The notes beneath the pieces are model-generated. The model saw only the letters and a program-made list of their open reading frames with translations, had not been told where the DNA came from and did not search any database. Shown here in pieces: positions 1-64,000 of a stretch of DNA of 64,000 bases. Numbering within the stretch: the stretch's first letter is position 1; each line of letters starts with the position of its first letter. This stretch comes from Halorubrum trapanicum (GTDB lineage Archaea > Halobacteriota > Halobacteria > Halobacteriales > Haloferacaceae). The stretch spans positions 2,170,001 to 2,234,000 of the forward strand of contig NZ_AP017569.1 in assembly GCF_002355655.1 (NCBI RefSeq). The letters are read 5' to 3'. Made by a program: the position numbers and the translations under genes.

Positions 1-946
1 TCTCCGCCGCGTCGTCGCGGGTGCCGAGCCGGGTTGCGTCGGGGGCCTCCCCGTCCGCGAACGCCGACGTGTACTCCGCGCCGCTCGCGAGCCGGACGCC
101 TTGGATCCGGCCGGAGACGCCGGTGACGAGTACCGGCCCGTCGCCGTCCTCGGGGTCGACGATCTCGCCTGCCGCGTACTTCGGGAGCCGGACCGCGAAG
201 GTGACGCGGTACACCTCGTTGCCGTCGCCGTCCTCGGTGACGAGCGTCGGGTACGACTCGAAGCTCCCGCCGAGCGACTCGGTGATCCGCGTCGCGACGT
301 TCTGCGCGAGGCGGTTCGAGGAGAGCTTGATGTTCGGCCCGTCGTCAGTTTCGTTCACCTCCGTGATGAACGCCTCCCGGTCGCCGTCGGCCTCCTGGTC
401 GGCGACGTACCGCTCGGCGATGTCGAGCGCCTCGGCGCGCTCGGCGGGCGTGAGGTCGCGCTCGTCGGCGCGGACCTGGACGATCCCGGCGTAGTAGCCG
501 CCGGCGATGCGCCCGCAGCGGTCGCAGGTCCCGCGCGAGATCTTCACCGGGACCGTCACCTCCGCCGAGCGGAGCGTGCCGCGCACCACGCCGGAGAAGC
601 GGCAGTGCATCCGCACGTTGTTCTCGTCGACCTGCTCGGGCTCGACGCCCCACTCGACGTCCGCGGCGTCGACGTGGACGCCGAGCGCCTCCGCGACCTC
701 GTCGACGGCCACGTCGGTGTAGTCGCGCGCGCCGACGTCGCGCCACGACTCGCCGCGCCTGACGGCGCCGCAGCCGGAGCACACCAGCACCTCGATCCGG
801 TCGGGCGCGTCGACCAAGTCGAAGTCCTCGAAGTAGCAGTCGTCACAGAGCAGCGCGTCTCGCCCGCGCGGCTCGCCCGGAAGGGGGTCGCGCCGCTCGG
901 GGACCGGGTCGCCGCAGCGCGGACAGAACTCCCGCGACTCGCTCAT
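1..946 (-). CDS. NMD3-family protein (C-terminus beyond the window)
   Basis: The gene runs off the left edge; about 315 residues are visible from the ATG at 946. The N-terminus carries paired cysteine motifs typical of NMD3: CPRCG at residues 8-12, CDDC near 34 and CSGCG near 56, with a further CDRCG around residue 140. In eukaryotes NMD3 is the adaptor that exports 60S ribosomal subunits. Archaea have no nucleus, and their NMD3 is thought to act in large-subunit maturation or recycling. It is divergent from the PDCD5 gene, with a 138-base gap between the two starts. The family call rests on the zinc-finger layout and the following alpha/beta region; the missing C-terminus cannot be judged. 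Confidence 0.88.
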   Translation of the reverse strand, partial: MSESREFCPRCGDPVPERRDPLPGEPRGRDALLCDDCYFEDFDLVDAPDRIEVLVCSGCGAVRRGESWRDVGARDYTDVAVDEVAEALGVHVDAADVEWGVEPEQVDENNVRMHCRFSGVVRGTLRSAEVTVPVKISRGTCDRCGRIAGGYYAGIVQVRADERDLTPAERAEALDIAERYVADQEADGDREAFITEVNETDDGPNIKLSSNRLAQNVATRITESLGGSFESYPTLVTEDGDGNEVYRVTFAVRLPKYAAGEIVDPEDGDGPVLVTGVSGRIQGVRLASGAEYTSAFADGEAPDATRLGTRDDAAE

Positions 947-1084
947 TGGCGGCGGCTACGCCGAGGATCCGTTTAAACCGCGCGGACCGCCCCCGCTCTC
1001 GTCGCGGGCGCGAGCCGGTTCCGGCCGGCCGCGCGGGTCGCGACCTCCGAAATGGTTTTTCGCACGGACCGAGAACGGACGCGT

Positions 1085-1438
1085 ATGAGCGGCAACCCCG
1101 ACGACGAACGGCTCGAGGAACTGCGCGAACAGAAGATGGAGGAGCTCCGCGAGCGACAGGGCGGCGAGGGCGACGCCGCCGAGGCCCAACAGGAGGCTCA
1201 GGAGCGCGCCGAGGCCCAGCAGGAGGCGGTGTTGAAACAGCACCTGACCGACGGCGCGCGCCAGCGGCTCAACGCGGTCGAGATGTCGAAGCCGCAGTTC
1301 GGCGAGAAGGTGAAACAGCAGGTCGCCGCGCTGGCGCAGAGCGGGCGGATTCAGGGACAGATCGACGAGGACCAGATGCGCGAGCTCCTCAAGGAGCTCC
1401 AGCCCGAGCAGAAGAGCTTCGACATCCGACACCGGTAG
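1085..1438 (+). CDS. PDCD5-family DNA-binding protein
   Basis: A protein of 117 residues that is almost entirely charged helix: an N-terminal segment rich in Glu, Arg and Gln, then the compact PDCD5 core around residues 45-105 ([14 protein letters not shown] and [14 protein letters not shown]). The length and core match archaeal PDCD5 (DUF122) proteins, annotated as DNA-binding. The ATG at 1085 is preferred over an in-frame ATG 33 bases upstream, because the protein then begins [14 protein letters not shown] as family members do. The next gene starts on the base after this stop, so the two are probably cotranscribed. The biological role in archaea is not well defined. Confidence 0.92.
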
Positions 1439-2032
1439 ATGGAGCTCGCGCTGCTGTACAGCGGGGGGAAAGACTCCTCGCTCGCCGCCCACCTGCTCGA
1501 CCGGTTCTACGACGTCCGCTGCGTCACCGGGAGCTTCGGGCTCACGGACGACTGGGAGCACGCCGAGCGGGCGGCCGCCGAGCTCGGGTTCCCGTTCGAG
1601 CGCGTCGACCTCGACCGCGACGTGGCCGAGAGCGCCGCCGAGACCATGGTCGCCGACGGCTACCCCCGGAACGGGATCCAGCGCGTCCACGAACACGCCT
1701 TAGAGACCATCGCCGCCCTCGACGTCGACGCCATCGCGGACGGCACGCGCCGCGACGACCGCGTCCCCACGGTGTCGCGGGCGCAGGCGCAGAGTCTCGA
1801 AGACCGAAACGAGATCGACTACATCTCCCCGCTCTCCGGGTTCGGCCGCCACGCCGTCGACGCGCTCGTCGACGCCACCTTCGACGTCCAGCAGGGGCCG
1901 AGCGAGGAGGTCCCGAAGGCGGACTACGAGGACGAGCTCCGGACGCTCATCGCCGACGAGTACGGCGAAGGGACCGTCGGCGACGTGTTTCCGGATCACG
2001 ACCAGACGTACGTCCACGGCCGGAACGACTGA
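1439..2032 (+). CDS. PP-loop ATP pyrophosphatase-superfamily protein (DUF7411-like)
   Basis: A 197-residue protein opening with MELALLYSGGKDSSLAA. SGGKDS at residues 8-13 is the PP-loop that binds ATP in N-type ATP pyrophosphatases such as ThiI, TtcA, asparagine synthetase and diphthine ammonia ligase. These enzymes adenylate a carbonyl or tRNA base before amide or sulfur transfer. The protein is shorter than tRNA thiolases and has no CxxC pairs, so a tRNA sulfur role is not supported. The ATG follows the PDCD5 stop codon directly, a conserved-looking tight pair. The substrate is unknown and the specific family label is from memory. Confidence 0.75.
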   Translation: MELALLYSGGKDSSLAAHLLDRFYDVRCVTGSFGLTDDWEHAERAAAELGFPFERVDLDRDVAESAAETMVADGYPRNGIQRVHEHALETIAALDVDAIADGTRRDDRVPTVSRAQAQSLEDRNEIDYISPLSGFGRHAVDALVDATFDVQQGPSEEVPKADYEDELRTLIADEYGEGTVGDVFPDHDQTYVHGRND

Positions 2033-2125
2033 TCGGCCGGCGCGGCGATCCGTCCGCGGTCGACGGCCTCCCGCCGACCCGGAACCGCCGGAACTACTTT
2101 CGACCCCGCGGGCGTAGCGTTCGGT

Positions 2126-2581
2126 ATGTCATCCGAACGAGTCGTCGACCTGCTCCGGACCGCGTACGCCGACGAGATCGAGACCGTGATGAACTACCAG
2201 ACAAACGCGATCGTCCTCGACGGCGTCCGCGCCGAGGAGATCAAAGAGAGCCTCAAACAGGACGTCCAGGAGGAGCTCGGCCACGCCGAACAGCTCGGCC
2301 AGCGGCTCAAACAGCTCGACGCGCGTCCGCCCGGGTCCGCCGAGTTCACGGCCGGCCAGGAGTCGCTCCAGCCCCCCGCGGACTCGACGGACGTGTTGGC
2401 CGTCATCAACGGCGTGCTCGACGCCGAGGAGGACGCGATCGCGACGTACCGAGAGCTGATCGACGCCGCCGAGGAAGCCGACGACCCGGTCACCGAGGAC
2501 CTCGCCGTGACGCTGCTCTCCGACGAGGAGGCCCACCGGACCGAGTTCCGCGGGTTCCAGAAGGAGTACCAGCGCGAATAG
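2126..2581 (+). CDS. Ferritin-like di-iron protein
   Basis: A four-helix-bundle protein of 151 residues. The expected di-iron ligands are visible: E17/E19 in the first helix, an ExxH at E50-H53, E101/E102 in the third helix and a second ExxH at E134-H137. The spacing matches bacterioferritin or rubrerythrin-type ferritin-like proteins. Members bind iron and act in iron storage or peroxide detoxification. No rubredoxin domain is present. It stands alone between the PP-loop gene and hisS with a short leader. Whether it stores iron or acts as an oxidase cannot be decided from sequence. Confidence 0.82.
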   Translation: MSSERVVDLLRTAYADEIETVMNYQTNAIVLDGVRAEEIKESLKQDVQEELGHAEQLGQRLKQLDARPPGSAEFTAGQESLQPPADSTDVLAVINGVLDAEEDAIATYRELIDAAEEADDPVTEDLAVTLLSDEEAHRTEFRGFQKEYQRE

Positions 2582-2686
2582 ACGGGCGAGGCGCCGCGCC
2601 TCGTTGCCCCCGGAGCGCGCATCGGTGGGCACGAGCCCCGCCCCCGAAAGGATGCTTTCAAGCGGGCGCTCGCCGAAGCGACGCCC

Positions 2687-4009
2687 ATGTACGACGGCCT
2701 CAAGGGATTCCGAGATTTCTACCCCGGCGAGCAGTCCGCTCGCCGCGAGGTGACCGACGCGATCGAGGGCGCGGCGAGCCGCCACGGCTTCCGCGAGATC
2801 GCCACCCCCGCCCTGGAGCGGACGGAGATGTACGTCGACAAGTCCGGCGAGGAGATCGTCGAGGAGCTGTACGCCTTCGACGACAAGGGCGGCCGCGGCG
2901 TCTCGATGACGCCCGAGCTCACGCCCACCGTCGCCCGGATGGTCGTCGCGAAGGGCCAGGAGCTGTCGAAGCCGATCAAGTGGATGTCCACCCGGCCGTT
3001 CTGGCGCTACGAGCAGGTCCAGCAGGGCCGCTTCCGCGAGTTCTACCAGACGAACATCGACGTGTTCGGCTCCTCGGCGCCCGAGGCCGACGCCGAGGTG
3101 CTCGCGGTCGCCGCCGACGCCCTGACGGACCTCGGACTCACCGGCGACGACTTCGAGTTCCGCGTTTCGCACCGCGACATCCTCGGCGGCCTCGTCCGTT
3201 CGCTCGCCGACGACCCCGACGCGGTCGACACCGCCGCCGCCATCCGCGCGGTCGACAAGCGCGCGAAGGTGGATGACGCCGAGTACGTCGGCCTCCTCTC
3301 CGACGCCGGGCTCGCCCGCGACACCGCGAGCGACTTCGACGACCTCATCTCGGGCGTCGAGACCGTCGACGACCTCGACGCGGTCGCCGAGGCCGGCGGC
3401 GAGGACGTGGAAGCGGCGGTCGAGAACCTCCGGAACGTGCTGGCCGCCGCGGACGACTTCGGCGCGGGCGAGTTCTGCGAGGTGTCGCTGACGACCGCCC
3501 GCGGGCTCGACTACTACACTGGCGTCGTCTTCGAGTGCTTCGACTCCACCGGCGAGGTCTCCCGCTCCGTCTTCGGCGGCGGCCGCTACGACGACCTCAT
3601 CGAGAGCTTCGGCGGCCAGCCCACGCCCGCGGTCGGGGTCGCGCCCGGCCACGCCACCCTCAAGCTGCTCTGCCAGCGCGCCGGCGTCTGGCCCGACGAG
3701 GAGCTCTCGACCGACTACTACGTGCTCAGCGTGGGCGACACGCGGAGCGAGGCCGCCGCGCTCGCGGGCGACCTCCGCGCGCTCGGCGACGACGTGGTCG
3801 TCGAGCAGGACGTCTCCGACCGCTCGTTCGGCGCGCAGCTCGGCTACGCCGATTCGATCAACGCGGAGACGGTCGTCGTCGTCGGCGAGCGCGACCTGGA
3901 GAACGGCGAGTACACGGTGAAGGACATGGCGAGCGGCGACGAGACGACTGTTCCGGTCGAGGAGTTCCCGCCCGAGTCGGGGCTGCCGACCTACGAGGAC
4001 TACGCGTAG
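2687..4009 (+). CDS. hisS: Histidine--tRNA ligase
   Basis: This 440-residue class II synthetase charges tRNA-His. Visible signatures are class II motif 2 around residues 100-125 (FWRYEQVQQGRFREFYQ), the histidine-specific ARGLDYYTG near 270, motif 3 around 296 (FGGGRYDDL), and a C-terminal anticodon-binding domain from about 345 to 430 containing RSFGAQLGYAD. The length is normal for archaeal HisRS. The ATG at 2687 gives the standard beginning GLKGFRDFYP. It is a stand-alone housekeeping gene with nothing unusual in the catalytic core. Confidence 0.96.
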   Translation: MYDGLKGFRDFYPGEQSARREVTDAIEGAASRHGFREIATPALERTEMYVDKSGEEIVEELYAFDDKGGRGVSMTPELTPTVARMVVAKGQELSKPIKWMSTRPFWRYEQVQQGRFREFYQTNIDVFGSSAPEADAEVLAVAADALTDLGLTGDDFEFRVSHRDILGGLVRSLADDPDAVDTAAAIRAVDKRAKVDDAEYVGLLSDAGLARDTASDFDDLISGVETVDDLDAVAEAGGEDVEAAVENLRNVLAAADDFGAGEFCEVSLTTARGLDYYTGVVFECFDSTGEVSRSVFGGGRYDDLIESFGGQPTPAVGVAPGHATLKLLCQRAGVWPDEELSTDYYVLSVGDTRSEAAALAGDLRALGDDVVVEQDVSDRSFGAQLGYADSINAETVVVVGERDLENGEYTVKDMASGDETTVPVEEFPPESGLPTYEDYA

Positions 4010-4112
4010 CGCCGCGGCTCGCGGTCGAACGGAGGGGCGACGCGCCCGGACGCCGCGGGGCGGCGACCCGATCCCTGAACGCTTTTGAGGCGCGCGGCGG
4101 GACGGGGGAACG

Positions 4113-5189
4113 ATGATCCCCCTCGCGACGGCGATGCCCCCCGTCGAGATCGGCCTCCGCGTGGCGGCGGGCGTGGCCCTCATCCTGATCAACGCGTACT
4201 TCGTGGCGATCGAGTTCGGCCTGACGCGCCTGCGGCAGTACCCCGAGTCGGAGATGGACACCCCCGGACTGCGGCGCGCCTGGGAGATGACCGACGACCT
4301 GGAGTTCTACCTGACCACCTGTCAGGTGTGGATCTCCGGGACGTCCATCGCCCTCGGTATCGTCGCGGAGCCGGGGCTCGCGGCGCTTTTCGCCCCGCTC
4401 TTCGAGAACACGGCGCTCGCGTCCGCCGGCGCCGGCTCCCTGTTGGGCTTCTTCCTCATCAACATGGTCCACCTGACGCACGGCGAGCAGACGCCGACGT
4501 ACCTCGGCGTCGAGCGCTCGAAACAGGTGGCCGGGTACGGCTCCCGACCCCTCTACTGGTTCGCGTGGCTCATCTCCCCGCTGATCAAGTTCGGCGACTG
4601 GGTCGCGAAGGCCACCCTCGGGCTGTTCGGCGTGGAGATGACCGGCTCGTGGACCGAGGCCGAAGAGGAGGTGTTGGAGACGCGCGCGCAGCTCCGCAAC
4701 CGCCTCGGCTCGATGATGGAGGAGGTCGAACTCCCCGAGGAGCGCCGCGAGGAGGTCCTCAACGCCCTCGACGTCGACGAGCTCGCCGTGCGGGAGGTGC
4801 TGACGCCGGCCGACGAGGTGATCTCGCTGTCGACGACCGCCTCCGCCGAGGAGAATCTCGACCGCATCCGGGACACCCCGCACAGCCGCTTCCCGCTCGT
4901 CGGCGACGACCTGAGCGAGTTCGAGGGGATCGTGTACGCCCCGTCGATCGTGAGCCGCTTCGACGAGCTCCGGGACGGCGACCTCACGTTCGCGGACGTC
5001 GCGGCCCCGCCGATGACGGTGTCGGCGGACGCGAGCGTCAGCGACGCCTTCGACCAGTTCCAGGCGGAGTCGCAGGAGCTCGCGCTGGTGATCGAGGACG
5101 GCGAGGTCGTCGGGCTGCTCACCGCCACCGACGCGATGGAGGCGGTGATGGGCCAGCTGGAGGACCCGTTGGATGCCGGCAACTTATAA
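4113..5189 (+). CDS. CNNM/DUF21 transmembrane protein with CBS domain pair
   Basis: A 358-residue membrane protein. Residues 1-155 form a CNNM (DUF21) domain with three to four hydrophobic helices, starting with a signal-anchor-like segment at 10-35. Residues about 215-345 hold a CBS pair (VREVLTPADEVISL and DLTFADVAAPPMTV). Relatives include CorC, YfjD and CNNM proteins, linked to magnesium or cobalt efflux, with CBS domains binding adenosine nucleotides. The usual C-terminal CorC/HlyC domain is absent, so this is the short form. It converges on the livF end 30 bases away. The ion specificity is unknown. Confidence 0.85.
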   Translation: MIPLATAMPPVEIGLRVAAGVALILINAYFVAIEFGLTRLRQYPESEMDTPGLRRAWEMTDDLEFYLTTCQVWISGTSIALGIVAEPGLAALFAPLFENTALASAGAGSLLGFFLINMVHLTHGEQTPTYLGVERSKQVAGYGSRPLYWFAWLISPLIKFGDWVAKATLGLFGVEMTGSWTEAEEEVLETRAQLRNRLGSMMEEVELPEERREEVLNALDVDELAVREVLTPADEVISLSTTASAEENLDRIRDTPHSRFPLVGDDLSEFEGIVYAPSIVSRFDELRDGDLTFADVAAPPMTVSADASVSDAFDQFQAESQELALVIEDGEVVGLLTATDAMEAVMGQLEDPLDAGNL

Positions 5190-5221
5190 TGGAGCCGTGA
5201 CGCCGGCGGCTCTGTCGCCGC

Positions 5222-6088
5222 CTATCCGCCGAGGAAGTCGCGCCGCACGTCCTCGTCGGCGAGCAGCACGTCGCCGCGGTCGGTGTAGCGGTTCTCGCCG
5301 TTCACCAGCACGTAGCCGCGGTCGCACCGACGGAGCGCCTCCTTCGCGTTCTGCTCGACCATCAGCACCGCCGTCCCGGCCTCGTTGATCCGGTCGATCC
5401 GGTCGAACATGTCGGCGACGAGGTCGGGGGCGAGCCCCGCCGAGGGCTCGTCGAGCAGGAGGAGGTCGGGGTCGAGCATGAGCGCCCGTCCCATCGCGAC
5501 CATCTGCCGCTGGCCGCCGGAGAGCGTCCCCGCCTTCTGGTCGCTGCGCTCGCGGAGGATCGGGAACCGGTCGTAGATCGTCTCGATCTGGGCTTCGGGC
5601 ACCTCGTCGAGGATGTACGCCCCCATCTCGAGGTTCTCGCGGACGCTGAGCCCGGGGAACACGTTGTCGTTCTGCGGAACGAATCCGATCCCCTCGCGGA
5701 TGATCTGCTCCGGCGCGAGCCCCTGAATCGGCTCCCCCTCGAACTCGACGGTGCCGCCCATGTGGGTCGTGAGCCCGAAGACGGTCTTCATCACGGTCGA
5801 CTTGCCGGCTCCGTTGGGGCCGACGATGGTGACGTACTCCTCGTCGGCGACGTCTAAGACCACGTCCGAGAGGATCTGGAGGTCGCCGTAGCCGGCGTCG
5901 AGGTCGCGGATCCTGAGGATCGCGTCGCCGTCGATCGCGTGCTCGGCGCCGGCGTCCGCCTCGGCCTCGACCGCGTCCGAGTCGACGTCGACCGCGTCGG
6001 GGTCGTGGCCGTCCGCCGCCGGGGCGTCGCCTCCGTCCGTCGCCGAGGCGGCGTCGCCGGTCGCGTTCGGTCCGTCGTCTGCGCTCAT
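5222..6088 (-). CDS. livF: ABC transporter ATP-binding protein, LivF type
   Basis: The second ATPase (288 residues) of a branched-chain-amino-acid/urea-type importer. After an acidic, probably disordered leader of about 55 residues, Walker A is GPNGAGKST (90-98), the signature is LSGGQRQMVAMG near 190, and Walker B is LLLLDEPSAGLAP near 210. It works in the cytoplasm as a heterodimer with LivG. Its ATG overlaps the livG stop by four bases (ATGA), so translation is coupled. It is last in the livH-livM-livG-livF operon. The substrate could be amino acids, urea or short amides. Confidence 0.93.
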   Translation of the reverse strand: MSADDGPNATGDAASATDGGDAPAADGHDPDAVDVDSDAVEAEADAGAEHAIDGDAILRIRDLDAGYGDLQILSDVVLDVADEEYVTIVGPNGAGKSTVMKTVFGLTTHMGGTVEFEGEPIQGLAPEQIIREGIGFVPQNDNVFPGLSVRENLEMGAYILDEVPEAQIETIYDRFPILRERSDQKAGTLSGGQRQMVAMGRALMLDPDLLLLDEPSAGLAPDLVADMFDRIDRINEAGTAVLMVEQNAKEALRRCDRGYVLVNGENRYTDRGDVLLADEDVRRDFLGG

Positions 6089-7005
6089 AGGTCCTCACCC
6101 AGGTACGCCTCGATGACCCGCTCGTCGTTCCGTATCTCGTCGCCGGTCCCCGCGGCGAGCACGCTGCCCTGATGCATGACGATGACGCGTTCGCAGTTGT
6201 CCATGATGACGTCCATGTCGTGTTCGACGAGCAGGAAGGTGTAGCCGTCAGCGCGCAGGTCGTGGATCCGGTCCAACAGCTTCTCTTGGAGGGTGGGGTT
6301 GACCCCGGCGAGCGGCTCGTCGAGCAACACCATCTCGGGGTCGGTCATCAGCGCGCGGGCCATCTCCAGCAGCTTACGCTGGCCGCCGGAGAGGTTCCCC
6401 GCGTGCTCGTGCGCGAGGTGGTCGATCTCGAAGAACTCCAGCGTCTCCCAGGCCCGCTCGCGGAGCTCGGTCTCCTCCGCGATCACCGCGCCGCGGAGCC
6501 CGGGCGTCACCGCCCGGATCGCGGACTCGCCGAGCTGGCCCTGCGGCGCGAGCATGAGATTCTCTAAGACGGTCATCTCGGAGAGCTCCCGGGCGATCTG
6601 GAACGTCCGGACCAGCCCCTTCCGGGCGATCTGGTGCGGCCTGAGCCCGGTGACGTCCTCGCCCTCGAAGTACACCTTCCCGGCGGTCGGCTCGTGGACG
6701 CCGGTGATGCAGTTGAACGTGGTCGACTTCCCGGCGCCGTTCGGGCCGATAAGCCCGGTCAGCGAGCCGGACTCCACCTCGAAGGAGGCGCCGTCGACGG
6801 CGGTGACGCCGCCGAACCGCTTGACCAGCCCCTCCACGCGGAGCGGGGGCGCCCCCGAGGGGACGTGTTTCGCCGCCTCCTCGACCGCGCTGTCGTTCGC
6901 CTCGGGTTCGTCGACCGTCGCGTCCGTCGCGTCGACCGTCTCGGCGACGTCGTCCGCGTCGGCGATGTCGGCCGGGTCGGGCGCGTCGCTACTCATCGGA
7001 CTCAC
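6085..7005 (-). CDS. livG: ABC transporter ATP-binding protein, LivG type
   Basis: This 306-residue ATPase partners LivF. Residues 1-52 are an acidic leader unlike bacterial LivG. Walker A GPNGAGKST lies at 87-95, the signature LSGGQRKLLE near 220, and Walker B VLLDEPLAGVNP about 20 residues later. The LivG insertion with FQIARELSEMTVLENLM is present. The start overlaps the livM stop by 17 bases and the end overlaps livF by four, so the operon is tightly packed. The function as the import motor is secure; the substrate is not. Confidence 0.93.
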   Translation of the reverse strand: MSPMSSDAPDPADIADADDVAETVDATDATVDEPEANDSAVEEAAKHVPSGAPPLRVEGLVKRFGGVTAVDGASFEVESGSLTGLIGPNGAGKSTTFNCITGVHEPTAGKVYFEGEDVTGLRPHQIARKGLVRTFQIARELSEMTVLENLMLAPQGQLGESAIRAVTPGLRGAVIAEETELRERAWETLEFFEIDHLAHEHAGNLSGGQRKLLEMARALMTDPEMVLLDEPLAGVNPTLQEKLLDRIHDLRADGYTFLLVEHDMDVIMDNCERVIVMHQGSVLAAGTGDEIRNDERVIEAYLGEDL

Positions 7006-8338
7006 CCCCCGCGGGCCGCTCCGAGAGGTCCACCGCCGCGGCCGTCTCGATCCGGTCGCCGAGGATCCCCTCCGGCCGCCGGTGGATGATGAACACCAGG
7101 ACGAGGCCGAGGAAGACGAACTGGAGCGGCGCGATGTTGTCGGTCGCGTACGCGAGGAACGTCACGGGGTCGAGCGAGACGAGCGCGTCGGCGAACGACG
7201 GCGGCGTCTCCGCGTCGATGAGCCCGCGGACGACCCCGCCGACGCGCCGCGGTCCCTCGAACAGCACCGCGGCGAAGACGATGCCGCCGAGGACCGAGCC
7301 GGTGTTCGACCCGGATCCGCCGATGATCACCGCGATGAACACGTAGAAGGTCAACAGCGGCCGGAACTGTGGGGTCGGCGAGACGTTGCCCTGGCTGCCG
7401 AACCAGAGGATGCCGGCGAGCCCCATCAGCGCGCAGCCGATGACGAACACCTTGATCTTCACGAGGTTCACGTCCTTGCCGAGCGAGTCGGCGACGAGTT
7501 CGTCTTCCCGGATCGCCTTCATCGTCCGGCCGAACGGCGAGCGGCCGAGGCGCTCCAAGACGAGGTAGAAGCCGACGAGGAAGACGGCGAGGACGGCGAT
7601 GTACCCCCAGCCGATGAGGATCGGGTGCGAGATGCCGAGCCCGTCGTTCCCGAAGACGCCGAAGACGAGGTCGCCGAACGCGGTCGGCGTCCCCGCCTGT
7701 CCGTCGACGAGGAACAGGTCGCGGACGGGGTTGTCCGGCATTCCCATCCCGCGGCCGCCGCCGGTCCCGGCCCCGATCGTGTCGCGCAGGAAGTTGTCGA
7801 AGGCGCTCGACTGGAGCGACAGGCGGACGATCTCGGAGAGCCCGAGCGTCACGATGGCGAGGTAGTCGGCCTTGAGCCGGAGCGCCGGCAGGGCGGCCAC
7901 CGCCCCGAGCAGCGCCGCCATCACCATCCCTGCGACGATCCCGACCGGGAGCGGCAGCCCGAGTCCGGGGGGACCGAACGCGGGGTCGGGCGACCGGACG
8001 ACCATCCCCATCGTGTACACGCCGACGGCCATGAAGCCGGCGACGCCGATGTTGAAGAGGCCGGTGTACCCCCACTGGAGGTTCAAAGCGAGCGCGGTGA
8101 GCGCGTAGACGATCCCGAGGAACGTCAGCGTCTCCATGAGGCCGACGACGCTGTTGAGCCCGTTGGTGAACGTCAGCAGCGTCGCGGCCGCGTAGATGGC
8201 GAGCAGCGTCCCGACGACGAGCCCGAGGTCGCTCTCCCGGGCGGCCTCGACGACCGCCGCCGTCGCGCTCTCGGGCGCGTCGGGCGCGCCTTCGGACGGT
8301 CCGGACGCGGAGCCGTCGGGGGCGTTCGCGTCGCTCAT
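6989..8338 (-). CDS. livM: ABC transporter permease, LivM type
   Basis: A 449-residue permease with about nine or ten hydrophobic helices. The permease-family stretches ALRLKADYLAIVTLG and MKAIREDELVADSLG near the middle are characteristic of LivM/UrtC; the latter is the EAA-like loop that contacts the ATPases. The ATG at 8338 lies in an ATGA overlap with the livH stop. A much longer in-frame extension to 8632 runs antiparallel inside livH codons and was not used. The N-terminal 30 residues are polar and acidic. Confidence 0.92.
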   Translation of the reverse strand: MSDANAPDGSASGPSEGAPDAPESATAAVVEAARESDLGLVVGTLLAIYAAATLLTFTNGLNSVVGLMETLTFLGIVYALTALALNLQWGYTGLFNIGVAGFMAVGVYTMGMVVRSPDPAFGPPGLGLPLPVGIVAGMVMAALLGAVAALPALRLKADYLAIVTLGLSEIVRLSLQSSAFDNFLRDTIGAGTGGGRGMGMPDNPVRDLFLVDGQAGTPTAFGDLVFGVFGNDGLGISHPILIGWGYIAVLAVFLVGFYLVLERLGRSPFGRTMKAIREDELVADSLGKDVNLVKIKVFVIGCALMGLAGILWFGSQGNVSPTPQFRPLLTFYVFIAVIIGGSGSNTGSVLGGIVFAAVLFEGPRRVGGVVRGLIDAETPPSFADALVSLDPVTFLAYATDNIAPLQFVFLGLVLVFIIHRRPEGILGDRIETAAAVDLSERPAGGESDE

Positions 8339-9456
8339 GTGGTCGTCACCCCTCCGAAGAGCCCCTCGGGACGCAACAGCAGCATGAGGATCATCACGCC
8401 GAACGCCGCGGCCTGGTTGAAGTCCGAGGGGATCCAGATCGTCGACGTGGTGAACACGATCCCGATGACGAGGCCGCCGGCGATGGCGCCGTAGATGGAG
8501 CCGATCCCGCCTAAGATTACGGCCGCGAAGATCAACAGCAGGAGGAGCCAGCCGAAGTCGAACTGGATCGTCCCGCGGAGCAGCACGTAGAGGTAGCCGG
8601 ACGCGCCCGCGAGCCCGCCGCCGATGATCCACGTGGCGGTGACGACGCGCTCGGCCGGGATCCCCGTGATGAGCGCGAGGTCCTTGTTGTCGGCCATCGC
8701 CCGCATCGCGGTCCCGAGTTTCGTGTGCTGGAGCATCCCGTGCATCGCGAGCATCAGGCCGACCGCGGCCACGAGGATGGTGAGCTCGTGCGCGTCCACC
8801 GAGAGCCCGAGCGGATCGAACGCGATGTTCGACGCGTCGACGCTGGCGGTGATCCCCCGGCGGTCGGAGCCGTAAACGAACTGGAGCAGGTAGCGGACGA
8901 TCAGCGCCGCGCCGATGGAGGCGATGAGCAGCGAGATCCCGTCGCGGTCACGCATCGGCTTGTAGAACGCGCGGTCGAGCGCGACCGCGAGCAGCGCGGT
9001 GACGACGAACGCCGCGACCAGCCCCACGAGGATCGCCCCGGGCGTCGTGAGGATGTGCGCGCCGATGTCGCCCGGCGAGGCGTTGCCGGCGTCGCGGACG
9101 GTCAGGAGCGCGCGGACCGGTACCTCGCCGAACCCGGCGATGAGGAACGCGACGCCCCACCCGGAGAACGCGCCGACGCTGACGAGGTCCCCGTGCGAGA
9201 AGTTCGCGAACGAGAGGATGCTGTACGTCATCGAGAGCCCGATACCGGCGAGCCCGATGACGAGGCCGATGACGACGCCGTTCCAGAGGTTCGAGCCGAG
9301 CCGCTCGACCGAGATCGACCCCCCGATCGGGCCGAGGCCGACCCCCGCGACCTTCGCCGCGAGGTCGACCGCGAGCAGGGCGCCGAAGAGGGCGACGATG
9401 AGGAGCCCCGGCCGGGCCCGCGCCGAGTCGACGATCGACGAGTCAGTTGTTCCCAT
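8335..9456 (-). CDS. livH: ABC transporter permease, LivH type
   Basis: A 373-residue permease with eight to nine membrane helices. SMTYSILSFANFSHGDLVSVGA and RAMADNKDLALITGIPAERV are LivH/UrtB landmarks. It is first in the importer operon. Unlike most such loci, no extracellular substrate-binding lipoprotein is next to it: the upstream neighbour on this strand is lipoyl synthase. A TATA-like AT-rich stretch (gttattta on the minus strand, near 9500) lies about 40 bases upstream of the ATG. The binding protein must be encoded elsewhere, or the system uses a distant one. Confidence 0.92.
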   Translation of the reverse strand: MGTTDSSIVDSARARPGLLIVALFGALLAVDLAAKVAGVGLGPIGGSISVERLGSNLWNGVVIGLVIGLAGIGLSMTYSILSFANFSHGDLVSVGAFSGWGVAFLIAGFGEVPVRALLTVRDAGNASPGDIGAHILTTPGAILVGLVAAFVVTALLAVALDRAFYKPMRDRDGISLLIASIGAALIVRYLLQFVYGSDRRGITASVDASNIAFDPLGLSVDAHELTILVAAVGLMLAMHGMLQHTKLGTAMRAMADNKDLALITGIPAERVVTATWIIGGGLAGASGYLYVLLRGTIQFDFGWLLLLLIFAAVILGGIGSIYGAIAGGLVIGIVFTTSTIWIPSDFNQAAAFGVMILMLLLRPEGLFGGVTTT

Positions 9457-9602
9457 GTGTACGTCTCACTGGCACAGGGTGGGTCTCCGAGCGGTAAATA
9501 ACTCGCTGTTCGGACAAAAGTCGATACCTCGAAAGCGCCTGACAGCTGTGGCGGCCCCGGCGGAGTTCTCGGAGCCGCGCCTCGGTGGTTTTATAATCCG
9601 CG

Positions 9603-10541
9603 TCAGTCCCCGCCCGCGGCTCGCGCGTGGCGGCGCGCGTCCTCGGGCGACTGCCCCTCGCGCACCAGCGCCTCGACGAACAGCTCGCCGGCCTTGTACG
9701 ACGACCGGACCATGGCGCCCGACGCGCAGTAGAGGAAGTCGAACTCCTCCTCGGCGACCCGCCGCCACGTGTCGAAGGCGTCCGGGTGGACGTACTCGAA
9801 GACGTCGAGGTGCGAGCGCGACGGCTGGAGGTACTGGCCGAAGGTGACCACGTCGACGCCGACCTCGCGGAGGTCGCCGAGCGTCCGGTACACCTCGTGG
9901 TCGTACTCGCCGACGCCGAGCATGAGGCTCGTCTTCGTGTGAACCTCGGACTCGCGGTCGACCCGGTCGAGGACGGCGAGCGACTGCTCGTAGCTCGCTC
10001 GGCGGTCCCGGACCGGCCACTGGAGCCGCTCGACCGTCTCGACGTTGTGCGCGATCACGTCCGGCTCCGCGTCGACGATGCGGTCGATCGCCTCGGGGTC
10101 ACCCTGGAAGTCCGGGATGAGCGTCTCGACGAGGATCTCCGGGTCGCGGCGCTTGATCTCGCGGATCGTCTCCGCGAAGTGCGCCGAGCCGCCGTCCGCG
10201 AGGTCGTCGCGGTCGACGGAGGTTAAGACGACGTAGTCGAGCCCGATCTCCGCGACCGCGTCCGCGACGTTCGCCGGCTCGTCGGGGTCGAGCGGCTCCA
10301 TCCCGCCCGTCTCCACGTCACAGAAGTTACAGCCGCGCGAGCAGCGGTCGCCCATCAGCATGAACGTCGCCGTGCCGGGGCCGTCCTCCCCAGACCAACA
10401 TTCGCCCATGTTCGGGCAGTTCGCCTCCTCGCAGACCGTGTGGAGGTCGCGGTCGCGGAGGGCGGACTTGATCTCGGTGAACCGACTCCCGGACGGCGGG
10501 CGCGACTTCAGCCAGTCCGGCTTCCGGCGGCCGCGTTGCAT
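9603..10541 (-). CDS. lipA: Lipoyl synthase
   Basis: A 312-residue radical-SAM enzyme that inserts two sulfurs into octanoyl groups on the lipoyl domains of 2-oxoacid dehydrogenases or the glycine cleavage H protein. Both iron-sulfur clusters are recognisable: the auxiliary cluster cysteines C37, C42 and C48 (CEEANCPNMGEC) and the radical-SAM cysteines C67, C71 and C74 (CSRGCNFC). The C-terminal RSSYKAGE supplies the conserved serine ligand. The ATG at 10541 gives the usual beginning RRKPDWLK. The gene stands alone, with no lipB or lplA nearby. Confidence 0.95.
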   Translation of the reverse strand: MQRGRRKPDWLKSRPPSGSRFTEIKSALRDRDLHTVCEEANCPNMGECWSGEDGPGTATFMLMGDRCSRGCNFCDVETGGMEPLDPDEPANVADAVAEIGLDYVVLTSVDRDDLADGGSAHFAETIREIKRRDPEILVETLIPDFQGDPEAIDRIVDAEPDVIAHNVETVERLQWPVRDRRASYEQSLAVLDRVDRESEVHTKTSLMLGVGEYDHEVYRTLGDLREVGVDVVTFGQYLQPSRSHLDVFEYVHPDAFDTWRRVAEEEFDFLYCASGAMVRSSYKAGELFVEALVREGQSPEDARRHARAAGGD

Positions 10542-10621
10542 GGTCGACCCTTGGCGTCCGAGCGCAAAAGCGTGCGGGTCGCGGGGGTCGCGCGCAGCGG
10601 ACTCGACTCGCCCCGACGGCC

Positions 10622-11623
10622 CTACGCCTCCGGGACGAAGACGTTCATCGACGGCGTCTGGATCCCCTGGAACTTGTTCTTCCAGTTGTACGCGATGTTC
10701 AGCACGCGCCGCCGGTTCCCCGGGGGTCCCGTCACCACGCTCACGGAGGTCCCGTCCTCCGGGATCTCGACGCGCGTGTCCTCCCACTCGAAGCCCGCGA
10801 GCAGCTCCGAGGGGTTCTCGACCGTCACCGTCCCGCTGTTCTTGTTCACCTCGTAGAGGCGGTAGGAGTCGGTTTCGAGCAGCCGCTTGATCTCGTCGAG
10901 GTCGTCGTCGAAGTGCTCGTCGAGCGCGTCGGCCGTGTGGTAGCCGCAGACGATCAGGTGCGCGAACGTCTCGACGTTGCGCGGGTTCTGCTCGGCGGCC
11001 CGCAGGTGATCGAAGTACGCCAGCTTCTCCTCGCGGTCGAGTTCGAGGATCTCTGTGACGATCCGGGCCGCCTCCCGCTCCGTCTCCGTCGCGTCCGGGT
11101 CGGCGAGCACCTCGTCGGCCCGCGACCCCGTGTTCTGTCCCCGTGACACGTCGAGGACGTTCTTGAGGTGTTTCGCGCGGTCGTACACCGCCGACTTGTA
11201 CGACCAGTCGCGGACGTCGTCCGGGTAGTCGTCGAACTGCCGGAGGAGCGCCTCGCGGTCCTCGGGGAACCCGATCTCCTCGCGGAAGTCGCTCCACGCC
11301 GTGGCGCCCTCGAACAGTTCGAACTGCGTCAGGGTGTCCTGTCCGAGGTTCGCCCGCGTGCCGCCGCTCGCGACGAACTTCGCCTCGACGAACGTCTCCC
11401 CGTCGGCGGCGTCGACGATCAGGTCGCCGAGCGAGTCGTAGGAGTTGCCGGCGTGGCGCATCCCAGTCAGATCCGGGAAGTCCGCCTCGATTCGCTCGGC
11501 GAGCGACTCCGCGAGGTCGAGCCGCCCCGCCTCGACCAGCTCCTCGTCCGGCTCCTCGCCGTTCACGAGCTGCGCCGTCAGCTTCTCCGTGGCCTCGACC
11601 CAACCGCGCTCGTGTTTGCCCAT
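10622..11623 (-). CDS. Orphan protein with PD-(D/E)XK nuclease-like core
   Basis: I do not recognise this 333-residue protein as a named family. Residues 60-101 read like a restriction-endonuclease fold core: D67 in SLGDLIVDAADG, then E80-A-K82 (FVEAKFV), then a polar helix with Q95 and Q100 (LGQDTLTQFELF). This is the order of PD-(D/E)XK enzymes. The remainder is mostly charged helix with a C-terminal beta-rich segment (SGTVTVENPSELL). No methyltransferase, helicase or specificity gene is adjacent, so it is not an obvious restriction-modification unit. It could be a DNA repair, recombination or defence nuclease, or an inactive relative. The start ATG at 11623 is followed by GKHERGW. Confidence 0.5.
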   Translation of the reverse strand: MGKHERGWVEATEKLTAQLVNGEEPDEELVEAGRLDLAESLAERIEADFPDLTGMRHAGNSYDSLGDLIVDAADGETFVEAKFVASGGTRANLGQDTLTQFELFEGATAWSDFREEIGFPEDREALLRQFDDYPDDVRDWSYKSAVYDRAKHLKNVLDVSRGQNTGSRADEVLADPDATETEREAARIVTEILELDREEKLAYFDHLRAAEQNPRNVETFAHLIVCGYHTADALDEHFDDDLDEIKRLLETDSYRLYEVNKNSGTVTVENPSELLAGFEWEDTRVEIPEDGTSVSVVTGPPGNRRRVLNIAYNWKNKFQGIQTPSMNVFVPEA

Positions 11624-11681
11624 GTGGTGTGTCGGTCGGAGCGTGGTGAATAAAAAGGCACGCAGGCGACGGGCCGGCGGC

Positions 11682-12686
11682 CTACTCGTTGACGAGCAGG
11701 AGCTTTCCGACGAACTCCCCGGCCTCTGCGCGACGGTGCGCGTCGGCCACGTCCGCGAAGGCGTACCGATCGTCGACGTGCGGCGCGATCGCGCCCTTGT
11801 CGACGAGCGCGGCCATCGTCTCGAGCTCCCGCCCGATGCGCGCTTGGCCGTCGCCCGCCAGCACCGGGTGGATGACGAGGACGACGCCCAGCTCCAGCGA
11901 GGTGGCGTGCATCGGCGACAGGTCGACGCCGTCGGCGTCGCTCGATTCCGTCGTGACCACCGAGCCGTAGGGACGGACCGCCTCGAACGCCGTGTTCAGG
12001 TGATCGTCGCCGACCGGGTCGAAGACGACGTCGAAGCCGGCGCCGTCGGCGTGTTCGTCGACGTACGACTCGACGCTGGTCCCCGTGTAATCGACTGTCG
12101 CGTCGGCGCCGAGGTCAGCCGCGAGCGACCGCTTCTCGGCGGTCGACCCGGTCGCGGTGACCGTCGCGCCGAACCAGTCGGCGAGCTGGACGCCGACGTG
12201 GCCGACGCCGCCCGTCGCGCCGTACACCAGCACGTCCTCGCCGACGTCGACGGTGGCCTTGTCGGCGAGCATCTCCCACGCGGTCAGGGCGACGACGGGG
12301 AGCGCGGCGCTGTCTTCGAGCGGGATCGACTCGGGGGCGTGCGCGAACGTCCCCGCGTGGCCGACGACGTAGTCGGCGAGCGCGCCCTGCCGCCCCGCGC
12401 CGCCGGGCATCCCGTACACCTCGTCGCCCGGCTCGAAGGCGTCGACCCCCTCGCCGACGGCGTCGACGACGCCGGCCACGTCGCAATGGAGCGTCGCCGG
12501 GAACTCCGGCGCGAAGTCGGGGATGTGGCCGCCGCGGATCTTGTAGTCGACCGGGTTGACGCTGGAGGCGACGACCTCGACGCGGACCTCGCCCGGCTCG
12601 GGGTCGGGCACCGCGACGCGGCGTCGCTCGAAGACGTCCGGACCGCCGAACTCGTCTATCACGTACGCGTCCATCTCGGAGTTCAT
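11682..12686 (-). CDS. MDR-family NAD(P)H:quinone oxidoreductase-like protein
   Basis: A 334-residue medium-chain dehydrogenase/reductase. The N-terminal catalytic domain has SSVNPVDYKIRGG and LHCDVAGVVDAVGEGV; the Rossmann motif is VLVYGATGGVGHVGVQ near residue 150. The structural-zinc cysteines of alcohol dehydrogenases are missing, so it belongs with zinc-independent quinone oxidoreductases or enoyl reductases. Such enzymes reduce quinones or activated alkenes with NADPH. The start could be the ATG at 12686 (MNSEM) or the next in-frame ATG giving MDAYVIDEFGG. It lies at the edge of the AT-rich patch. Confidence 0.85.
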   Translation of the reverse strand: MNSEMDAYVIDEFGGPDVFERRRVAVPDPEPGEVRVEVVASSVNPVDYKIRGGHIPDFAPEFPATLHCDVAGVVDAVGEGVDAFEPGDEVYGMPGGAGRQGALADYVVGHAGTFAHAPESIPLEDSAALPVVALTAWEMLADKATVDVGEDVLVYGATGGVGHVGVQLADWFGATVTATGSTAEKRSLAADLGADATVDYTGTSVESYVDEHADGAGFDVVFDPVGDDHLNTAFEAVRPYGSVVTTESSDADGVDLSPMHATSLELGVVLVIHPVLAGDGQARIGRELETMAALVDKGAIAPHVDDRYAFADVADAHRRAEAGEFVGKLLLVNE

Positions 12687-12785
12687 CTCGGATCGACGTT
12701 GGCGACTCCCCGGGGAATATCCGGCGTCGGGGGAGAGCCGTGTGGGCTTTTATCGGAGAACCTATTTCATCAACTTGAGAGAATG

Positions 12786-13232
12786 CTACTCAATTGTTTC
12801 AATTATTGATGCTGGTGTGGTATCGTCTACTGTATCGGTAATATCGTCAAGTATTCCCGTGAGTGAATCCGGCTGAGAATCATTGGAACCGATTATCTTA
12901 GCGGTTGTCCTTACTAATACGTCAGACTGTAAACCAAACTTAGAGGCCATTTGTGTGATTATGACTTTCCCATTTAGCCGACTATAGTCTTGGTCTGTAA
13001 TAGAGTTAGACACGTCATTGCGGACATCTCCAATCATTTCTGAAATCCGTTCTTTTTTGACACTTGTTACCTCATCGATCCGTTCAGATACGGCCTCTTC
13101 TGTTACCTCTTCAAACATAGTTGACTTCCCCACACCGTTAGGTCCGGCAACGACCATTAATTTAGGAACATCAGAACACTCCACAGATCGAATTTCACCG
13201 ACATCGTTCAGCGAAAATTCTCTCAAGGGCAT
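12786..13232 (-). CDS. Truncated P-loop ATPase fragment in AT-rich DNA
   Basis: A 148-residue open frame with a perfect Walker A, GPNGVGKST, at residues 30-38, preceded by SDVPKLMVVA. After about residue 60 no further ATPase landmark is seen: no Walker B, signature or sensor. The protein ends soon after a degenerate Ile/Thr-rich stretch. Complete RecF-, OLD- or zeta-like P-loop proteins are larger, so this is probably the surviving N-terminal part of a transferred gene. Codon use is strikingly AT-rich compared with its neighbours. It could still be expressed. The TnpB element lies upstream on the same strand. Confidence 0.55.
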   Translation of the reverse strand: MPLREFSLNDVGEIRSVECSDVPKLMVVAGPNGVGKSTMFEEVTEEAVSERIDEVTSVKKERISEMIGDVRNDVSNSITDQDYSRLNGKVIITQMASKFGLQSDVLVRTTAKIIGSNDSQPDSLTGILDDITDTVDDTTPASIIETIE

Positions 13233-13462
13233 ACCATGTAATAAGAAAGAGTGACAGTATTTTTAATATTTTTATACCACGTATAATACTAATCTTTATT
13301 TAGCTAATAATAATAAAATATTTTGGAAATTAATTTTATCAAAGTATATTATCAGAGGAGTTCACAAAGAAGGCGTACAACAGGAAGAGCCTAGGCCGAG
13401 ATGTCAACCGTCCCGCGAATGATGACGCGAAACTTGTCAGTGAACTCTGCCTCCATCGACGG
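13233..13462. other. AT-rich noncoding patch
   Basis: A 230-base stretch, much of it long A/T runs, in an otherwise GC-rich chromosome. It contains TATA-like elements that may drive the P-loop fragment on the minus strand. Positions 13391-13456 also hold a 21-codon minus-strand frame starting six bases after the tnpB stop (MEAEFTDKF...), not clearly a gene. The tnpB-proximal end is the expected position of the guide-RNA scaffold and right end of the element, but I could not fix a terminal hairpin here. Confidence 0.5.
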
Positions 13463-14680
13463 TCAGTCGCTCGGGACGAATCCCCGATTCGGCGTCACGG
13501 TTCCTGACTTCAGGGCGAGTTGACTGTCGCCCGTCCGCCGAGACGACTGTAGGCCCCGACGGACGTACCTCCATCCGACGTTCTTCGCGCCGACGTAGTC
13601 CGCGTTCCCCGTCTCACCACACGATTGGCACTCGAACTCCGAGCGCGCGATTCGGTTCCCTTCGCTCGTGTGACCGCACTCCGGGCACCGCCGACTCGTG
13701 TTCTCCGGTGACACGTACACGACACGGAGCCCCTCCGCGTCCGCTTTGGACTCTACCATGTCCACGAGCTGTCGATGCGCCCACTGGTGGAACTCCTTCA
13801 CCCGAGGCGCACGGTCTCGGATGTGCCGGAGGTTCTCGAAGGCGATGTACTCGCAGTCGTATTCAAGGGCCTCGTCGATGATGTCGTTGGCGACCTCGTG
13901 AAGCGTGTTCCGGACGTGTCGCGATTCCCGCCCACTCATCTGTTGAATCGTTCGGTGCGCGGACTGTGTACCTGTCCGTTGGAGCCGACCGCGGATCCGC
14001 TCGAACTCTCGGTGTCGGTGCCGGAGTTCGTCACCGGATGCGAAGTACGCTGTCGAGGTGGTCGCGATGTTTGCGATACCGAGATCGACCCCGAGAACTG
14101 TCCTGTCCTCGGTGTCATCTCGTATCTCGGCTCGTTTCTTGGGCTTGGGTTTCCGGAACCCCAAGTGAATGTAGTACCCACCATCGCGCCGTGAGAGTGT
14201 GGATTCGGTGATCTCCCACGCCTCGCTGTCGAGGTACTGGTATTGGTATCCGTTCTCGTCGTCCGGCAGCACGAGTTCACATCGGATACGGTCTCCGACT
14301 GTAGAAAGAGAGACGGTTCCGTCGTCGAACAACGTCATCGTGCGCGTGTCGTACTTCACCGTGTCTGCCGTGAACTCCGGCCGAGAGGTGGCGTAATCCT
14401 CTTCGAGAGCTTCGATATCATCGATGCCGCTGAGTGCCGCTGCGGCTTGATGAGTGGCGAGTATCGTGTGTTGGCTCCCGAGACGTGTCTCTTCTCGCAC
14501 CTCGTCGTAGGCGAGCTTTTGAAGACGTGTTTTCCGCGCTTCATTTGCTCTCCATCCGATACGACTGCTGATGTTACAGGCGCGTTTCCACTCAGAGATG
14601 GTGGTGTCGAGCAGCGTTCTCTGCTCGCTGGTGAGAGTTAGGCGAGTAATTGCGGTACGTCTCAGGTACTCGTCCGCCAC
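13463..14680 (-). CDS. tnpB: Solo TnpB RNA-guided nuclease (IS200/IS605 group)
   Basis: A 405-residue TnpB with a full catalytic set: the RuvC aspartate D199 in GVDLG, E282 in AFENLRHIR, a zinc ribbon at C332-C335 and C351-C354, and the last acid D361 in GNADYVGAKN. TnpB proteins use an RNA from the element's right end to cut DNA. No TnpA transposase is adjacent, so this is an IS1341-type solo locus. The likely start is the GTG at 14680. The element sits at the border of AT-rich DNA with a truncated ATPase, pointing to an insertion hot spot. Confidence 0.93.
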   Translation of the reverse strand: MADEYLRRTAITRLTLTSEQRTLLDTTISEWKRACNISSRIGWRANEARKTRLQKLAYDEVREETRLGSQHTILATHQAAAALSGIDDIEALEEDYATSRPEFTADTVKYDTRTMTLFDDGTVSLSTVGDRIRCELVLPDDENGYQYQYLDSEAWEITESTLSRRDGGYYIHLGFRKPKPKKRAEIRDDTEDRTVLGVDLGIANIATTSTAYFASGDELRHRHREFERIRGRLQRTGTQSAHRTIQQMSGRESRHVRNTLHEVANDIIDEALEYDCEYIAFENLRHIRDRAPRVKEFHQWAHRQLVDMVESKADAEGLRVVYVSPENTSRRCPECGHTSEGNRIARSEFECQSCGETGNADYVGAKNVGWRYVRRGLQSSRRTGDSQLALKSGTVTPNRGFVPSD

Positions 14681-14814
14681 GTCTCTCGATACCGCAGTAT
14701 GGTACTTAGTGATTATCTCGTGTCACGGGAACTTCACTGCCCTCACCGAGTTCGCTGATCAGAACTCTTCGCGAAACGTACTCTCGAGGACGTGAAAGTG
14801 AGGAGAATAAGAAA

Positions 14815-14886
14815 AGCCTGAGGGGGGATTTGAACCCCCGGTCTCGTCCTTACCAAGGACGCGCTTTACCGCTAAGCTACCCAGGC
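14815..14886 (-). tRNA. tRNA-Thr (anticodon GGT)
   Basis: Reading the minus strand, a complete cloverleaf of 72 bases begins GCCTGGGTAGC and ends CTCAGGC plus a U discriminator. The acceptor stem GCCTGGG/CTCAGGC pairs with one G-U. The anticodon arm CGTCC-TTGGTAA-GGACG presents GGT, and the T arm is CGGGG-GTTCAAAT-CCCCC. There is no intron and CCA is not encoded. An A/T-rich box (cctaaag) lies about 30 bases upstream. Confidence 0.96.
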
Positions 14887-14976
14887 ACGCAACCAGTCGT
14901 TGACCGGATTCGACTTTAGGGGTTTCGATTCGTGGGCGCGGCGTCAGGGGATCGACTCCGCTTCGTCGTCCGCCGG

Positions 14977-15642
14977 TCAGCGGTCGGTCGCGCTGACCGC
15001 CCGCTCCGAGATGTCCGCGATGCGGTCGGCGGTCGCGTCCGGCAGCGCGCGGCCCGCTGGCGGGAACTCGCCGTCGCAGTCGGCGGCGAGGTCGCGGGCG
15101 TACGCGAGCAGTTCCTCGGGCGGGTCGCCGCCGACGGCGGTGGTGCCGGCGACGACGGCGAGTTCGAGGGCGTCTACCTCCAGGTTGCGGTCGAGTCCGG
15201 CCGCCGTCTCGGCGTCCGTGCCCTCGCGGTCGCGGAGCGTCTGGTCGCGGCCGAACGCGCGCACCACGTCGACGGCGGGGCGGGCGGCGTCGGTACACGC
15301 GAGCAGCGAGAAGCCGCGAGAGACGAGCACGTCGGCGGCGAGGATCTCCATGTCGGCGTCGATGTCGGCCGCGGCGGTCGCCGCCGTCACCCACGGCTCC
15401 TCGCGGGCCACCGTGCGAGTGAGGCGTAACCCCTCGTAGATGAGCTGCACGCCCGCGGCGCGGTCGGCCACGTCGCCGAGGTCGACGTCGGGCTCCAGCG
15501 CGCGAGCGGTGACCAGCGCCAGCACGCCGGGCGTCACCGCCGCGTCGAGGAGCCGGTCGTCGAGGGCCTCGCGGAGCTGTTCGGGTTCGACGTCCGCGAG
15601 CGCATCGCGCGCGGCGTCACGCGCTCGCGCGGCATCGTCCAT
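14977..15642 (-). CDS. Haloarchaeal conserved protein of unknown function (DUF7114-like)
   Basis: A 221-residue, almost wholly helical acidic protein. The central part (AAGVQLIYEGLRLTRTVARE, then DADMEILAADVLVSRGFSLLA) resembles the helical layout of trans-isoprenyl-diphosphate synthases, but neither DDxxD motif is present, so enzymatic activity of that kind is not supported. It is divergent from the enoyl-CoA hydratase gene, sharing a 59-base promoter region. I know it as a haloarchaeal orphan family and cannot assign a role. Confidence 0.7.
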   Translation of the reverse strand: MDDAARARDAARDALADVEPEQLREALDDRLLDAAVTPGVLALVTARALEPDVDLGDVADRAAGVQLIYEGLRLTRTVAREEPWVTAATAAADIDADMEILAADVLVSRGFSLLACTDAARPAVDVVRAFGRDQTLRDREGTDAETAAGLDRNLEVDALELAVVAGTTAVGGDPPEELLAYARDLAADCDGEFPPAGRALPDATADRIADISERAVSATDR

Positions 15643-15701
15643 TGCCGTTCGGTAGACGAGCGAAGGGCAAAGACCTTTGGAAACGAACGGGATCCCGTCA
15701 C

Positions 15702-16409
15702 GTGATCCGCACCCGAACCGACGGCGACGTGCGCGTCGTCACGCTCGACCGTCCCGAGGCGCGCAACGCGCTGCGACCCGCGGACCTGACCGCTCTCCGC
15801 GAGGCGTTCGACGGGGCCGAAGGCGACGGCCACCCGCCGGTCACGTACCTCCGCGGCGCGGGCGACGCCTTCTGCGCCGGCGCCGACCTCGACGCGGTCG
15901 CCGCGCTCGACGACCCGGCGGCGTTCGCCCGGCGGGGACAGCGGGCGGCCGCCGCGATCGAGGACTCTCCCTCGACCGTCGTCTGCGGGATCGACGGCCC
16001 GGCGCGCGGCGGCGGCGTGGAGCTGGCGCTGGCGGCGGACGTGAGAGCCGCGACCCCGCGAGCGACGCTGGGCGAGCCCGGCGTCTCCCTCGGGCTGTTC
16101 GGCGCTTGGGGCGGCACGGTCAGGCTTCCGCGCGTCATGGGCGAGGGTGACGCGCTGGACTTCGCGCTTTCGGGACGGGTCCTCGACGCGGAGGCCGCGC
16201 TGCGGACCGGGCTCGTTTCTCGGGTCGTCGACGACCCGCGCTCGGTGGCCGACGAGATCGCGGCGGGCGAGGCCGATGCGCTCGCGGCGATCAAGCGCCG
16301 GATCCGGGACCGGCGTGAGAGCGGGACGCAGGAAGATGCGGAGGCCGCGGCGTTCGCCGACCTTCACGACGCGCACGCGGCGGAGATCGCGCGACTGCGG
16401 GGAGAGTGA
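15702..16409 (+). CDS. Enoyl-CoA hydratase/isomerase-family protein
   Basis: A 235-residue crotonase-fold protein. The oxyanion-hole segments are GAGDAFCAGADLDAV near residue 50 and ARGGGVELALAADVRAA near 100; the catalytic-glutamate region is LGEPGVSLGLFGAWGG. Crotonases hydrate, isomerise or cleave acyl-CoAs, usually in fatty-acid or amino-acid degradation. The GTG at 15702 is chosen because residues from there (VIRTRTDGDVRVVTLDRPEARNAL) match the family start. An upstream ATG at 15642 would overlap the divergent neighbour's start. The exact substrate is unknown. Confidence 0.86.
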   Translation: MIRTRTDGDVRVVTLDRPEARNALRPADLTALREAFDGAEGDGHPPVTYLRGAGDAFCAGADLDAVAALDDPAAFARRGQRAAAAIEDSPSTVVCGIDGPARGGGVELALAADVRAATPRATLGEPGVSLGLFGAWGGTVRLPRVMGEGDALDFALSGRVLDAEAALRTGLVSRVVDDPRSVADEIAAGEADALAAIKRRIRDRRESGTQEDAEAAAFADLHDAHAAEIARLRGE

Positions 16410-16500
16410 GCGACGAAGCGGCGACGGAGGCAACGACGTACCGCAGTCCCGATGTGACAGACTTAAGTAAGTCTCCGACCAACGCCAAGATGCGAAGCAC

Positions 16501-16571
16501 GCACCGGTAGTGTAGTGGTATCACGCAACCTTGCCATGGTTGCAACCCGAGTTCAAATCTCGGCCGGTGCA
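16501..16571 (+). tRNA. tRNA-Gly (anticodon GCC)
   Basis: A 71-base cloverleaf: acceptor GCACCGG/CCGGTGC with discriminator A, D arm GTAGTGTAGTGGTATCAC, anticodon arm CAACC-TTGCCAT-GGTTG giving GCC, T arm CCGAG-TTCAAAT-CTCGG. CCA is not encoded. An AT-rich box (acttaagtaag) lies 30-40 bases upstream. Its 3' 20 bases are repeated downstream; see the adjacent repeat feature. Confidence 0.97.
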
Positions 16572-16738
16572 TTTTCCGAGCGAAGCGAGGAAAATCGCCG
16601 AGAGAGATTTGAACTCAGAAAGACGCAGCCCGCGCAGCGAACGGAGTGAGCGAGCAGGACCGTCTTTCCCTAGTTCAAATCTCGGCCGGTGTATCTTCTC
16701 AAACGTAGTGAGAAAACTCACCAAGAGAGATTTGAACG
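16550..16738 (+). repeat. Duplicated tRNA-Gly 3' end with hairpin units
   Basis: The last part of tRNA-Gly, AGTTCAAATCTCGGCCGGTG (16550-16569), recurs exactly at 16672-16691. After each copy comes a short hairpin (TTTTCC/GGAAAA at 16572-16593; TTCTC/GAGAA after the second) and then the inverted T-arm sequence gagatttgaac (16604-16614 and 16727-16737). Each unit of about 66 bases is thus a nested palindrome, and the two inner stems differ in sequence but both pair. Between the units, GAAAGACG and CGTCTTTC form another stem. It resembles an integration scar or amplified tRNA-tail hairpin. No integrase is nearby. Confidence 0.8.
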
Positions 16739-16743
16739 CTATC

Positions 16744-17146
16744 AGTTATTTATAAATCGACGGTAGATCGGCGGAACACACCTCCAAAGCCCCAGCCGCG
16801 AGGCGGACGCACACTCGCTGTCGCCCGAAAATCAGAGATTTTCGGGATGACGAGAGAGCTTTGCTCTCTCGAACCACGCTCCTCACTCGGTCGCTACCGC
16901 TCCCTCGTTGCGGTGCTTGCATCGTCTGCGCCCGCCTCGCGGCTGCCCCTTTGAGTCCCACCCCGCCCAGCACCGCACAGCACCTCACACCTCCCCAACC
17001 TCGTCGCTGGCACCCTCCGCTTCGCTCCGGGAGCCAGCGACTCCCTCGCGCGTGCTGCTCGGCCGCAGGGCGGCCTCGCAGGCACGCGCCACCGCCACGT
17101 TCATTTATAACTATCTCACACCGGGTCACAGTGCCATTTAAATACC
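16744..17146 (+). repeat. Structured dispersed repeat, copy 1
   Basis: No credible gene is present. The segment is homologous, in inverted orientation, to 62805-63146. It begins with a TATA-like tatttataaatcg and ends with catttaaata. A 13-bp long-range stem pairs AGCCGCGAGGCGG (16794-16806) with 16932-16944, extended across a CCCC/GCCC internal loop by CAAAG/CTTTG. Inside are two perfect hairpins found only in this copy (16824-16846 and 16851-16871). Downstream are a 9-bp hairpin at 17003-17041 and a nested one at 17048-17089 (GCGCGTGC/GCACGCGC). It is either a structured RNA gene or a non-autonomous mobile element. Confidence 0.8.
16747..16759 (+). promoter_or_regulatory. TATA-like element facing into repeat copy 1
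   Basis: TATTTATAAATCG is shared exactly with the outer end of repeat copy 2. It lies about 26-38 bases before the first conserved stem base, the spacing expected between an archaeal TATA box and a transcription start followed by a short leader. It is a predicted promoter only. Confidence 0.45.
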
Positions 17147-17258
17147 GTCCGCGTTCGCGGCCGTGCCGCTCGTGACCGCGGCGCAAACGTCGGGCGGGCG
17201 GCGCTGACGCGGACAGACCCCGTCCGTTTAACAGCGCGTGCGTCCTCTGTTCGCGTAT

Positions 17259-18425
17259 ATGGTCGAGATTCTTCTCCTCGTCGGGATCGCGGTGGCGGCG
17301 TTCGTCGGATACAACATCGGTGGGGCGACGACGGGGCCTGCGTTCGGGCCGGCCGTCGGCGCGGACGTGTTGTCGAAGGCGGGCGCGGCGGCGCTGATGT
17401 CGGTGTTCTTCTTCGTCGGCGCCGGGACGCTGGGCCAGCGCGTGGTGACGACGCTGGGCGAGGACCTCGTCACCGGCGCGAACGTGTTCACGCTGGAGAC
17501 GAGCATCATCGTCCTCTTCTTCATCGGCGGCGCGCTGTTCGTCGGCAACTTCGCCGGCGTGCCGGCGTCGACGTCGATGACGGCGGTCGGCGCCATCGCG
17601 GGGCTGGGCATCGCGACGGACACCCTCGACTGGGCGGTGATGGGCGAGATCGCGATCTGGTGGCTCGTCGCGCCGATCATCGGGTTCTGGGTGTCCGGCG
17701 TCGTCGGTCGCTACTTCTACTCGGCGATCGACCGCTGGGTGGCGATCGAAAGCACGGAGGGCGCGCTGTTCGAGCTCGACCGCTCCGGGCTCATTCCGCG
17801 GCCGGTCCTCGGCCCGAACACGACGCGCCGGGAGCTGACGGGCGGGGTCGTCGTCATCGCCATCGGCTGCCTGATGGCGTTCTCCTCGGGCACCTCGAAC
17901 ATCGCGAACGCCATCGCGCCGCTCGTCGCGCTCGACGGCGTGGAGATGACGCCGATGATCCTCCTCGGAAGCGCGGCGGTCGCGGTCGGCGCGTTCACCA
18001 TCGCCCGCCGGACGCTCGACACGCTCGGCAACGACATCACCGACCTCCCGCTGACGGCCGCCATCGTCGTCGCGGTCGTCTCCTCGGGGATCGTCATCAG
18101 CCTCTCGGCGGTCGGCATCCCCGCCTCGTTCGTGATCATCGCGACGATGTCGATCGTCGGGCTCGGCTGGGGCCGCGCGACCCGCACGGTGACCGTGCGA
18201 CAGGGGATCAGCGGCGAGAAGGAGCCGACGGTCTCGGTCGGCGCGCTCGCGGCCGACGAGATGCCGGAGATCGGCGAGGGCGACGCGAGCGATGTCCCCT
18301 CGGCGTCGGACCTGTTCAATCCGGCCACGAGCGCGCGGGTCGTGCTGATGCAAAACGTCGTGCCGATCCTCTCGACGGTGGGCGCGCTGGTGACGTTCAC
18401 CGCGCTCTTCGCGTTCGTCTGGTAG
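17259..18425 (+). CDS. Inorganic phosphate transporter, PiT family
   Basis: A 388-residue membrane protein with about ten helices in two homologous halves. The PiT signatures are GYNIGGATTGPAFGP (near residue 20) and FSSGTSNIANAIAP (near residue 210), each positioned in its half, flanking a long cytoplasmic loop (YSAIDRWVAIESTEG). PiT proteins import phosphate with protons or sodium. The first signature deviates from the usual GANDVANAFG. The ATG at 17259 gives MVEILLLVGI; an ATG 21 bases upstream is less likely. The gene stands just downstream of repeat copy 1. No PhoU-like gene is next to it. Confidence 0.9.
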   Translation: MVEILLLVGIAVAAFVGYNIGGATTGPAFGPAVGADVLSKAGAAALMSVFFFVGAGTLGQRVVTTLGEDLVTGANVFTLETSIIVLFFIGGALFVGNFAGVPASTSMTAVGAIAGLGIATDTLDWAVMGEIAIWWLVAPIIGFWVSGVVGRYFYSAIDRWVAIESTEGALFELDRSGLIPRPVLGPNTTRRELTGGVVVIAIGCLMAFSSGTSNIANAIAPLVALDGVEMTPMILLGSAAVAVGAFTIARRTLDTLGNDITDLPLTAAIVVAVVSSGIVISLSAVGIPASFVIIATMSIVGLGWGRATRTVTVRQGISGEKEPTVSVGALAADEMPEIGEGDASDVPSASDLFNPATSARVVLMQNVVPILSTVGALVTFTALFAFVW

Positions 18426-18476
18426 GCGGCCTCCGCGGGCGCCGGGCGGTGCCCGCTACCTGTCGAGGGGCGCTCG

Positions 18477-19133
18477 CTACCTGCCGAACCGGCGCTGTCG
18501 GTCCTGGAAGTCCAAGACTGCGCGGAGGTACTCCCGCCTGCGGAAGTCGCGCCAGTTCACGTCGGTGAAGTAGAGCTCGGCGTACACCGACTGCCAGATG
18601 GCGAAGTCGGAGAGCCGCTCGGCGCCCGTCTTGATGACCAGGTCGGGCTCCTCGGGGAACAGCAGCCGCTCTGCGATGTCCGTCTCGTCGATCGCCTCGG
18701 GCCTCACCTCGCCGGCCGCGACGTCGCTCGCCAGGTCGCGGACCGCGCCGGCGAACTCCGCCTTGCCGCCGAGGCCGACCAGGATCCGAACCGGTGCGTC
18801 GGCGTCGTCGTCAGCGGCGGCGCCCGCCGCGGGGTCGCTGGCCGCCTCCGGCGAGCCGTCGTCGTCGGGACCACGGACCACCGTCTCGGCCGGCGCGTCG
18901 AGGCGGCGCAGCTCCCGGACGAGCGTCGGGGCGACCGCGCCGTCGAGGACGGAGACGGAGACGGTGACGCGCTCCGCGCCGTACTCGAACGCCCAGCCGA
19001 TCGCCGACGACAGCGTGTCGAACGCGCCGTCGGCGAGGAGGTCGCGTTCGGTGAGGACCAAGGCGACGTGCGCCGGCGGCTCGGCGTCGTGGAGGCGGTG
19101 GCGCGTCGCGAGGTAGGCGTCGTAGAGACCCAC
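18477..19133 (-). CDS. Degenerate cis-prenyltransferase (UppS family)
   Basis: A 218-residue protein whose C-terminal half matches undecaprenyl diphosphate synthase closely: DLVIKTGAERLSDFAIWQ, then SVYAELYFTDVNWRDF and a final RQRRFG. The N-terminus keeps HVALVL but the active-site motif MDGNxRWA is replaced by LTERDLL, removing the catalytic aspartate, and the GHKxG loop is missing. Residues 90-115 are an acidic low-complexity insert. In eukaryotes such inactive subunits (Nus1/NgBR) partner an active enzyme for dolichol synthesis. By analogy this may be a regulatory subunit of archaeal polyprenol synthesis. The start at 19133 is the only suitable ATG. Confidence 0.8.
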   Translation of the reverse strand: MGLYDAYLATRHRLHDAEPPAHVALVLTERDLLADGAFDTLSSAIGWAFEYGAERVTVSVSVLDGAVAPTLVRELRRLDAPAETVVRGPDDDGSPEAASDPAAGAAADDDADAPVRILVGLGGKAEFAGAVRDLASDVAAGEVRPEAIDETDIAERLLFPEEPDLVIKTGAERLSDFAIWQSVYAELYFTDVNWRDFRRREYLRAVLDFQDRQRRFGR

Positions 19134-19212
19134 GTGGGGAGGATCCGGTCGCGCATATAAATGGCTTCCCGCCGACGAGGGATTTAATTCGCCGACGCAC
19201 CTACCTTGGGTA

Positions 19213-19809
19213 ATGGCAGACAGCTACGGCGGGGTGTTCGGCGCGATCCCCTACGCGTTCCGCGCGACCGAGTCGTGGACCATGCGCGCGTACGCCGCGC
19301 TCGGCGCGCTGGCGGCCGGGTTCGTCGCGCTCGTCGTCACGCTCGCCCTCGTCGTCTGGATGGGCGAGACCGTCTCGGCGACCGGTGGGACGTTCCTCTT
19401 CTCGCGGTCGCTGTTCGTGGTCGCCGGGCTCGGCGCCGTCGGCCCGCTGCTCGCGCCGATCCTGTTCGTCGCCCGCCGCCACCGCCGCGGCGACCGGGTC
19501 GCGGCCACCTACGACCGGTGGATGGGCGTCGCCGGCTTCCTGTTCCTGCTCTCTTTATACCTCGGGATGGTCATCTCGGCGCCCGAGGGACTCAGGGACC
19601 CGACCGACTCCGCCGTGATCGGCGCGCTGTACGCGCTCCCGCAGCCGGCCGGGTTCGTCCCGCCCGTCGCGGCGGCGCTCGCCGTCTTCGCGACGCACTT
19701 CCGACTTCGCGGCGGGTCGGATGAAGGCGCGACGCCGGGCGGCGACGCGGCGGTCGACGACGAGACGGTCGACGGCCGCGACTCGACCGACCCCGGCGAG
19801 TCGACGTGA
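19213..19809 (+). CDS. Haloarchaeal four-helix membrane protein, function unknown
   Basis: A 198-residue protein with four clear hydrophobic helices at about 28-55, 70-92, 105-125 and 140-165, followed by a hydrophilic acidic tail of about 30 residues (DEGATPGGDAAVDDETVDG). The N-terminus ADSYGGVFGAIPYAFRA is typical of a haloarchaeal orphan family. No transport or catalytic motif is visible. It is divergent from the UppS-like gene with an 80-base promoter region and lies upstream of the DUF5812-like gene on the same strand. Confidence 0.7.
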   Translation: MADSYGGVFGAIPYAFRATESWTMRAYAALGALAAGFVALVVTLALVVWMGETVSATGGTFLFSRSLFVVAGLGAVGPLLAPILFVARRHRRGDRVAATYDRWMGVAGFLFLLSLYLGMVISAPEGLRDPTDSAVIGALYALPQPAGFVPPVAAALAVFATHFRLRGGSDEGATPGGDAAVDDETVDGRDSTDPGEST

Positions 19810-19870
19810 GCGGCCTCCCGCCCGTCGCGGCTCGAAAGCCGGAAGTCGCCCGAGCGTCTACCCGGCCGCA

Positions 19871-20341
19871 ATGACCGACGAGAAGGAGAGCACGTTCCTC
19901 GTCACGCACGTCGAGAGCGACTCGGCCGTGCTGAAGGACGTCCACGACGGGCAGGTACACACGCTGAGCTCGAACCCCGGCCTCGACGTCGACGACGCCG
20001 TCGAGGCGACCGTCGCCCCCGACCCGCCGATGGAGGTCACCTATCAGGTGATCGAGGTCGCGGAGCGCCGGTCGCTGTCGATCGAGGAGAGCCCGGAGCC
20101 GCCGACCGTCCACGAGCGCGAGCTCGCCGCCGAGACGCCCACCGGGGAGCTCGCCCGCGAGGAGCGCGCGGGCGTCGGCGAGGTCCATGTCCTGACGCCG
20201 CCGGAGTCGGAGACGGAGGCGGCGGTCGACGACGTGATCGACGACCGCGAGGGGACGCTCTCGCGGGCGGCCCGGCTCGGCGTGAACCGCGTCGAGATCC
20301 GGTCGGAGCCCGGCGTCGTGGCGGTCCGATACCTCCCGTAG
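19871..20341 (+). CDS. DUF5812-like haloarchaeal protein
   Basis: A 156-residue soluble acidic protein. The first 70 residues look like a small beta barrel (STFLVTHVESDSAVLKDVHDGQVHTL, then VDDAVEATVAPDPP), reminiscent of OB- or TRAM-like folds. The C-terminal half (REERAGVGEVHVLTPPE and AARLGVNRVEIRSEPGVVAVRYLP) is a compact alpha/beta domain. The start is the ATG at 19871, ten bases after a purine-poor leader. It precedes secF by 71 bases. The function is unknown; the family name is recalled from haloarchaeal annotation. Confidence 0.72.
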   Translation: MTDEKESTFLVTHVESDSAVLKDVHDGQVHTLSSNPGLDVDDAVEATVAPDPPMEVTYQVIEVAERRSLSIEESPEPPTVHERELAAETPTGELAREERAGVGEVHVLTPPESETEAAVDDVIDDREGTLSRAARLGVNRVEIRSEPGVVAVRYLP

Positions 20342-20412
20342 CGGAGGCGACCGGGACGCCGCAGCCTCGCAGATAAGAAGGCTTATTCGCGCCCGCGGAG
20401 GAAGCGGTATTT

Positions 20413-21294
20413 ATGGTAGCGATCGAGGTGCCGGAGGTCAACTACACCGACTACTCGAACCGGCAGCTCGCGGCGGTGCCGCTCGCGTTTCTGGTCCTCG
20501 CATTGGCGATCATCGGCGGCTGGTTCGTGGCCACCGGTGCGCCGGCGAACATGGGACTAGAGTTCACCGGCGGCGTCGAGCTGCGAGTCGCAGCGGACGG
20601 AGGAAACGTCGAACAACAAGTTCAGACAGCGTTTGACCGCGAGCCTGACGCGGTCCGGACGATCCCCGGCGACGACGTCGTCGTCGTCACGTTCCAGGCG
20701 GCCGAAGACGACCCGGAGGGGCTCGCGAGCGACCTCCAGGACCAGGCGGAGGCGGCGGGACTGACGACGACCGCGGTCGACCAGGTGTCGCCGAGCTTCG
20801 CGAGCGACACCGCGCGTACCGCCCTCTTCGGCGTGGCGCTCGCGTTCCTCGGGATGAGCGTGCTCGTGTTCGCGCTGTTCCGGACGTTCGTTCCCTCGCT
20901 CGCGGTCGTCGCGTCCGCGTTCTCCGACCTCGTGATACCGGTCGCGGCGATGAACCTCCTCGGTATCCAGATGACGCTCGGGACGATCGCGGCGCTGCTG
21001 ATGATCATCGGCTACAGCGTCGACTCGGACATCCTGTTGAACGACTCCGTGCTGCGCCGCACCGGCGAGTTCTACGAGTCGGTCAGCCGCGCGATGCGGA
21101 CCGGGGTGACGATGACGCTCACCTCCATCGCCGCGATGGTCGTGATGGCGGTCGTCGCCTCGGTGTTCGGCGTCGGGCTCCTCCGTGACATCGGGATCAT
21201 CCTCTCGGTCGGGCTGTGCGCCGACCTGATGAACACGTACCTGTTGAACGTCTCGCTGCTTCGCTGGTACAAGTTCGAGGGGGTGGCCCGGTAA
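20413..21294 (+). CDS. secF: Protein translocase subunit SecF
   Basis: A 293-residue RND-fold membrane protein that supports the Sec translocon with SecD. It has one N-terminal helix, an extracytoplasmic domain (GLEFTGGVELRVAAD near 50) and five further helices, including the SecF signature region YSVDSDILLNDSVLRR and a closing VGLCADLMNTYLLNVSLL. In archaea secF precedes secD, as here. Its stop codon shares one base with the secD start (TAATG). An AT-rich element (gcttattc) lies about 25 bases upstream of the ATG. Confidence 0.95.
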   Translation: MVAIEVPEVNYTDYSNRQLAAVPLAFLVLALAIIGGWFVATGAPANMGLEFTGGVELRVAADGGNVEQQVQTAFDREPDAVRTIPGDDVVVVTFQAAEDDPEGLASDLQDQAEAAGLTTTAVDQVSPSFASDTARTALFGVALAFLGMSVLVFALFRTFVPSLAVVASAFSDLVIPVAAMNLLGIQMTLGTIAALLMIIGYSVDSDILLNDSVLRRTGEFYESVSRAMRTGVTMTLTSIAAMVVMAVVASVFGVGLLRDIGIILSVGLCADLMNTYLLNVSLLRWYKFEGVAR

Positions 21295-22886
21295 TGCTCG
21301 AACCGATCAAGGAGAACTGGCGGATCCTGCTGCTCGTCCTCGTCGTGATCGGGTCGACGGTGACGTTGTTCGGCCCCGGGTTCGGTCCGGAGCCGGCGCC
21401 CGGCGAGAGCGCGAGCGAGGCCAAACAGGGGATCACGAACCTCCAGTACGGGCTCGATCTCGCGGGCGGCACGCGCGTCCGCGCGCCGCTGTCGGGATAC
21501 ACCGCCACAGACGTGGCGCTCGGGGGTGAGAGTCCAGAGGCGGTCGCGGAGGCGGTCGCGGCCGAGTTGGACAACGCCTCCACGCGGGACATCGGCGTCG
21601 TTCCCGACGAGAGCGCGGTGGAGGTCACGGAGCCGTCCGTGACCGAGTCCCAGTTCCGCGCGGCGATGGACGCCGCCGGCTACGAGTACGACGGGATCCG
21701 CTCGGGCGTCACCGAGGAGACGCGAGAGGCGACGATAGAGATAATCCAAGGGAAGATCAACGAGGCGGGCCTCTCCGGCGGGAGCGTTCAGCAGGTCCAG
21801 TCGATCACCGGCGAGTACTTCATCCTCGTCGAGGTGCCGGGGCAGGGCCGGCAGGAAGTGATCGACCTCCTCGAGGACCGCGGGACCGTTCGGATCGACA
21901 TCGCGTACCCCGACGGGAACGGCACCGCGGTCCAGGAGGGGGCGCTGATCCAAGACGACTTCGAGGAGATCGGGACCGCGACGCAGAGCGACCGCGGCAC
22001 CGGAGCGTACGTGCCCGTTACCGTCCGCAACACCGCCGAAAGCGGGCAGTCGCCGGCACACGCCTTCCAAGACGCCGTGGCGCGGCGCGGCTTCGCCGAC
22101 GCCTACCAAACCCAGGCGGACCGATGCGGATACAACTCGGAGACCGGGGAACTCGAGAACTCGAACCCGTGTCTGCTGCTCGTCGTCGACGGCGAGGTCG
22201 TCAACTCCTTCGGGATGGCCCCCGACCTGGCCGACAGCATGGCCGCCGGGTCGTGGGCTGAAACGGGGAACTTCCGGCTCACGACCGGCGAGTTCACCGA
22301 GGCGCAGACCATCTCGCTGAACCTCCGCGCCGGCGCGCTCCCGGCCGACCTCGACATCAGCGGCGAGGGGACCTCCTCGTCCATCTCGGCCTCGCAGGGG
22401 GAGAACTTCCGGACGTACTCGCTGATCATCGGCGTGCTCTCGGTGTTCGCCGTCGCCGGGATGGTGTTCCTCCGCTACCGGGAACCGCGGGTCGCCCTGC
22501 CGATGATCGTCACGGCGCTGGCCGAGGTGTACGCCCTGCTCGGGTTCGCGGCGCTGCTCGGTTACCCGCTCGAACTCGCGGTGATCGCCGGCTTCATCGC
22601 CGTGGTCGGGACCGGGGTCGACGACCTCGTCATCATCGCCGACCAGGTGATGAGCGAGGGCGACGTGAGCTCCCGGACGGTGTTCAACTCGCGCTTCCGT
22701 CAGGCGTTCTGGGTCATCGGCGCGGCCGCGGCCACGACCATCATCGCGATGTCGCCACTGATGGTGCTGTCGCTCGGGGACCTCTCCGGGTTCGCCATCT
22801 TCACCGTCCTCGGCGTGCTGATCGGCGTGCTGATCACCCGCCCCGCGTACGGCGACATCCTGCGCCGCCTGCTGACGGTCCGCTGA
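21294..22886 (+). CDS. secD: Protein translocase subunit SecD
   Basis: A 530-residue partner of SecF. It has an N-terminal helix (WRILLLVLVVIGSTVTLF), the typical YGLDLAGGTRVRAP at about 55, a long extracytoplasmic domain with paired P1-like halves, and a C-terminal bundle of five helices (SLIIGVLSVFAVAGMVF onwards) with GTGVDDLVIIADQV. The ATG at 21294 overlaps the secF stop, so translation is coupled. Archaeal SecDF lacks SecA and is thought to use ion gradients to pull substrates. Length and domain order are normal. Confidence 0.94.
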   Translation: MLEPIKENWRILLLVLVVIGSTVTLFGPGFGPEPAPGESASEAKQGITNLQYGLDLAGGTRVRAPLSGYTATDVALGGESPEAVAEAVAAELDNASTRDIGVVPDESAVEVTEPSVTESQFRAAMDAAGYEYDGIRSGVTEETREATIEIIQGKINEAGLSGGSVQQVQSITGEYFILVEVPGQGRQEVIDLLEDRGTVRIDIAYPDGNGTAVQEGALIQDDFEEIGTATQSDRGTGAYVPVTVRNTAESGQSPAHAFQDAVARRGFADAYQTQADRCGYNSETGELENSNPCLLLVVDGEVVNSFGMAPDLADSMAAGSWAETGNFRLTTGEFTEAQTISLNLRAGALPADLDISGEGTSSSISASQGENFRTYSLIIGVLSVFAVAGMVFLRYREPRVALPMIVTALAEVYALLGFAALLGYPLELAVIAGFIAVVGTGVDDLVIIADQVMSEGDVSSRTVFNSRFRQAFWVIGAAAATTIIAMSPLMVLSLGDLSGFAIFTVLGVLIGVLITRPAYGDILRRLLTVR

Positions 22887-23030
22887 ACCGCTCGGGACTC
22901 GCTGCCGTCTGGTTCTATTCTGAATCCGACGTTCGATCAGTTATCTCGCGTGTAAAACACCGTTTTTCTTGTTCGTGATCTCGGATGGGCCGCCGCTAGA
23001 GATCAGTCAAAAAATGAACGACGACCCGAC

Positions 23031-23040
23031 AAACTATTAA
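23031..23040 (+). promoter_or_regulatory. Promoter element of the DtxR-family gene
   Basis: AAACTATTAA lies 22 bases before the ATG at 23063, as expected for a TATA box of a leaderless haloarchaeal transcript. The same ten bases precede dpsA on the other strand (30321-30330), so the element could be part of a shared metal- or stress-responsive promoter. Confidence 0.4.
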
Positions 23041-23062
23041 TTTAGACCGATCAAAACCGTCT

Positions 23063-23767
23063 ATGCCCACCGACGCCGTCGAAGATTATCTCAAGGCGAT
23101 CTATCGGATCGAGTCGCGGGCGGGGCCGCCCGTCTCCACCTCGCAGATCGCGGAGGCGCTCGACAAGACCCCCGCGACCGTGACGAGCATGGTGGAGACG
23201 CTCTCCGACCGGGGGCTGCTCTCCCGCGAGAAGTACAAGGGCGTCGAGCTCACGCCCGCCGGCGAGGTCGCCGCGCTGGAGGTCGTGCGCCGGCACCGGC
23301 TCATCGAGGCGTTCCTCGCCGAGCAGCTGGACTACGAGGCGACCGAGGTCCACGCCGAGGCCGACGCGCTCGAACACCACGTCAGCGAGGAGTTCACGCG
23401 GCGCGTCGAGAGCCTCCTCGACTACCCCGCCGCCGACCCGCACGGTGACCCGATCCCCCCGGCGGACCTGTCGACGCCGGAGGACGCCGGCACCGCGCTC
23501 GTCGCGGCCCTGGAGCCCGGTGAACGGGGGACCGTCGCCCGCATCAGCGACCGCGACCCCGACGTGTTGGAGTTCCTCGTCGACGCGGGGATCACCCCGG
23601 GCACGACCGTCGAGGTCGTCGACGTGGCCTCGTTCGGGCTGGTCACCGTCCGGACGAGCGACGGCGACGAACACGGGCTGCCGGAGGCGGTCGCGGACCG
23701 CGTGTACGTCCGCCGCGCCGCGGAGTCGAGCGCCGCCGGCGACGGGCAGGAGGCGAGCGACGCATGA
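23063..23767 (+). CDS. DtxR/MntR-family metal-dependent repressor
   Basis: A 234-residue regulator with three domains: winged helix-turn-helix at 1-65 (ISQIAEALDKTPATVTSMVETL), a helical dimerisation and metal-binding domain at about 66-140 (RRHRLIEAFLAEQL, HVSEEF) and a FeoA/SH3-like domain at about 150-220 (LEPGERGTVARISDRD). Such proteins bind Mn or Fe and repress metal-homeostasis genes. The next gene overlaps by four bases and encodes a GDT1-type transporter, which suggests control of manganese export or import. The promoter element at 23031 may be autoregulated. Confidence 0.92.
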   Translation: MPTDAVEDYLKAIYRIESRAGPPVSTSQIAEALDKTPATVTSMVETLSDRGLLSREKYKGVELTPAGEVAALEVVRRHRLIEAFLAEQLDYEATEVHAEADALEHHVSEEFTRRVESLLDYPAADPHGDPIPPADLSTPEDAGTALVAALEPGERGTVARISDRDPDVLEFLVDAGITPGTTVEVVDVASFGLVTVRTSDGDEHGLPEAVADRVYVRRAAESSAAGDGQEASDA

Positions 23768-24465
23768 CGAGCTACGTCGAGATCCTCGTCGTCGCGTTCG
23801 CCGCCCAGCTCGCGGTGCTTCCGGGCGAGAAGGTCCAGCTGATGATCGCCGGGCTCGCGACGAAGTACGATCCGAAGATCGTCGTCGCCGCGGCCGGCTC
23901 CGCGTTCGCCGGGTGGACCGCCGTCGAGATCGCCTTCGGGCAGGCCCTCCAGTCGGCGCTGCCGCCGCTCGCGCTCAACGCCGCGACCGCGGTCCTGTTC
24001 TTCCTCTTCGCGGTGCTCCTGTACCGCTCCGCCCCGCCCCGCGGAACGAGCCCCGAGGCGGAGCGCACGGACGGCGGGATGGCCGCGTTCGACGACCTCT
24101 CGCTGCCGGGGCGGCTCGACCGATACTCGGGGTCGCTCGGCGGCTTCCTGCCCATCTTCGCGCTCACCGCGACCGGGGAGTTCGGGGACAAGACCCAGCT
24201 GGTCACGATCGGCTTGGCCGTCCAGTACGGCGCGACCTCCGCCATCTGGGTCGGCGAGATGCTCGCGATCATCCCGGTGAGCATCGCGAACGCGTACTTC
24301 TTCCACAAGTTCGCCGGACGGGTCGATATGCGGCTCGCGCACCTCGGCTCCGCGCTGCTGTTCGCCTTCTTCGGCGCGGACACCGTGCTGGCGATCGCGA
24401 CCGGCTTCTCGGTGTGGGAGACGTTCGTCGGGGCGGTCGGCGGGCTCGTTGCCGGACTGTTCTGA
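23764..24465 (+). CDS. GDT1/TMEM165-type cation transporter (UPF0016-like)
   Basis: A 233-residue protein with six to seven membrane helices in two homologous halves. The second half carries the family motif EFGDKTQ (about residue 140). In the first half the equivalent position reads LPGEKVQ (19-25), an imperfect E-x-G-D-K/R motif. Known members move Mn or Ca against protons. It is translationally coupled (ATGA) to the DtxR-type repressor, which supports a manganese role. The 30-residue acidic loop between the halves (PRGTSPEAERTDGGM) is cytoplasmic. Confidence 0.87.
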   Translation: MTSYVEILVVAFAAQLAVLPGEKVQLMIAGLATKYDPKIVVAAAGSAFAGWTAVEIAFGQALQSALPPLALNAATAVLFFLFAVLLYRSAPPRGTSPEAERTDGGMAAFDDLSLPGRLDRYSGSLGGFLPIFALTATGEFGDKTQLVTIGLAVQYGATSAIWVGEMLAIIPVSIANAYFFHKFAGRVDMRLAHLGSALLFAFFGADTVLAIATGFSVWETFVGAVGGLVAGLF

Positions 24466-24496
24466 GCGCTCCCGCTGCGGACGCTCTCGAACCGGC

Positions 24497-25210
24497 TCAG
24501 AACTCGTCGAGCGCCGACTGCTCGGCGGCCGCGAGAACGTCGTCGCAGGTCGCCCACGACGCGCGCGCGCAGTCGGGGAGACCGCCCGTATCAGCGACGT
24601 ACTCGCGGAGGAACGACCGCGTCGCGGGGTCGCTGGGATAGCCGCTCCCGAGGTCGCCATACCCGGCGTACTCCGCGTCGATGGCGGCCATCCGCTCGTC
24701 GCGGGCCACCTTCGCGACGACGCTCGCGGCGCCGACGACCGGGTCGTCCGCGTCGGCGCCGTGCGCGGCCGTCACGTCGACCGACGGGAGCGGTTCGCCG
24801 TCCACTGAGGCGTCGTTTTCGCCCTCGTCCTCGACGAACTCGCGGAGGCGCCGCGCGAACCGCCCCTCGCTGGTGTCGCCCGCGTCCGCGACGACGCGGA
24901 CCGGTTCGTCGATATCGGTCGCAACGGTCCCGGAAAGTGCGATTCGCGCCGCCCGTGCCTGTCCACGGACGGTAAGCGTGTTCATGTCCGTGTCGGGTCG
25001 GTCGATCTCCGCGGGATCGACGAAGGCGACGCCGACGGCGACCCGCTCGAGCGACGCGATCTCGTCGTCGATCTCCTCGCGCCGAGCCGGCGCGATCCGC
25101 TTCGAGTCGTCAACGCCGGCCGGCAGGCTCGCTGGGTCGGCGATCACCGCGGCCGCGACCATCGGTCCCAAGGCGGGCCCCTTGCCGGCCTCGTCGACGC
25201 CGAGGTACAC
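24497..25210 (-). CDS. rnhB: Ribonuclease HII
   Basis: A 237-residue enzyme that nicks the RNA strand of RNA-DNA hybrids, removing misincorporated ribonucleotides and primers. The N-terminal VDEAGKGPALGPMV holds catalytic D6 and E7; the downstream acid is in the VVGAASVVAKVARDERM region. The start is a GTG at 25210 followed at once by the conserved core (YLGVDEAGKG). It converges on the transporter gene and lies 50 bases from the S8e gene on the same strand. A haloarchaeal insert around residues 130-150 is acidic. Confidence 0.94.
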   Translation of the reverse strand: MYLGVDEAGKGPALGPMVAAAVIADPASLPAGVDDSKRIAPARREEIDDEIASLERVAVGVAFVDPAEIDRPDTDMNTLTVRGQARAARIALSGTVATDIDEPVRVVADAGDTSEGRFARRLREFVEDEGENDASVDGEPLPSVDVTAAHGADADDPVVGAASVVAKVARDERMAAIDAEYAGYGDLGSGYPSDPATRSFLREYVADTGGLPDCARASWATCDDVLAAAEQSALDEF

Positions 25211-25260
25211 GCGTGGCTGGTGGGCGTGCGAGGGGAAATACCTTCAGAAAGGGCGAGGCC

Positions 25261-25632
25261 TCAGTCGAGCAGGACCGCGCTGACCTGGCCGGTCTGGCCG
25301 GGGCGGGAGGTGACGCGGGCGCGGCCGGCGGACGTCTCGATGATGGCGCCCTTCGTGACGATGTTCCGGCGGGCGTAGTTGACGTTCGCGGGGTTGTCGA
25401 CGACGTTCTCGATATCGGCCTCGCTGACCTCGCCGTCGTCGGCGACCTGCGCGACGTTCGTCGAGAGCGCTCGGACCTTCTTCCCCGTGCCGCGGGAGTC
25501 GATGTACTGGAGTCGCGTCTCGCCGACCGTGGTCTCGGCGGGCTCGCGGCCGAGCTGGTGGCGCTTCTTGTTCGAGGCGTGCTTGAGTCGGCCGCCGGTC
25601 CGCTTGCGCGCGGAGCGTCCCTGGTCTTTCAT
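25261..25632 (-). CDS. rps8e: 30S ribosomal protein S8e
   Basis: A 123-residue archaeal small-subunit protein. The family signature is visible at both ends: RSARKRTGGRLKHASNKKRHQLGREP at the N-terminus and VNYARRNIVTKGAIIET with ARVTSRPGQTGQVSAVLLD at the C-terminus. The ATG at 25632 is the only start giving the normal length; long upstream frame extensions are antisense to the channel gene region. It is upstream of rnhB on the same strand. Confidence 0.96.
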   Translation of the reverse strand: MKDQGRSARKRTGGRLKHASNKKRHQLGREPAETTVGETRLQYIDSRGTGKKVRALSTNVAQVADDGEVSEADIENVVDNPANVNYARRNIVTKGAIIETSAGRARVTSRPGQTGQVSAVLLD

Positions 25633-25757
25633 ACGGGTACGAACAGCCAGCGAATACTTGAAGCGTTCGACTCGTCCCGGCGGGATCGGCGGCGCGAGCG
25701 GGATCAGCGCCGCGACGCGGACCGGTTGCGCGGGCCGAATCCGCGGAGCGAACCCGC

Positions 25758-27392
25758 TCAGGCGAACGCGCGCTCGAACGCCCGGACCCCCTCGTCGGTG
25801 CCGGCGACGACGAGCTCGTCGCCCCGCTCGATCCGCGTCTCCGGGCCCACGTCGGTGACGAGGCCATCCCCGCGCTCGACGGCGATGACGGTACAGCCGG
25901 TGGTCTCGCGGACCGCCGCCTGCCCGATCGTCCGGCCGATCAGAGCGGGGGCCTCGCTCCTGACGACCTCGACGTGCGTGTCGAGCGAGAGCACGTCCCG
26001 GTCCGTGAACACGGCCGACGCGGACATCCGACCGGTCACCGTCGAGAGGGAGAGGACGTAGTCGGCGCCGGCGCGGTGCATCTTCGGGACGCTCTCGGGG
26101 TCTTCGACCCGCGCGAGCAGCTCCACGTTCGGCGCCAGGTCGCGGACCACGAGCGTCGAGAACTCGGCCGTCGTGTCGTCGGGAAGGGTGAGGACGACGG
26201 TTCGCGCGTCGGCGACGCCGGCCTCCCGCAGCGTCTCCGGGTCGGTCGCGTCGCCGACCACGTCGATCGCCTCGCCGCCGTCGCGGTCGACGACGGTCAC
26301 CGGGAGGTCCGCCGCTTCGAGAGCGTTCGCGACGGTCTTTCCGACCTGGCCGTACCCGACGACGACGGTCTCGCCCGCGCCGAACCGGCGGGCCGCCGAG
26401 TTGGTCAGGTCGACGAGCCGCTCCACTTGCTCCTCGGTTCCCGAAACGAGGAGGACTGTTCCCGCAGACAGCGTCGCGTCCGGCGGCGGCGCCGCCTCGA
26501 ACGACCCGTTGAACCACGCGCCGATCACGTCGACGCCGGTGCGCTCGCCGATCCGGCTCCCGGCGAGCGTCGACCCGGCGAGGCCGCTGCCGTGGTGGAT
26601 CGAGATCTCCGCGATCCGCAGGTCGCCGACCGCGACCGCCTCGTTGAGGTCGGTCCGAACCGCCGTCGTCACCTTCGAGGCGAGGCTCTCGCCGAGCAGC
26701 GACCGCGGGGAGAGCACCTCGTCCGCGCCGGCGAGCCGGTGGTACCGCTCGCGACTCGGGTCCTCGACGACGCTTATCGCGCGGACGTCCGTCGAGAGCT
26801 CCTTCGCGGCGAGGACGATGCTCGCGTCCACCCGGTCGGAGACGTCGGTGACCAGGGCGCGCGCGTCCGCCAGCCGCGCGTTCGAGAGCCCGTCGGTCGT
26901 CTCGGGGTCGGCCCGGACCACCGTGTGTCCGGCCTCGTACAGCGCCAGCGCCCGGTCGGGGTCGGGCTCGACGACCACGTACGGCACCGCCTCCGACTCG
27001 AACTCGTCCAAGAGCGCGTCGGAGCGCGTGGTGTCGGAACAGACCACGACGTGCCCCTCCGTGTCGCCCTCCAGCGACCGGGGGACGGTCGTCGCGAACG
27101 CGGACTCGAGGAGCGGGGTCGCCACCACCGGGAGCGCGCCGATGAGCAGCATCATTCCGACGAGATCCATCACGGCGACGAACGCGTGCATCTGCTGGCT
27201 CCCCCACGAGGACGCGTCGCCGCCGAACCCGGTCGTCGTGAACATCTCGACCGCGAACTGGAACGACTCGATCAGGGTCCGGGGGTCGTCCTCGAAGACG
27301 CGCATTCCCCACCGGTAGGCGACGGCGGTGAACGTGAGCATGACGCCGAGAAAGACCGCGTACAACACGACCCGCCGCTTCCACGTGTCCAT
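25758..27392 (-). CDS. Potassium channel family protein with two TrkA (RCK) modules
   Basis: A 544-residue protein. Residues 1-100 form a two-helix channel with a filter-like TTTGFGGD near residue 52. Then come TrkA-N (VVVCSDTTRSDALLDEF) and TrkA-C domains, and a second TrkA-N with the NAD-binding VVVGYGQVGKTVANAL at about 345, plus a second TrkA-C. The layout matches haloarchaeal potassium channels gated by RCK rings. The first Rossmann loop lacks the usual GxGxxG while the second is intact. The gene stands alone. Ligand and ion preference are inferred from family. Confidence 0.88.
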   Translation of the reverse strand: MDTWKRRVVLYAVFLGVMLTFTAVAYRWGMRVFEDDPRTLIESFQFAVEMFTTTGFGGDASSWGSQQMHAFVAVMDLVGMMLLIGALPVVATPLLESAFATTVPRSLEGDTEGHVVVCSDTTRSDALLDEFESEAVPYVVVEPDPDRALALYEAGHTVVRADPETTDGLSNARLADARALVTDVSDRVDASIVLAAKELSTDVRAISVVEDPSRERYHRLAGADEVLSPRSLLGESLASKVTTAVRTDLNEAVAVGDLRIAEISIHHGSGLAGSTLAGSRIGERTGVDVIGAWFNGSFEAAPPPDATLSAGTVLLVSGTEEQVERLVDLTNSAARRFGAGETVVVGYGQVGKTVANALEAADLPVTVVDRDGGEAIDVVGDATDPETLREAGVADARTVVLTLPDDTTAEFSTLVVRDLAPNVELLARVEDPESVPKMHRAGADYVLSLSTVTGRMSASAVFTDRDVLSLDTHVEVVRSEAPALIGRTIGQAAVRETTGCTVIAVERGDGLVTDVGPETRIERGDELVVAGTDEGVRAFERAFA

Positions 27393-27564
27393 CGGGCCGC
27401 GATACGTCGCGCCCGTACAAAAACGGGTGGACTCGTCCGGCTCGACCGTCGCGTCCGCGGCTCGGCCGCGCGCGCTAGCCGGACGCCCGGGCGTTGCTGG
27501 TCGGACCGTCCGGCCGTCGGGTCGAAGTTCGATGGTTTAAGTTCCGGGGGCCGAACCGTCACGC

Positions 27565-27969
27565 ATGGTGCGGGACCCGTCGCGAGACCCGGAGCCGCCG
27601 TCGGTCGACGAGGTGCTCGACGCGCTGGCCGACGACGCGGCCCGTCGGATCGTCGCGGCGCTCACCGAGCCGAAGACCGCGAGCGAGCTCTCCGAGGAGT
27701 GCGACATCCCCCTGTCGACGACCTACCGGAAGCTGGAGAAGCTCACCGACGCCTCTCTGCTCTCCGAGTCGACGGACATCCGGCGGGACGGGCAGCACAC
27801 GACGCGGTACTCGGTGTCGTTCGACGCCGTCACCGTCTCCGTCGACGACGGCGGCGACGGCGACGGCGACGCGGACCGCCGCGAGTTCGACGTGGAGTTC
27901 TCTCGGCCGGAGCGGACCCGAGACGAGCGACTTGCCGACCTGTGGTCGGAGCTACGAGAGGAAACATGA
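27565..27969 (+). CDS. Winged-helix transcriptional regulator (ArsR-like)
   Basis: A 134-residue protein with a winged helix in residues 14-80: VDEVLDALADDAARRIVAAL, then ASELSEECDIPLSTTYRKLEKL as recognition helix, and a wing with RDGQHTTRYSV. A poly-GD linker (DDGGDGDGDADRR) precedes a short charged tail. Such HTH_20-type regulators are common in haloarchaea and often sit beside the membrane protein they control. The following gene overlaps by four bases (ATGA), so the two form one unit. No metal-binding cysteines are present. Confidence 0.85.
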   Translation: MVRDPSRDPEPPSVDEVLDALADDAARRIVAALTEPKTASELSEECDIPLSTTYRKLEKLTDASLLSESTDIRRDGQHTTRYSVSFDAVTVSVDDGGDGDGDADRREFDVEFSRPERTRDERLADLWSELREET

Positions 27970-28244
27970 ACCCCTACATCGACCTGACTATCATCGTCGC
28001 AAAGACCGCCATCCTGGTGCTCGGTGGCAGCATCACCTACTACGCGCTCCGCGCGTACGACCGGACCGGCGACCGGTCGCTGCGGGAGCTCGGCGTCGGC
28101 TTCGGCATCGTCACCGTCGGGGCGCTGCTGGGCGGCGTCTCCCACCAGATCATCGGCGCCGACCTGGCGGTCGGCATCGCCATCGACGGCCTCCTCACGG
28201 CGGTCGGGTTCGCGGTCATCGTCTACTCGCTGTACTTGGAATAG
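27966..28244 (+). CDS. Small membrane protein paired with regulator (DUF7521-like)
   Basis: A 92-residue protein with three predicted helices: 7-28 (LTIIVAKTAILVLGGSITYY), 45-65 (VGFGIVTVGALLGGVSHQII) and 68-90. The ATG at 27966 overlaps the stop of the winged-helix gene, so the two are made together. Pairs of a winged-helix regulator with this small membrane family are repeated in haloarchaeal genomes, but the signal they sense is not known. It is too short to be a transporter alone. Confidence 0.75.
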   Translation: MNPYIDLTIIVAKTAILVLGGSITYYALRAYDRTGDRSLRELGVGFGIVTVGALLGGVSHQIIGADLAVGIAIDGLLTAVGFAVIVYSLYLE

Positions 28245-28314
28245 ACGCAGCCGAGCGGCGTTCGACGCGCGACGAACGGTACCCTTTTGCGGCGCTCGGC
28301 CGTTCGTTCACGGC

Positions 28315-29016
28315 ATGAGCGACGCACGCGAGGAGCTCTCCCGCCGGATCGCCGGCGAGATAACGCTGAGCGACGACCCCGGAGCGACGCTCCGGAAGTG
28401 GCGGACCGACTTCGACGTCTCGCAGACGGAGCTGGCCGAGCAGCTCGGCGTCTCTTCGTCGGTCGTCTCCGACTACGAGAGCGGTCGCCGCGAGAGCCCG
28501 GGGATCGGCGTCGTCCGCCGCACCGTCGAGGGACTCCTCGACATCGACGAACGGCGCGGCGGCGGGCGCCTCCGCCAGCACGCCCGGGTGCTCTCGGCCG
28601 GGTTCGAGAGCGACATCGTCCACGACCTCCGCGAGTACTCGACGGCGGTCCCGCTGGAGGAGTTCTACGAGGCGATGGGCGCGACGGAGATCGTGCGCGG
28701 CGACCACGACCACGTGAACGGCCACACCGTCATCGATTCGATCCAGGCGATCACGCGGCTCTCCAGCGAGGAGTTCTACCGGCTGTACGGGCAGTCGACG
28801 AACCGCGCGCTCGTGTTCACGCGGGTGACGCGCGGCGAGTCGCCGCTCGTCGCGCTGCGGGTCGTGAGCCCGACGCCGAACGCGGTCGTGCTCCACGGGA
28901 TCGAAGACGGGGACCTGTGGGACCACGCCGCCGACCTCGCCCGCGTAGACGGCGTCTCGCTGGCCACGTCGAACCGCGACCTCGACGACTGCCTCGCGGC
29001 CCTCCAGGCGCTTTGA
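28315..29016 (+). CDS. XRE-type helix-turn-helix regulator with C-terminal sensor domain
   Basis: A 233-residue regulator. Residues 25-75 are a cro/XRE helix-turn-helix (FDVSQTELAEQLGVSSSVVSDYESGRRESPG). The C-terminal domain from about 100 contains GDHDHVNGHTVIDSIQAITRL and TRGESPLVALRVVSPTPNAVVLHG, a domain found in archaeal HTH regulators of unknown ligand. The start at 28315 follows a TATA-like ccctttt. It is a single-gene unit. The target genes are not evident. Confidence 0.85.
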   Translation: MSDAREELSRRIAGEITLSDDPGATLRKWRTDFDVSQTELAEQLGVSSSVVSDYESGRRESPGIGVVRRTVEGLLDIDERRGGGRLRQHARVLSAGFESDIVHDLREYSTAVPLEEFYEAMGATEIVRGDHDHVNGHTVIDSIQAITRLSSEEFYRLYGQSTNRALVFTRVTRGESPLVALRVVSPTPNAVVLHGIEDGDLWDHAADLARVDGVSLATSNRDLDDCLAALQAL

Positions 29017-29101
29017 GGTCGCCGCGGATCGGGCGGACGACCGAACCGCGGCGGCTTCCCGAACCGCGGCCCTGAAACCGCCGGCGCTCGTCGGTCCGGC
29101 C

Positions 29102-29647
29102 ATGAGCGAGGACTACGCCGAGCGGCTCCGCGCGAACCGCCGGGAGAAGGACGACTTTTTCGCCGACCACCCGCAGTCGCCGATCCCGCCGGAACGGCGC
29201 GACGAGTTCGACGGGCTCGACTACTTCCCGCCGAATCCGGACTACCGCGTCGAGGCGACCGTCACCGTCCACGACGACCCCGATCCCGTCGAGATGGAGA
29301 CGACCGCGAGCAACCCGGTCCGGTACCTCCGGGTCGTCACGTTCGCGTTCGAGGTCGACGGGGAGAAACACACCTTGGCGGGCTACCGACAGGAGGGCGA
29401 CGACGGCGCCATCTTCGTCCCCTTCCGCGACAAGACGACCGGTCAGCAGACGTACCACCAGGGGCGGTACATGGAGCTGGCGCCCGAGCGCGACCTCGAC
29501 GACGGCGACAGCGTCACGATCGACTTCAACCTCGCGTACAGCCCCTTCTGCGCGTACAGCGAGACGTTCTCCTGTCCGCTTCCGCCCGAGGAGAACTGGC
29601 TGGAGATCGTCGTTCCTGCGGGCGAGCGGACGCCGGACCTCGACTGA
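29102..29647 (+). CDS. DUF1684-family protein
   Basis: A 181-residue protein with the DUF1684 signature order: RREKDDFFADHPQSPIPPERR near the start, FDGLDYFPPNPDYRV, then DKTTGQQTYHQGRYMEL and DFNLAYSPFCAYSETFSCPLPPEENW near the end. The fold is mainly beta. The family occurs in bacteria and haloarchaea and has no established biochemical role. It is monocistronic. No signal peptide is visible, so it is probably cytoplasmic. Confidence 0.88.
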   Translation: MSEDYAERLRANRREKDDFFADHPQSPIPPERRDEFDGLDYFPPNPDYRVEATVTVHDDPDPVEMETTASNPVRYLRVVTFAFEVDGEKHTLAGYRQEGDDGAIFVPFRDKTTGQQTYHQGRYMELAPERDLDDGDSVTIDFNLAYSPFCAYSETFSCPLPPEENWLEIVVPAGERTPDLD

Positions 29648-29743
29648 GCGGCGGGAGCGTCGCCGGTGTCGCCACTCTGGGGGGCGTGAAAAACACGAAA
29701 ATCGGATTCCGGAACGGCCCGAAAGCAGTCCGTCGCGGTCGGC

Positions 29744-30292
29744 TTACTCGAGCGTCTCGCTCGTGACGAGGGTGTCGTCCTCGAGGTAGTGCTCGATGTG
29801 GTGGCCGTGTTCCTCGACGTCTTCGAGGATCTCCCGGAGCTGCTCTTCGGTGTTGTAGTCGCCGAGGTTGTTGGCGAGCTGGATGTGCTCGCGGAGCTGC
29901 TCGGTGATGTCGCCGAAGATCTCGAGGTCGTGCTCCAGCGACGTCCGGATGTCGTAGGCGTCGGCGTCCTCGGGAGTCACCGGCGCGTGCTCCTCGTAGT
30001 TCGCGCCGCCGGAGAGCGGCACGCCACCGAGCGCCTGCGCGCGCTCGGCGAGCACGTCGGCGCCCTCTTCGAGGTCGGCCGCGACCTCGCCGAGGTACTC
30101 GTGGATGTCGAGGAACTCGGCGCCCTCGACGAGCCAGTGGTGTTTCTTGATCTGGTGGTAGAGGACGTACGTCGCCGCGAGGTCGCTGTTGAGCGCGTCG
30201 ACGAGCTGTTCGGCCTTCTCCTCGGGGACGCGGAGCGCTTCGCTCTCGTGAACGTCGCCGTATCGCTGACGGGCCTGCTTCTGGGTACTCAT
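29744..30292 (-). CDS. dpsA: DNA-protecting ferritin-like protein DpsA
   Basis: A 182-residue Dps family protein. The inter-subunit ferroxidase ligands are in YHQIKKHHWLVEGAEFLDIHEYLGEVAADLEEGADVLAER (residues about 45-85), the hallmark H-x12-D-x3-E pattern. Dps dodecamers oxidise and store iron and protect DNA during oxidative stress; halobacterial DpsA is iron-regulated. The promoter region at 30321-30345 contains a TATA-like AAACTATTAA and an inverted repeat. Confidence 0.94.
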   Translation of the reverse strand: MSTQKQARQRYGDVHESEALRVPEEKAEQLVDALNSDLAATYVLYHQIKKHHWLVEGAEFLDIHEYLGEVAADLEEGADVLAERAQALGGVPLSGGANYEEHAPVTPEDADAYDIRTSLEHDLEIFGDITEQLREHIQLANNLGDYNTEEQLREILEDVEEHGHHIEHYLEDDTLVTSETLE

Positions 30293-30320
30293 TTCACCTC
30301 TACGTACGCGCGCGACCTAC

Positions 30321-30345
30321 TTAATAGTTTCTACTGAGAAAACTA
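30321..30345 (-). promoter_or_regulatory. dpsA promoter with candidate operator
   Basis: On the minus strand AAACTATTAA (30330-30321) lies about 29 bases upstream of the dpsA ATG and is the likely TATA box. It overlaps an imperfect dyad, 30325-30345, with six-base arms TAGTTT and AAACTA. The same AAACTATTAA occurs before the DtxR-family gene at 23031. A metal-responsive repressor binding here is a guess. Confidence 0.4.
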
Positions 30346-30374
30346 CTTTTTCATATTAACAAAATTATTTTCTG

Positions 30375-31256
30375 CTATTCGCCGACGGCGCCTACCAGAC
30401 CCCGCTGTGCGGAGAGCGTCTCGCGGTCGAGCGTCTCGGTCAGGGTCGCCGGTTCCCGGCCGAGTTCGGCCGCGACCGCGCCGTCCGGGCGGGCGACGAG
30501 GGAGCTGCCGGCGTACGTCGCCTCGTCGCTCGCCCGCCCGCCGCCGGAGCTCCCGGTGCGGCCGGCGGCGACGACCCACCTGACGCCGTCGAGCGCGCGG
30601 GCGCGACAGAGGAGCCGCCAGTTCGCGGCGTGGTCGGCGGGCCACGCGCCGACGACCGCGAGCGCGTCGACCGCGCGCTCGGCGAACCACGCGCTCTCCG
30701 CGACGAAGTTGAGGTCGTAGCAGGTCAGCAGTCCGGTCGACCCGGCGGGCGTCTCGACGACGACGCGCTCGCCGCCGGGCTCGACCCACTCCGACTCGTC
30801 GTTCCACAGGTGTCGCTTGCGGTAGACGGCCAATCCCCCGCGATCGTCGGTCGCAGCCGAGCCCGGGCCGTCGCTCGTCTCCGCGTCCGGGCCGTCGACT
30901 GTCTCCGCGTCCGGGCCGCCGCGCGCGTCGCGGGCCGGCGGCGGAACGTACGCGGTCGCGTTGTACACGCCCTCCCCGTCGCGCTCGGCGTAGCCCGCGA
31001 TCACGGCCGCGTCGGCGGCCGCCGCGATCGATTCGAGCCGTTCGCGCGCGGCGTCCCGAGGAAGCGCGGTCTCCCGAAGCCGCTCGTCGGCGGCGAACCC
31101 AGTGAGCGCGTACTCCGGGAAGACGACGAGGTCGACTCCGTTCGACAGGCCGGCCGCTCGGCGCCGGAACCGCTCGACGTTCGCGTCGACGCGGAGGTCG
31201 TCGACGGTGACCTGCGGGACGGCGACGGTCGGGTCGGGGCCGGTTCGGTCGCTCAC
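30375..31256 (-). CDS. Carbon-nitrogen hydrolase (nitrilase superfamily)
   Basis: A 293-residue amidase-fold protein with the complete catalytic triad: E48 in VVFPEYALTG, K147 in YRKRHLW and C179 in LLTCYDLNF. Residues 110-140 are a low-complexity insert with two copies of GPDAET. Members hydrolyse nitriles, amides or carbamoyl groups, or act in N-acyl transfer. The start is GTG at 31256 (VSDRTG); no ATG fits. It is divergent from the 31356 gene. The substrate cannot be named. Confidence 0.87.
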   Translation of the reverse strand: MSDRTGPDPTVAVPQVTVDDLRVDANVERFRRRAAGLSNGVDLVVFPEYALTGFAADERLRETALPRDAARERLESIAAAADAAVIAGYAERDGEGVYNATAYVPPPARDARGGPDAETVDGPDAETSDGPGSAATDDRGGLAVYRKRHLWNDESEWVEPGGERVVVETPAGSTGLLTCYDLNFVAESAWFAERAVDALAVVGAWPADHAANWRLLCRARALDGVRWVVAAGRTGSSGGGRASDEATYAGSSLVARPDGAVAAELGREPATLTETLDRETLSAQRGLVGAVGE

Positions 31257-31355
31257 GCCCTCGCGTTCGTCGCGGGCGACCAATAACGCCGGGGGTCGGG
31301 GAATCAGAACGCCTCGGCCGCAAGGACGATACCCCAGCGGCCCCGACCGTGTGGC

Positions 31356-32018
31356 ATGACCTTCGCCGACCTGTTCGAGCGCGCGGCCGCACTCGACGGC
31401 GAGCGCGACGAGGCGGACGTGCGGAGCGCGCTCGACGACGTGCGCTCGGCGCCGGACGAGGGCGCCGCCGACAGCGGCGACGCCTCTGCCGACGGAGACG
31501 CGGTCGCAGAGCCCCTCGACCCCAGCCCGGCCCGGGTCGTCGCCGACGCCGACGCGCTCGCGGCGGATCTCCTCGTCGGCGGAGACGCCCGCGAGGCGCT
31601 CGACGCCCTGCGGGCGCACGCGTGGACGACGCTCGTCGCCAGCGATCCGCTCCTCGACGACGCCGAGGCAGTGATTGCGTGGCTCTCGGACCCGAGTCTT
31701 GCGGCCGACTGGCGCGCGGCGGTCGAGTCGTGGCGCGAGCCGGTGGCGCAGCCCCCGGGCGACCACCCCGCGCTGGCGTCCGCGTACCGCGGCGGCGCGA
31801 TGCAGGTCGTGAGCCTCGACCCCTCGCTGACAGGGCCGGGGGCCGCGGCCGGACTCCGCGACCGACTCCCCGTGAGTGTCCGGGAGCCGCGGGCGTTCGC
31901 GACGGTGTTCGACCCCGCGAAGCTGTACCCCGACGCGGTCGGCGGGGCGTACCCCGGTCCCGACCGCGACCCGCGGACGATGGACTCGGTCCGCGCCGGC
32001 GGGGACCAGCACCGATAA
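31356..32018 (+). CDS. Haloarchaeal conserved protein (DUF7384-like, PIN-like suspected)
   Basis: A 220-residue acidic protein. A core at about 62-160 reads VVADADALAADLLVGGDAREAL, ASDPLLDDAEAVIAWL and then YRGGAMQVVSLDPSLTG. The order of acidic residues at strand ends resembles a PIN-like nuclease domain, but the match is weak and the catalytic acids cannot be assigned. The first 55 residues contain an Asp/Ala-rich disordered stretch. It ends 25 bases before mutY on the same strand, so it may share a transcript with that repair gene. Confidence 0.6.
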   Translation: MTFADLFERAAALDGERDEADVRSALDDVRSAPDEGAADSGDASADGDAVAEPLDPSPARVVADADALAADLLVGGDAREALDALRAHAWTTLVASDPLLDDAEAVIAWLSDPSLAADWRAAVESWREPVAQPPGDHPALASAYRGGAMQVVSLDPSLTGPGAAAGLRDRLPVSVREPRAFATVFDPAKLYPDAVGGAYPGPDRDPRTMDSVRAGGDQHR

Positions 32019-32043
32019 ACCGCCGCCGGCCGGAGCGATCCGC

Positions 32044-32967
32044 ATGACCGACGCGGAGGGCGCCCCCGAGCTCCCGGCCGACCTCGACGCGGTCCGCGAC
32101 GCGCTCGTGGACTGGTACGAGGCGGACCACCGCGAGTTCCCGTGGCGCCGCACGGAGGACCCCTACGAGGTCCTCGTCAGCGAGGTGATGAGCCAGCAGA
32201 CCCAGCTCGACCGCGTCGTGCCCGCGTGGGAGGACTTCCTCGACGAGTGGCCGACGACCGCCGCCCTCGCCGCGGCCGACCGCGCCGACGTGGTCGCCTT
32301 CTGGTCGGACCACTCGCTGGGGTACAACAACCGCGCGAAGTACCTCCACGAGGCGGCCGGCCAGGTCGAAGACGACTACGACGGGGCGTTTCCGGAGGAC
32401 CCGGACGGTCTCAGCGAACTGATGGGCGTCGGGCCGTACACCGCCAACGCGGTGGCGTCGTTCGCGTTCGACAACGGCGACGCCGTCGTCGACACCAACG
32501 TGAAGCGGGTGCTGTACCGCGCGTTCGACGTCCCGGACGACGACGACGTGTTCGGACGAGTCGCCTCCAGGCTCATGCCGGCGGGCGAGTCCCGGGTGTG
32601 GAACAACGCGATCATGGAGCTCGGCGGCGTCGCCTGCGGGAAGAGCCCCCGCTGCGACGAGGCCGGCTGCCCGTGGCGCGAGTGGTGCCACGCCTACCAG
32701 ACGGGCGACTTCACCGCGCCCGACGTGCCCGAACAGCCGAGCTTCGAGGGGAGCCGGCGGCAGTTCCGCGGGCGGATCGTCCGGCTCCTCGGCGAACACG
32801 ACGAGATGGAGCTGGACGCGCTCGGCCACCGGATCCGCGTCGACTACGCGCCGGACGGCGAACACGGCCGCGAGTGGCTCCGCGGGCTCGTCGACGACCT
32901 GGCGGACGACGGGCTGGTGGAAACCGAGACGGCCGACGACGGCGTAGTCGTGTCGCTCCGCCGCTGA
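32044..32967 (+). CDS. mutY: A/G-specific adenine glycosylase (MutY)
   Basis: A 307-residue base-excision repair enzyme that removes adenine mispaired with 8-oxoguanine. Visible parts: WYEADHREFPWRR, the catalytic glutamate region SEVMSQQTQLDRV, the helix-hairpin-helix LMGVGPYTANAVASFAF, catalytic aspartate in VVDTNVKRVL, and the 4Fe-4S loop CGKSPRCDEAGCPWREWC. The usual NUDIX-like C-terminal domain is replaced by a shorter winged-helix-like tail of about 80 residues, as in other archaea. The ATG at 32044 fits. Confidence 0.93.
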   Translation: MTDAEGAPELPADLDAVRDALVDWYEADHREFPWRRTEDPYEVLVSEVMSQQTQLDRVVPAWEDFLDEWPTTAALAAADRADVVAFWSDHSLGYNNRAKYLHEAAGQVEDDYDGAFPEDPDGLSELMGVGPYTANAVASFAFDNGDAVVDTNVKRVLYRAFDVPDDDDVFGRVASRLMPAGESRVWNNAIMELGGVACGKSPRCDEAGCPWREWCHAYQTGDFTAPDVPEQPSFEGSRRQFRGRIVRLLGEHDEMELDALGHRIRVDYAPDGEHGREWLRGLVDDLADDGLVETETADDGVVVSLRR

Positions 32968-33042
32968 GACCCCCTGTCGCCGGTTGCGAGCGGCGCCCCC
33001 GGAACCGTCACCCGTTTATTACGGGAGCCGGAAGGGAGACGC

Positions 33043-33441
33043 ATGAGCGAGACCGTCGACTCGGACCTGTACACCCGCACGAAGGCCTTACTGGAGCCGG
33101 GCGACATCGAGCTGCTCGGCTGTATCGTCCACACGGACCTCGACGGCCAGCAGGACCTGGAGATGCACGAGCTGACGGTCGCCGCCAACGAGGTCATCGC
33201 CGACCACGCCGACAAGGGCGAGACCTACATCGAGGCCGGGAACGACGACACGAACTTCTCGTCGAACCAGTTTCAGGGACTCACGCTCGACGGCGAGGAG
33301 TTCGTCTGGGAGTGCCAGCAGCTGCTCCGCGACGGCGCCTTCGACATCGTGTTCTACTACGAGGCCGACGTCGACCAGGAGGCGCTCGCGGCCGACCTCG
33401 CGGACCTCGACGACGTCGACCGCGTGACGCAGGTGCCCTGA
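33043..33441 (+). CDS. DUF5778-like haloarchaeal protein
   Basis: A 132-residue acidic alpha/beta protein (DLYTRTKALLEPGDIELLGCIVHTDL at the start, ending LDDVDRVTQVP). No catalytic motif is evident. The ATG at 33043 follows a TATA-like ttattac by about 20 bases, typical of leaderless transcripts. The next gene begins 30 bases downstream on the same strand. The function is unknown; I place it in a haloarchaeal orphan family by recall only. Confidence 0.7.
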   Translation: MSETVDSDLYTRTKALLEPGDIELLGCIVHTDLDGQQDLEMHELTVAANEVIADHADKGETYIEAGNDDTNFSSNQFQGLTLDGEEFVWECQQLLRDGAFDIVFYYEADVDQEALAADLADLDDVDRVTQVP

Positions 33442-33470
33442 GCGGGAGCGACGAGGAGGGTCACCGTCCC

Positions 33471-34133
33471 GTGAGCGACACCGTCCTGATCCCCGGCGGC
33501 CGCGACGTGCGCGCCACCCTCGACACCGCCGCGAGCGACGGGGCTGCCGAGGGCTCGTCGGACCACCCTCGGAGCGACGCGGTCGTCGTCGCCTGTCCGC
33601 CGCACCCCCAGCAGCGCGGTCACCGCGGCGACGAGCGACTGGTCGCCGTCTCTGAGGCCCTGACCGACCGCGGAATCGACTGCCTCCGGTTCGACTACGG
33701 CGACTGGGACGAGGGGTACGGCGAGACCACCGACGCGGACCGGGCGGTCGGCTGGGCCCTCGACCGCTACGACCGCGTCGGGCTGTTCGGCTTCTCGTTC
33801 GGCGGGACGGTCGCGCTCGTCGCGGCCGCGTCGCGGCCCGAACTGGCGGGCGTCTGTGCGCTCGCCCCGACCGCGCGACTGAACGCCGACGTCGACGCGG
33901 TCGCGGCGCTCGACGAGGTGGTCGAGCGCGGCACTCCGGTTCGGATCCTGTACGCGACGCGGGACTCGACCGCCGACTGGGAGCCCGTGGTCGAGCGGGC
34001 GGCGGAACTGGGGGTCGAGACGGTCGCGTTCGAGTCCGACCACTTCTTCGTCGGGCGGAGCGGGGAGGTAGGCGAAGCGGCCGCGGCGTTTCTCGGGACG
34101 AGGATTCGGCAGCGTTCCTCGGGGCCGGACTGA
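33471..34133 (+). CDS. Alpha/beta hydrolase
   Basis: A 220-residue hydrolase with the nucleophile elbow GFSFGG near residue 105, an early oxyanion region VVVACPPHPQQRGHRGDERL, and a C-terminal histidine in FESDHFFVG. CPPHP plus GFSFGG resembles the dienelactone hydrolase/YpfH-like group acting on small esters. The GTG at 33471 is used because it gives SDTVLIPGGRDVRATLD as start and keeps 29 bases from the previous gene. The substrate is unknown. Confidence 0.85.
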   Translation: MSDTVLIPGGRDVRATLDTAASDGAAEGSSDHPRSDAVVVACPPHPQQRGHRGDERLVAVSEALTDRGIDCLRFDYGDWDEGYGETTDADRAVGWALDRYDRVGLFGFSFGGTVALVAAASRPELAGVCALAPTARLNADVDAVAALDEVVERGTPVRILYATRDSTADWEPVVERAAELGVETVAFESDHFFVGRSGEVGEAAAAFLGTRIRQRSSGPD

Positions 34134-34148
34134 GCGGCGAGTAACGGC

Positions 34149-34478
34149 TCAGTTGTACCCGCGCCAGCGGCGGCCGCACTCCTTACATTTAAAAAAGCGC
34201 GTCGGGGGCTCGTCGGCGGCGCCGGTCTGTTTGATCGTGTACCACGCCTCGCCGTGGCCGCACTCGTCGCAGACGACGTCGGTCGCGGTCGGCTTCCCCT
34301 CGAAGTTCGCGCCCTCCTCCGTCTCGATCACCTCCTCACCGGTCTGTTCGGTCGTCGATTCGAACTCGGCGGCGAGCGTCTCGTCGCGCTCGGCGGTGCC
34401 GCCGCAGTCGTCGTTCTGACACACCATCTCCCCGTCGCGAGAGACCATCATCGAGCCGCAGTCGTCACAGAACTGCAT
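34149..34478 (-). CDS. tfs: Transcription factor S (TFS, RPA12/TFIIS-like)
   Basis: A 109-residue RNA polymerase cleavage factor. The N-terminal zinc ribbon is CDDCGSMMVSRDGEMVCQNDDC, and the C-terminal ribbon has CDECGHGEAWYTIKQ and CKECGRRWRGYN. The acidic tip that enters the polymerase active site is ADE in QTGAADEPPTRFF. TFS stimulates RNA cleavage in backtracked complexes. The ATG at 34478 gives the standard MQFCDDCG. It is the last core gene before the accessory island. Confidence 0.95.
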   Translation of the reverse strand: MQFCDDCGSMMVSRDGEMVCQNDDCGGTAERDETLAAEFESTTEQTGEEVIETEEGANFEGKPTATDVVCDECGHGEAWYTIKQTGAADEPPTRFFKCKECGRRWRGYN

Positions 34479-34625
34479 ATACGTGGGAGACAGGGGATCG
34501 AGCGGTTTAGGTCCGGTGGGTGCGGTCGCGGAGCGGTCCCTCGGCCTCGGCAGCTCTCCGCCGGACGCTCCGTGGCCTCGAATCGCGAAACTGTCAAGTG
34601 ATGTGGTACGGTTGATCACCGTATT

Positions 34626-36494
34626 GTGTGGTCGCGCGCTCGGACTCGTCTGGTCTTCGTCTCTCTCGTGGTCGTCCTCGCCGGGACCGCGGGCCTCGTC
34701 CCGTCGGCCGGTGGCGTGGCGCCCGCTTCCGAACACCGTCCGACGGGCGTCATCGGTTCCGGCGACTCTCCACAGACCGACCCGGCGCCGCTCCCCGAGT
34801 ACGGCATCGAGACGATCGCCTACTGCGACGAGGTCCGGGACACGGACGGAGACGGAAACGCCAAGTGTCTCGGCCGCGGGGACGCGTTCGACGCGGACTC
34901 GCCGTTCCACCCGTACCTCGTTCTCACGAACGTCAGCGAGAGTCACACGATACGGTGGCACGTCTCGACCCCGTCGGACCAGTACACGGTATCGTCCACC
35001 ATCGAGCCCGGCGACACCGTCGTCTCCTACAGTTCGATCGGCATCGACGGCACCGGCGAAGTGGAGGTTCGACTCACGATCGACGGCCGCGACAGGTCCT
35101 TGGACAGCCTCTACGTCGGCGACGCGCCGACGGCGACGTTCACGAACACGCCGACGACGCCGGAGCCGGGCGACACGGTCCGGTTCGACGCGTCGAACTC
35201 GTCCGGCGAGAGCGTGAACTTGGACTACGCCTGGGACCTCGACGGGGACGGCGCGACCGACGCGACCGGAGAGCGCGTGACGACCTCATTCTCGGAGGGT
35301 GGCCGTCACCGGAACGTCACGCTCAGGGTGACCGACAGGTACGGGCTCTCCGACAGCGTGTCCGAACTCGTGTACGTCAACATCCCTCCGGTCGCGAACT
35401 TCACGGCGTCGAGCGACCGCATCCAACAGGGGCGGTCGGTTCAGTTCGTCGCGTCGGGGCGCGACCCGGACGGGCGGATCGAGTCGTTCGAGTGGCGCTT
35501 CGGCTCGAACCGGACCGTCGACGCGAGCGGCCGGACGGTCGAGACGATTCCGACCGATAGCGGCCGGTTCACCGTCTCGCTCACCGCCGTCGACGAGAGG
35601 GGGGCTGACGCGACCGTCACGAGGACGTTCGCCGTGCGGGCCGACTCGGACGGTGACGGGCTCGTCGACGAGCGGGAACGGGAACTCGGAACGGATCCGA
35701 CGGCCGCGGACACGGATGGTGACGGGCTCCACGACGGCCGCGAGGTCGAGCTGGGGGCCGACCCGACGGCAGCGGATACGGACGATGACGGACTCAGCGA
35801 TGGGCGAGAGGTCGAGCTGGGAGCCGACCCGACCGTGGCGGACACGGACGGCGACGGACTCGACGACGCTCGCGAGGCCGAGATCGGGACGGATCCGGCG
35901 GCGGCGGACACGGACGGCGACGGGCTCGACGACGCACGCGAGGTCGAACTTGGAACGGACCCGACGGCGGCCGATACGGACGGCGACGGGCTCGGTGACA
36001 GACGGGAGGTCGAACTAGGTTCCGACCCGACCGCGGCGGACACGGACGGCGACGGGCTCGACGACGCGCGGGAAGTCGAACTAGGTTCCGACCCGACCGC
36101 GGCGGACACGGACGGCGACGGGCTCGATGACGCGCGCGAGGTCGAACTCGGAACCGACCCGGCGGCGGCGGATACGGACGGCGACGGGCTCGACGACGCC
36201 CGCGAAATCGAACTCGGAACGGACCCGAGGGCCGCCGACACGGACGACGACCGGATCGAAGACGGGCGCGAGGTTCGGCGAGACCTCGATCCGCTCGACG
36301 CCGACATGGACGACGACGGCGTCCTCGACGGAGAGGAACTCGAACGGGGCAGCAGTCCGCGCGATGCGGACACGGACGACGACCTGTTCGCCGACCGGAT
36401 CGACCCGTTCCCGTCGCTGGTCTGGTTCCCGCTCGGTCTGATACAGCTCCTCGCCACCGCGGCGTTGTACGTCGGTGCGATCCGATTCCGGTGA
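34626..36494 (+). CDS. Secreted, membrane-anchored PKD and calcium-repeat protein
   Basis: A 622-residue surface protein. A signal peptide (residues 1-30, LVFVSLVVVLAGTAGLVP) is followed by an N-terminal domain, two PKD-like Ig folds (around 170-255 and 255-340; DYAWDLDGDGATD is in the first), then eleven 22-residue DxDxDGxxD calcium-binding repeats and a partial twelfth, and a C-terminal membrane helix (LGLIQLLATAALYVGAI). It likely stands rigidly off the cell surface. Its C-terminus resembles that of the lipoprotein at 51591, at the other end of the island. The start is GTG at 34626. Confidence 0.85.
   Translation: MWSRARTRLVFVSLVVVLAGTAGLVPSAGGVAPASEHRPTGVIGSGDSPQTDPAPLPEYGIETIAYCDEVRDTDGDGNAKCLGRGDAFDADSPFHPYLVLTNVSESHTIRWHVSTPSDQYTVSSTIEPGDTVVSYSSIGIDGTGEVEVRLTIDGRDRSLDSLYVGDAPTATFTNTPTTPEPGDTVRFDASNSSGESVNLDYAWDLDGDGATDATGERVTTSFSEGGRHRNVTLRVTDRYGLSDSVSELVYVNIPPVANFTASSDRIQQGRSVQFVASGRDPDGRIESFEWRFGSNRTVDASGRTVETIPTDSGRFTVSLTAVDERGADATVTRTFAVRADSDGDGLVDERERELGTDPTAADTDGDGLHDGREVELGADPTAADTDDDGLSDGREVELGADPTVADTDGDGLDDAREAEIGTDPAAADTDGDGLDDAREVELGTDPTAADTDGDGLGDRREVELGSDPTAADTDGDGLDDAREVELGSDPTAADTDGDGLDDAREVELGTDPAAADTDGDGLDDAREIELGTDPRAADTDDDRIEDGREVRRDLDPLDADMDDDGVLDGEELERGSSPRDADTDDDLFADRIDPFPSLVWFPLGLIQLLATAALYVGAIRFR
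35643..36368 (+). repeat. Eleven tandem 66-bp coding repeats
   Basis: Eleven in-frame 66-base units encode the 22-residue thrombospondin type-3-like consensus DTDGDGLDDAREVELGTDPT plus two Ala. Units 6 and 7 are almost identical in DNA, which suggests recent unequal exchange; the first and the last two are more diverged. Copy number is probably variable between strains. Confidence 0.9.
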
Positions 36495-36548
36495 GGCGGG
36501 CGGAGACGAACACCGACCGCACTCCGCCCGTGAGCCCCGCGCGACGTC

Positions 36549-37256
36549 TCAGGGGAGCAAGCGACCGCGAAGGACCCAGACGCCCACCGCGATCCAGAAG
36601 CCGGACACGTGGGCCGCGGCACCGGCGAGGGCGACGATGACGTCGAGGCTCGGGGTCGCGTAGCCGTACAGTTCCGCGCCGGTGACACACGCGGCGAATC
36701 CGAGGAGCGTCGGTATCCGGTAGTCGTTGCTGAGCGGTCGGACGCGCCACCAGACTCCGAGCGACGTCACGCCGACCGCGACGATAGTGTACGTCAGCCC
36801 GATCGACACCGCCTGTCCCGTGACGGAGCGTACTCCGGAGCGATAGGCGAAGAGACCGGCACCGGAGAGAACGACGGAGAACATCGCTGCGAGATGTAGC
36901 ACGCGCGTCCGTACCTGGCCGCCACCCGGCAGCGAGCGCTGCTGGAACGCGTGGACGACTTTCCGGTAGAAGTGAGCGGCCGCCGCGCCCTCCGTGGCGT
37001 GGAAGAGTAGGTAGAGGTACGCGGCGTAGAGGTCGTAAGACCCCCTGAGTACGGCGATCGAGGTGAACCAGTAACCCGCACTGAGGAGCGTTCCGCCGAC
37101 CAACAACGCTCGCCTGCTCGTTACCTGCCGGAGCGCTCTCGCGACGCCGCCGGCGAGGAGGACGCCGAGTCCGATCACCATCAATCGGACCGGGAACACG
37201 CCGGGCTCGGGTGCCAGAAACCAGTCGAGTACGAGCCCGATCACGGTGCGTCCCAC
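36549..37256 (-). CDS. Island membrane protein with about seven helices
   Basis: I do not recognise this 235-residue protein. It has six or seven hydrophobic helices (for example FPVRLMVIGLGVLLAGGV and VIVALAGAAAHVSGFWIAVGVW) with a short basic loop after HFYRKVVHAFQQ. No catalytic or binding motif is visible. It starts inside the end of the 37241 gene (16-base overlap) and is last in the minus-strand series of the island. It may anchor the complex or sense the membrane. Confidence 0.65.
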   Translation of the reverse strand: MGRTVIGLVLDWFLAPEPGVFPVRLMVIGLGVLLAGGVARALRQVTSRRALLVGGTLLSAGYWFTSIAVLRGSYDLYAAYLYLLFHATEGAAAAHFYRKVVHAFQQRSLPGGGQVRTRVLHLAAMFSVVLSGAGLFAYRSGVRSVTGQAVSIGLTYTIVAVGVTSLGVWWRVRPLSNDYRIPTLLGFAACVTGAELYGYATPSLDVIVALAGAAAHVSGFWIAVGVWVLRGRLLP

Positions 37257-37528
37257 ACGATTTCGCGGAAGAGGTTGAAGCAGACGGCCAGCGGGAGCAA
37301 TACGGCGAGGGCCGTCCCGAACAGCCGGGTCCAGCGGAGGTACGCGCTCGACCAGCCGTACCAGACCATCGCGCCCAGAGCGAGGACGACGAGCGCACTG
37401 GCACGCGCGCTCAGCCCGACGGACCGAGAGAGCCGGTCGCTGAACACGATCCCGACGCCGACGAACAGGCAGAAGACGCCGTATCGGAGAAGGGTGGCGC
37501 TGCTCCCGTCGAACAGCGCCTCAGTCAT
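37241..37528 (-). CDS. Small island membrane protein
   Basis: A 95-residue protein with three hydrophobic segments (YGVFCLFVGVGIVF, ASALVVLALGAMVWYG and LFGTALAVLLPLAVCFNLF). It overlaps the next gene by 16 bases and starts 85 bases after the TerY-C-like gene, so it belongs to the same series. No homologue is recalled. The ATG at 37528 is the only reasonable start. Confidence 0.6.
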   Translation of the reverse strand: MTEALFDGSSATLLRYGVFCLFVGVGIVFSDRLSRSVGLSARASALVVLALGAMVWYGWSSAYLRWTRLFGTALAVLLPLAVCFNLFREIVWDAP

Positions 37529-37613
37529 GGTCGTGCGGTTCGGAACCGGCAGCGAGCGCGTTCGCCGTAGCGTCGTCGTCGGTCACCTCCGTCGCGTGTC
37601 GAGAGATGAACAT

Positions 37614-38222
37614 CTAATCCTCGCGCCGGATCGACGTCGATCCGCTGTCGGTCGTTCCAGAGTCAGTCGTTCTGGAAGTCACGCCGCTGTCGGTCGTTCC
37701 GGAGTCGGTCGCTTCGGAGTCAGTCGTTCCGGAGGTCACGCCGCTGTCGGTCGTTTCGGTGGTCGAACGGTCGTTCGAGGCCGCTTCCGTCGCCTCGATG
37801 TTCTCGATGTCGCCCTCGATGGGGTTCTCGGCGGAACACCACGGGCAGACGACTGGGTTCGTGTTCCCGTCCCAACAGGCGATGTTGTCGCAGTCCGCAC
37901 AGACGAACAGGCCGGTGTTCGAGCAGTGCGGGCACCCCTCGTATTCCGGCGGGAACTCGAACGGACCGGACACCTGTGCGGTGCCGGACGACCCGCCGCC
38001 TCCGTCGCCGCCGGCCGTCGGTATCGACGTGCTCGTGGCCGCCCACGCGTTGCCCCGCCGCTCGAATCGGATCGTAAACGGGTCTTCCGAGTACATACAC
38101 CGCGCCGAGGCGCGGACGACGCCCGAGGAGGCGTCGCCCGCGTCCGTCTGCCCGGTCCCCTCGTCGCTGATCTCCTCGACGATGTCCGCGGCCGTGTCGA
38201 TGAGTCCCATCGTGTAGCCCAT
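37614..38222 (-). CDS. TerY-C-like zinc-binding protein with Ser/Thr/Asp-rich tail
   Basis: A 202-residue protein. Residues 88-131 hold seven cysteines in a compact pattern (C97/C100, C108/C111, C116, C126/C129: GCPHC...VCADC...CPWC), resembling the TerY-C metal-binding domain seen in tellurium-resistance-linked ternary systems. The N-terminal 65 residues form a separate small domain (VVRASARCMYSEDPFTIRF). The tail from about 145 is a low-complexity TTDSG-type repeat. In TerY systems this domain accompanies a vWA protein; here the vWA gene is at 49856 in the same island. The assignment is by motif and context. Confidence 0.65.
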   Translation of the reverse strand: MGYTMGLIDTAADIVEEISDEGTGQTDAGDASSGVVRASARCMYSEDPFTIRFERRGNAWAATSTSIPTAGGDGGGGSSGTAQVSGPFEFPPEYEGCPHCSNTGLFVCADCDNIACWDGNTNPVVCPWCSAENPIEGDIENIEATEAASNDRSTTETTDSGVTSGTTDSEATDSGTTDSGVTSRTTDSGTTDSGSTSIRRED

Positions 38223-38325
38223 CTGTACAATCGCATTTAGAAGTTACTCCGCCCCGGACGTCGGGTCGGCGAGCGAGAGGCGGGTCAGCGTAGAGAATCC
38301 GAGGAGGACGAGGGATTTCGCGGCG

Positions 38326-39939
38326 TCACTCCCCGGAGTCCGTTCTGTCGCGGTAGGTCTCGCGATAGGCGCGCGAGCCGCGGATCTCGTCCAGTCGCCG
38401 GACGGTCTCCACGGAGATCCGCTCCGCTCGCTGCCGGAGCCGCTCGCGGAGTTCGTCGCTGACGGGTCCGTCGAGCCGTTCGCACGCCTCCTCGAAGGCG
38501 ACCTCGCTCAGTCGACGCATAACCGTCCTGACCTCTTCGTCGTCGACGTGAGCCGCGTCGACGTTCCGGGCCGCCCCGGGCTCGGCACCCCGTTCGTCTC
38601 CGCCGGTTACGAGCCCGCTCACCCTATCGATCAGGCGATCACTCTCGGCCTCCTCTTCGTCGGCGAGGCTGGCGTCCGGGTTGGCGGCGTCGACGAGCGT
38701 CTCGGCGGCGCGCTCTCCCACGACGGCTTCGAACGTGGCGATGGTCGTCCAGTAGTCCTCGACGAACGCACTCCACAGGTCGTGGTAGAACTCGAGTTGC
38801 GGCCGGTCGATGCCGCTCGCGTGATCCTCGTCGAAGCGGCCGCGGAAGGCGTCCAGCGACGTCTCGAACTCGTCTCTGTCCGCGGCCGCCTCGAACGCCG
38901 GGAGGAGGCGTTTGCGGTGTCGCTCGACCAACTCGCGTAGCTCCTCCTCGTATGTCGGGAGGTCTCCCCACGTCAGCGACCCGTCCGCCGCGGCCGCTCG
39001 GACGGTCTCGACGAGCTCCGAGACGTCGTACGGCTCCCCCGATTCGCCCCCGACGACGTCGAAGTGATAGGGGTCGCCCTGGTCGTCCACTCGCGAGACG
39101 AACCGCACGTTCGAGAGGGTCCCGCTGACCAGTCGCGCCATCCTGTCGACGCCATCGATCGATACTCTGAGCGGGTCAGTCCCGCGACGATACCGTTCCC
39201 AGAACTGCGCGACGAACTCGGCGTCGGCGTCGGAGATCGCGTCGGTCCGCTCCGCTGGCGGCGCGTTCGGACTCTCGCCCGGACTCCCGCTGTCGCCGGT
39301 CTCGTCGGCCTCGACGGAGTCCGCGGCCGCGTCGGCGGAAGGAGATTCCGGGGCACCGTCGTCTCCCCGCCCGCGTTCCTCCGCCGCACGGTTCGGGACC
39401 GCGTCGTCGGGGCCTCCCTCGCCGGCGCGGTCGGTCGCGTCCGCGCCCGGAGTCGATTCGCCGGGCCGGTCACGGTCCGATCCGGGCGTCCCCGCCCGGT
39501 TCCTCCCGGATTCCGCGTGCGGATCCGCTCCCGGGCTGCCGGCGGTGGCTCCCGGGCCGCCGTTGTCGGCCCGGACCGAGACGGTGACGGTCGATTCAAT
39601 GGACTGCTGTTTCTCCGTGATCTGCTGGCTCCGCTCGAACAACTCGTTGACCAGATCCTTGACCGCGACGTCGCGGAGGTTATCGAGCGGCGTCGCGTAC
39701 AGGTCGAAGAAGCACTCTCCCGACCTGACGGAGTCCCACTCGACGAGGCGACCGAAGACGAAGGTCCGGTCGTCGAGGGCGTCGAAAAAGTACCCTTCGC
39801 TCCGATACAGCGCCATGTCTGCGCCGTCGACGAGGTCGACGATCGCCTGTTCTGCGGCTTCGTTTCGTCCGAGCTTCGTCCCGGCGTGATGCCCCTGAAA
39901 GTCGTACAGTCCGTGGCGGAACTCGATGTCCTGATACAT
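38326..39939 (-). CDS. Unknown island protein paired with the GTPase
   Basis: A 537-residue protein I cannot place. Residues 1-115 form a globular domain (MYQDIEFRHGLYDFQGHHAG, ALDDRTFVFGRLVEWD), 120-235 are disordered (Pro, Gly, Asp rich) and 235-537 are mainly helical (EFVAQFWERYRRGTDPL, ELRELVERHRKRLLPAF). It starts six bases after the GTPase stop, so the two are coexpressed and probably interact. The N-terminal domain looks like the effector-binding or adaptor modules that accompany GTPases in conflict systems, but that is inference. Confidence 0.65.
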   Translation of the reverse strand: MYQDIEFRHGLYDFQGHHAGTKLGRNEAAEQAIVDLVDGADMALYRSEGYFFDALDDRTFVFGRLVEWDSVRSGECFFDLYATPLDNLRDVAVKDLVNELFERSQQITEKQQSIESTVTVSVRADNGGPGATAGSPGADPHAESGRNRAGTPGSDRDRPGESTPGADATDRAGEGGPDDAVPNRAAEERGRGDDGAPESPSADAAADSVEADETGDSGSPGESPNAPPAERTDAISDADAEFVAQFWERYRRGTDPLRVSIDGVDRMARLVSGTLSNVRFVSRVDDQGDPYHFDVVGGESGEPYDVSELVETVRAAAADGSLTWGDLPTYEEELRELVERHRKRLLPAFEAAADRDEFETSLDAFRGRFDEDHASGIDRPQLEFYHDLWSAFVEDYWTTIATFEAVVGERAAETLVDAANPDASLADEEEAESDRLIDRVSGLVTGGDERGAEPGAARNVDAAHVDDEEVRTVMRRLSEVAFEEACERLDGPVSDELRERLRQRAERISVETVRRLDEIRGSRAYRETYRDRTDSGE

Positions 39940-39945
39940 GGGTCG

Positions 39946-40920
39946 TTACGTGGTGTTTTTGAGCCAGCGGCCGACGTTTTCGAACCCCTTGAGGACGACT
40001 TTCCCCTGTGAGTGTTCGATCTCGTCACGGTTCCCCTCCGGAACGGAGACGCCGAACAGGTCCATGCTCTTGTCTCGCGCCTCGCTGACGAGTTCGAGGA
40101 CGTCGTCGCCTTTGTTCCCCGGGACCTGTCGATCGATCTCCTTGACCAGGTCGTCGTCGAAGTACCGCGTGTTGACGCTCCCCCGTCCGAGGAGACTGAT
40201 CTTGTAGTCGGTGGGGTCGTAATCCAGCATATCCGTCGCGGTGAACAGCAGCAGCCCCGTCTTGTCGTCGGCGTCGGCCAGCCGCAACAGCTCGGCGTCG
40301 ATGATGCCGTCGATGTCGTCGCGGAACATCTTCTTGTAGAGGTTATAGAGGAATATCACCCGGTCGCTCCGGAGGTAGTGGTAGAGGTACGCCCACTCCC
40401 ACTCCTCGTTTTTTATCGCCTTCGTGTCGTCGTTTATCCGCTCTCTGATGGCCCCGCGCTGCGGCTTGGTTCCGGTCGACTGGTATTTCTCACGAACCTC
40501 GTCTTCGTCGTAGTTCCCGTTTCGAAGCCGCTGTACCGCGGCCTCCTGTGCCTCTCCGGGAATGTCCATCGCCGCGACGGTGATCGTCTTCGCCATCGAC
40601 TGGTCGGCGTTGAGGTTGAACTCGACGATGTAGGTGTCGCGGCGGTTGGTCTGTTCGGGGTATCGGTAGGAGCTCCGCATGCGTTCGACCACCTCGTCTT
40701 CGAACAGTCCCCGGTCGCCGTACGTCACGCTGTAGTTCCCGACGAGGTCGTCCGTCGAGACGGCGTTGCTGATCACGTCTCGCCAAGAACTCGATCCGAC
40801 GGCGCTCGACCGTTTCGACTGTTTTATTTTGATCGCCATGGCGCCGAGGAAGGTCGACTTCCCGCCGCGTTGCCCCGCCATCAACATCACTTCGTCGGGG
40901 TTTTCGCTCACAGTCCCCAC
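39946..40920 (-). CDS. P-loop GTPase-like protein of the island
   Basis: A 324-residue NTPase. Walker A is GQRGGKST at residues 16-23, a switch II-like DIPG at 120-123 (AAMDIPGEAQ) follows, and TATD at 228-231 (LLLFTATDML) sits where the base-recognition motif (N/T)KxD is expected. These three in order point to a GTPase rather than an ABC or AAA ATPase. The GG in the P-loop is like the distant GTPases of NTP-dependent conflict systems. Its start overlaps the end of the membrane gene at 40908 by 13 bases, and the partner gene follows directly. Confidence 0.75.
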   Translation of the reverse strand: MGTVSENPDEVMLMAGQRGGKSTFLGAMAIKIKQSKRSSAVGSSSWRDVISNAVSTDDLVGNYSVTYGDRGLFEDEVVERMRSSYRYPEQTNRRDTYIVEFNLNADQSMAKTITVAAMDIPGEAQEAAVQRLRNGNYDEDEVREKYQSTGTKPQRGAIRERINDDTKAIKNEEWEWAYLYHYLRSDRVIFLYNLYKKMFRDDIDGIIDAELLRLADADDKTGLLLFTATDMLDYDPTDYKISLLGRGSVNTRYFDDDLVKEIDRQVPGNKGDDVLELVSEARDKSMDLFGVSVPEGNRDEIEHSQGKVVLKGFENVGRWLKNTT

Positions 40921-41459
40921 CCCTGTGAGCCCGCGCTACCCGACGTCGCTTTCCGGTACTCCGTGCGGAGGGCGTTCAGGAGAAGCCCGACCATGACCGT
41001 CGTGAACACGGGCGGCAATATAAATAGGAGGTCGTCGGTCTCCAGGTACGCTCGGCCCATTATCCAGACGGTGTAGGCGTACATCTCGGCGATGAGGAAC
41101 GCGACGGCTCCGAGGAAGTGGGTACTCTTTCCCGTGAAGAATCGGAAGTACGCGACGCTCCCGAACAGGACGGTCGCGCCGATCATCCCGTTGAGGAGGA
41201 TCCGAACCGGCGAGACCGCCACGGTGATGGAGACGGCGAGGAAGAAGAATATCGCCGTCGCGCGTCCCTGTGGGGTGTCAGCCTGGAGAAAGAGGACAGG
41301 CATCGTCCCGATGAGCACGTGCGCGATGGAGTAGTGTAACTCGATGAGATCGGCGGAGAAGATCGTGGGAAGCATACCGCGGTACATCGTCGTACTCACA
41401 CCGATGAGGGCGCCGAAGACGACGATGAGTCCCACGTTGATCAACTCGTCTTTGTTCAT
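40908..41459 (-). CDS. Island membrane protein, first gene of the GTPase operon
   Basis: A 183-residue protein with five to six helices (GLIVVFGALIGVSTTMY, GMIGATVLFGSVAYF, and others). The ATG at 41459 (MNKDELINVG) is preferred over a longer form. A TATA-like caattatg lies about 30 bases upstream. The motif TPQGRAT in a cytoplasmic loop and the C-terminal LRTEY match TAQGRLV and VRTEL in the membrane protein at 51020, so they are likely paralogues. It overlaps the GTPase gene by 13 bases. The function is unknown. Confidence 0.65.
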   Translation of the reverse strand: MNKDELINVGLIVVFGALIGVSTTMYRGMLPTIFSADLIELHYSIAHVLIGTMPVLFLQADTPQGRATAIFFFLAVSITVAVSPVRILLNGMIGATVLFGSVAYFRFFTGKSTHFLGAVAFLIAEMYAYTVWIMGRAYLETDDLLFILPPVFTTVMVGLLLNALRTEYRKATSGSAGSQGWGL

Positions 41460-41543
41460 ACAGTTCCGTCGTAACCTCCGAACATAATTGCTTTGCCAAG
41501 TCTCTCGGTCGGCGACTTCGAGAGACACACTCTCCACAGTGAA

Positions 41544-42779
41544 CTACCCCACCCTACCGGTCGGGCTGACGCCCTCGCGCTTGAGGGTGGGGCTTCCTGT
41601 TTCCACGACGCGCTTTGCATCCACAACCGAGGACACAGGGAGCGCAGTCTCCACAGGCGTTGATTCGGAGCGTCCCGCTCCTAACCGCTTCTTCACACCG
41701 CGAGAAAGAATATTCCACGCCGCATTCGCGTCTCTGTCGGCCTCGAACCCACACGCCGGGCAGGAGTGTTCGCGCACCCACAACGGTTTCTCGGTCGAAA
41801 CGCCGCAGGACGCACACTCTTTCGTCGTTCCGCGCGGATTCACAGCAACGAAGTGCGTTCCTTCGCGTTCGCACTTGTATTTGAGCATCCGCAGGAACGT
41901 CCCCCACGCCGCACCTGCCCGGTTCCGCGAGTTGCCCGGTAGTTCGACCAACCCCTTCGCGTCCAAGTCCTCGACGGCCACCAAGTCGTACTCCCGAGCG
42001 TAGTAGTTCGAGAGCTTGTGAAGGAAGTCGCGGCGCTTGTTCTTCAACTCGGCGTGGCGTTCTGCCACAACCCGACGCTGTTTCTCCCAATTGTCCGACC
42101 CGTGCTGTTTCCGCGAGAGGTCGCGCTGTGCGCGTTCCAAACGTTCGCGTTCGTTGGACAGGTCGAGGGATTCGACGGCGGTTCCGTCGGTGTCGTGAGC
42201 GTACTTGAGAATCCCCACGTCGATACCGACGCAGTTCTCGGGATTCTCCGGCTTCTCCGGCGGGTCGTCGGGCGTCTCGATGCCGAGAATGGCGTACCAC
42301 TTCCCGGTAGGTTCTTGCTTGACCGTGACGGTCTTAATGTCAGCGTCGTCGGGGAGGTCGCGGTGGAAGGTGAGGGGGATTTCTCCGAGTTTTGAGAGCC
42401 ACAGTCGCGTCCGACCGCCCGTGTTCTTGAGCTTGAAGCCGGATTGACTGTAGGTGAAACTGCGGTACTCGCCCGGTGCCTTCCACTTGAGCGTCCCGAC
42501 GCGGTAGCCCTTCTCTTTGCGCTCTCGTAGTGTCGAGAGGTTATCGTACAGCCGTTGTACGACCTTCTGTAGTACCTTCGAGTGAACGCTTTTCAGGTCG
42601 CTCCACCACTTCTTGAGACTCGGCAGGAGCTTCTGCTCAGAGTACGCCGAGGTGTCGTCGGTGCGGTTGAGTCGGTGGAGAAAGTGGTTGTAGACCTGTC
42701 TACAGGTATCGACAGTCCACGCTAACTGTTCTTCGAGAGCGTCGGACGGTCGGAGTCGATACCTGTAGTTGTAGTTCAC
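41544..42779 (-). CDS. tnpB: TnpB RNA-guided nuclease of the island insertion element
   Basis: A 411-residue TnpB of a different subfamily from the one at 13463. The catalytic set is intact: D187 (GIDVG), E270 (VAVEDLDAKG), zinc ribbon C322-C325 and C340-C343, D350 (DRDANAAWN). It starts with GTG overlapping the stop of an upstream 39-residue ribbon-helix-helix gene, and its last codons run into the right-end hairpin of the element, where the guide RNA should arise. No TnpA is present. Confidence 0.94.
   Translation of the reverse strand: MNYNYRYRLRPSDALEEQLAWTVDTCRQVYNHFLHRLNRTDDTSAYSEQKLLPSLKKWWSDLKSVHSKVLQKVVQRLYDNLSTLRERKEKGYRVGTLKWKAPGEYRSFTYSQSGFKLKNTGGRTRLWLSKLGEIPLTFHRDLPDDADIKTVTVKQEPTGKWYAILGIETPDDPPEKPENPENCVGIDVGILKYAHDTDGTAVESLDLSNERERLERAQRDLSRKQHGSDNWEKQRRVVAERHAELKNKRRDFLHKLSNYYAREYDLVAVEDLDAKGLVELPGNSRNRAGAAWGTFLRMLKYKCEREGTHFVAVNPRGTTKECASCGVSTEKPLWVREHSCPACGFEADRDANAAWNILSRGVKKRLGAGRSESTPVETALPVSSVVDAKRVVETGSPTLKREGVSPTGRVG
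41547..41592. repeat. Right-end hairpin of the TnpB element
   Basis: CCCCACCCT at 41547-41555 pairs with AGGGTGGGG at 41584-41592, enclosing a loop with a small GGGC/GCCC stem. This matches the subterminal palindrome expected at an IS200/IS605 right end and overlaps the last codons of tnpB. Confidence 0.85.
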
Positions 42780-42895
42780 GAGCGTTCTTCGATGAGTTCG
42801 TCAAGTTGTCCGCGAACGAACGACGAGAGGTTAAGATGGTTCTCCTCGACCCACTCGGCTTGGTCTTCGCGGATGGTGATGTTCTTCCGCCTCAC
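42776..42895 (-). CDS. 39-residue ribbon-helix-helix protein upstream of tnpB
   Basis: A short frame from GTG at 42895 to TGA at 42776 encodes VRRKNITIREDQAEWV, a helix (EENHLNLSSFVRGQLDELIEE) and RS. The beta-strand RRKNITI followed by two helices is the CopG/Arc fold. The stop overlaps the tnpB start (GTGA), so the two are translated together. It probably binds the 10-bp repeats just upstream (42897-42926) and autoregulates the element. It is below common gene-calling cut-offs. Confidence 0.75.
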   Translation of the reverse strand: MRRKNITIREDQAEWVEENHLNLSSFVRGQLDELIEERS

Positions 42896-42896
42896 T

Positions 42897-42926
42897 ACAT
42901 ACGTATTATGCGTATCTATGCGTATG
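42897..42926 (-). promoter_or_regulatory. Three 10-bp direct repeats, candidate RHH operator
   Basis: On the plus strand ACATACGTAT, TATGCGTATC and TATGCGTATG follow each other without a gap. The 10-bp period equals about one helical turn, the arrangement used by cooperative ribbon-helix-helix dimers. The repeats lie immediately before the RHH start codon and overlap the probable promoter. Confidence 0.6.
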
Positions 42927-43023
42927 GTTGTTTCGATTGCGTGGGTCTGTGGGCCGAGCGTCGAACGTGTTTGAGAACCGTGCGGTGCTGTATCCCTCCC
43001 TACTCACTCTCTTCGCTCGTTCG

Positions 43024-43049
43024 TTGAGGAAGGGGCCTTAGCGCCTCAA
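43024..43049. repeat. Left-end hairpin of the TnpB element
   Basis: TTGAGG at 43024-43029 pairs with CCTCAA at 43044-43049; the loop has a second AAGG/CCTT pairing. It sits 30 bases from the Hsp70-GrpE stop codon and is the best candidate for the element's left end. Confidence 0.6.
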
Positions 43050-43079
43050 TTCAGGTCAGCGGCCGGCTCGGCGGCGGCG

Positions 43080-45260
43080 TCAGCGGTCTTCGTCGCGCGC
43101 TCTCGAATCGGGAGTGTCCCCTTCGGTCCGGGCCTCGTCCGCCGAGGTCCGTTCGGTCGACGACTCACCGCGTGGACGCCCCTCGGTCGATCCCGATTCG
43201 GCCGTGGACTCCGGCGGTTCGTCGTCGGTCGATTCGGCATCTTCGGTGGTTTCCCCCTCGCGCTCGGCGGTACTCGTTTCGGATTCGTCGGCGGTCGCTT
43301 CGATGTCCTCTGCGGACTGCTCGTCTGTCGTCTCCGGTTCGCCCTTGCTGACGATGACGTCGGCCGTCTGTTCGACGAAGTCGCCGATGCGGTATCCCGG
43401 CTTGCGGAGTTCCAACACCGTTCCGTCGGGCTGTTCGGAGGGATGAGTATCCCAGACTGTGTGTTCCCCGAGGTCCTTCTCGTCGCCGGGTTCGGGTGCT
43501 ATCGGTTCGACGCCGAGTCGGCGCATACCGCCGGTGAACTCCTTGAGGAGGTTCTCCACGTCGGATGGGTCGAGGGTGGCGTCCGCCTGAGCCGTGTGCC
43601 AGAGATTGTACCGGACGCTCATGATCCGCCCCAGAATCGACCGCGGCGAGAGGTCCTCGATGGGGTCGCCGTCGGTCTCCGCGCGAGTCGCGAGCGTCGC
43701 GTCGTCCGCGGCGGACGTCTCGATCTCCGACGGGTCTGCTTCGAGGCGCGTGAGCCGCGGCCCCGTTTCCGTCGGTGAGTCGAGAGAGGGGGTCGCGTCG
43801 CCGTCGGACTGGATCGACGGGGTTACCTCGATGCCGCCCTCCTCGTCGGAGCGAGCCGTCACGGACAGCGTGACGCGCCCCTCGCCGGCCTGCCGCGGCG
43901 GGATGCCGGCTATCTCGTACGACCCCTCCGCCGTGACTTCGCCGGAACCCCGGTGTCTGCTCGCCACCGTCACGCTGCCTCGCGTCTGGTCGTCCCGCGT
44001 CGTCTTGAGGGTCACCTCCCGGGAACTACCGACGGGGACGGATCCCGGTACGACCGTCTCGAAGGTCGTGCCCTCCCCGGTCGGGACGAGCACGCCGACG
44101 TCCCTGTCGAGGGTGTCCGATCGAACCGGCGACTCGCCGGTCTTCCGAAGCTGGTTGGCGAGCAGCGCCGCCCCCCGAACCGGGGCCGTTTCCCGCCCGC
44201 CGAGTCGAGGCTCGCTCAGCGGTCGGTCGAGGAAGCCGGAAACGGCGTTCGACACCGGGATCGGGTCGACTCCCGGCCCGGCGACCAACACTCTGTCCAC
44301 GTCCGACCGGCCGACGTCGGCGGTGTCGAAGAGGTCCCGGAGCCGCGCGATGACCGCCTTCTCGACGGGCTCGATCGCCTCGTACGCGTCGGACATGTCC
44401 ACGTCGACGTCGACGCCCAACGTGCGCCCGTCGTCGGCCGTCAGGCCGGGCACCTCGTCGGCGGCGATCGAGCCGTCGGTGTCGTTCGTGACAGCCTCAA
44501 GGGCGTCGCCGGTCGCTGCGCGGAGGTGTTCGATCGAGTTCTCGTCGTAGGTCACGCGGCGGTTCTCCTCGCGGGCGGTCCGCTCGATGGCCCACTCCGC
44601 GAGCGACTCCTCCATCGCGTCGCGGCCGATGCCCGCCTCGCTGACCCGCGACACCACGCGGTAGGTCGCCTCGTCGGGGTCGACGCGGACCAGCGCCGCG
44701 TCGAACCAGTGGGAGCCGATGTCGACGACGACCAACAGCTGCGGCTCCGAGATGGCGGGGAACTCGGCGGCGGCGACGGCCACCGGGGCTCTGACGACGG
44801 CGCCGACATCGATCCCGGCCGCTTCGAGCGCACGGGAGACGGTGGCGCGGTCCTCGGCGTCGTAGACCCCGGGAACCGAGACCACGGCGTCCGGGGGCAG
44901 TTCCCCGTTCAGGCCTTCGGTTTCAAGCGCCGACGGCGCGCTCTCTCGCCACCCGTCGATCAGGTCGGCGAACAGCGATTCCACCTCGAGTTCGAACCGA
45001 GCGGTGTCTCCCGAGAGGTACTCCGGTCGCCCGTCTCCGTACTGCGGGAGGACGGGTATCCGCCGGTTCGGCTCCGGCTCGAGGCTTGGCGGGCGGGCCC
45101 GGACGCCGTCCTCGGTCGCGTGTAGCTCCGGGGGCGAGCGCGGCTCGCCGGTCGGTCCCGCGAGCAGCTCTGCTTCCCGCCCGTCGCTGAGCGCGCCGGC
45201 GATACCCGTCGCTCGAAAGTCGATCCCGAGTCCGATGGGAGTGGAGTTCGTATCTGTCAT
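43080..45260 (-). CDS. Hsp70-like ATPase fused to a GrpE-like domain
   Basis: A 726-residue protein. Residues 8-370 are an actin-like ATPase of Hsp70 type: phosphate-1 GLGIDFRATG (10-19, lacking the usual GTTNS), phosphate-2 VVVDIGSHWFDAAL (177-190) and adenosine motif VLVAGPGVDPIP (324-335). Residues 387-475 are a beta-sandwich like the Hsp70 substrate domain (GVLVPTGEGTTFETVVPGS). Residues 540-640 match GrpE, helix then wing: MRRLGVEPIAPEPG, the histidine in LGEHTVW, GTVLELRKPGYRIGDFVEQ and ADVIVSKG. A 85-residue acidic tail ends it. GrpE is the Hsp70 nucleotide-exchange factor and is normally a separate protein. The gene follows dnaK by 54 bases. Confidence 0.8.
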   Translation of the reverse strand: MTDTNSTPIGLGIDFRATGIAGALSDGREAELLAGPTGEPRSPPELHATEDGVRARPPSLEPEPNRRIPVLPQYGDGRPEYLSGDTARFELEVESLFADLIDGWRESAPSALETEGLNGELPPDAVVSVPGVYDAEDRATVSRALEAAGIDVGAVVRAPVAVAAAEFPAISEPQLLVVVDIGSHWFDAALVRVDPDEATYRVVSRVSEAGIGRDAMEESLAEWAIERTAREENRRVTYDENSIEHLRAATGDALEAVTNDTDGSIAADEVPGLTADDGRTLGVDVDVDMSDAYEAIEPVEKAVIARLRDLFDTADVGRSDVDRVLVAGPGVDPIPVSNAVSGFLDRPLSEPRLGGRETAPVRGAALLANQLRKTGESPVRSDTLDRDVGVLVPTGEGTTFETVVPGSVPVGSSREVTLKTTRDDQTRGSVTVASRHRGSGEVTAEGSYEIAGIPPRQAGEGRVTLSVTARSDEEGGIEVTPSIQSDGDATPSLDSPTETGPRLTRLEADPSEIETSAADDATLATRAETDGDPIEDLSPRSILGRIMSVRYNLWHTAQADATLDPSDVENLLKEFTGGMRRLGVEPIAPEPGDEKDLGEHTVWDTHPSEQPDGTVLELRKPGYRIGDFVEQTADVIVSKGEPETTDEQSAEDIEATADESETSTAEREGETTEDAESTDDEPPESTAESGSTEGRPRGESSTERTSADEARTEGDTPDSRARDEDR

Positions 45261-45314
45261 GGAAACCGGTTGCGTGCGGGAAACGGTCCCCGCGCAGTCG
45301 GTGAATCCCGACCG

Positions 45315-46820
45315 TCAGTCTCTCGTGACCGAATCGTCGTGCGTCTCCTCGCTCCGCTGGATATGGCCTTCAATCTCCTTCTCGGTGAGACCGATCTCCA
45401 GCGTCGTTTCAGCCTTCCGACCGGTGTCGAGGTTCGTCGCCTCGGCGTGGAGTTTCCCCTCTTCGTCGACGGTGAACGTCACTTCGAACTCGGGGTCGGA
45501 CCCCTCGTCGAGGTTCTTCAGTTCGAACTCCCCGAGCTTGTCGTTCTCTTCTGCGAGCGCCTTGCCGCCCTCCAGGATCTCGATGGTGATCTTCGGTGAC
45601 TGCTTGTCGATCTTGCGGAACCCGCGCTTCGACTCGGAGGCCTTGACCGGGGTCTGCTCCGACAGGATCATTTCGAACGTCTCCTTGTCGTTGTCGGGAT
45701 CGACCGTTTTCAGCCCGATATCTCTCGGAAGCACAATACTTCCACCACCGCCCCCCTGCGGTTCAAGTTCGGTCTGAATGGCAGCCCCCTCCGCGACGAC
45801 GTAGTCCTGATCGACTCCCTTCGACGCCTCCATCCCGAAGTAGTCCTCCACGCGCTCCTGGACCTTGGGGATCCGAGTCGACCCGCCGACGAGCAGCAGT
45901 TCGTCAACGTCCTCTTTCGTGGCGTCGACCTTCTCGTGGTCGAACAGCGCGTCGACGTAGTCGAACGTCTCATCGACGAGGTGTTCGGTTATTTCGTCAA
46001 ACTCGTCCCGTGAGAGATCTATGTTGAACGTATCACCTGGGCCGACCATGGGGGAGATAGATCCGGACTCGGTCTGCGAGAGATCGTGTTTCAGATCGGT
46101 CACCTTCTCGTAGACGTCCGCCTTCATCGCGCTGTTGTCCTCCGGATCCGGGTGCCCCGCATCGATCATCTCGCCCCGAACGTGGTCGTACAGCTCGTCG
46201 TCGAAGTCCTCACCGCCGAGCCGCTGGCCGCCCTTGACTCCCTCGACCTCAAACTCACCGTCCGGCGTGACGTTCATCAGCGTCGCGTCGAACGTCCCAC
46301 CGCCCATGTCGTAGACGAAGACAGTGCCAGCGCCCGTGTCGCCGATCCCGTAGCGGAGACACGCGCTGGTCGGCTCGTTGAGAAGTTCGATATCTTCTTT
46401 GTCGAATTCCGCTATTTTGGCCGCGTTGAGGGTTGCGTTCCGCTCTTTCGGTCCAAAGTAGGCTGGAACGGTGACGACCATCTCCTCGACGTCCTCGCCC
46501 GTCGCCTCCTCGGCGTCAGCGACGAGTTTCTTGAGAATCTCCGCCGATATCGCCTCGGGACCCCACTCCTCGCCGTCGATATCGACGGCCCAGTCCTGGT
46601 CACCCATGTGTCGCTTGACGCGCGGGACGGTTCGGTCCGGTACCTCCATCTGGTTGCGTTTAGCGGTCGTGCCGACGATGACGCCCCCGTCGTCGGGGAA
46701 CTGAACGACCGACGGCGTCTTGCGCTCGCCGCGCTCGTTCTCCAGAATCTCGGGATCGCCGTTCTCGTCGAGTCTGGCGACGACGCTGTTCGTCGTGCCG
46801 AGGTCTACTCCGATTTGCAT
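45315..46820 (-). CDS. Lidless Hsp70 (DnaK-type) chaperone
   Basis: A 501-residue DnaK homologue with an intact ATPase: IGVDLGTTNS (3-12), VYDMGGGTFDATL (169-181) and LLVGGSTRIPKV (309-320). After the linker, GGGGGSIVLPRDIG replaces the hydrophobic DVLLLDVTPLS, and the substrate beta-domain spans 362-475. The helical lid of about 130 residues is missing; the protein stops 25 residues after the beta-domain. It is thus distinct from the housekeeping DnaK, which should be elsewhere with dnaJ and grpE. ATG at 46820 is chosen (MQIGVDLGTT). A TATA-like element lies upstream. Confidence 0.9.
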   Translation of the reverse strand: MQIGVDLGTTNSVVARLDENGDPEILENERGERKTPSVVQFPDDGGVIVGTTAKRNQMEVPDRTVPRVKRHMGDQDWAVDIDGEEWGPEAISAEILKKLVADAEEATGEDVEEMVVTVPAYFGPKERNATLNAAKIAEFDKEDIELLNEPTSACLRYGIGDTGAGTVFVYDMGGGTFDATLMNVTPDGEFEVEGVKGGQRLGGEDFDDELYDHVRGEMIDAGHPDPEDNSAMKADVYEKVTDLKHDLSQTESGSISPMVGPGDTFNIDLSRDEFDEITEHLVDETFDYVDALFDHEKVDATKEDVDELLLVGGSTRIPKVQERVEDYFGMEASKGVDQDYVVAEGAAIQTELEPQGGGGGSIVLPRDIGLKTVDPDNDKETFEMILSEQTPVKASESKRGFRKIDKQSPKITIEILEGGKALAEENDKLGEFELKNLDEGSDPEFEVTFTVDEEGKLHAEATNLDTGRKAETTLEIGLTEKEIEGHIQRSEETHDDSVTRD

Positions 46821-46898
46821 GAGACAAGCCGATATATCTGCCAACCCACAATAATCTTTAGGTGGGCAGATCCGAATCTGATACCGGCGGAAATCCCG

Positions 46899-48722
46899 TT
46901 ACGGCGTCACCCGGATCGTCTCGCTGTCGTAGCGGTCGAACTGGTCGGTGTCGGGACGTGCGTACACCTCGATGAACTGGGGGCTGTCGACGTCGAACTC
47001 GAAGGTGACCTCGCCGTTCCCGTCCGTCTCCTTGCGCTGGTCGCGTTCGTCTTTCGCGTAGACGGTCGTGTCGGCCAGTTCGTTGCCGAGTTCGTCGACG
47101 ACGCGGAACGTGACCGAGTCGCCCGCGGAGACCGATCGCGGGGCGTTGACGCTCTCTAAGAACAGCTCCTTCGTCCGCTGTTTGACGTCCACGTGCTCCG
47201 TGTGGCTCTCGTAGCTGGCGCGTTCGTCGGACGTCTTCGACGCCGTGAGCCGTTTTCGCCCTTGGCCGGTGAACGTCACCGTCGCCCGACCGTCGTCGTC
47301 CGTCTCGGCCGACGTCCCGTCCTCGGCCTCGACGGTCGCGCCCTCGACCGGACCGCCGCCGACTGAAATCACCTTCGCGACGACGTCGTCGCCCGCCTCG
47401 ATGTCGCGGCCGTCCTCGGTGGAGTCGTACTCCGAGATCCGGAGCTGCTCCGTGGTCCGCTCGACGTCGACGGAACACGAGCCCTGTCCGTACACCGTCT
47501 GCTCGGTGTCAGATTTCGAGGCGACGACGGTCGTCTTCCCGAAGGAGTCGAACGTCAGGCGCGCGACGCCGTCGCCGTCCGTCTCGGCGACATCGCCGTC
47601 GAATGACCGGACGGTTGCGTGCTGGACGCCGTCCCCGTCCGCGGTGACCTCGAAACGGACTGAGTCGCCGACGACCGGCGAGTCGAGCGGTCGGATCTCC
47701 AGATCGCTCGTCCGCTTCGTCACCTCGACCTCGGTGCGGGCGTCCGTGAAGGTGAGCCCTCCGGTGTCTCCCTTCGAGGCCGTCACAGTTCGCGTCCCGG
47801 GCGTGACGTCGCCGAACGAGAGCGTTACCTCGCCGTCGTTGTCGGTCGTCCCGCCGGCCGAACCGACCGAGACGGTCACTCCGCGAACCGGCGACCCATC
47901 CTCGTCGATCACCTTGAACGTCCCGCGCGCGTCGACGGAGAGCCGCGTCGGCGACTGGTCGAAGCGCAGGTCGACCTGCCGCTGTTTGACCGAGACGGTC
48001 GCCTCGGCGTCCGCGAACTCCTTCGACGACGTCGGCGGCTTGGACGCCTCGACGGTGAGCCCGCCGACGCGGTCGGCCGTCAGCGTCGCCTCGCCGTTCC
48101 CGTCGGTCGACGTCGAGGACCCGGCGTCGGTCGTGACCGTCACGTCCCCCTGCGGGTTGCCGTTGGAGTCGACGACCCGGACCGCGAACTCCTCGTCGAC
48201 CTCGACTGCGTCGGGACAGGCGGCGAAGGAGAGCGACCCGCTCTGGCGTTCAACCTCCACCTCGACCTCGCCGTTTTTGTACTCGTGGTCGGGATCGGGA
48301 TGTTGGTTCTTGCTCGCGACGATTGTGACAGTATCCGGGGAGTTGAATTGAAGCACTTCGGTGCCGTCGTCGTCGGTCTTCCCGATCCGCTTATCGCCCT
48401 CCTCTGGTCGCTGTAACCCCACGCCGGCAACGCCGTCGTCAGTGTGATCGGTGACCCGGACGGTCACCTCCTCTCTGATCGAGACCGTGTCCGGAGTCGC
48501 GGAGACGAGGAGCGGCACGACCGTCGTGTCGCCGACCTCGACGGGACTGGGACGCTGCTGGATCTCCTCGAACGCCTCGTTGATCGTCTCCCGAGCGTCG
48601 TGGTCGCCGTCGTACTTGTCCAGAAGGCTGCGGGCGCGGTTCTCCACCTCGTCTTCGGTCGCGCTGCGCGAGAGCCCCAGCACGTCGTACGGGTCGTTGG
48701 CGTTCAGGTCCTCCCCGGCCAT
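46899..48722 (-). CDS. J-domain-like protein with six Ig-like repeats
   Basis: A 607-residue protein. Residues 9-57 read like a J domain (NDPYDVLGLSRSATEDEV, then ETINEAFEEIQ), but the loop that should contain HPD is DGD, so canonical stimulation of Hsp70 ATPase is unlikely. Residues 60-607 are six Ig-like (Big-1/invasin-type) beta domains of about 85-95 residues, each with a D-x-x-G-x-V/A hairpin and ending in a VTASK-like strand. No signal peptide is present, so the Ig domains are probably cytoplasmic and bind partners. It is upstream of the DnaK gene in the same series. The ATG at 48722 gives MAGEDLNAND. Confidence 0.78.
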   Translation of the reverse strand: MAGEDLNANDPYDVLGLSRSATEDEVENRARSLLDKYDGDHDARETINEAFEEIQQRPSPVEVGDTTVVPLLVSATPDTVSIREEVTVRVTDHTDDGVAGVGLQRPEEGDKRIGKTDDDGTEVLQFNSPDTVTIVASKNQHPDPDHEYKNGEVEVEVERQSGSLSFAACPDAVEVDEEFAVRVVDSNGNPQGDVTVTTDAGSSTSTDGNGEATLTADRVGGLTVEASKPPTSSKEFADAEATVSVKQRQVDLRFDQSPTRLSVDARGTFKVIDEDGSPVRGVTVSVGSAGGTTDNDGEVTLSFGDVTPGTRTVTASKGDTGGLTFTDARTEVEVTKRTSDLEIRPLDSPVVGDSVRFEVTADGDGVQHATVRSFDGDVAETDGDGVARLTFDSFGKTTVVASKSDTEQTVYGQGSCSVDVERTTEQLRISEYDSTEDGRDIEAGDDVVAKVISVGGGPVEGATVEAEDGTSAETDDDGRATVTFTGQGRKRLTASKTSDERASYESHTEHVDVKQRTKELFLESVNAPRSVSAGDSVTFRVVDELGNELADTTVYAKDERDQRKETDGNGEVTFEFDVDSPQFIEVYARPDTDQFDRYDSETIRVTP

Positions 48723-48811
48723 CGATACGACTGTTCGGCGAGAGGTGGAATACCTTTTCGGTCCGATCAACTGACTGAGGCGATCGCCGGGACGCCGCGT
48801 CGGAGTGACCG

Positions 48812-49765
48812 TCAGCTCTCTTCGACGCGGACCTTGACTTCGTCGTCTCTGTACTCGTGGTCGGAATCGGAACGCCGTGTCTTGCTCGCGAGGATTGTGT
48901 GGGTACCCGCCTCGTTGAATCGGACGGTATCGGTACCGTCGTCGCCGGTCTTCCCGACCCGCCGACGGTCTCCCGATCGCTGTAGGCCCACGCCGGGAAC
49001 GCCGTCGCCCGCGTGATCGGTAACCCGGACAGTCACCTCTTCACCGACCGAAATCGTATCCGGCGTCACGGAGATATGGAGCGGAACGACCGTGGTGTCG
49101 CCAACCTCGACGGGGCTGGGGCGTTTCTGGATCTCCTCGAACGCCTCGTTGATGGCCGCCCGAGCGGCGTATTCGTCCGGATACTCGTCCAACAGGCCGC
49201 GGACGAACCTTCGCACCTCGTCCTCAGTCGCTTCGCTTGAACTCTCCACGTCGTGTGAGTCGTCCGCGTCTTGGTCCTCCCCGGATGCCGAACGCGCTCT
49301 GACGGTGATTTCTACCTCGCCGTCTTTGTACTCGTGATCGGGATCGGGGTGCTGTATCTTGCTCGCAACCAGTGTGAAGAGCCCCCTGTCGTTGAATCGG
49401 ACGGTTTCGGTGCCGTCGTCACCGGTCTTCCCCATCCGGTAGCCGTCTTCGGCTCGCCGGAGTATCACGCCTGGAACTCCCTCGTCTGTATGATCAGTAA
49501 CCCGGACCGTCACCTCCTCGCCGACCGAAATCGTGTCAGGGGTCGCGGAAACGACGAGCGGGACGACCGTCGTGTCGCCCACTTTAAGCGGACTGGGCCG
49601 CTGCTGTATGTCCTCGTACGCCTCGTTGATCGCCGTTCGGGCCGCGTGGTCGTCCGAGTAATCGCCCAGGAGGCTGCGGGCGCGCTGATCCACCTCATCA
49701 TCGGTCGCGTCTTTCGACAGCCCGAGTACGTCGTACGGATCGTCGGCGTCGAGATCCGGATCCAT
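48812..49765 (-). CDS. Protein with two tandem J-like plus Ig-like modules
   Basis: A 317-residue protein built as J-like (8-56), Ig-like (60-157), J-like (167-215), Ig-like (219-316). The first J-like repeat keeps DPYDVLGLSKDATDDEV; the second has degenerated to SHDVESSSEATEDEV. The HPD positions read SDD and YPDE, so neither has the triad. The modules are close copies of the first module of the 46899 protein (RPSPVEVGDTTVVPL is shared), showing internal duplication. It is first in the minus-strand series and divergent from the vWA gene. The ATG at 49765 is chosen. Confidence 0.78.
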   Translation of the reverse strand: MDPDLDADDPYDVLGLSKDATDDEVDQRARSLLGDYSDDHAARTAINEAYEDIQQRPSPLKVGDTTVVPLVVSATPDTISVGEEVTVRVTDHTDEGVPGVILRRAEDGYRMGKTGDDGTETVRFNDRGLFTLVASKIQHPDPDHEYKDGEVEITVRARSASGEDQDADDSHDVESSSEATEDEVRRFVRGLLDEYPDEYAARAAINEAFEEIQKRPSPVEVGDTTVVPLHISVTPDTISVGEEVTVRVTDHAGDGVPGVGLQRSGDRRRVGKTGDDGTDTVRFNEAGTHTILASKTRRSDSDHEYRDDEVKVRVEES

Positions 49766-49798
49766 ACGGGTTGGTTGATATTCCTCCGCAGTTAACAA

Positions 49799-49821
49799 TT
49801 CCCCAGCTTCACCTCGGGGAA
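49799..49821. promoter_or_regulatory. Inverted repeat between divergent island promoters
   Basis: TTCCCC (49799-49804) and GGGGAA (49816-49821) form a six-base inverted repeat with an 11-base spacer, centred in the 90-base gap between the J/Ig gene and the vWA gene. It could be an operator serving both directions. Support is limited to symmetry and position. Confidence 0.3.
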
Positions 49822-49855
49822 ACAACTATTGAAATCGACGACAGACGAATTCGAT

Positions 49856-50983
49856 ATGAGTCACCGACTGTCCTACACCCTTTCCCGCGAGGAGCTCCCT
49901 AGAGACGGCGGAGAGACGGCTTGTCAGCTCCAGATCCACCCGGACGACACAGGTCGCGGCGAACTGCCGCTCCACGTCGTCTTCTGCGTCGATTCGAGCT
50001 ACTCCATGCGCGGGGGCGACATCGAGGCCGCAAAGCAGGGCGTCGAGTCGGCGGTCGAACACCTCTCGTCGGACGACCAGTTCGGCGTCGTCGAGTTCGA
50101 CGACGACGCTTCCATCGTCGCGGATCCCGTGGCGGGGAATCGGTACGGCCGCGTGAGTTCGTCCGTCGACGGTATTGAGGCCGACGGCAACACCAACATC
50201 ATGGACGGCCTCGAGAAGTCGCGGCAGCTTCTCGATAAGATGCGCGGCGGCGGCGGGTTCCTCTCCGGCGGCTCGACCGACGCGGTCGAGTGGATCCTGC
50301 TCATCAGCGACGGCCAGCCGAACCGGACCAACGAGTCGGCGTTCAAGCGCGCGCTCGACGGGCTCACAATGTCGACGGCCGAGAAACACGGTGCCGCGGC
50401 GGCGGACCTGAGCGACGAGGGCATCACGATTCACACCGCTGGCGTCGGGAGCGGCTACGATCCGGATGTCAACGAGGCGATCAGCGACGCCGCCGGCGGG
50501 ACGATGGAACACAAGAGCTCGGGACGGGGTATCGGCGACTTCTTCGAGGGCCAGATCCGCGACGCCCGGAGCGTCGTCGCGACGAACCCGACGCTCACGC
50601 TCCGCCCGGACAACGGCGCGTCCGTCGACAACGTGATGCAGGAGCTCCCGACGAAAATTAAAGACCCGAACGTCGAGCGGCGGGGCGGGGAGCTCGTCGT
50701 CGACGTCCCCGACCTGAGCGTCGACGACCCGCCGCAGTTCAGCTTCGACATCGACGTCCCCTCGGAGGCGAACCCGGTCGCCCACGCCGAACTCGACGTC
50801 GACGGCGACACCGCAACCGCCTCCATCGAGGTCGGATTCGCCTCCGCCGCGCTCGTCAAGGACGAGGTCAACGAGGACGTCTTGGAGAACCGGGACGCAA
50901 TCACCCGCTACGAGGACCGCAAGGACTCCATGTCGGCCGAACAGCGCGCCCAAGAGAAGTCGTCCGGGATCACGCGAGAGTAG
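49856..50983 (+). CDS. vWA-domain protein with complete MIDAS
   Basis: A 375-residue protein. Residues 38-220 form a von Willebrand A domain with all metal-site residues: D46, S48 and S50 (CVDSSYSMRGGD), T113 (GNTNIMDGL) and D152 (LLISDGQPN). Residues 225-340 are a beta-rich domain (NPTLTLRPDNGASVDNV), and the last 35 are charged. There is no signal peptide or membrane helix. vWA proteins organise complexes with ATPases; here the neighbours are Hsp70-type. The ATG at 49856 (MSHRLSYTLSREE) is preferred over one 27 bases upstream. It is divergent from the J/Ig series. Confidence 0.9.
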   Translation: MSHRLSYTLSREELPRDGGETACQLQIHPDDTGRGELPLHVVFCVDSSYSMRGGDIEAAKQGVESAVEHLSSDDQFGVVEFDDDASIVADPVAGNRYGRVSSSVDGIEADGNTNIMDGLEKSRQLLDKMRGGGGFLSGGSTDAVEWILLISDGQPNRTNESAFKRALDGLTMSTAEKHGAAAADLSDEGITIHTAGVGSGYDPDVNEAISDAAGGTMEHKSSGRGIGDFFEGQIRDARSVVATNPTLTLRPDNGASVDNVMQELPTKIKDPNVERRGGELVVDVPDLSVDDPPQFSFDIDVPSEANPVAHAELDVDGDTATASIEVGFASAALVKDEVNEDVLENRDAITRYEDRKDSMSAEQRAQEKSSGITRE

Positions 50984-51019
50984 TCCGGCGTCCGTCCGAG
51001 AACGATTCGTAGGGAGTTC

Positions 51020-51556
51020 TCACAGTGCCGCGAGTTCCGTTCTGACGCCGCTGAGCGACGCGAAATACCCCACAGCCAGCACGACGAACGGGACCACGAG
51101 GACGGGGTTGCCCGACGCGTAGACGGAAACGCCGACGAAAATGACGCCGAAGACGAACAGCACGGTCGCGATCAGCGCCGCGAGGTGAAAGAGCACGCGC
51201 CGGGCGGACGCGTTGACTCGTCCCGCGAACACGCCGCCGCCGCCCGCGACGACGGCGGCGACGGTGAACGGGAGCACCGATCCGAGAGCGAACCTCGTGG
51301 CGACGACGCCGACGACGCTCGCGACGCTCCACGCGAGCAGGAACGCGACGACGAGGCGCCCCTGTGCCGTCTCGCTGTAGACGGCTAACGCGGCGAGCAG
51401 TCCGACGAAAGCGAAGAAGAGCAGCACTTGGAGCTGGATGTACGACCCGGAGAGCGGCACCGTCGGCAGTTCCTGGAACAGCAGGACCAGGAGTCCTCCG
51501 GCGAACACGCCCGTCGCCGCCGCGACCGCGAGGTTGCTGAGTTCGCTTACGTGCAT
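51020..51556 (-). CDS. Island membrane protein, paralogue of the one at 40908
   Basis: A 178-residue protein with six hydrophobic helices. Loop motif SETAQGRLVVAFLLAW and C-terminal SGVRTELAAL parallel ADTPQGRATAIFFFLA and ALRTEY in the 40908 protein; the helices align throughout. It converges on the vWA gene. The function is unknown. The presence of two members of the same family at the two ends of the island suggests that they belong to the system. Confidence 0.65.
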   Translation of the reverse strand: MHVSELSNLAVAAATGVFAGGLLVLLFQELPTVPLSGSYIQLQVLLFFAFVGLLAALAVYSETAQGRLVVAFLLAWSVASVVGVVATRFALGSVLPFTVAAVVAGGGGVFAGRVNASARRVLFHLAALIATVLFVFGVIFVGVSVYASGNPVLVVPFVVLAVGYFASLSGVRTELAAL

Positions 51557-51590
51557 TTACCCGAACGTCGGTACAGCGGCAGAAAAACGT

Positions 51591-52616
51591 TCACCACAGC
51601 TGATCGATCCACCGGCGCACCCGTCCGAGTCGGTCCGTCACCCGCGATCTGACCCGCCCACCGAGCGTCCGAAGCCGATCGATCTTGACGCCGAACCACC
51701 GTTGAACCCGTCCCCGGTACGGCACGGCGCCGAGATACAGCGCCGCAGCCAGAACGACGTGGAGGAGCCCCGTGGGGACGAACAGCGTCGTCGGCGCCGG
51801 ATCGATCCGGTCGCCGAACAGGTCGCCGTCGGTGTCCGGGTCGCGGGGATCGGTCCCCAGTCGGCGCTCGCGGGCCGTGGTTATGCCGTCGTCGTCGGGG
51901 TCGTGAAAGACCAGCACTTCCTGCGTGACCGCCTCGGTCGTGCCGCTCGCGTCCGTCACCTTGAGCGTCACGTCGCGGCGGCCGTCCGTCGCGTACGAGA
52001 CCGTCACCGTACGTCCGGTCCGATCGAACGTCCCGTCGCCGTCGATGTCCCACTCGTAGGACTCGATGGCGCACTGGGCCTCGCCGGTTCCCGCGGTCAG
52101 CGTCAGCGGCTCGCTTCGGTTCGGCTCCGCGGGCTCCTGCGTGAACGACGGTTCGAGCTCCGACTCGTCGGCGCTCGGCGGCTCGACGCTTATCGGTTCG
52201 CTCGTCCCGACGCTGACCGTCTCCGTGCCCAGGAACGTCGACCGCTTCGCGGTCGCGCGGAGTTCCACCGTAGTCCGCTCGCCGCCGAAGTCCGACGCGG
52301 ACAGCGCGATCTCCTCCTCGAACGCCCATCCCGAGAGGTCCTCGTACGTCCGGATCGTCGTGTACTCGCCGCCGTCGGTTCGGTACGAGAGATCGACCCA
52401 CGCGTCGCCGTCCGCCGGCGAGTCCCCGCCGATCCGGACGTTCGTCGCGAGCCGAATCGACTGGTGATACCCGTCGCAGTCGCGGTCGACCCCCTCGGCG
52501 ACCGTCACCGTCTGTCCCCTGGCCGGCGGCGATCCACCGCACCCCGCGAGAACGACGAGCACCGCCAGTCCGACCAACAGCACGGGCCGCGATCGAAGGT
52601 TGCGTCTCGCGCCCAT
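51591..52616 (-). CDS. Lipoprotein with PKD domain and C-terminal membrane helix
   Basis: A 341-residue exported protein. The lipobox LVVLAGC (residues 19-25) marks a lipoprotein. A beta-rich domain follows, then a PKD-like fold (YEWDIDGDGTFDRTGRTVTV), about one and a half calcium-binding repeats (DPDDDGITTARERRLGTDPRD, DTDGDLFGDRIDP), a membrane helix (TGLLHVVLAAALYLGAVPY) and a basic cytoplasmic tail of about 50 residues. The repeat-helix end is alike in sequence and order to that of the 34626 protein. The ATG at 52616 gives the lipoprotein start MGARRNLR. Confidence 0.82.
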   Translation of the reverse strand: MGARRNLRSRPVLLVGLAVLVVLAGCGGSPPARGQTVTVAEGVDRDCDGYHQSIRLATNVRIGGDSPADGDAWVDLSYRTDGGEYTTIRTYEDLSGWAFEEEIALSASDFGGERTTVELRATAKRSTFLGTETVSVGTSEPISVEPPSADESELEPSFTQEPAEPNRSEPLTLTAGTGEAQCAIESYEWDIDGDGTFDRTGRTVTVSYATDGRRDVTLKVTDASGTTEAVTQEVLVFHDPDDDGITTARERRLGTDPRDPDTDGDLFGDRIDPAPTTLFVPTGLLHVVLAAALYLGAVPYRGRVQRWFGVKIDRLRTLGGRVRSRVTDRLGRVRRWIDQLW

Positions 52617-52750
52617 CGATACCTGTTGAAAGACAACAGCGACGGCCGTTATAATGCTAGTGGACCGCGGCGATGCCCTCGAAAGCGCGGGCCGTCGTCG
52701 GTGAAGCGGCGGTCGCGAGCCGCGTCGTCCGCCGGTGTCTCGCGCGCGAC

Positions 52751-53860
52751 TCAGTCCAGCATCCGATGGCCATCGCCGATCCGCTCCCACGCGAGATGGA
52801 CCGCGATGCCGACGAGGAAGGCGACGCCGAGGTTCGTCGCGATCGCGAGGAGGCCGATGCCGACCGAGAGCGCGCGGTTCCCCGAGTCGGTGACGTTGCG
52901 CGCGAGCGAGACGGCGACGATGGCGAGCAGCGCGCCGAGCATCGCCAGCGGGAACGCCGCGATCAGCGCGGGCGTGGCGAACAGGGCGGCGGCGAGGTAG
53001 CCAGCGCCGAGGACGACGTTCGCGCCGCCGGTCCGCGCACCGAAGGCGTACTTGCCGGCGACCCCGTCGCAGCCGTGACACATGGGGATCCCGCCGAGCG
53101 GCACCGCGATCAGGTTCGTGATCCCCATGCTCGTCGACAGTTCGTCGGGGTTCACCTCCGCGTCGAGCAGGTCCGAGAAGAGGAGGGAGGTCGCCAGCGC
53201 GGCGTTGCCGATGGTCATGGCCAGCTGCGCGACCACGCCGTCGAAGGTGGCCCGCGTGAGCGCCGTCCCGAACGCGGGCGTCGGCGGCGCACCGGGGAGG
53301 CGGGGGGTCGGCACGCCGGCGACGACGAGCGCGGTCGCGACGCCGAGGAGGGCGACGGCCAGCGCGCTCGCCTTCCCGTGACCTGCGAGCGCGAGCGCGG
53401 CGGCGACCGCGACCCCGACGAGCGCGACGAGCGGGTCGTCGACCGCGAGCTCGATCCCCGTCTCCAAGAGGACGAGCCCCACCGCGAACTGGACGCCGCG
53501 GATCACCGGCTCCCCGATCCAGCGCTCCACGTACGCGAGCGTCCCGGACAGTCCGATCGCGAGGAGGACGACGCCGAGGATCACCCCCGCGAGCGCGAGC
53601 TCGGCGTAGGTGAGCGCGCCCGCGATGGCGAGCGCGGCCAGCGCCTTCATCGGCTCGACGGACACCGGGAGGCCGTACCGGACCCCCCAGACGACCTGGA
53701 ACGCGCCGAACGCGACGAGCGCGTGCGGCAGCGACACGTCCGTCAGCAGCGCCAGCGCGACGACGAGCGGGATAACTGTAATCGAATCCCCTATCGCGCC
53801 GGTGACCGCCCCCGATCCGAACTCGACGGATCGTCGCCCCTTCGATTCGGACGCTGTCAC
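52751..53860 (-). CDS. MOT1-type molybdate/sulfate transporter
   Basis: A 369-residue membrane protein with ten to eleven helices. The two MOT1 signatures are present: LVAFGAFQVVWGVRYGLPVS-VEPMKALAALAI near residue 50 and GIPMCHGCDGVAGKYAFGARTGG near 255. Plant and algal MOT1 proteins import molybdate with high affinity, and bacterial members are annotated as sulfate or molybdate permeases. It is outside the island, divergent from no obvious molybdenum gene. Substrate inference is from the family. Confidence 0.87.
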   Translation of the reverse strand: MTASESKGRRSVEFGSGAVTGAIGDSITVIPLVVALALLTDVSLPHALVAFGAFQVVWGVRYGLPVSVEPMKALAALAIAGALTYAELALAGVILGVVLLAIGLSGTLAYVERWIGEPVIRGVQFAVGLVLLETGIELAVDDPLVALVGVAVAAALALAGHGKASALAVALLGVATALVVAGVPTPRLPGAPPTPAFGTALTRATFDGVVAQLAMTIGNAALATSLLFSDLLDAEVNPDELSTSMGITNLIAVPLGGIPMCHGCDGVAGKYAFGARTGGANVVLGAGYLAAALFATPALIAAFPLAMLGALLAIVAVSLARNVTDSGNRALSVGIGLLAIATNLGVAFLVGIAVHLAWERIGDGHRMLD

Positions 53861-53948
53861 GTGATACGCGCAGTATCGGCCGGCCGAACTTGAACGTGTT
53901 CAGAAATCTCTGACGGGCACTCGACCGACCGACCGAAACTTCTTCCGG

Positions 53949-54629
53949 TTACTCGCCGTCGAAGGTCGGATCCTCCGTGTCGACCATCGGGCAGTTCCGG
54001 ACGCGGAACCGTGAGAAGTCGACCGACTCGACGATCTCGGTCCCCTCGTGGGTACACGCCGTCTCCGGCGGGGCCGCGAAGTGCGGACAGCGCTGGCAGT
54101 AGCTCCGCTTGTCGACCACGCGCTCGTCACCGGTCGTCCCCGGGCCCGGCGTCGGTCCCCCGATCCCGGATCCGGGTTTCCCTGCGTCGCCGTCCCCCTT
54201 GCCCTCGGCGATGTCATCGAACTCGGTCGCGTCGGCGCCGATCGAGGTTCCCTCGTCGAGCGCCTCCCACACGTCCTCCTCGCCGACGTCGCCGCTCCCC
54301 ATCGACTCGAAGGGGCCCTCGTCGGCCGGCGCGCTGTCGGCGTCCAGCTCGGCGAACGGGTCGTCCGCCGGGGCGCTGGGTTCGGGGTCCGCGGACGCGC
54401 CCGACTCGGGCTCTGCGGACGCGTCCGGTTCCGGGTCCGCCCAGGACGACGCCCCGCCGCGGTCGTCGACTCCCTCTCCCAGCGCCGCGAACGGGTCGTC
54501 GACTTCGTCCGCGTCGAGTTCGTCGAGGCCGTCGTCGGTCTCGTCCCGCTGTTCGTCGCCGAACAGCCCGTCGCCGAAGGGGTCCGCTTCCGGATCCTCG
54601 TCGCCGTCAGACCGGTCGTCCTCGCTCAT
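53949..54629 (-). CDS. Acidic protein with C-terminal four-cysteine motif
   Basis: A 226-residue haloarchaeal protein. About 160 residues are a disordered acidic segment (repeats like DPFAALGEG, DPFAELDAD and DVWEALDEG, which may be short helical interaction motifs). The C-terminal 55 residues are compact with C-x2-C-x9-C and a final NCPM (YCQRCPHFAAPPETACTHEG), a likely metal site. Its ATG overlaps the stop of the coiled-coil gene upstream (ATGA). The function is unknown. Confidence 0.7.
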   Translation of the reverse strand: MSEDDRSDGDEDPEADPFGDGLFGDEQRDETDDGLDELDADEVDDPFAALGEGVDDRGGASSWADPEPDASAEPESGASADPEPSAPADDPFAELDADSAPADEGPFESMGSGDVGEEDVWEALDEGTSIGADATEFDDIAEGKGDGDAGKPGSGIGGPTPGPGTTGDERVVDKRSYCQRCPHFAAPPETACTHEGTEIVESVDFSRFRVRNCPMVDTEDPTFDGE

Positions 54630-55636
54630 CGGCGGTCTCCGTCCGGCCCGCCGTCGCTCGCGGCGGTGCTCGTTCGGTCCGTCGTTCGGCTCATCTCGTC
54701 GCGGTCGTCGTCCGCGACGTCGCCGTCGATGGCGGGCTGGTCCGCGACGAGGAGCTTCGACGTGCCGAGGAAGCCGGTGTTCGGCTCCAGGTCCTCGAAC
54801 CGGCGCCCGCAGTGGGGACACTCCGGCGCCGACAGCAGCCCCAACTCCACGCCGCCGCCGCAGTGGCCGCAGTCGGCGGTCCGCACCCCGTGCCGGTTCG
54901 CCGTTCGCGTCAGCGCGTCGACACGCTCGCGGTCGGCGCGGTCGCGTTCGGCCGCGTCGAGCCGGCGTTTGACCCTGACGACCGCGTTCGCGACCCGCGA
55001 GAGCTTGTCGTCGATTTCGGTCAGGTCGTCCGCAGAGATCCCGGCGAGGTCGGACTCGACGTCGTCGAGGCGGTCGTCGACGCCGTCGATCCGCCCGTCG
55101 ACCTCGTCCACGCGTTCGCCGACCCCCTTGAGTCGATCGTCGAAGCCGTCGAGGCGGTCGCGGACGGCGTCCAACTCGTCGATCCGGGAGTCGAGGGCGT
55201 CCAACCGCTCGTCGATCCGGGAGTCGAGGTCCTCGACTCGGTCCGAGGAGGGCGCGTCGGCGACCGCCGCGTCGAGGCGGTCGAGCCGGGCGGCGACCTC
55301 CTCCAGTTCGTCGGCGAGGTCGTCGACACGCGCCGCCGCCTCTCCGTCGCCGGCGTCCTCTCCATCGCCGGCGGCTCCCCCTTCGGCGTCGAGCGACTCC
55401 ACCTCCCGATAGAGGTCGACGAACCGCTCGCGGAGGTCCGTGACCTTCTCGTCTACCTCCTCGTCGAGGTCGTCGAGGCGCGCCTCGATCGCCGCCACCT
55501 CCTCGGCGTCCGGGACGTCGATCCCCTCTGACTCCGCGAGCGCGACGAGCGCGCGCTTGAGGAGCTCCTCGCGGCTCACGCCGGCGTCCTCGGCCGCGGC
55601 GTCGAGGGCGGCCGCCGCCGGGTCGAGGTCGCTCAT
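54626..55636 (-). CDS. Coiled-coil protein with C-terminal zinc ribbon
   Basis: A 336-residue protein. After an N-terminal helical domain (GVSREELLKRALVALAESEGID), residues 55-235 are a long coiled coil with heptads such as LDSRIDELDAVRDRLDGFDDRL. A zinc ribbon follows (CGHCGGGVELGLLSAPECPHCG near 275). The tail is acidic. Coupled by ATGA to the next gene, the two form a pair with metal-binding ends. A structural or signalling role is possible; none is known. Confidence 0.75.
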   Translation of the reverse strand: MSDLDPAAAALDAAAEDAGVSREELLKRALVALAESEGIDVPDAEEVAAIEARLDDLDEEVDEKVTDLRERFVDLYREVESLDAEGGAAGDGEDAGDGEAAARVDDLADELEEVAARLDRLDAAVADAPSSDRVEDLDSRIDERLDALDSRIDELDAVRDRLDGFDDRLKGVGERVDEVDGRIDGVDDRLDDVESDLAGISADDLTEIDDKLSRVANAVVRVKRRLDAAERDRADRERVDALTRTANRHGVRTADCGHCGGGVELGLLSAPECPHCGRRFEDLEPNTGFLGTSKLLVADQPAIDGDVADDDRDEMSRTTDRTSTAASDGGPDGDRR

Positions 55637-55782
55637 CGCGGATCCTCCGTCATCTACCGGGGGTTGCGGGGCGAGGCTTAAGTAACCTGTCGCGTCGTTC
55701 TCCGGATCGATACTCGGCGGCGCCGAACCGGGAGCGGCGAGCGGCGGGCGGCGGGCGGAATCGAGGGACCGGGGCGCGGCCG

Positions 55783-56619
55783 CTACCGGATCTTCCGCAC
55801 GTCGCTGATGTCGAACCCGCCCTCGTGGATCTCGGTCTCGAAGCGGACGATGTTCTCGGCCTCCAGCCGCGAGAGCACGCCGCGGAACTCGCGGACGAAC
55901 ATGGTCCGGGCGCGCTGGGAGCCGCCGCTCTCCCAAGAGAACTGGAGGGTCCCGCCCGCGGCGTCCATCAGCGTGCCGAACTCGCGGTCGCGGAGCGCGT
56001 CGGTGTTCACCAACACGAGGACCAGGGCGTCCCACTCGTAGGCGGCCTTCTTCAGCCCCTTCATCACCATGGCGACGTCGCTCCAGTCGGTGTCGTCGGA
56101 GACCATCGAGACGAGGTCGGTAACGGAGTCGATGCAGACCAGGCTCCGCTCGCCGTGTTCCGAGAGGTAGTCGCCGAACGCGGTGAGCACGTCCTCGTAC
56201 TCGCCGCGGTCGCCGAGCTCGGTGATCGAGGCGGTCTCCGTCTCGTACCAGTCGCGCGGCACGGGCGACAGCTGGAAGTACTCCGGCGAGAGGTCCCGGA
56301 AGGATATCTCCTCGACCGCCGCGTCGACGATCTCCGAATCCATCGTGTACCCCATCTCCCGGGTGATCGCGTCGGTGTCGGCGGTGAAGGAGATGTAGTG
56401 GACCGACTCGGGCAGCGAGGCGTCGTCGTCGACGTCGCCGTAGTAGAGGTCGAACAGCTCCTCGTCGGCGCCCGCCAAGGCGTTCATCGCCGCGCTGGTG
56501 TAACAGAACTCCCGGGCGCCGGCGCCCGCCTCGCCCGCGAGCAGCACGACGCTGCCGGCCGGCGCGCCGCCCCCGAGGATCGAGTCGAGGCGCGCGACCC
56601 CGAACGGAACACTGGACAT
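55783..56619 (-). CDS. RAD55/KaiC-like RecA-fold protein with degenerate Walker A
   Basis: A 278-residue protein of the archaeal RecA-like group (VPFGVARLDSILGGGAPAGSVVLLAG). Walker A should be GxxGxGK(S/T) but reads GEAGAGAREF (29-38), without the lysine and Ser/Thr. The Walker B strand (SLVCIDSVTDLV) and the C-terminal RVVRFETEIHE-like strand region are present. It probably lost ATP hydrolysis and may bind a partner or act as a sensor. In haloarchaea such proteins occur beside transducer and regulator genes. The start is ATG at 56619. Confidence 0.8.
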   Translation of the reverse strand: MSSVPFGVARLDSILGGGAPAGSVVLLAGEAGAGAREFCYTSAAMNALAGADEELFDLYYGDVDDDASLPESVHYISFTADTDAITREMGYTMDSEIVDAAVEEISFRDLSPEYFQLSPVPRDWYETETASITELGDRGEYEDVLTAFGDYLSEHGERSLVCIDSVTDLVSMVSDDTDWSDVAMVMKGLKKAAYEWDALVLVLVNTDALRDREFGTLMDAAGGTLQFSWESGGSQRARTMFVREFRGVLSRLEAENIVRFETEIHEGGFDISDVRKIR

Positions 56620-56622
56620 GGC

Positions 56623-57705
56623 TTACGCCCCGTCGCCGCGGGGCTTAGTGTTACCCCTCTCCGGGTCGTCCGCCGGCGGTTCCGTCCCGCCTCCCGCGTC
56701 GATCCGCGCGCCCTCGTTCGCCGCCCGGGCGACCGACACCTCGCCGCCGACGCCGGCCGCGTCGAGCGCGCGCTCGCCGGCCTCGCGCGCCGCGTCCGCG
56801 CGGTCGGCGTCGGTGACGCCGTAGACCGTCGGCCCCCACGAGGACTGCCCGGCGCCGAACACCGCGGTAGCGCCCGAGAGCGCGTCGACGATCTCGCCGA
56901 CCGGGGGACGGTACACGCCGCCCTGCTCGTCGGCGTACCACGCGCCGTTGAGGCGACCGATCTCGGCGACGGCCGCGCCGAACGCCTCCGCGTCGCCGGT
57001 CGCGACCGCGGGGAGGACGCGCCGGGTGACGATCCCGCCGATCCGGTCGGCGAGCCCCGGCTCCGCGCGCTCGACCGCGGTCCGCATCGCGTCGTCCTCG
57101 GCCGCGCCGCTCCGGCCGAGGTCCGCGTCCGGTTCGACGAGCAGGAACCGCCAGTCGTCGGGGACGGGGTGGCGCGCGGCCACGGGCGGGACCGTCCACT
57201 CGCCGTCCGCGGGGCGGTCCGTCGTGAAGCGCGCGGTCGGGTGGCCGGCGTCGAGGACGAACCCGCCCCTTTCGAACGTCGCGACGCCGACGCCGGAGCG
57301 CCCGCCGCGACCGAGGGTCGGCGCGCGCTCACGGATCCGCGCCGGCTCGCCGTGGGCGGCCGCGACCGCCGCGAGCGTCGCCGCCGCCAGCCGCGTCCCG
57401 CTGCCGAGCCCGGCGTGCCGCGGGAGCGACTCGCGGACCGCGACCCGGGCGCCGTCGACGCCGAGCAGGTCGACGGCCGCGGTCGCGTACTCGCGGGCGT
57501 CGTCGCGGGTCGTCGGCTCGGAGCCCCTCGGTCCGGCGTCGGCCCTCTCCTCGACGGTCACGCTCACCGCGGGCGCCGGCTCCGCGTCGACGACGACGCG
57601 GGGACCGGCGAGCCCGACGCCGAGGGCGCCGTACAGCCGCTCGTGGGAGAGGCTGAGGTTACAGAAGCCGAAGTGGAGCCGGGCCCCGGCGCTCGCGCGT
57701 GCCAT
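56623..57705 (-). CDS. Beta-RFAP synthase-like GHMP-family protein
   Basis: A 360-residue protein resembling beta-ribofuranosylaminobenzene 5'-phosphate synthase, the first committed enzyme of methanopterin synthesis. Signs are ARLHFGFCNLSLSHERLYGALG at the start, PRHAGLGSGTRLAAATL (GHMP ATP loop-like) near 95, GRGGRSGVGVATFERGGFVLD near 130 and WGPTVYGV near 300. Haloarchaea are not methanogens, so its pterin-like product there is unclear. The ATG at 57705 is used. It is three bases upstream of the RAD55-like gene's end partner on the same strand. Confidence 0.85.
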   Translation of the reverse strand: MARASAGARLHFGFCNLSLSHERLYGALGVGLAGPRVVVDAEPAPAVSVTVEERADAGPRGSEPTTRDDAREYATAAVDLLGVDGARVAVRESLPRHAGLGSGTRLAAATLAAVAAAHGEPARIRERAPTLGRGGRSGVGVATFERGGFVLDAGHPTARFTTDRPADGEWTVPPVAARHPVPDDWRFLLVEPDADLGRSGAAEDDAMRTAVERAEPGLADRIGGIVTRRVLPAVATGDAEAFGAAVAEIGRLNGAWYADEQGGVYRPPVGEIVDALSGATAVFGAGQSSWGPTVYGVTDADRADAAREAGERALDAAGVGGEVSVARAANEGARIDAGGGTEPPADDPERGNTKPRGDGA

Positions 57706-57870
57706 CTCGTCCGCGGTTCGGGGCGGACGGATAAAGGGTCCGTGACCGTGGCCGGAGTTGCCTCGGAACCCGCTGTGAGCGCGAGCCCCGTGACCGCGCC
57801 GTCGCGCCCGCCCCGTCGCGGGGGCGGCCGAACTGGTGCGCTTTTGAACGCGGGGGACCTCCGTCCGCGT

Positions 57871-59019
57871 ATGACCGAAACGCTCAGGCTCGCGACCCGC
57901 GGGTCGGACCTGGCCCTCCGACAGGCCGAGACCGTCCGCGAGGCGCTGTCGAGCCGGCGCCGCGACGTCGAACTCCGACAGGTGGAGACGCGCGGCGACC
58001 AGATCCCCGACGAACTGATCCACCGGCTCGGGAAGACGGGCGCGTTCGTCCGCGCCTTAGACGAGGAGGTGCTCGCCGGCGACGCCGACCTCGCGGTCCA
58101 CTCGCTGAAGGACCTCCCGACCGAGGAGATGGACGACCTCGTCGTCGCGGGCGTCCCCGAGCGCGCCCCCTCCGGCGACGTGGTCGTCCACCCCGACGGG
58201 CTCGGCATCGAGGACCTTCCCCCGGGCGCCGTCGTCGGCACGGGCTCGCTCCGACGGGGCGCGCAGATCCGGGCGGCGCGGCCCGACCTCACCGTCGAGC
58301 CGATCCGCGGCAACGTCGACACCCGGATAGAGAAGCTGCTCGCGCCCGGGCTCCAGGCGGAACACGAGCGGCGCCTGATCGCCTCCGGCGAAGAGCGCGC
58401 GCTGACGGCGGAGGGTGACGACGGCGAGGAGGAAGATACCGCGGGTGACGAGTCCGACGAGGTCGACGAGGAGTTCGACCGCACCGTCGAGGAGTGGTTC
58501 GACTCGCTGTCGGACCTCGAACGCGCCGCGATGGAGCGGAAGGTCGAGACCGAGTACGACGCGGTCGTCCTCGCCGAGGCCGGCCTGCGCCGATCGAACC
58601 TCTTCCACGAGGTGGAGACGACGCGGCTCCCCCGCGAGGAGTTCGTCCCCGCGGCCGGCCAGGGCGCCATCGCGGTCACCGCGAGCGACCCGGACGTGAT
58701 CGAGGCGGTCCGCGACGCGGTCGATCACCCGCGGACCCGCGTCGCGGTCACCGTCGAGCGGACGGTCCTCGGCGAACTCAACGGCGGCTGCGTGGCGCCG
58801 ATCGGCGTCTCCGCGATGGTCCAGGGCGAGCACGTTCACGTCCGCGCGCGTGTGCTCTCGACCGACGGCACCGAGGAGGTGGCCGACACCCGCGACCTGC
58901 CGATCCGGTCGCACGCGACGGCCGCCGCCGAGTTCGCCGCGGACCTCGCGGAGCGCGGCGCCGACGACCTGATCGCCGAGGCCCGCGAGGAGGCGGAGAC
59001 CGGGGAGGACGATGAGTGA
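57871..59019 (+). CDS. hemC: Hydroxymethylbilane synthase (porphobilinogen deaminase)
   Basis: A 382-residue enzyme that polymerises four porphobilinogens in haem and cobalamin synthesis. LRLATRGSDLALRQAE is at the start, then LPREEFVPAAGQGAIAVTA, and the cofactor cysteine lies in LNGGCVAPIGVSA near 310. An acidic insert of about 45 residues (EGDDGEEEDTAGDESDEVD) around 185-230 is a haloarchaeal feature. It is first in hemC-SUMT-hemD; its end overlaps the next gene by eight bases. Confidence 0.95.
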   Translation: MTETLRLATRGSDLALRQAETVREALSSRRRDVELRQVETRGDQIPDELIHRLGKTGAFVRALDEEVLAGDADLAVHSLKDLPTEEMDDLVVAGVPERAPSGDVVVHPDGLGIEDLPPGAVVGTGSLRRGAQIRAARPDLTVEPIRGNVDTRIEKLLAPGLQAEHERRLIASGEERALTAEGDDGEEEDTAGDESDEVDEEFDRTVEEWFDSLSDLERAAMERKVETEYDAVVLAEAGLRRSNLFHEVETTRLPREEFVPAAGQGAIAVTASDPDVIEAVRDAVDHPRTRVAVTVERTVLGELNGGCVAPIGVSAMVQGEHVHVRARVLSTDGTEEVADTRDLPIRSHATAAAEFAADLAERGADDLIAEAREEAETGEDDE

Positions 59020-59908
59020 GGACGCTGCCGGTACCGATCCGGGTCCGGGATCGAACGCGGACGAGCCCCCGACGCGCGGCCGCGACGACCGAGTCGGTAC
59101 CGTGTTCCTCGTCGGCTCCGGGCCGGGCGACCCGGACCTGCTCACCGTCAAGGCGAAGCGGCTGATCGAGTCGGCCGACGTGGTCCTCCACGACAAGCTC
59201 CCGGGTCCGGAGATCCTCGGCGAGATCCCGGAAGCGAAGCGCGAGGACGTCGGGAAACGCGCCGGGGGAGAGTGGACGCCCCAGGAGTACACCAACCGGC
59301 GCATGGTCGAGCTGGCCCGCGAGGGGAACCGCGTCGTCCGCCTGAAGGGCGGCGACCCGTTCGTCTTCGGCCGCGGCGGCGAGGAGGCCGAACACCTCGC
59401 GGAGGAGGGGATCCCCTTCGAGGTCGTCCCCGGCGTCACCTCGGCCATCGCCGGCCCCGCGGTCGCCGGCATCCCGGTGACTCACCGCGACCACGCCTCC
59501 TCGGTCTCGTTCGTCACGGGTCACGAGGACCCGACGAAGGACGAGTCGGCGGTGAACTGGGACGCGCTCGCGGCGACCGGCGGGACCATCGTCGTGCTGA
59601 TGGGGGTCGGGAAGCTCCCGGCGTACGCCGCCGCGCTCCGCGACGCCGGTCTCGACGGGGACACGCCCGTCGCGCTCGTCGAGCGCGCCACCTGGCCCGA
59701 CACCCGCGTCGCGACCGGCACGCTCGACACCATCGTCGACGCCCGCGACGAGGCGGGGATCGAACCGCCCGCGGTGACCGTGATCGGCGACGTGGCGGCG
59801 ACCCGCGACCGCGTCGTGACCTTCCTCGAAAACGCCGGCTCTGCCCCCGTACAGTCGGCGAGCGAGGATCAGGGAGAAGACGAGTCGGCCGGGGGTGACG
59901 AGGCGTGA
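59012..59908 (+). CDS. cobA: Uroporphyrinogen-III C-methyltransferase (SUMT)
   Basis: A 298-residue SAM-dependent methyltransferase making precorrin-2. Signatures: VFLVGSGPGDPDLLTVKA near residue 35, VVLHDKL, VRLKGGDPFVFGRGGEEAE near 115 and VVPGVTSAIAGPA. Precorrin-2 feeds cobalamin and sirohaem/haem d1-type pathways. Its start lies within hemC (eight-base overlap), and its stop overlaps hemD by four, so the three are translated together. The first 25 residues are an acidic extension. Confidence 0.94.
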   Translation: MSEDAAGTDPGPGSNADEPPTRGRDDRVGTVFLVGSGPGDPDLLTVKAKRLIESADVVLHDKLPGPEILGEIPEAKREDVGKRAGGEWTPQEYTNRRMVELAREGNRVVRLKGGDPFVFGRGGEEAEHLAEEGIPFEVVPGVTSAIAGPAVAGIPVTHRDHASSVSFVTGHEDPTKDESAVNWDALAATGGTIVVLMGVGKLPAYAAALRDAGLDGDTPVALVERATWPDTRVATGTLDTIVDARDEAGIEPPAVTVIGDVAATRDRVVTFLENAGSAPVQSASEDQGEDESAGGDEA

Positions 59909-60666
59909 GCGGCGACGGGGCCCGAAGGCCGCGCGTGGCCGTCTTCCGCCCGGACGACGAGCGGATCGAGTCGGCCGTCGAGCTGCTCCGCTCGCTCGGC
60001 GCGGAACCGGTCGCCGACCCGATGCTCGAAGTCGAGCCGACGGGGGCAGTTCCGGCCGACGCGCCGCTCGTCGTGTTCACGAGCAAGACGGGCGTCGAGC
60101 TGGCCGCCGAGGCGAGCTGGGAGCCGGGCGACGCCGACCTCGCGGCCATCGGCCCCGCCACGGCCGCCGCCGCCCGCGAGGCCGGCTGGACCGTCGATGT
60201 CGTCCCCGACGAGTACACCTCGGCGGGGCTCGTCGCGGCCCTCGAACCCCGTGTCGCCGGCGAGCGCGTCGTCGTCGCCCGCTCCGACCACGGCAGCGAC
60301 GTCCTCCTCGACGGGCTCCGGGAGGCCGGGGCCGAGGTGACCGAGACCGTCCTGTACCGGCTCGCGCGACCGGCCGACGCCGGCGACTCCGCGGCAGCGG
60401 CCGCGGCGGGCGACCTCGACGCGGCCGCGTTCACCTCCTCGCTCACCGTCGACAACTTCCTCGCGGCGGCCGCGGACCGCGGCGTCGAGGACGCGGCCCG
60501 CGCGGGACTCGCGAACGCGGTGGTGGGCGCCATCGGCCCGCCGACCGCGGAGACGGCCGCGGACCGCGGCGTCGACGTCGACGTCGTCCCCGACGAGGCG
60601 TCGTTCGAGAGGCTCGCGACCGCGGTCGTCGACGCGCTGGACGTGGAATCGACCCACCACGACTGA
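59905..60666 (+). CDS. hemD: Uroporphyrinogen-III synthase
   Basis: A 253-residue cyclase that closes hydroxymethylbilane with ring-D inversion. The family is poorly conserved. Support comes from VVFTSKTGVELAAEA (near 55), DLAAIGPATAAAARE (near 85), VDVVPDEYTSAGLVAAL (near 105), VLYRLARP near 150 and a second GAIGPPTAETAADRGVDVDVVPDE in the C-terminal half. The operon position after hemC and SUMT makes the call secure. Confidence 0.92.
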   Translation: MSGDGARRPRVAVFRPDDERIESAVELLRSLGAEPVADPMLEVEPTGAVPADAPLVVFTSKTGVELAAEASWEPGDADLAAIGPATAAAAREAGWTVDVVPDEYTSAGLVAALEPRVAGERVVVARSDHGSDVLLDGLREAGAEVTETVLYRLARPADAGDSAAAAAAGDLDAAAFTSSLTVDNFLAAAADRGVEDAARAGLANAVVGAIGPPTAETAADRGVDVDVVPDEASFERLATAVVDALDVESTHHD

Positions 60667-60863
60667 CGCGCTGGGCCCGATGGGAACCGCGACAGTAGCT
60701 GTCGATCTCAGGCCGAATCTCTCGCGCTGATAACAGACGGCGGCCGCGCCGGCGACGTCCACACGCACCTCTCGGCGCGGATGGCACGTCAACGGGACCG
60801 CGCTGACGAGTCAACCGACTCGGGCTGCCGACCGGACCGGTCGAGTATCAACCGGGATATTTG

Positions 60864-60884
60864 GAGGGTGTAATTTATACCCTC
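60864..60884 (+). promoter_or_regulatory. Palindrome over TATA box of the STAS-like gene
   Basis: GAGGGT and ACCCTC flank an AT core (gtaatttat) that is the likely TATA box, 20-40 bases before the ATG at 60904. A protein bound to the arms would block TBP. The 200 bases upstream (60667-60863) hold no gene or other pattern I can see. Confidence 0.4.
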
Positions 60885-60903
60885 GGATGTGATAGGATGT
60901 GCC

Positions 60904-61305
60904 ATGGAACCGAGCGAGCGCTGGCTGCTGCGGGTCGAGGACGACGTCCTCGTCGTCGAGTTCCCACACGGGACTGGACTGAGCCCCGCGGACGGCGAGG
61001 CGCTGCTCGATCGGTGGCGGGGCGCGACGGACCCCAACACCGTCAACGCCGTCGTGATCGTCGTGCGGACGAGCCGCCCGTGTTCGGACGCCGGACGCCG
61101 GGCGCTCCGCGAGTCCGCGCAGATCGCGGTCGCCCGCGGCGTCGACCGCTTCGCCGTCGTCGGCGAGCGCTCGAAGCGTCGGTACCTCAAGCGGACCATC
61201 GACGTCGAGGGGGTCGACACCGAGTCGTTCAACGACGACGACGCCGCGCTGCGGTGGGCGAAGTGCCCGTCCGCGGCCGCCTCGTCCGTCGAGACCTCCT
61301 CGTAG
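60904..61305 (+). CDS. Small STAS-like haloarchaeal protein
   Basis: A 133-residue alpha/beta protein. The pattern RVEDDVLVVEFPHGTGLSP, VNAVVIVVRTSRPCSDAGRRALRES and RGVDRFAVVGERSKRRYLKR resembles the STAS fold of anti-sigma-factor antagonists, but the usual phosphorylated serine loop is not certain. The ATG at 60904 lies just behind a palindromic promoter. It is a single gene, ahead of the convergent amidohydrolase. The role is unknown. Confidence 0.6.
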   Translation: MEPSERWLLRVEDDVLVVEFPHGTGLSPADGEALLDRWRGATDPNTVNAVVIVVRTSRPCSDAGRRALRESAQIAVARGVDRFAVVGERSKRRYLKRTIDVEGVDTESFNDDDAALRWAKCPSAAASSVETSS

Positions 61306-61355
61306 GTCACGGGACCCTCTCCGTTTCTCGCGACGCGACAGCGACGGCGACGTGG

Positions 61356-62681
61356 CTACGGTTCGGCCGTCTCGATGCCGGCCGCCTCGACCACGCGCTC
61401 CGCGTGCCGCGTCGCGCGCTCGCGGACCGCCGCCGCGTCGATCCCGACGTGCTCGCCGTCCGCGTAGCGGACCGCGCCGTCGACCATCGTGAAGACAACG
61501 TCGTCGCCGTGGGCGGCGTACACCAAGTGGGAGAGCGGGTCGTGGAGCGGCGTCGCCCGAGTCAGGTCGGTCGTGAGTCCGATCACGTCGGCGCGGTACC
61601 CCTCGCGGAGCGCGCCGAGGCGGTCGAAGCCGGCGGCGCGGGCGCCGTGGGTCGTCGCCATCTCCAGCACGGTCGCGGCCGGGAGGCGCGTCGGGTCGCG
61701 GGTGTCGACCTTCCCGAGCAGGCTCGCCTGTCGCATCTCCGTGAAGGGGTCGAGCGTGTTGTTGCACGGCGGGCCGTCGTTGCCGAGCGCGACCGCGACC
61801 CCGCGGTCGAGGTAGTCCTGGACCGGGGCGATCCCGGAGGCGAGCTTCATGTTCGAGGAGGGGCAGTGGGTGACGACCGTGTCGGTCTCGGCGAGCACCT
61901 CGCGCTCGCGCTCGTCGGTGTGGACGCAGTGCGCGAGCGTCACGTCCGGGCCGGTCAGCCCGACCTCGTCGAGCCAGAGGACGTTTCGCTTCCCGGTGTC
62001 GGCCTCGACCGTCTCGATCTCGTCTTCGTTCTCGCTGGCGTGAGTGTGGATCGTCACGCCGTCGTACCGGTCGGCCAGCTCGCGGCAGCCGCGCAGGCAG
62101 GCCTCCGTGCAGGTGACGGCGAACCGCGGGGTGACGGCGTAGCGGACGCGGCCGTCGGCGGCGCCGTGGTACTCCCGGATGAGTTCCTCGCTCTCCGCGA
62201 GCGCGGCGTCGGTCTCCTCGATGAGCCCGTCGGGCGAGTCCTTGTCCATCAGCACCTTCCCCAGCCGCGCGCGGATCCCGGTCTCGATCGCGGCCTCGAA
62301 CGCCTCGTCGGCGTGGTTCACCGAGAGGTGGTCGACGACCGTCGTCGTCCCCGATTCGAGACACTCCAGGTAGCCCAGCTCGGCGGCCGCCCGAGTCGCC
62401 TCGGCGTCCATCGCCGCCTCCATCGGGAGCACGGCGTCGAACAGCCAGTCGAGGAGGGCGTCGTCGTCGGCGATCCCCCGCCCCAGCGACTGGACGGAGT
62501 GGACGTGGCCGCCGACGAGCCCGGGCGCGACGATGTCGAACGCGCGCCGCTCGTGGTCGGGGTAGCGGTCACGGAGTGCGGCCTCCTCGCCGACCGCGGC
62601 GATCGTGTTCCCCTCGACGACGACGGCGCCGTCGGGGATGACGGTCTCGGAGTCGGCGACGACGGTTCCGGCTATCAGCAT
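61356..62681 (-). CDS. Amidohydrolase (S-adenosylhomocysteine/5'-deoxyadenosine deaminase type)
   Basis: A 441-residue member of the TRZ/ATZ/MTA-SAH deaminase group. The metal-binding HxH is GGHVHS (H59, H61), further ligands are in THASENEDEIE and LAHCVH, and the catalytic Asp is in GNDGPPCNN. Such enzymes deaminate S-adenosylhomocysteine, methylthioadenosine or related nucleosides, or guanine or chlorohydrolysed triazines. It stands alone upstream of repeat copy 2. The start ATG at 62681 gives MLIAGTVV. Confidence 0.9.
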   Translation of the reverse strand: MLIAGTVVADSETVIPDGAVVVEGNTIAAVGEEAALRDRYPDHERRAFDIVAPGLVGGHVHSVQSLGRGIADDDALLDWLFDAVLPMEAAMDAEATRAAAELGYLECLESGTTTVVDHLSVNHADEAFEAAIETGIRARLGKVLMDKDSPDGLIEETDAALAESEELIREYHGAADGRVRYAVTPRFAVTCTEACLRGCRELADRYDGVTIHTHASENEDEIETVEADTGKRNVLWLDEVGLTGPDVTLAHCVHTDEREREVLAETDTVVTHCPSSNMKLASGIAPVQDYLDRGVAVALGNDGPPCNNTLDPFTEMRQASLLGKVDTRDPTRLPAATVLEMATTHGARAAGFDRLGALREGYRADVIGLTTDLTRATPLHDPLSHLVYAAHGDDVVFTMVDGAVRYADGEHVGIDAAAVRERATRHAERVVEAAGIETAEP

Positions 62682-62804
62682 GTCCGTCCGTTCCTGACGG
62701 TCGACCGGTAAGAGGCTGTCCGTTCGCGACCCCCCGATCCCGTCCGTTCGGGACTGCCGGGCGATCGGATGTCGAGACGGCGGATCAGCCCACCGACGGC
62801 GACG

Positions 62805-63146
62805 CGATATTTAAATGAGGGTGAGCAGTCACTGTAATCGCTTATAAAAGGCGGTGCGGTGGCGCGTGCCTGCGAGCGGCCGCCCGTGGCGGCCGCGAGA
62901 CAGCACGCGCGAGGGACGCGGCGACCGGAGCGAAGCGGAGGGAGCCGCGAGGCTGGGGAGGCGCGAGGTGCTGTGCGGTGCGGGGCGGGACTCAAAGGGG
63001 CAGTCGCGAGGGCGGCGCAGGCGACGCAAGCACCGGAAGGAGCGAACGCAGTGAGCGACTGAGGAGCGCAGCGAGCGTGCGCCGCCCTCGCGACTGGGGC
63101 TTTGGCGGTGTTCGTCGCCGATCCGTGGACGACGATTTATAAATAG
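62805..63146 (-). repeat. Structured dispersed repeat, copy 2 (inverted)
   Basis: Homologous in inverted orientation to 16744-17146. The long-range stem is 17 bp here: minus-strand AGTCGCGAGGGCGGCGC (plus-strand 63080-63096) pairs with its complement at 63001-63017, again flanked by CAAAG/CTTTG. Local hairpins are at 62918-62948 (CGCGGC/GCCGCG over the conserved CCGGAGCGAAGCGGAGG-like loop) and at 62862-62910 (GCGCGTGC/GCACGCGC) with an inner 9-bp stem at 62876-62896. The two extra hairpins of copy 1 are absent. The ends have ttataaa- and tttataaat-type TATA-like motifs. Confidence 0.8.
63134..63146 (-). promoter_or_regulatory. TATA-like element facing into repeat copy 2
   Basis: The minus strand reads CTATTTATAAATCG across 63146-63133, the same element as at the outer edge of copy 1. 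It is directed into the repeat. It also lies close to the 3' end of the CBS gene, so it does not serve that gene, which is read away from it. Confidence 0.45.
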
Positions 63147-63169
63147 CTCTTAGAACGACCCGATCCGTC

Positions 63170-63670
63170 CTATTCTAGTCGGCGGTCGCGGAACGCTCGA
63201 ATCACGTCCTGCCGGGCGATGATCCCGACGAGGCGCCCGTCCTCATCAACCACAGGAACGCGATTAATATCCGGGTCGTCGCCGACGAGCAGGTCGAGCA
63301 CGGCGTCGACGTCGGCGTCCGGCGTCACCGTCGCCACCTCGGTGCTCATCACCTCGGAGATGGGGCGGTCCGCGTTGCGGATCAGGTCGACGCCGAGGTC
63401 GATGTCCGCCCACGGTCGCTTCACCTGATAGGAGAGCGTGTCCACGAACGGAGGGAGGCCGATGGGGATCCACAGCGTCTCGTCCTCGGGCTCGAACAGG
63501 TCGACGAGGTCGGACTCCGTGACGACCCCGATCACCCGCTCGTCGCCGTCGACGACCGGGAAGCCGCTGAACTCGTAGCGGGCGAACCGCTTGAACACGT
63601 CGGCGACGTCGTCGTCCGGCGAGACCGTCTTCACGTCCGGTTCCATCAGGTCGCGGGCGGTCAGCGTCAT
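63170..63670 (-). CDS. Two-CBS-domain protein
   Basis: A 166-residue protein that is almost only a CBS pair: domain one at 5-60 (DLMEPDVKTVSPDDDVADVFK, GVVTESDLVDLF) and domain two at 108-164 (VMSTEVATVTPDADVDAVLDLL, GIIARQDVIRAF). The linker 65-105 is longer than usual (WIPIGLPPFVDTLSYQVKRPW). CBS pairs bind ATP, AMP or SAM and signal energy state, often in trans. The partner is unknown. It ends 24 bases from repeat copy 2. Confidence 0.92.
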   Translation of the reverse strand: MTLTARDLMEPDVKTVSPDDDVADVFKRFARYEFSGFPVVDGDERVIGVVTESDLVDLFEPEDETLWIPIGLPPFVDTLSYQVKRPWADIDLGVDLIRNADRPISEVMSTEVATVTPDADVDAVLDLLVGDDPDINRVPVVDEDGRLVGIIARQDVIRAFRDRRLE

Positions 63671-63800
63671 ACCTGACGGTCACGGCGGGAGGCCGTAGGC
63701 GTTTCGCCCCCGGCCCGCCGACGCGACGGAAGTGCGTGCCGACGGGACGGAACTGTACGTCGACGCAACGGACTTAGGGACCGGGCACGCAGTCGCTCAC

Positions 63801-64000
63801 ATGCACCGCAAGGGTCACGTCGGGGCGTCGCTCGTCGTCTACGCTCCGTTCGGGTTCCTCGTCACGGCCCTCGCCTCGATCGAGTTGGGCGCCGTCGGCG
63901 CCGCCGGCGTCGCCTCGCTGGCGATGGTTCCCGACCTCGACATGCGCGTCCCCTTCGTCAAACACCGAGGGATCACCCACACCGTCTGGTTCGCGCTGCT
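63801..64000 (+). CDS. YdjM/DUF457-type membrane-bound hydrolase (start only)
   Basis: The first 66 codons are in the window. MHRKGHVGASLVVYAPFG, a helix (LVTALASIELGAVGAAGVASLAMVPDLDM) and VPFVKHRGITHTVWF match the N-terminus of the LexA-regulated YdjM/DUF457 family: histidines in HRKGHVG, the aspartates PDLD and the HRGITH motif likely bind metal. The function of the family is not established. The rest lies beyond the right edge. Confidence 0.85.
   Translation, partial: MHRKGHVGASLVVYAPFGFLVTALASIELGAVGAAGVASLAMVPDLDMRVPFVKHRGITHTVWFAL

Follow-up and report, generated by a model that had tools for sequence, protein, structure and literature searches.

A high-copy, probably MITE-like repeat of Halorubrum chromosomes with covarying, almost perfectly palindromic stems

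Interspersed non-coding hairpins that reach high copy number and show compensatory changes are familiar from the double-hairpin elements of fungal and algal organelles and from the REP, BIME and REPIN sequences of bacteria; these belong to other genomes than the repeat considered here, are built of shorter units and are not known to have ends of the IS5 type. Nearer at hand are the MITEs of haloarchaea, for which the portion of the source used here gives, in Haloquadratum walsbyi, five families with 55 elements in each of two strains (PMC3119063). As that portion describes them, these MITEs are like our repeat in being short and without transposase, in having the inverted ends of a resident transposon and target duplications, and in being moved in trans, as we would propose below (PMC3119063). 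They are unlike it in that the Halorubrum repeat is present in about 180 copies on one chromosome and throughout its genus, carries a cargo of covarying hairpins subject to block turnover, and has mostly lost its ends while keeping that cargo (compared with the same portion of PMC3119063). PATEs and SMRs, as the same text presents them (PMC3119063), are likewise palindrome-bearing or short non-coding mobile elements that insert into each other, but PATEs have no inverted ends and SMRs no target duplication, whereas young Halorubrum copies have both. Finally, halovirus HF2, one of the viruses of Halorubrum, has class I intergenic repeats that carry TATA boxes and act as viral promoters; at 56-58 bp they are close in length to the 57-bp tandem units of our repeat, and no motif matching it is seen in them within the part of the source considered (PMC8707807).

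The window, by which we mean the whole 64,000-nt stretch of Halorubrum trapanicum DNA that was analysed (contig NZ_AP017569.1, positions 2,170,001 to 2,234,000), holds two copies of this repeat (Table 1). Copy 1 is flanked by a tRNA-Gly gene (16501-16571) on one side and, on the other, by a gene at 17259-18425 that from its sequence we take to be permease-like. The first-pass annotation had described long stems, an inner hairpin and inward TATA-like ends in the two copies. Both long stems are real, although their lengths need revision: P1 of copy 1 pairs CAAAG-CCC-CAGCCGCGAGGCGG with CCGCCTCGCGGCTG-CCC-CTTTG, giving 5 + 14 pairs, separated by a CCC/CCC internal loop, instead of 13 bp, and the stem of copy 2, CAGTCGCGAGGGCGGCGCA/TGCGCCGCCCTCGCGACTG, has 19 bp and not 17. 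The hairpin that had been placed at 17003-17041 is hairpin 2 of Table 1, with its pairing kept between the copies (GCTGGC/GCCAGC in copy 1, CGCGGC/GCCGCG in copy 2), and the inward ends are indeed TTTATAA boxes. Folding of the copy 1 stretch gives z-scores of -8.3 on the + strand and -6.9 on the - strand, with none of 100 shuffles equally stable, and a covariance model of the right half, which counts copy 1 among its 46 training sequences, finds exactly two matches in the window, namely copies 1 and 2. The left end of copy 1 corresponds to a single unit of ~57 bp that stands in tandem in many other copies. Beyond tRNA-Gly(GCC), a hairpin-rich stretch at 16573-16745 includes degenerate copies, direct and inverted, of the 3' end of this tRNA (GTTCAAATCTCGGCCGGTG / GAGAGATTTGAAC); related but different expansions occur at this place in several other Halorubrum species (L191, L193, L196, L197).

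Table 1. Features of the two repeat copies, in window coordinates
Feature	Position	Strand	Description
Left end of copy 1	16744..16784	+	TATA-like box TTTATAA 16749-16755, then leader
P1 5' arm (long stem)	16785..16806	+	CAAAG, CCC internal loop, CAGCCGCGAGGCGG
Double-hairpin insert in P1 loop	16821..16878	+	CGAAAATC..GATTTTCG; GAGAGC..GCTCTC around GATGACGAGA
P1 3' arm	16932..16953	+	CCGCCTCGCGGCTG, CCC internal loop, CTTTG
Variable C-rich linker	16954..16983	+	ACCGC/ACAGC-like units; read off the sequence
Right module	16984..17087	+	CTCACACCTCCCCAACCTCG - hairpin 2 - CTCCCTCGCGC - hairpin 3; covariance model R1, 96.4 bits
Hairpin 2	17004..17040	+	TCGCTGGC..GCCAGCGA
Hairpin 3	17048..17089	+	GCGCGTGC..GCACGCGC, inner stem present
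Right TATA-like box TTTATAA	17104..17110	-	Reads inward
ATTTAAATA motif	17136..17144		Also in right flank of young full-length copies
Copy 2	about 62842..63148	-	TATA-like boxes 63137-63143 and 62842-62848; P1 5' arm from 63104
Copy 2 right module	62864-62967	-	Covariance model R1, 51.4 bits

The two copies belong to a large family. A 16-base anchor, allowed at most one mismatch, has 183 matches (control 3), which puts the number of copies in the host chromosome at about 180, or about one per ~16 kb. Copy 1 used as query returns at least 82 matches from the host genome of 3.08 Mb in three contigs (with the best 40 of 253 candidates scored), and 62 copies fit a strict gapped pattern, every one of them on the 2.84-Mb contig that forms the main replicon (control 0; chance 0.006). 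Matches are present in all 34 same-genus genomes and in 53 of the 59 genomes overall, those outside the genus being short and partial. A search of the order with a pattern for the right module is positive in 38 of 293 genomes and in 6 of 87 genera: all 19 sampled Halorubrum genomes have between 7 and 131 occurrences (the host 123), one genome of another genus in the same family has 71, and one genome of another family has 52. The covariance model, built from 46 host copies, has 24 matches in 20 of 20 loci from other genera, with E as low as 5e-9; these loci were picked by pattern, so the match tests the surrounding structure and not its frequency. In the distant families the right module is joined to other left parts and ends at the base of hairpin 3; for the distant family, a single hit suggests relatives resembling Halorussus. 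A plasmid search with the window copy gave four partial matches, the phage collection no match to the element, and the viral contigs no match to the right-module pattern. Rfam, searched over the element at the gathering threshold and at E up to 5, reports only the window's two tRNAs and no family match, and no description of the Halorubrum repeat was found in the open-access literature searched. Both the statement that no described family fits and the expectation of further copies in Halorubrum genomes have thus held.

We suggest that copy 1 is probably an old copy of a high-copy, non-autonomous, MITE-like Halorubrum element with palindromic cargo. This reading draws on the ends of the youngest copies. 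Two copies in the host, C1:2623016 and 2788487, match each other over the stretch between CGGGAGTGAG and CACTCCCG, an inverted repeat that, by a tolerant match, 12 of 163 copies carry at both ends and 17 at one end at least; a longer form is present in 26 of 52 genomes of the genus, and 19 of the 20 places fetched for this outer repeat flank a core, the last lying at a contig end. On both sides the outer ends run to GGCTCTGTTGAAATCC, and a young copy measures about 0.58-0.83 kb, set between GGCTCTGTTGAAATCC inverted repeats and flanked by 8-bp target duplications. The clearest, L315, is complete at 644 bp, and its IS5-type ends are flanked on either side by AATTTCAT, a perfect 8-bp duplication; it has no transposase, being mostly hairpin sequence and too short to hold an IS5 transposase of ~275 aa together with the ends. 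The same ends, with the duplication CCAAGTGC, enclose an IS5-family transposase (NF033579, E 1.8e-64; PF01609) at L311 on contig 3 of the host genome. Both ends are recognisable in 15 of 254 core occurrences (overlapping loci being counted repeatedly), and the target bases of these 15 agree at 8/8 once (L315), at 7/8 in five, at 6/8 in two and at fewer in seven, figures that favour duplications in that the best target-matching pair was kept wherever there were several end candidates. L294, one of the lower seven, has seven target bases common to both sides but shifted by one. IS5-type ends were not recognised in most copies, nor in copy 1 of the window. When the 644-bp unit is used as a blast query, several haloarchaeal plasmids match its end or the double-hairpin insert, and few match the core. 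Two further units share these ends. One, L310 (G000 contig 3, 27115-30553), is a 3.4-kb stretch with the duplication GAGAATTT that contains an IS4-type transposase and an FMN-dependent dehydrogenase-like gene, and is possibly a composite or nested element. The other, L314 (G062:C1:427093-427554), is a 462-bp unit with the duplication TTGCGATC and an AT-rich interior unrelated to the core, which indicates that IS5-type ends carry more than one cargo.

A different reading is that the repeat is a family of structured non-coding RNA genes, transcribed from the inward TATA-like boxes and folding into P1 and hairpins 2 and 3, in which selection on the RNA makes the stems covary. The covariation on which it would draw, and which the earlier annotation had anticipated, is very strong. 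Across 128 distinct P1 arm pairs (163 anchors yielded 148 parsed copies, of which 131 were used for pairs), 97.9% of positions are Watson-Crick, against 84.8% when shuffled and a maximum of 86.2% in 500 shuffles, and cells changed on both sides number 228 against 63. Hairpins 2 and 3, aligned in 46 of the 76 copies found, are 95.7% paired against 83.3% in shuffles, with 89 both-sides-changed cells against 28.5 and a covariation score of 0.283, where shuffling gives 0.101 and sliding the partners no more than 0.041; because the references were selected with an expression in which the framework is fixed, invariant framework columns are uninformative. The RNA reading is also in keeping with the conserved internal loops and framework, with homologues that have palindromic hairpins in distant haloarchaeal families, and with TATA-like boxes at a fixed distance: the left box is present in 124 of 154 copies and stands exactly 39 bp before CAAAG in 87. 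One or more extra upstream units are found in 72 of the 154, with a spacing of 57 bp in 86 of 105 tandem spacings. No clear factor-binding motif stands out beside the left box in base counts judged by eye. In the distant genome G204, units with GAAAGCCCTCGG recur at four loci, mostly at 48-51 bp, ahead of a similar stem, from which the tandem-arm layout may be old.

What the stems do not show is the tolerance of G.U pairs expected of a structured RNA. Hairpin 2, in 158 copies with 100 distinct alleles, has 1222 Watson-Crick, 0 G.T and 2 A.C among 1268 pairs, in a helix count that stops where mismatches outweigh pairs and leaves terminal wobble uncounted; in the 46-copy alignment its helix has 57 two-sided changes and no one-sided ones. 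P1 has 6 G.T and 30 A.C among 2304 cells, with 19 of the A.C at one position, whereas tRNA stems from the same loci, taken as a control, have 50 G.T in about 857 pairs (5.8%). There are three exceptions, namely four U-G cells in hairpin 3 of the 46-copy alignment, an alternative P1 top in ~40 copies with a constant G.T on the plus strand, and P1 pair 8, whose lopsidedness (19 C.A against 0 T.G cells) would fit an RNA from the minus strand, where it would read as G.U. Moreover, the P1 top is inverted between intact arms in 3 of 135 decided copies, and this is a DNA event, which weakens the RNA reading. The scarcity of wobble pairs and the inversion favour DNA palindromes over RNA selection. The original argument from covarying stems to selection for structure therefore stands in its first half only, as the exchange of perfect palindromes in blocks also yields covariation.

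The comparison of sites points the same way. Among 86 ortholog pairs, 2 share the same hairpin 2, and none of 265 cross-site pairs does (27 of the 30 copies could be parsed). From one related species to another, orthologous copies differ in their hairpins, which come from a similar pool, so hairpin identity is not kept as an RNA gene family would lead one to expect. Occupancy is patchy as well: the permease site has two full-length and four partial copies in 30 Halorubrum loci (L190-L216, L221, L226, L232), some of which reach too little upstream to be judged, and the four sites of L130, compared with loci of 18 other genomes of the genus, hold a copy at the same place and in the same orientation in some and none in others (site B in G016 and site D in G008, for example). 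That sites are shared while hairpins differ indicates that the sites are old and the hairpins quickly replaced as blocks. With no Rfam match, and no TATA-like boxes seen in the distant-family copies inspected, we consider an RNA gene family rather unlikely. The first proposal for this locus had been a transcribed RNA or a mobile hairpin element; its mobile half is borne out by the inverted ends, target duplications and IS5-type partner of young copies, while its RNA half is weakened by the near lack of wobble, by the block turnover of hairpins and by the inversion of the P1 loop.

The position of the copies between genes raises another possibility, that of a domesticated chromosomal element, a palindrome-built intergenic terminator or insulator or a site for a nucleoid protein, for which transposon ends would explain the spread only. 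All 160 placed copies are intergenic, and they are in modest excess between convergent genes (53 of 160, against 126 of 576 neighbouring gene pairs; P 0.005) and depleted between divergent ones (19 of 160 against 109 of 576; P 0.04), with genes called by a simple caller on segments chosen for holding copies and with the pairs that flank copies included in the background. A bias to the main replicon and a framework kept at sites common to several species would also suit a chromosomal role. The patchy occupancy, in contrast, implies that single copies are dispensable, and with the enrichment this modest we hold such an element to be distinctly unlikely. A coding explanation was rejected, as none of the 163 cores lies within a called gene.

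The double-hairpin insert of the P1 loop is missing in most copies. As a module (two palindromes around GATGACGAGA, ending TCTCGAACCAC) it occurs in unrelated contexts (L062, L064, L065, L066) and is spread over haloarchaeal families and plasmids (hits H12-H24), where its hairpins also vary. As to an IS605 origin of the insert, the four neighbouring frames scanned contain no transposase, and none is annotated beside it in the two plasmids viewed. Other nested modules are seen in host copies, such as C1:579348, 1144898 and 1693799 and L130 6893-7191: one in the C-rich linker, CCGGAAGACG..GACTTCCG with CTCCCGC..GCGGGA, and one between hairpins 2 and 3, GCGAGGGACC..GGTCCCTCTGGCAGCCGGCG..CGCCGGC. 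Near-terminal hairpins, nested hairpin inserts and a right module whose limit in distant families is the base of hairpin 3 would recall a palindrome-associated element of the IS200/IS605 type (PATE) or a REP-like element moved as single-stranded DNA, but the true inverted ends and 8-bp duplications of young Halorubrum copies, and the lack of any IS605-type protein in the four frames scanned beside relatives of the insert, make this highly improbable.

We therefore return to the MITE-like element. An IS5-type transposase would have moved the family in trans, with a cargo that consists of a framework with P1, a C-rich linker and two hairpins, and whose stems are almost perfect Watson-Crick palindromes. 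Recombination or gene conversion among the ~180 copies would replace entire hairpins in blocks, and the two arms of a stem would be kept identical through template correction at the DNA level; together, the two processes would let the stems covary with no wobble intermediate in between. Once inserted, an element would lose its transposon ends by decay and keep its framework, whether as a functional sequence or as one homogenised by conversion; if functional, the framework would most simply serve as a palindrome, either shaping DNA or terminating transcription in the space between genes. Because both ends are recognised in 15 of the 254 cores, with a choice of ends that favours duplications, a MITE origin is something we infer for most copies, copy 1 included. 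The location of all 62 strict matches on the main replicon is unusual for a transposon and speaks against this origin. Given the right module in distant families, the core may also predate its IS5 packaging and may have been captured by IS5 ends only in Halorubrum. More tentatively, one might envisage a few hundred cassettes of fixed framework, with perfect DNA palindromes continually rewritten by arm-to-arm copying and block exchange, as a haloarchaeal system older than the genus that IS5-type ends captured and spread in Halorubrum; we regard this as conceivable, if doubtful.

Covarying stems are a standard sign of functional RNA. With very strong covariation, almost no wobble and turnover of whole hairpins, the present family lends itself naturally to testing how genome scans can separate DNA palindromes from RNA genes. 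At about 180 copies, each some 0.3-0.4 kb long, the repeat accounts for ~2% of a Halorubrum chromosome. It offers hundreds of natural replicates, in a highly recombining archaeon, for measuring the origin, correction and exchange of palindromes.

Follow-up and report, generated by a model that had tools for sequence, protein, structure and literature searches.

GrpE and Hsp70 are normally separate proteins. A gene of Halorubrum trapanicum that appears to join the two in one chain, directly downstream of a second Hsp70 gene, raises the question of what such a protein does and on which partner it acts. The gene is located in a stretch of 64,000 nucleotides (hereafter, the window; contig NZ_AP017569.1, positions 2,170,001 to 2,234,000). 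The features of the locus are listed in the table.

Table. Features of the fusion locus in the window, in order of position; domains of the fusion protein are given below the fusion gene.
Feature	Position in window	Strand	Basis
TerY_C-type zinc ribbon protein adjoining the cassette	37614..38222	-	Pfam TerY_C, 37.1 bits
537-aa protein directly downstream of the GTPase, no known domain	38326..39939	-	Conserved in cassettes
P-loop GTPase (GQRGGKST, DIPGE, TATD)	39946..40920	-	Alignment; distribution
Predicted membrane protein	40908..41537	-	Conserved in cassettes
Pseudo-Hsp70-GrpE fusion protein, 726 aa, ATG start	43080..45260	-	ORF; Pfam HSP70 and GrpE; homologues
Acidic variable C-terminal tail, residues 643-726	43083..43334	-	Alignments; dN/dS
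GrpE half-domain, residues ~539-640, at the position of the DnaK lid	43341..43646	-	PF01025; PDB profile match; shuffles; dN/dS
SBD-beta-like domain, residues ~380-490, not followed by an alpha-helical lid	43791..44123	-	DnaK alignment; Pfam HSP70 ends at 487
Pseudo-nucleotide-binding domain, residues ~10-370	44151..45233	-	Motif alignment; boundaries from DnaK alignment
Lidless DnaK, ends after SBD-beta, presumed partner	45315..46820	-	Pfam HSP70, 355.9 bits; motifs
Protein with a J-like domain lacking HPD and with Ig-like/carboxypeptidase-regulatory repeats; uncertain start codon	46899..48770	-	Pfam DnaJ, 22.0 bits, below cut-off
Shorter second protein of the J-like/Ig-like kind, HPD absent	48812..49825	-	Pfam; HPD check
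von Willebrand factor A (vWA) domain protein	49829..50983	+ (opposite strand)	VWA_2, 58.7 bits; conserved in cassettes

The predicted product comprises an Hsp70-like ATPase, a beta domain, a linker and a GrpE segment, in that order. The HSP70 model of Pfam (PF00012) matched residues 123-487 with 63.3 bits against a cut-off of 20.6, and alignment and Pfam analyses revealed that the alpha-helical lid is missing, SBD-beta being followed by the linker and the GrpE segment. The best PDB matches of the full-length AlphaFold model were Hsp70s, although this model, computed from an alignment of few rows, was of low confidence. The Pfam GrpE model (PF01025) was matched by residues 567-639 (model positions 93-165 of 165) with 29.6 bits, above the cut-off of 25.8. 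A profile built solely from seven stand-alone haloarchaeal GrpEs scored the same protein at 61.4 bits (2.8e-17), far above the 6.1 bits reached by the highest-scoring of 5000 shuffles of this GrpE segment. Both results confirm the original prediction of a natural Hsp70-GrpE fusion, with GrpE landmarks that had been placed near residues 540-640 and were located at residues ~539-640. The other cassette-type fusions listed scored 35-65 bits with the stand-alone-GrpE profile; the Pfam cut-off was also passed by the fusions of loci L033, L069 and L070, while that of L042 remained below it (16.7 bits). Conversely, a profile of the fused segments recovered canonical grpE in 351 of 391 haloarchaeal genomes and matched the solved GrpEs 4ani_A (3.6e-7), 1dkg_A (7.8e-6) and 8gb3_E (2.7e-5). 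When the whole genome was scanned in six frames with the GrpE model, only the fusion locus (32.4 bits) and one canonical grpE were found, and single-protein scans of viral contigs for GrpE and DnaK found no relative.

The homology to GrpE covers the C-terminal half of that protein. The aligned region begins with the short bundle helices, where SVRYNLW of the fusion corresponds to TPVRNDLL of the cell's own GrpE, and extends through the beta-wing to VSKG. The long N-terminal helix, by which canonical GrpE dimerises, is absent, and the predicted GrpE domain thus stands only for the last bundle helices and the beta-wing. The structure-prediction check proposed for this segment speaks clearly neither for nor against the GrpE fold: the expected helix-helix-strand order was obtained, but with low confidence (mean pLDDT 47.6) from AlphaFold runs that used alignments of 3-5 rows, and a Foldseek search with this low-confidence model placed GrpE/GrpEL1 at PDB ranks 1, 2 and 4, with weak scores (E = 0.09 at best).

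Comparisons between Halorubrum relatives showed that dN/dS was lowest within the fusion in the GrpE segment (0.10-0.11), intermediate in the pseudo-Hsp70 domains (0.19-0.26) and highest in the linker (0.33-0.40) and the acidic tail (0.35-0.41), the latter having no counterpart in distant homologues according to the alignments. This pattern indicates that the fusion protein is maintained, its GrpE part most strictly. That the gene is a decaying pseudogene with a functionless product is scarcely credible, as the frame is open, dN/dS is below 0.26 in the folded domains and the fusion is preserved at about 26-30% identity; a hint of such decay comes from genome G360 (locus L068), where cassette frames are broken, perhaps by decay or by sequencing error.

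The Hsp70 part of the fusion had been described both as a complete actin-like ATPase and as a divergent one. Alignment with canonical DnaK contradicts the first description and agrees with the second: the equivalents of the catalytic K70, E171 and T199 and of the adenosine loop GGSTR are lost, and they are missing in all eight cassette-type fusions aligned. In the window, phosphate-1 reads GIDFRATG and phosphate-2 DIGSHWFD; across the cassette fusions, DLGGGTFD is replaced by DIGSHWFD, NIGSYWLN, DVGDRSAD or DIGASWGS. Judged from these motifs, the Hsp70 part is a pseudo-ATPase, predicted to be catalytically dead. The protein thus shares with DnaK/Hsp70 (PF00012) detectable ATPase and SBD-beta homology, and differs from it by the loss of the catalytic Lys, Glu and Thr and of the adenosine loop, and by a GrpE segment in place of a lid. 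In contrast, ATPase motifs are intact in at least one lidless DnaK at each locus examined, and dN/dS of the lidless DnaK of the window was 0.02. Genomes G424 and G422 each encode a pair of lidless DnaKs in tandem: the first is partly dead (K70 to M/R, T199 to R; L069:4986-6551 and L070:4637-6187), and the second is intact. In trees that examined an origin of the fusion by duplication of its neighbour, the lidless DnaKs formed one clade and the cassette fusions another, on long branches.

Since the fusion adjoins an Hsp70 with intact motifs, it is probably the dedicated recharging partner of that neighbour. The original prediction had placed a lidless DnaK just upstream, and its stop was indeed found at 45315, with a gap of 54 nt to the fusion gene; it had also named this DnaK as the likely partner in trans, which is strengthened by conservation of the DnaK-then-fusion pair in divergent haloarchaea. 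The pair is kept in four divergent haloarchaeal lineages, with fusion identity down to about 26%. Homologous loci were found in Halorubrum (L034/L036 and L037) and in genomes G066 (L033), G325 (L042), G360 (L068), G424 (L069) and G422 (L070), G066 belonging to a different family from Halorubrum and having a fusion of 27% identity. At every homologous locus a lidless DnaK precedes the fusion, encoded on the same strand, although in G360 that DnaK has frame breaks; the gaps are 21 nt in L033, 77 nt in L042 and 81 nt in both L069 and L070. In G066 the pair is kept, but the 20 kb read around it contain none of the other cassette genes, and the pair therefore looks like the minimal unit. In the G360 cassette, frame breaks occur in the DnaK, fusion and vWA genes, reflecting either decay or sequencing error.

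The genome also encodes a canonical DnaK (at about 855.8 kb) and a canonical GrpE (at 129.5 kb), so a fusion serving the housekeeping DnaK of the cell, and not that of the cassette, has to be considered. It is improbable, because a canonical GrpE is already there and because the fusion travels with the lidless DnaK in all intact cassette-type loci.

Single-gene Hsp70-GrpE proteins, in which Hsp70 is likewise followed by GrpE in one chain, offer a comparison for the death of the ATPase. A tblastn search against plasmids revealed such proteins in Halocatena salina and H. marina, where Hsp70 scored about 330 bits and GrpE 73-80 bits; in Halomicrobium plasmids it found a protein of 1158-1160 aa with SBD-beta (by inspection), Hsp70, GrpE and a Ser/Thr kinase. 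One of the latter is the 1158-aa WP_012807418.1 of Halomicrobium mukohataei plasmid pHmuk01, annotated 'GrpE' (L108:7596-11072), and a similar protein is encoded at L110:5596-9078. They differ from the cassette fusions in that their ATPase motifs (Halocatena L044 and L109; Halomicrobium L108 and L110) are largely preserved, apart from changes at E171 and in parts of other loops, in that the stretches read show no annotated lidless DnaK beside them, and, in Halomicrobium, by the added SBD-beta and Ser/Thr kinase. Retention of most ATPase motifs by fused Hsp70s that have no partner DnaK next to them is what would be expected if death of the ATPase depended on a partner; the comparison of motifs, in a small sample, fits an association of the dead ATPase with the possession of a partner DnaK. 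In these single-gene proteins, action of the GrpE segment in cis on its own Hsp70 domain is conceivable. For the cassette fusions such action is very improbable, as they are devoid of nucleotide-binding residues and nothing should remain to exchange. In GrpE trees, the cassette, Halocatena and Halomicrobium fusions did not fall into one well-supported clade. Downstream of the Hsp70-GrpE-kinase gene, the translation of L108:12034-12546 contains the repeated motif LQSHKGPSET / FNPTRVRLK, and this ORF resembles a CRISPR repeat array mistaken for coding sequence.

Whether the half-GrpE can exchange nucleotide at all is the point on which the preferred reading is most exposed. In the 1dkg complex, R183 of E. 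coli GrpE contacts DnaK. By alignment, the corresponding beta-wing position carries R or K in each of the seven stand-alone GrpEs of haloarchaea, but F, V or N in all cassette fusions. Exchange activity can therefore not be assumed, and with the dimerisation helix lost as well, DnaK binding by the half-GrpE may be altered or lost. Relative to GrpE (PF01025; 1dkg, 4ani, 8gb3), the likeness is thus one of sequence homology over the last bundle helices and the beta-wing, in a protein that is fused to a dead Hsp70 and has neither the long N-terminal helix nor the basic residue equivalent to R183. These two losses make a serious rival of the view that the segment is a docking or locking module that binds DnaK or the J-like/GTPase proteins without exchange, the fusion then being a scaffold or inhibitor. 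The dead ATPase speaks for this rival, as do the J-like partners, which are without HPD, so that several parts of the normal cycle are degenerate; so does the occurrence of a GrpE half on a FlaD/E domain in the genome of L033, which suggests a module movable as an adaptor. The partner DnaK, however, keeps the full set of ATPase motifs and would need exchange, and no other part of the fusion is as strongly constrained as the GrpE segment; mere docking is for these reasons rather unlikely. The FlaD/E protein itself (L043:1042-2112, minus strand, genome G066) combines a GrpE half (43.4 bits) with an archaellum FlaD/E domain (75.7 bits), and in the tree its GrpE part clusters, with 97% support, with that of the Hsp70-GrpE fusion encoded in G066.

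The DnaK-fusion pair belongs to a larger conserved cassette of GTPase, vWA and J-like genes, which the original prediction had missed. All homologous loci except that of G066 encode the GTPase, its neighbour frame of 400-700 aa, a membrane protein, a vWA protein and J-like/Ig-repeat proteins, and the TerY_C-type gene adjoins the cassette in L037 and L034 too. The GTPase profile marked only 4 of 391 sampled haloarchaeal genomes, so the cassette is rare; a class-wide scan for homologues with a narrow profile missed G360, which a broader profile found, and the prevalence figures are therefore lower bounds. The HPD check showed that this motif is missing from the J-like domains of the cassettes, so that the ATPase-stimulation step is either missing or supplied from elsewhere; in G325 a separate J protein bearing HPD is encoded close to the cassette. 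A second, stand-alone copy of the cassette-type GTPase is present in the genome of the window (C1:315221-316078, plus strand; L077:9219-10082), and a second cassette at this 315 kb copy was rejected, as the other cassette genes are absent there. In the window, a TnpB/OrfB-type IS605 gene (41544-42779, minus strand) has been inserted so that it separates the gene of the membrane protein from that of the fusion; the insertion is absent at the corresponding spot in L037. PKD proteins flank the cassette of the window (34626-36494, plus strand, with about nine thrombospondin-type-3 repeats, and 51591-52661, minus strand), and similar proteins are also encoded next to the L069 and L070 cassettes.

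The composition of this cassette recalls GTPase-centred conflict systems, which Kaur et al. (2020; PMC7159879) reported to occur widely among bacteria and also in a few archaea. HSP70 and GrpE genes are carried by about 14% of the systems of GAP1-N2 type, some of these with a second HSP70 without peptide-binding domain; a DnaJ domain fused to FNIII repeats is part of this theme, and vWA genes are reported in other GAP1-N2 themes (PMC7159879). Shared parts are the GTPase, Hsp70s, GrpE, a J-like domain on beta repeats, a membrane protein and vWA, whereas the present cassette is archaeal and joins Hsp70 and GrpE in one protein, the published text naming an HSP70 gene and a GrpE gene (PMC7159879). 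The cassette J-like proteins have a J-like domain below cut-off and Ig-like/regulatory repeats that Pfam did not call FNIII. The alignment of the cassette GTPases showed invariant G-x-x-G-x-K-S-T (A-G-x-x-G-x-K-S-T-F) and D-x-P-G-E columns, and thus a P-loop GTPase with a conserved Glu in Walker B, a feature of DO-GTPase type. The DO-GTPase model PF19993 gave no match at E <= 0.01 in the genome of the window, Pfam scans of the window and the homologous loci found no DO-GTPase, and hhalign of the cassette GTPase with one archaeal DO-GTPase2 sequence returned a probability of 0.1%; the likeness of the GTPase motifs may be convergence. The 537-aa neighbour of the GTPase, considered as a GAP1, matched no Pfam, NCBIfam or PADLOC model, and PADLOC defence models gave no match for the cassette. 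Since the DO-GTPase model was unmatched and no GAP1 domain was found, membership in the DO-GTPase/GAP1-N2 systems was rejected and the cassette is not filed under them; the two may be distantly related or analogous. By analogy, the parallel with the bacterial HSP70, GrpE and DnaJ-FNIII systems (PMC7159879) may lend support to the fusion as an exchange partner.

Taken as such a partner, the fusion would form with the adjacent lidless DnaK a divided chaperone, in which ATP would be hydrolysed by the lidless DnaK and exchange would be supplied by the GrpE half of its dead sibling, the beta-wing opening the nucleotide cleft of the lidless DnaK. The dead ATPase/beta-domain part would hold the two proteins together or, alternatively, dock the pair on the GTPase, vWA and J-like proteins of the cassette at the membrane. 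We give this reading, a dedicated nucleotide-exchange partner of the adjacent lidless DnaK whose dead Hsp70 holds the pair or docks cassette proteins, a probability of about 0.5. Within it, we infer physical pairing, exchange activity, membrane docking and a role of the cassette in signalling or defence.

The comparison with Hsp110 made in the original prediction applies as an analogy. Eukaryotic Hsp110/Sse1 are exchange factors derived from Hsp70, and the likeness lies in an Hsp70 relative that is proposed to exchange nucleotide on another Hsp70. Beyond this the comparison fails: Hsp110 binds ATP, uses its own ATPase domain as the exchange factor and is not known to have a GrpE domain, whereas the ATPase of the window fusion is degenerate and the exchange would be carried out by a GrpE-type domain. 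Membership of the fusion in the Hsp110 family was rejected, since it has neither nucleotide motifs nor an extended SBD, and carries a GrpE segment instead.

The fusion is built from known families. No description of an Hsp70-GrpE fusion architecture was found in the open literature searched, although a prior description may exist; public records name the related single-gene fusions only 'GrpE' or 'nucleotide exchange factor GrpE' (WP_282190240.1, WP_264556753.1, WP_012807418.1 and WP_153555030.1). As a tentative proposal, held at somewhat under even odds, the locus may encode a prokaryotic split chaperone resembling the Hsp70-Hsp110 pair, in which a lidless, ATP-using DnaK and a dead, GrpE-bearing sibling would be dedicated to a membrane-linked GTPase/vWA/J-like cassette, in signalling or immunity, and not to general folding. 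The locus itself links a set of archaeal chaperones to a GTPase/vWA cassette that resembles conflict systems of bacteria, and provides a prokaryotic comparison for how exchange factors of the Hsp110 type can evolve. Covalent fusion of GrpE to a dead Hsp70 sibling, kept beside an Hsp70 with intact motifs, also lets one ask, in a natural setting, how far the components of the Hsp70 cycle can be separated, as the lid, the long GrpE helix, the HPD motif and a second ATPase all appear to be dispensable here.
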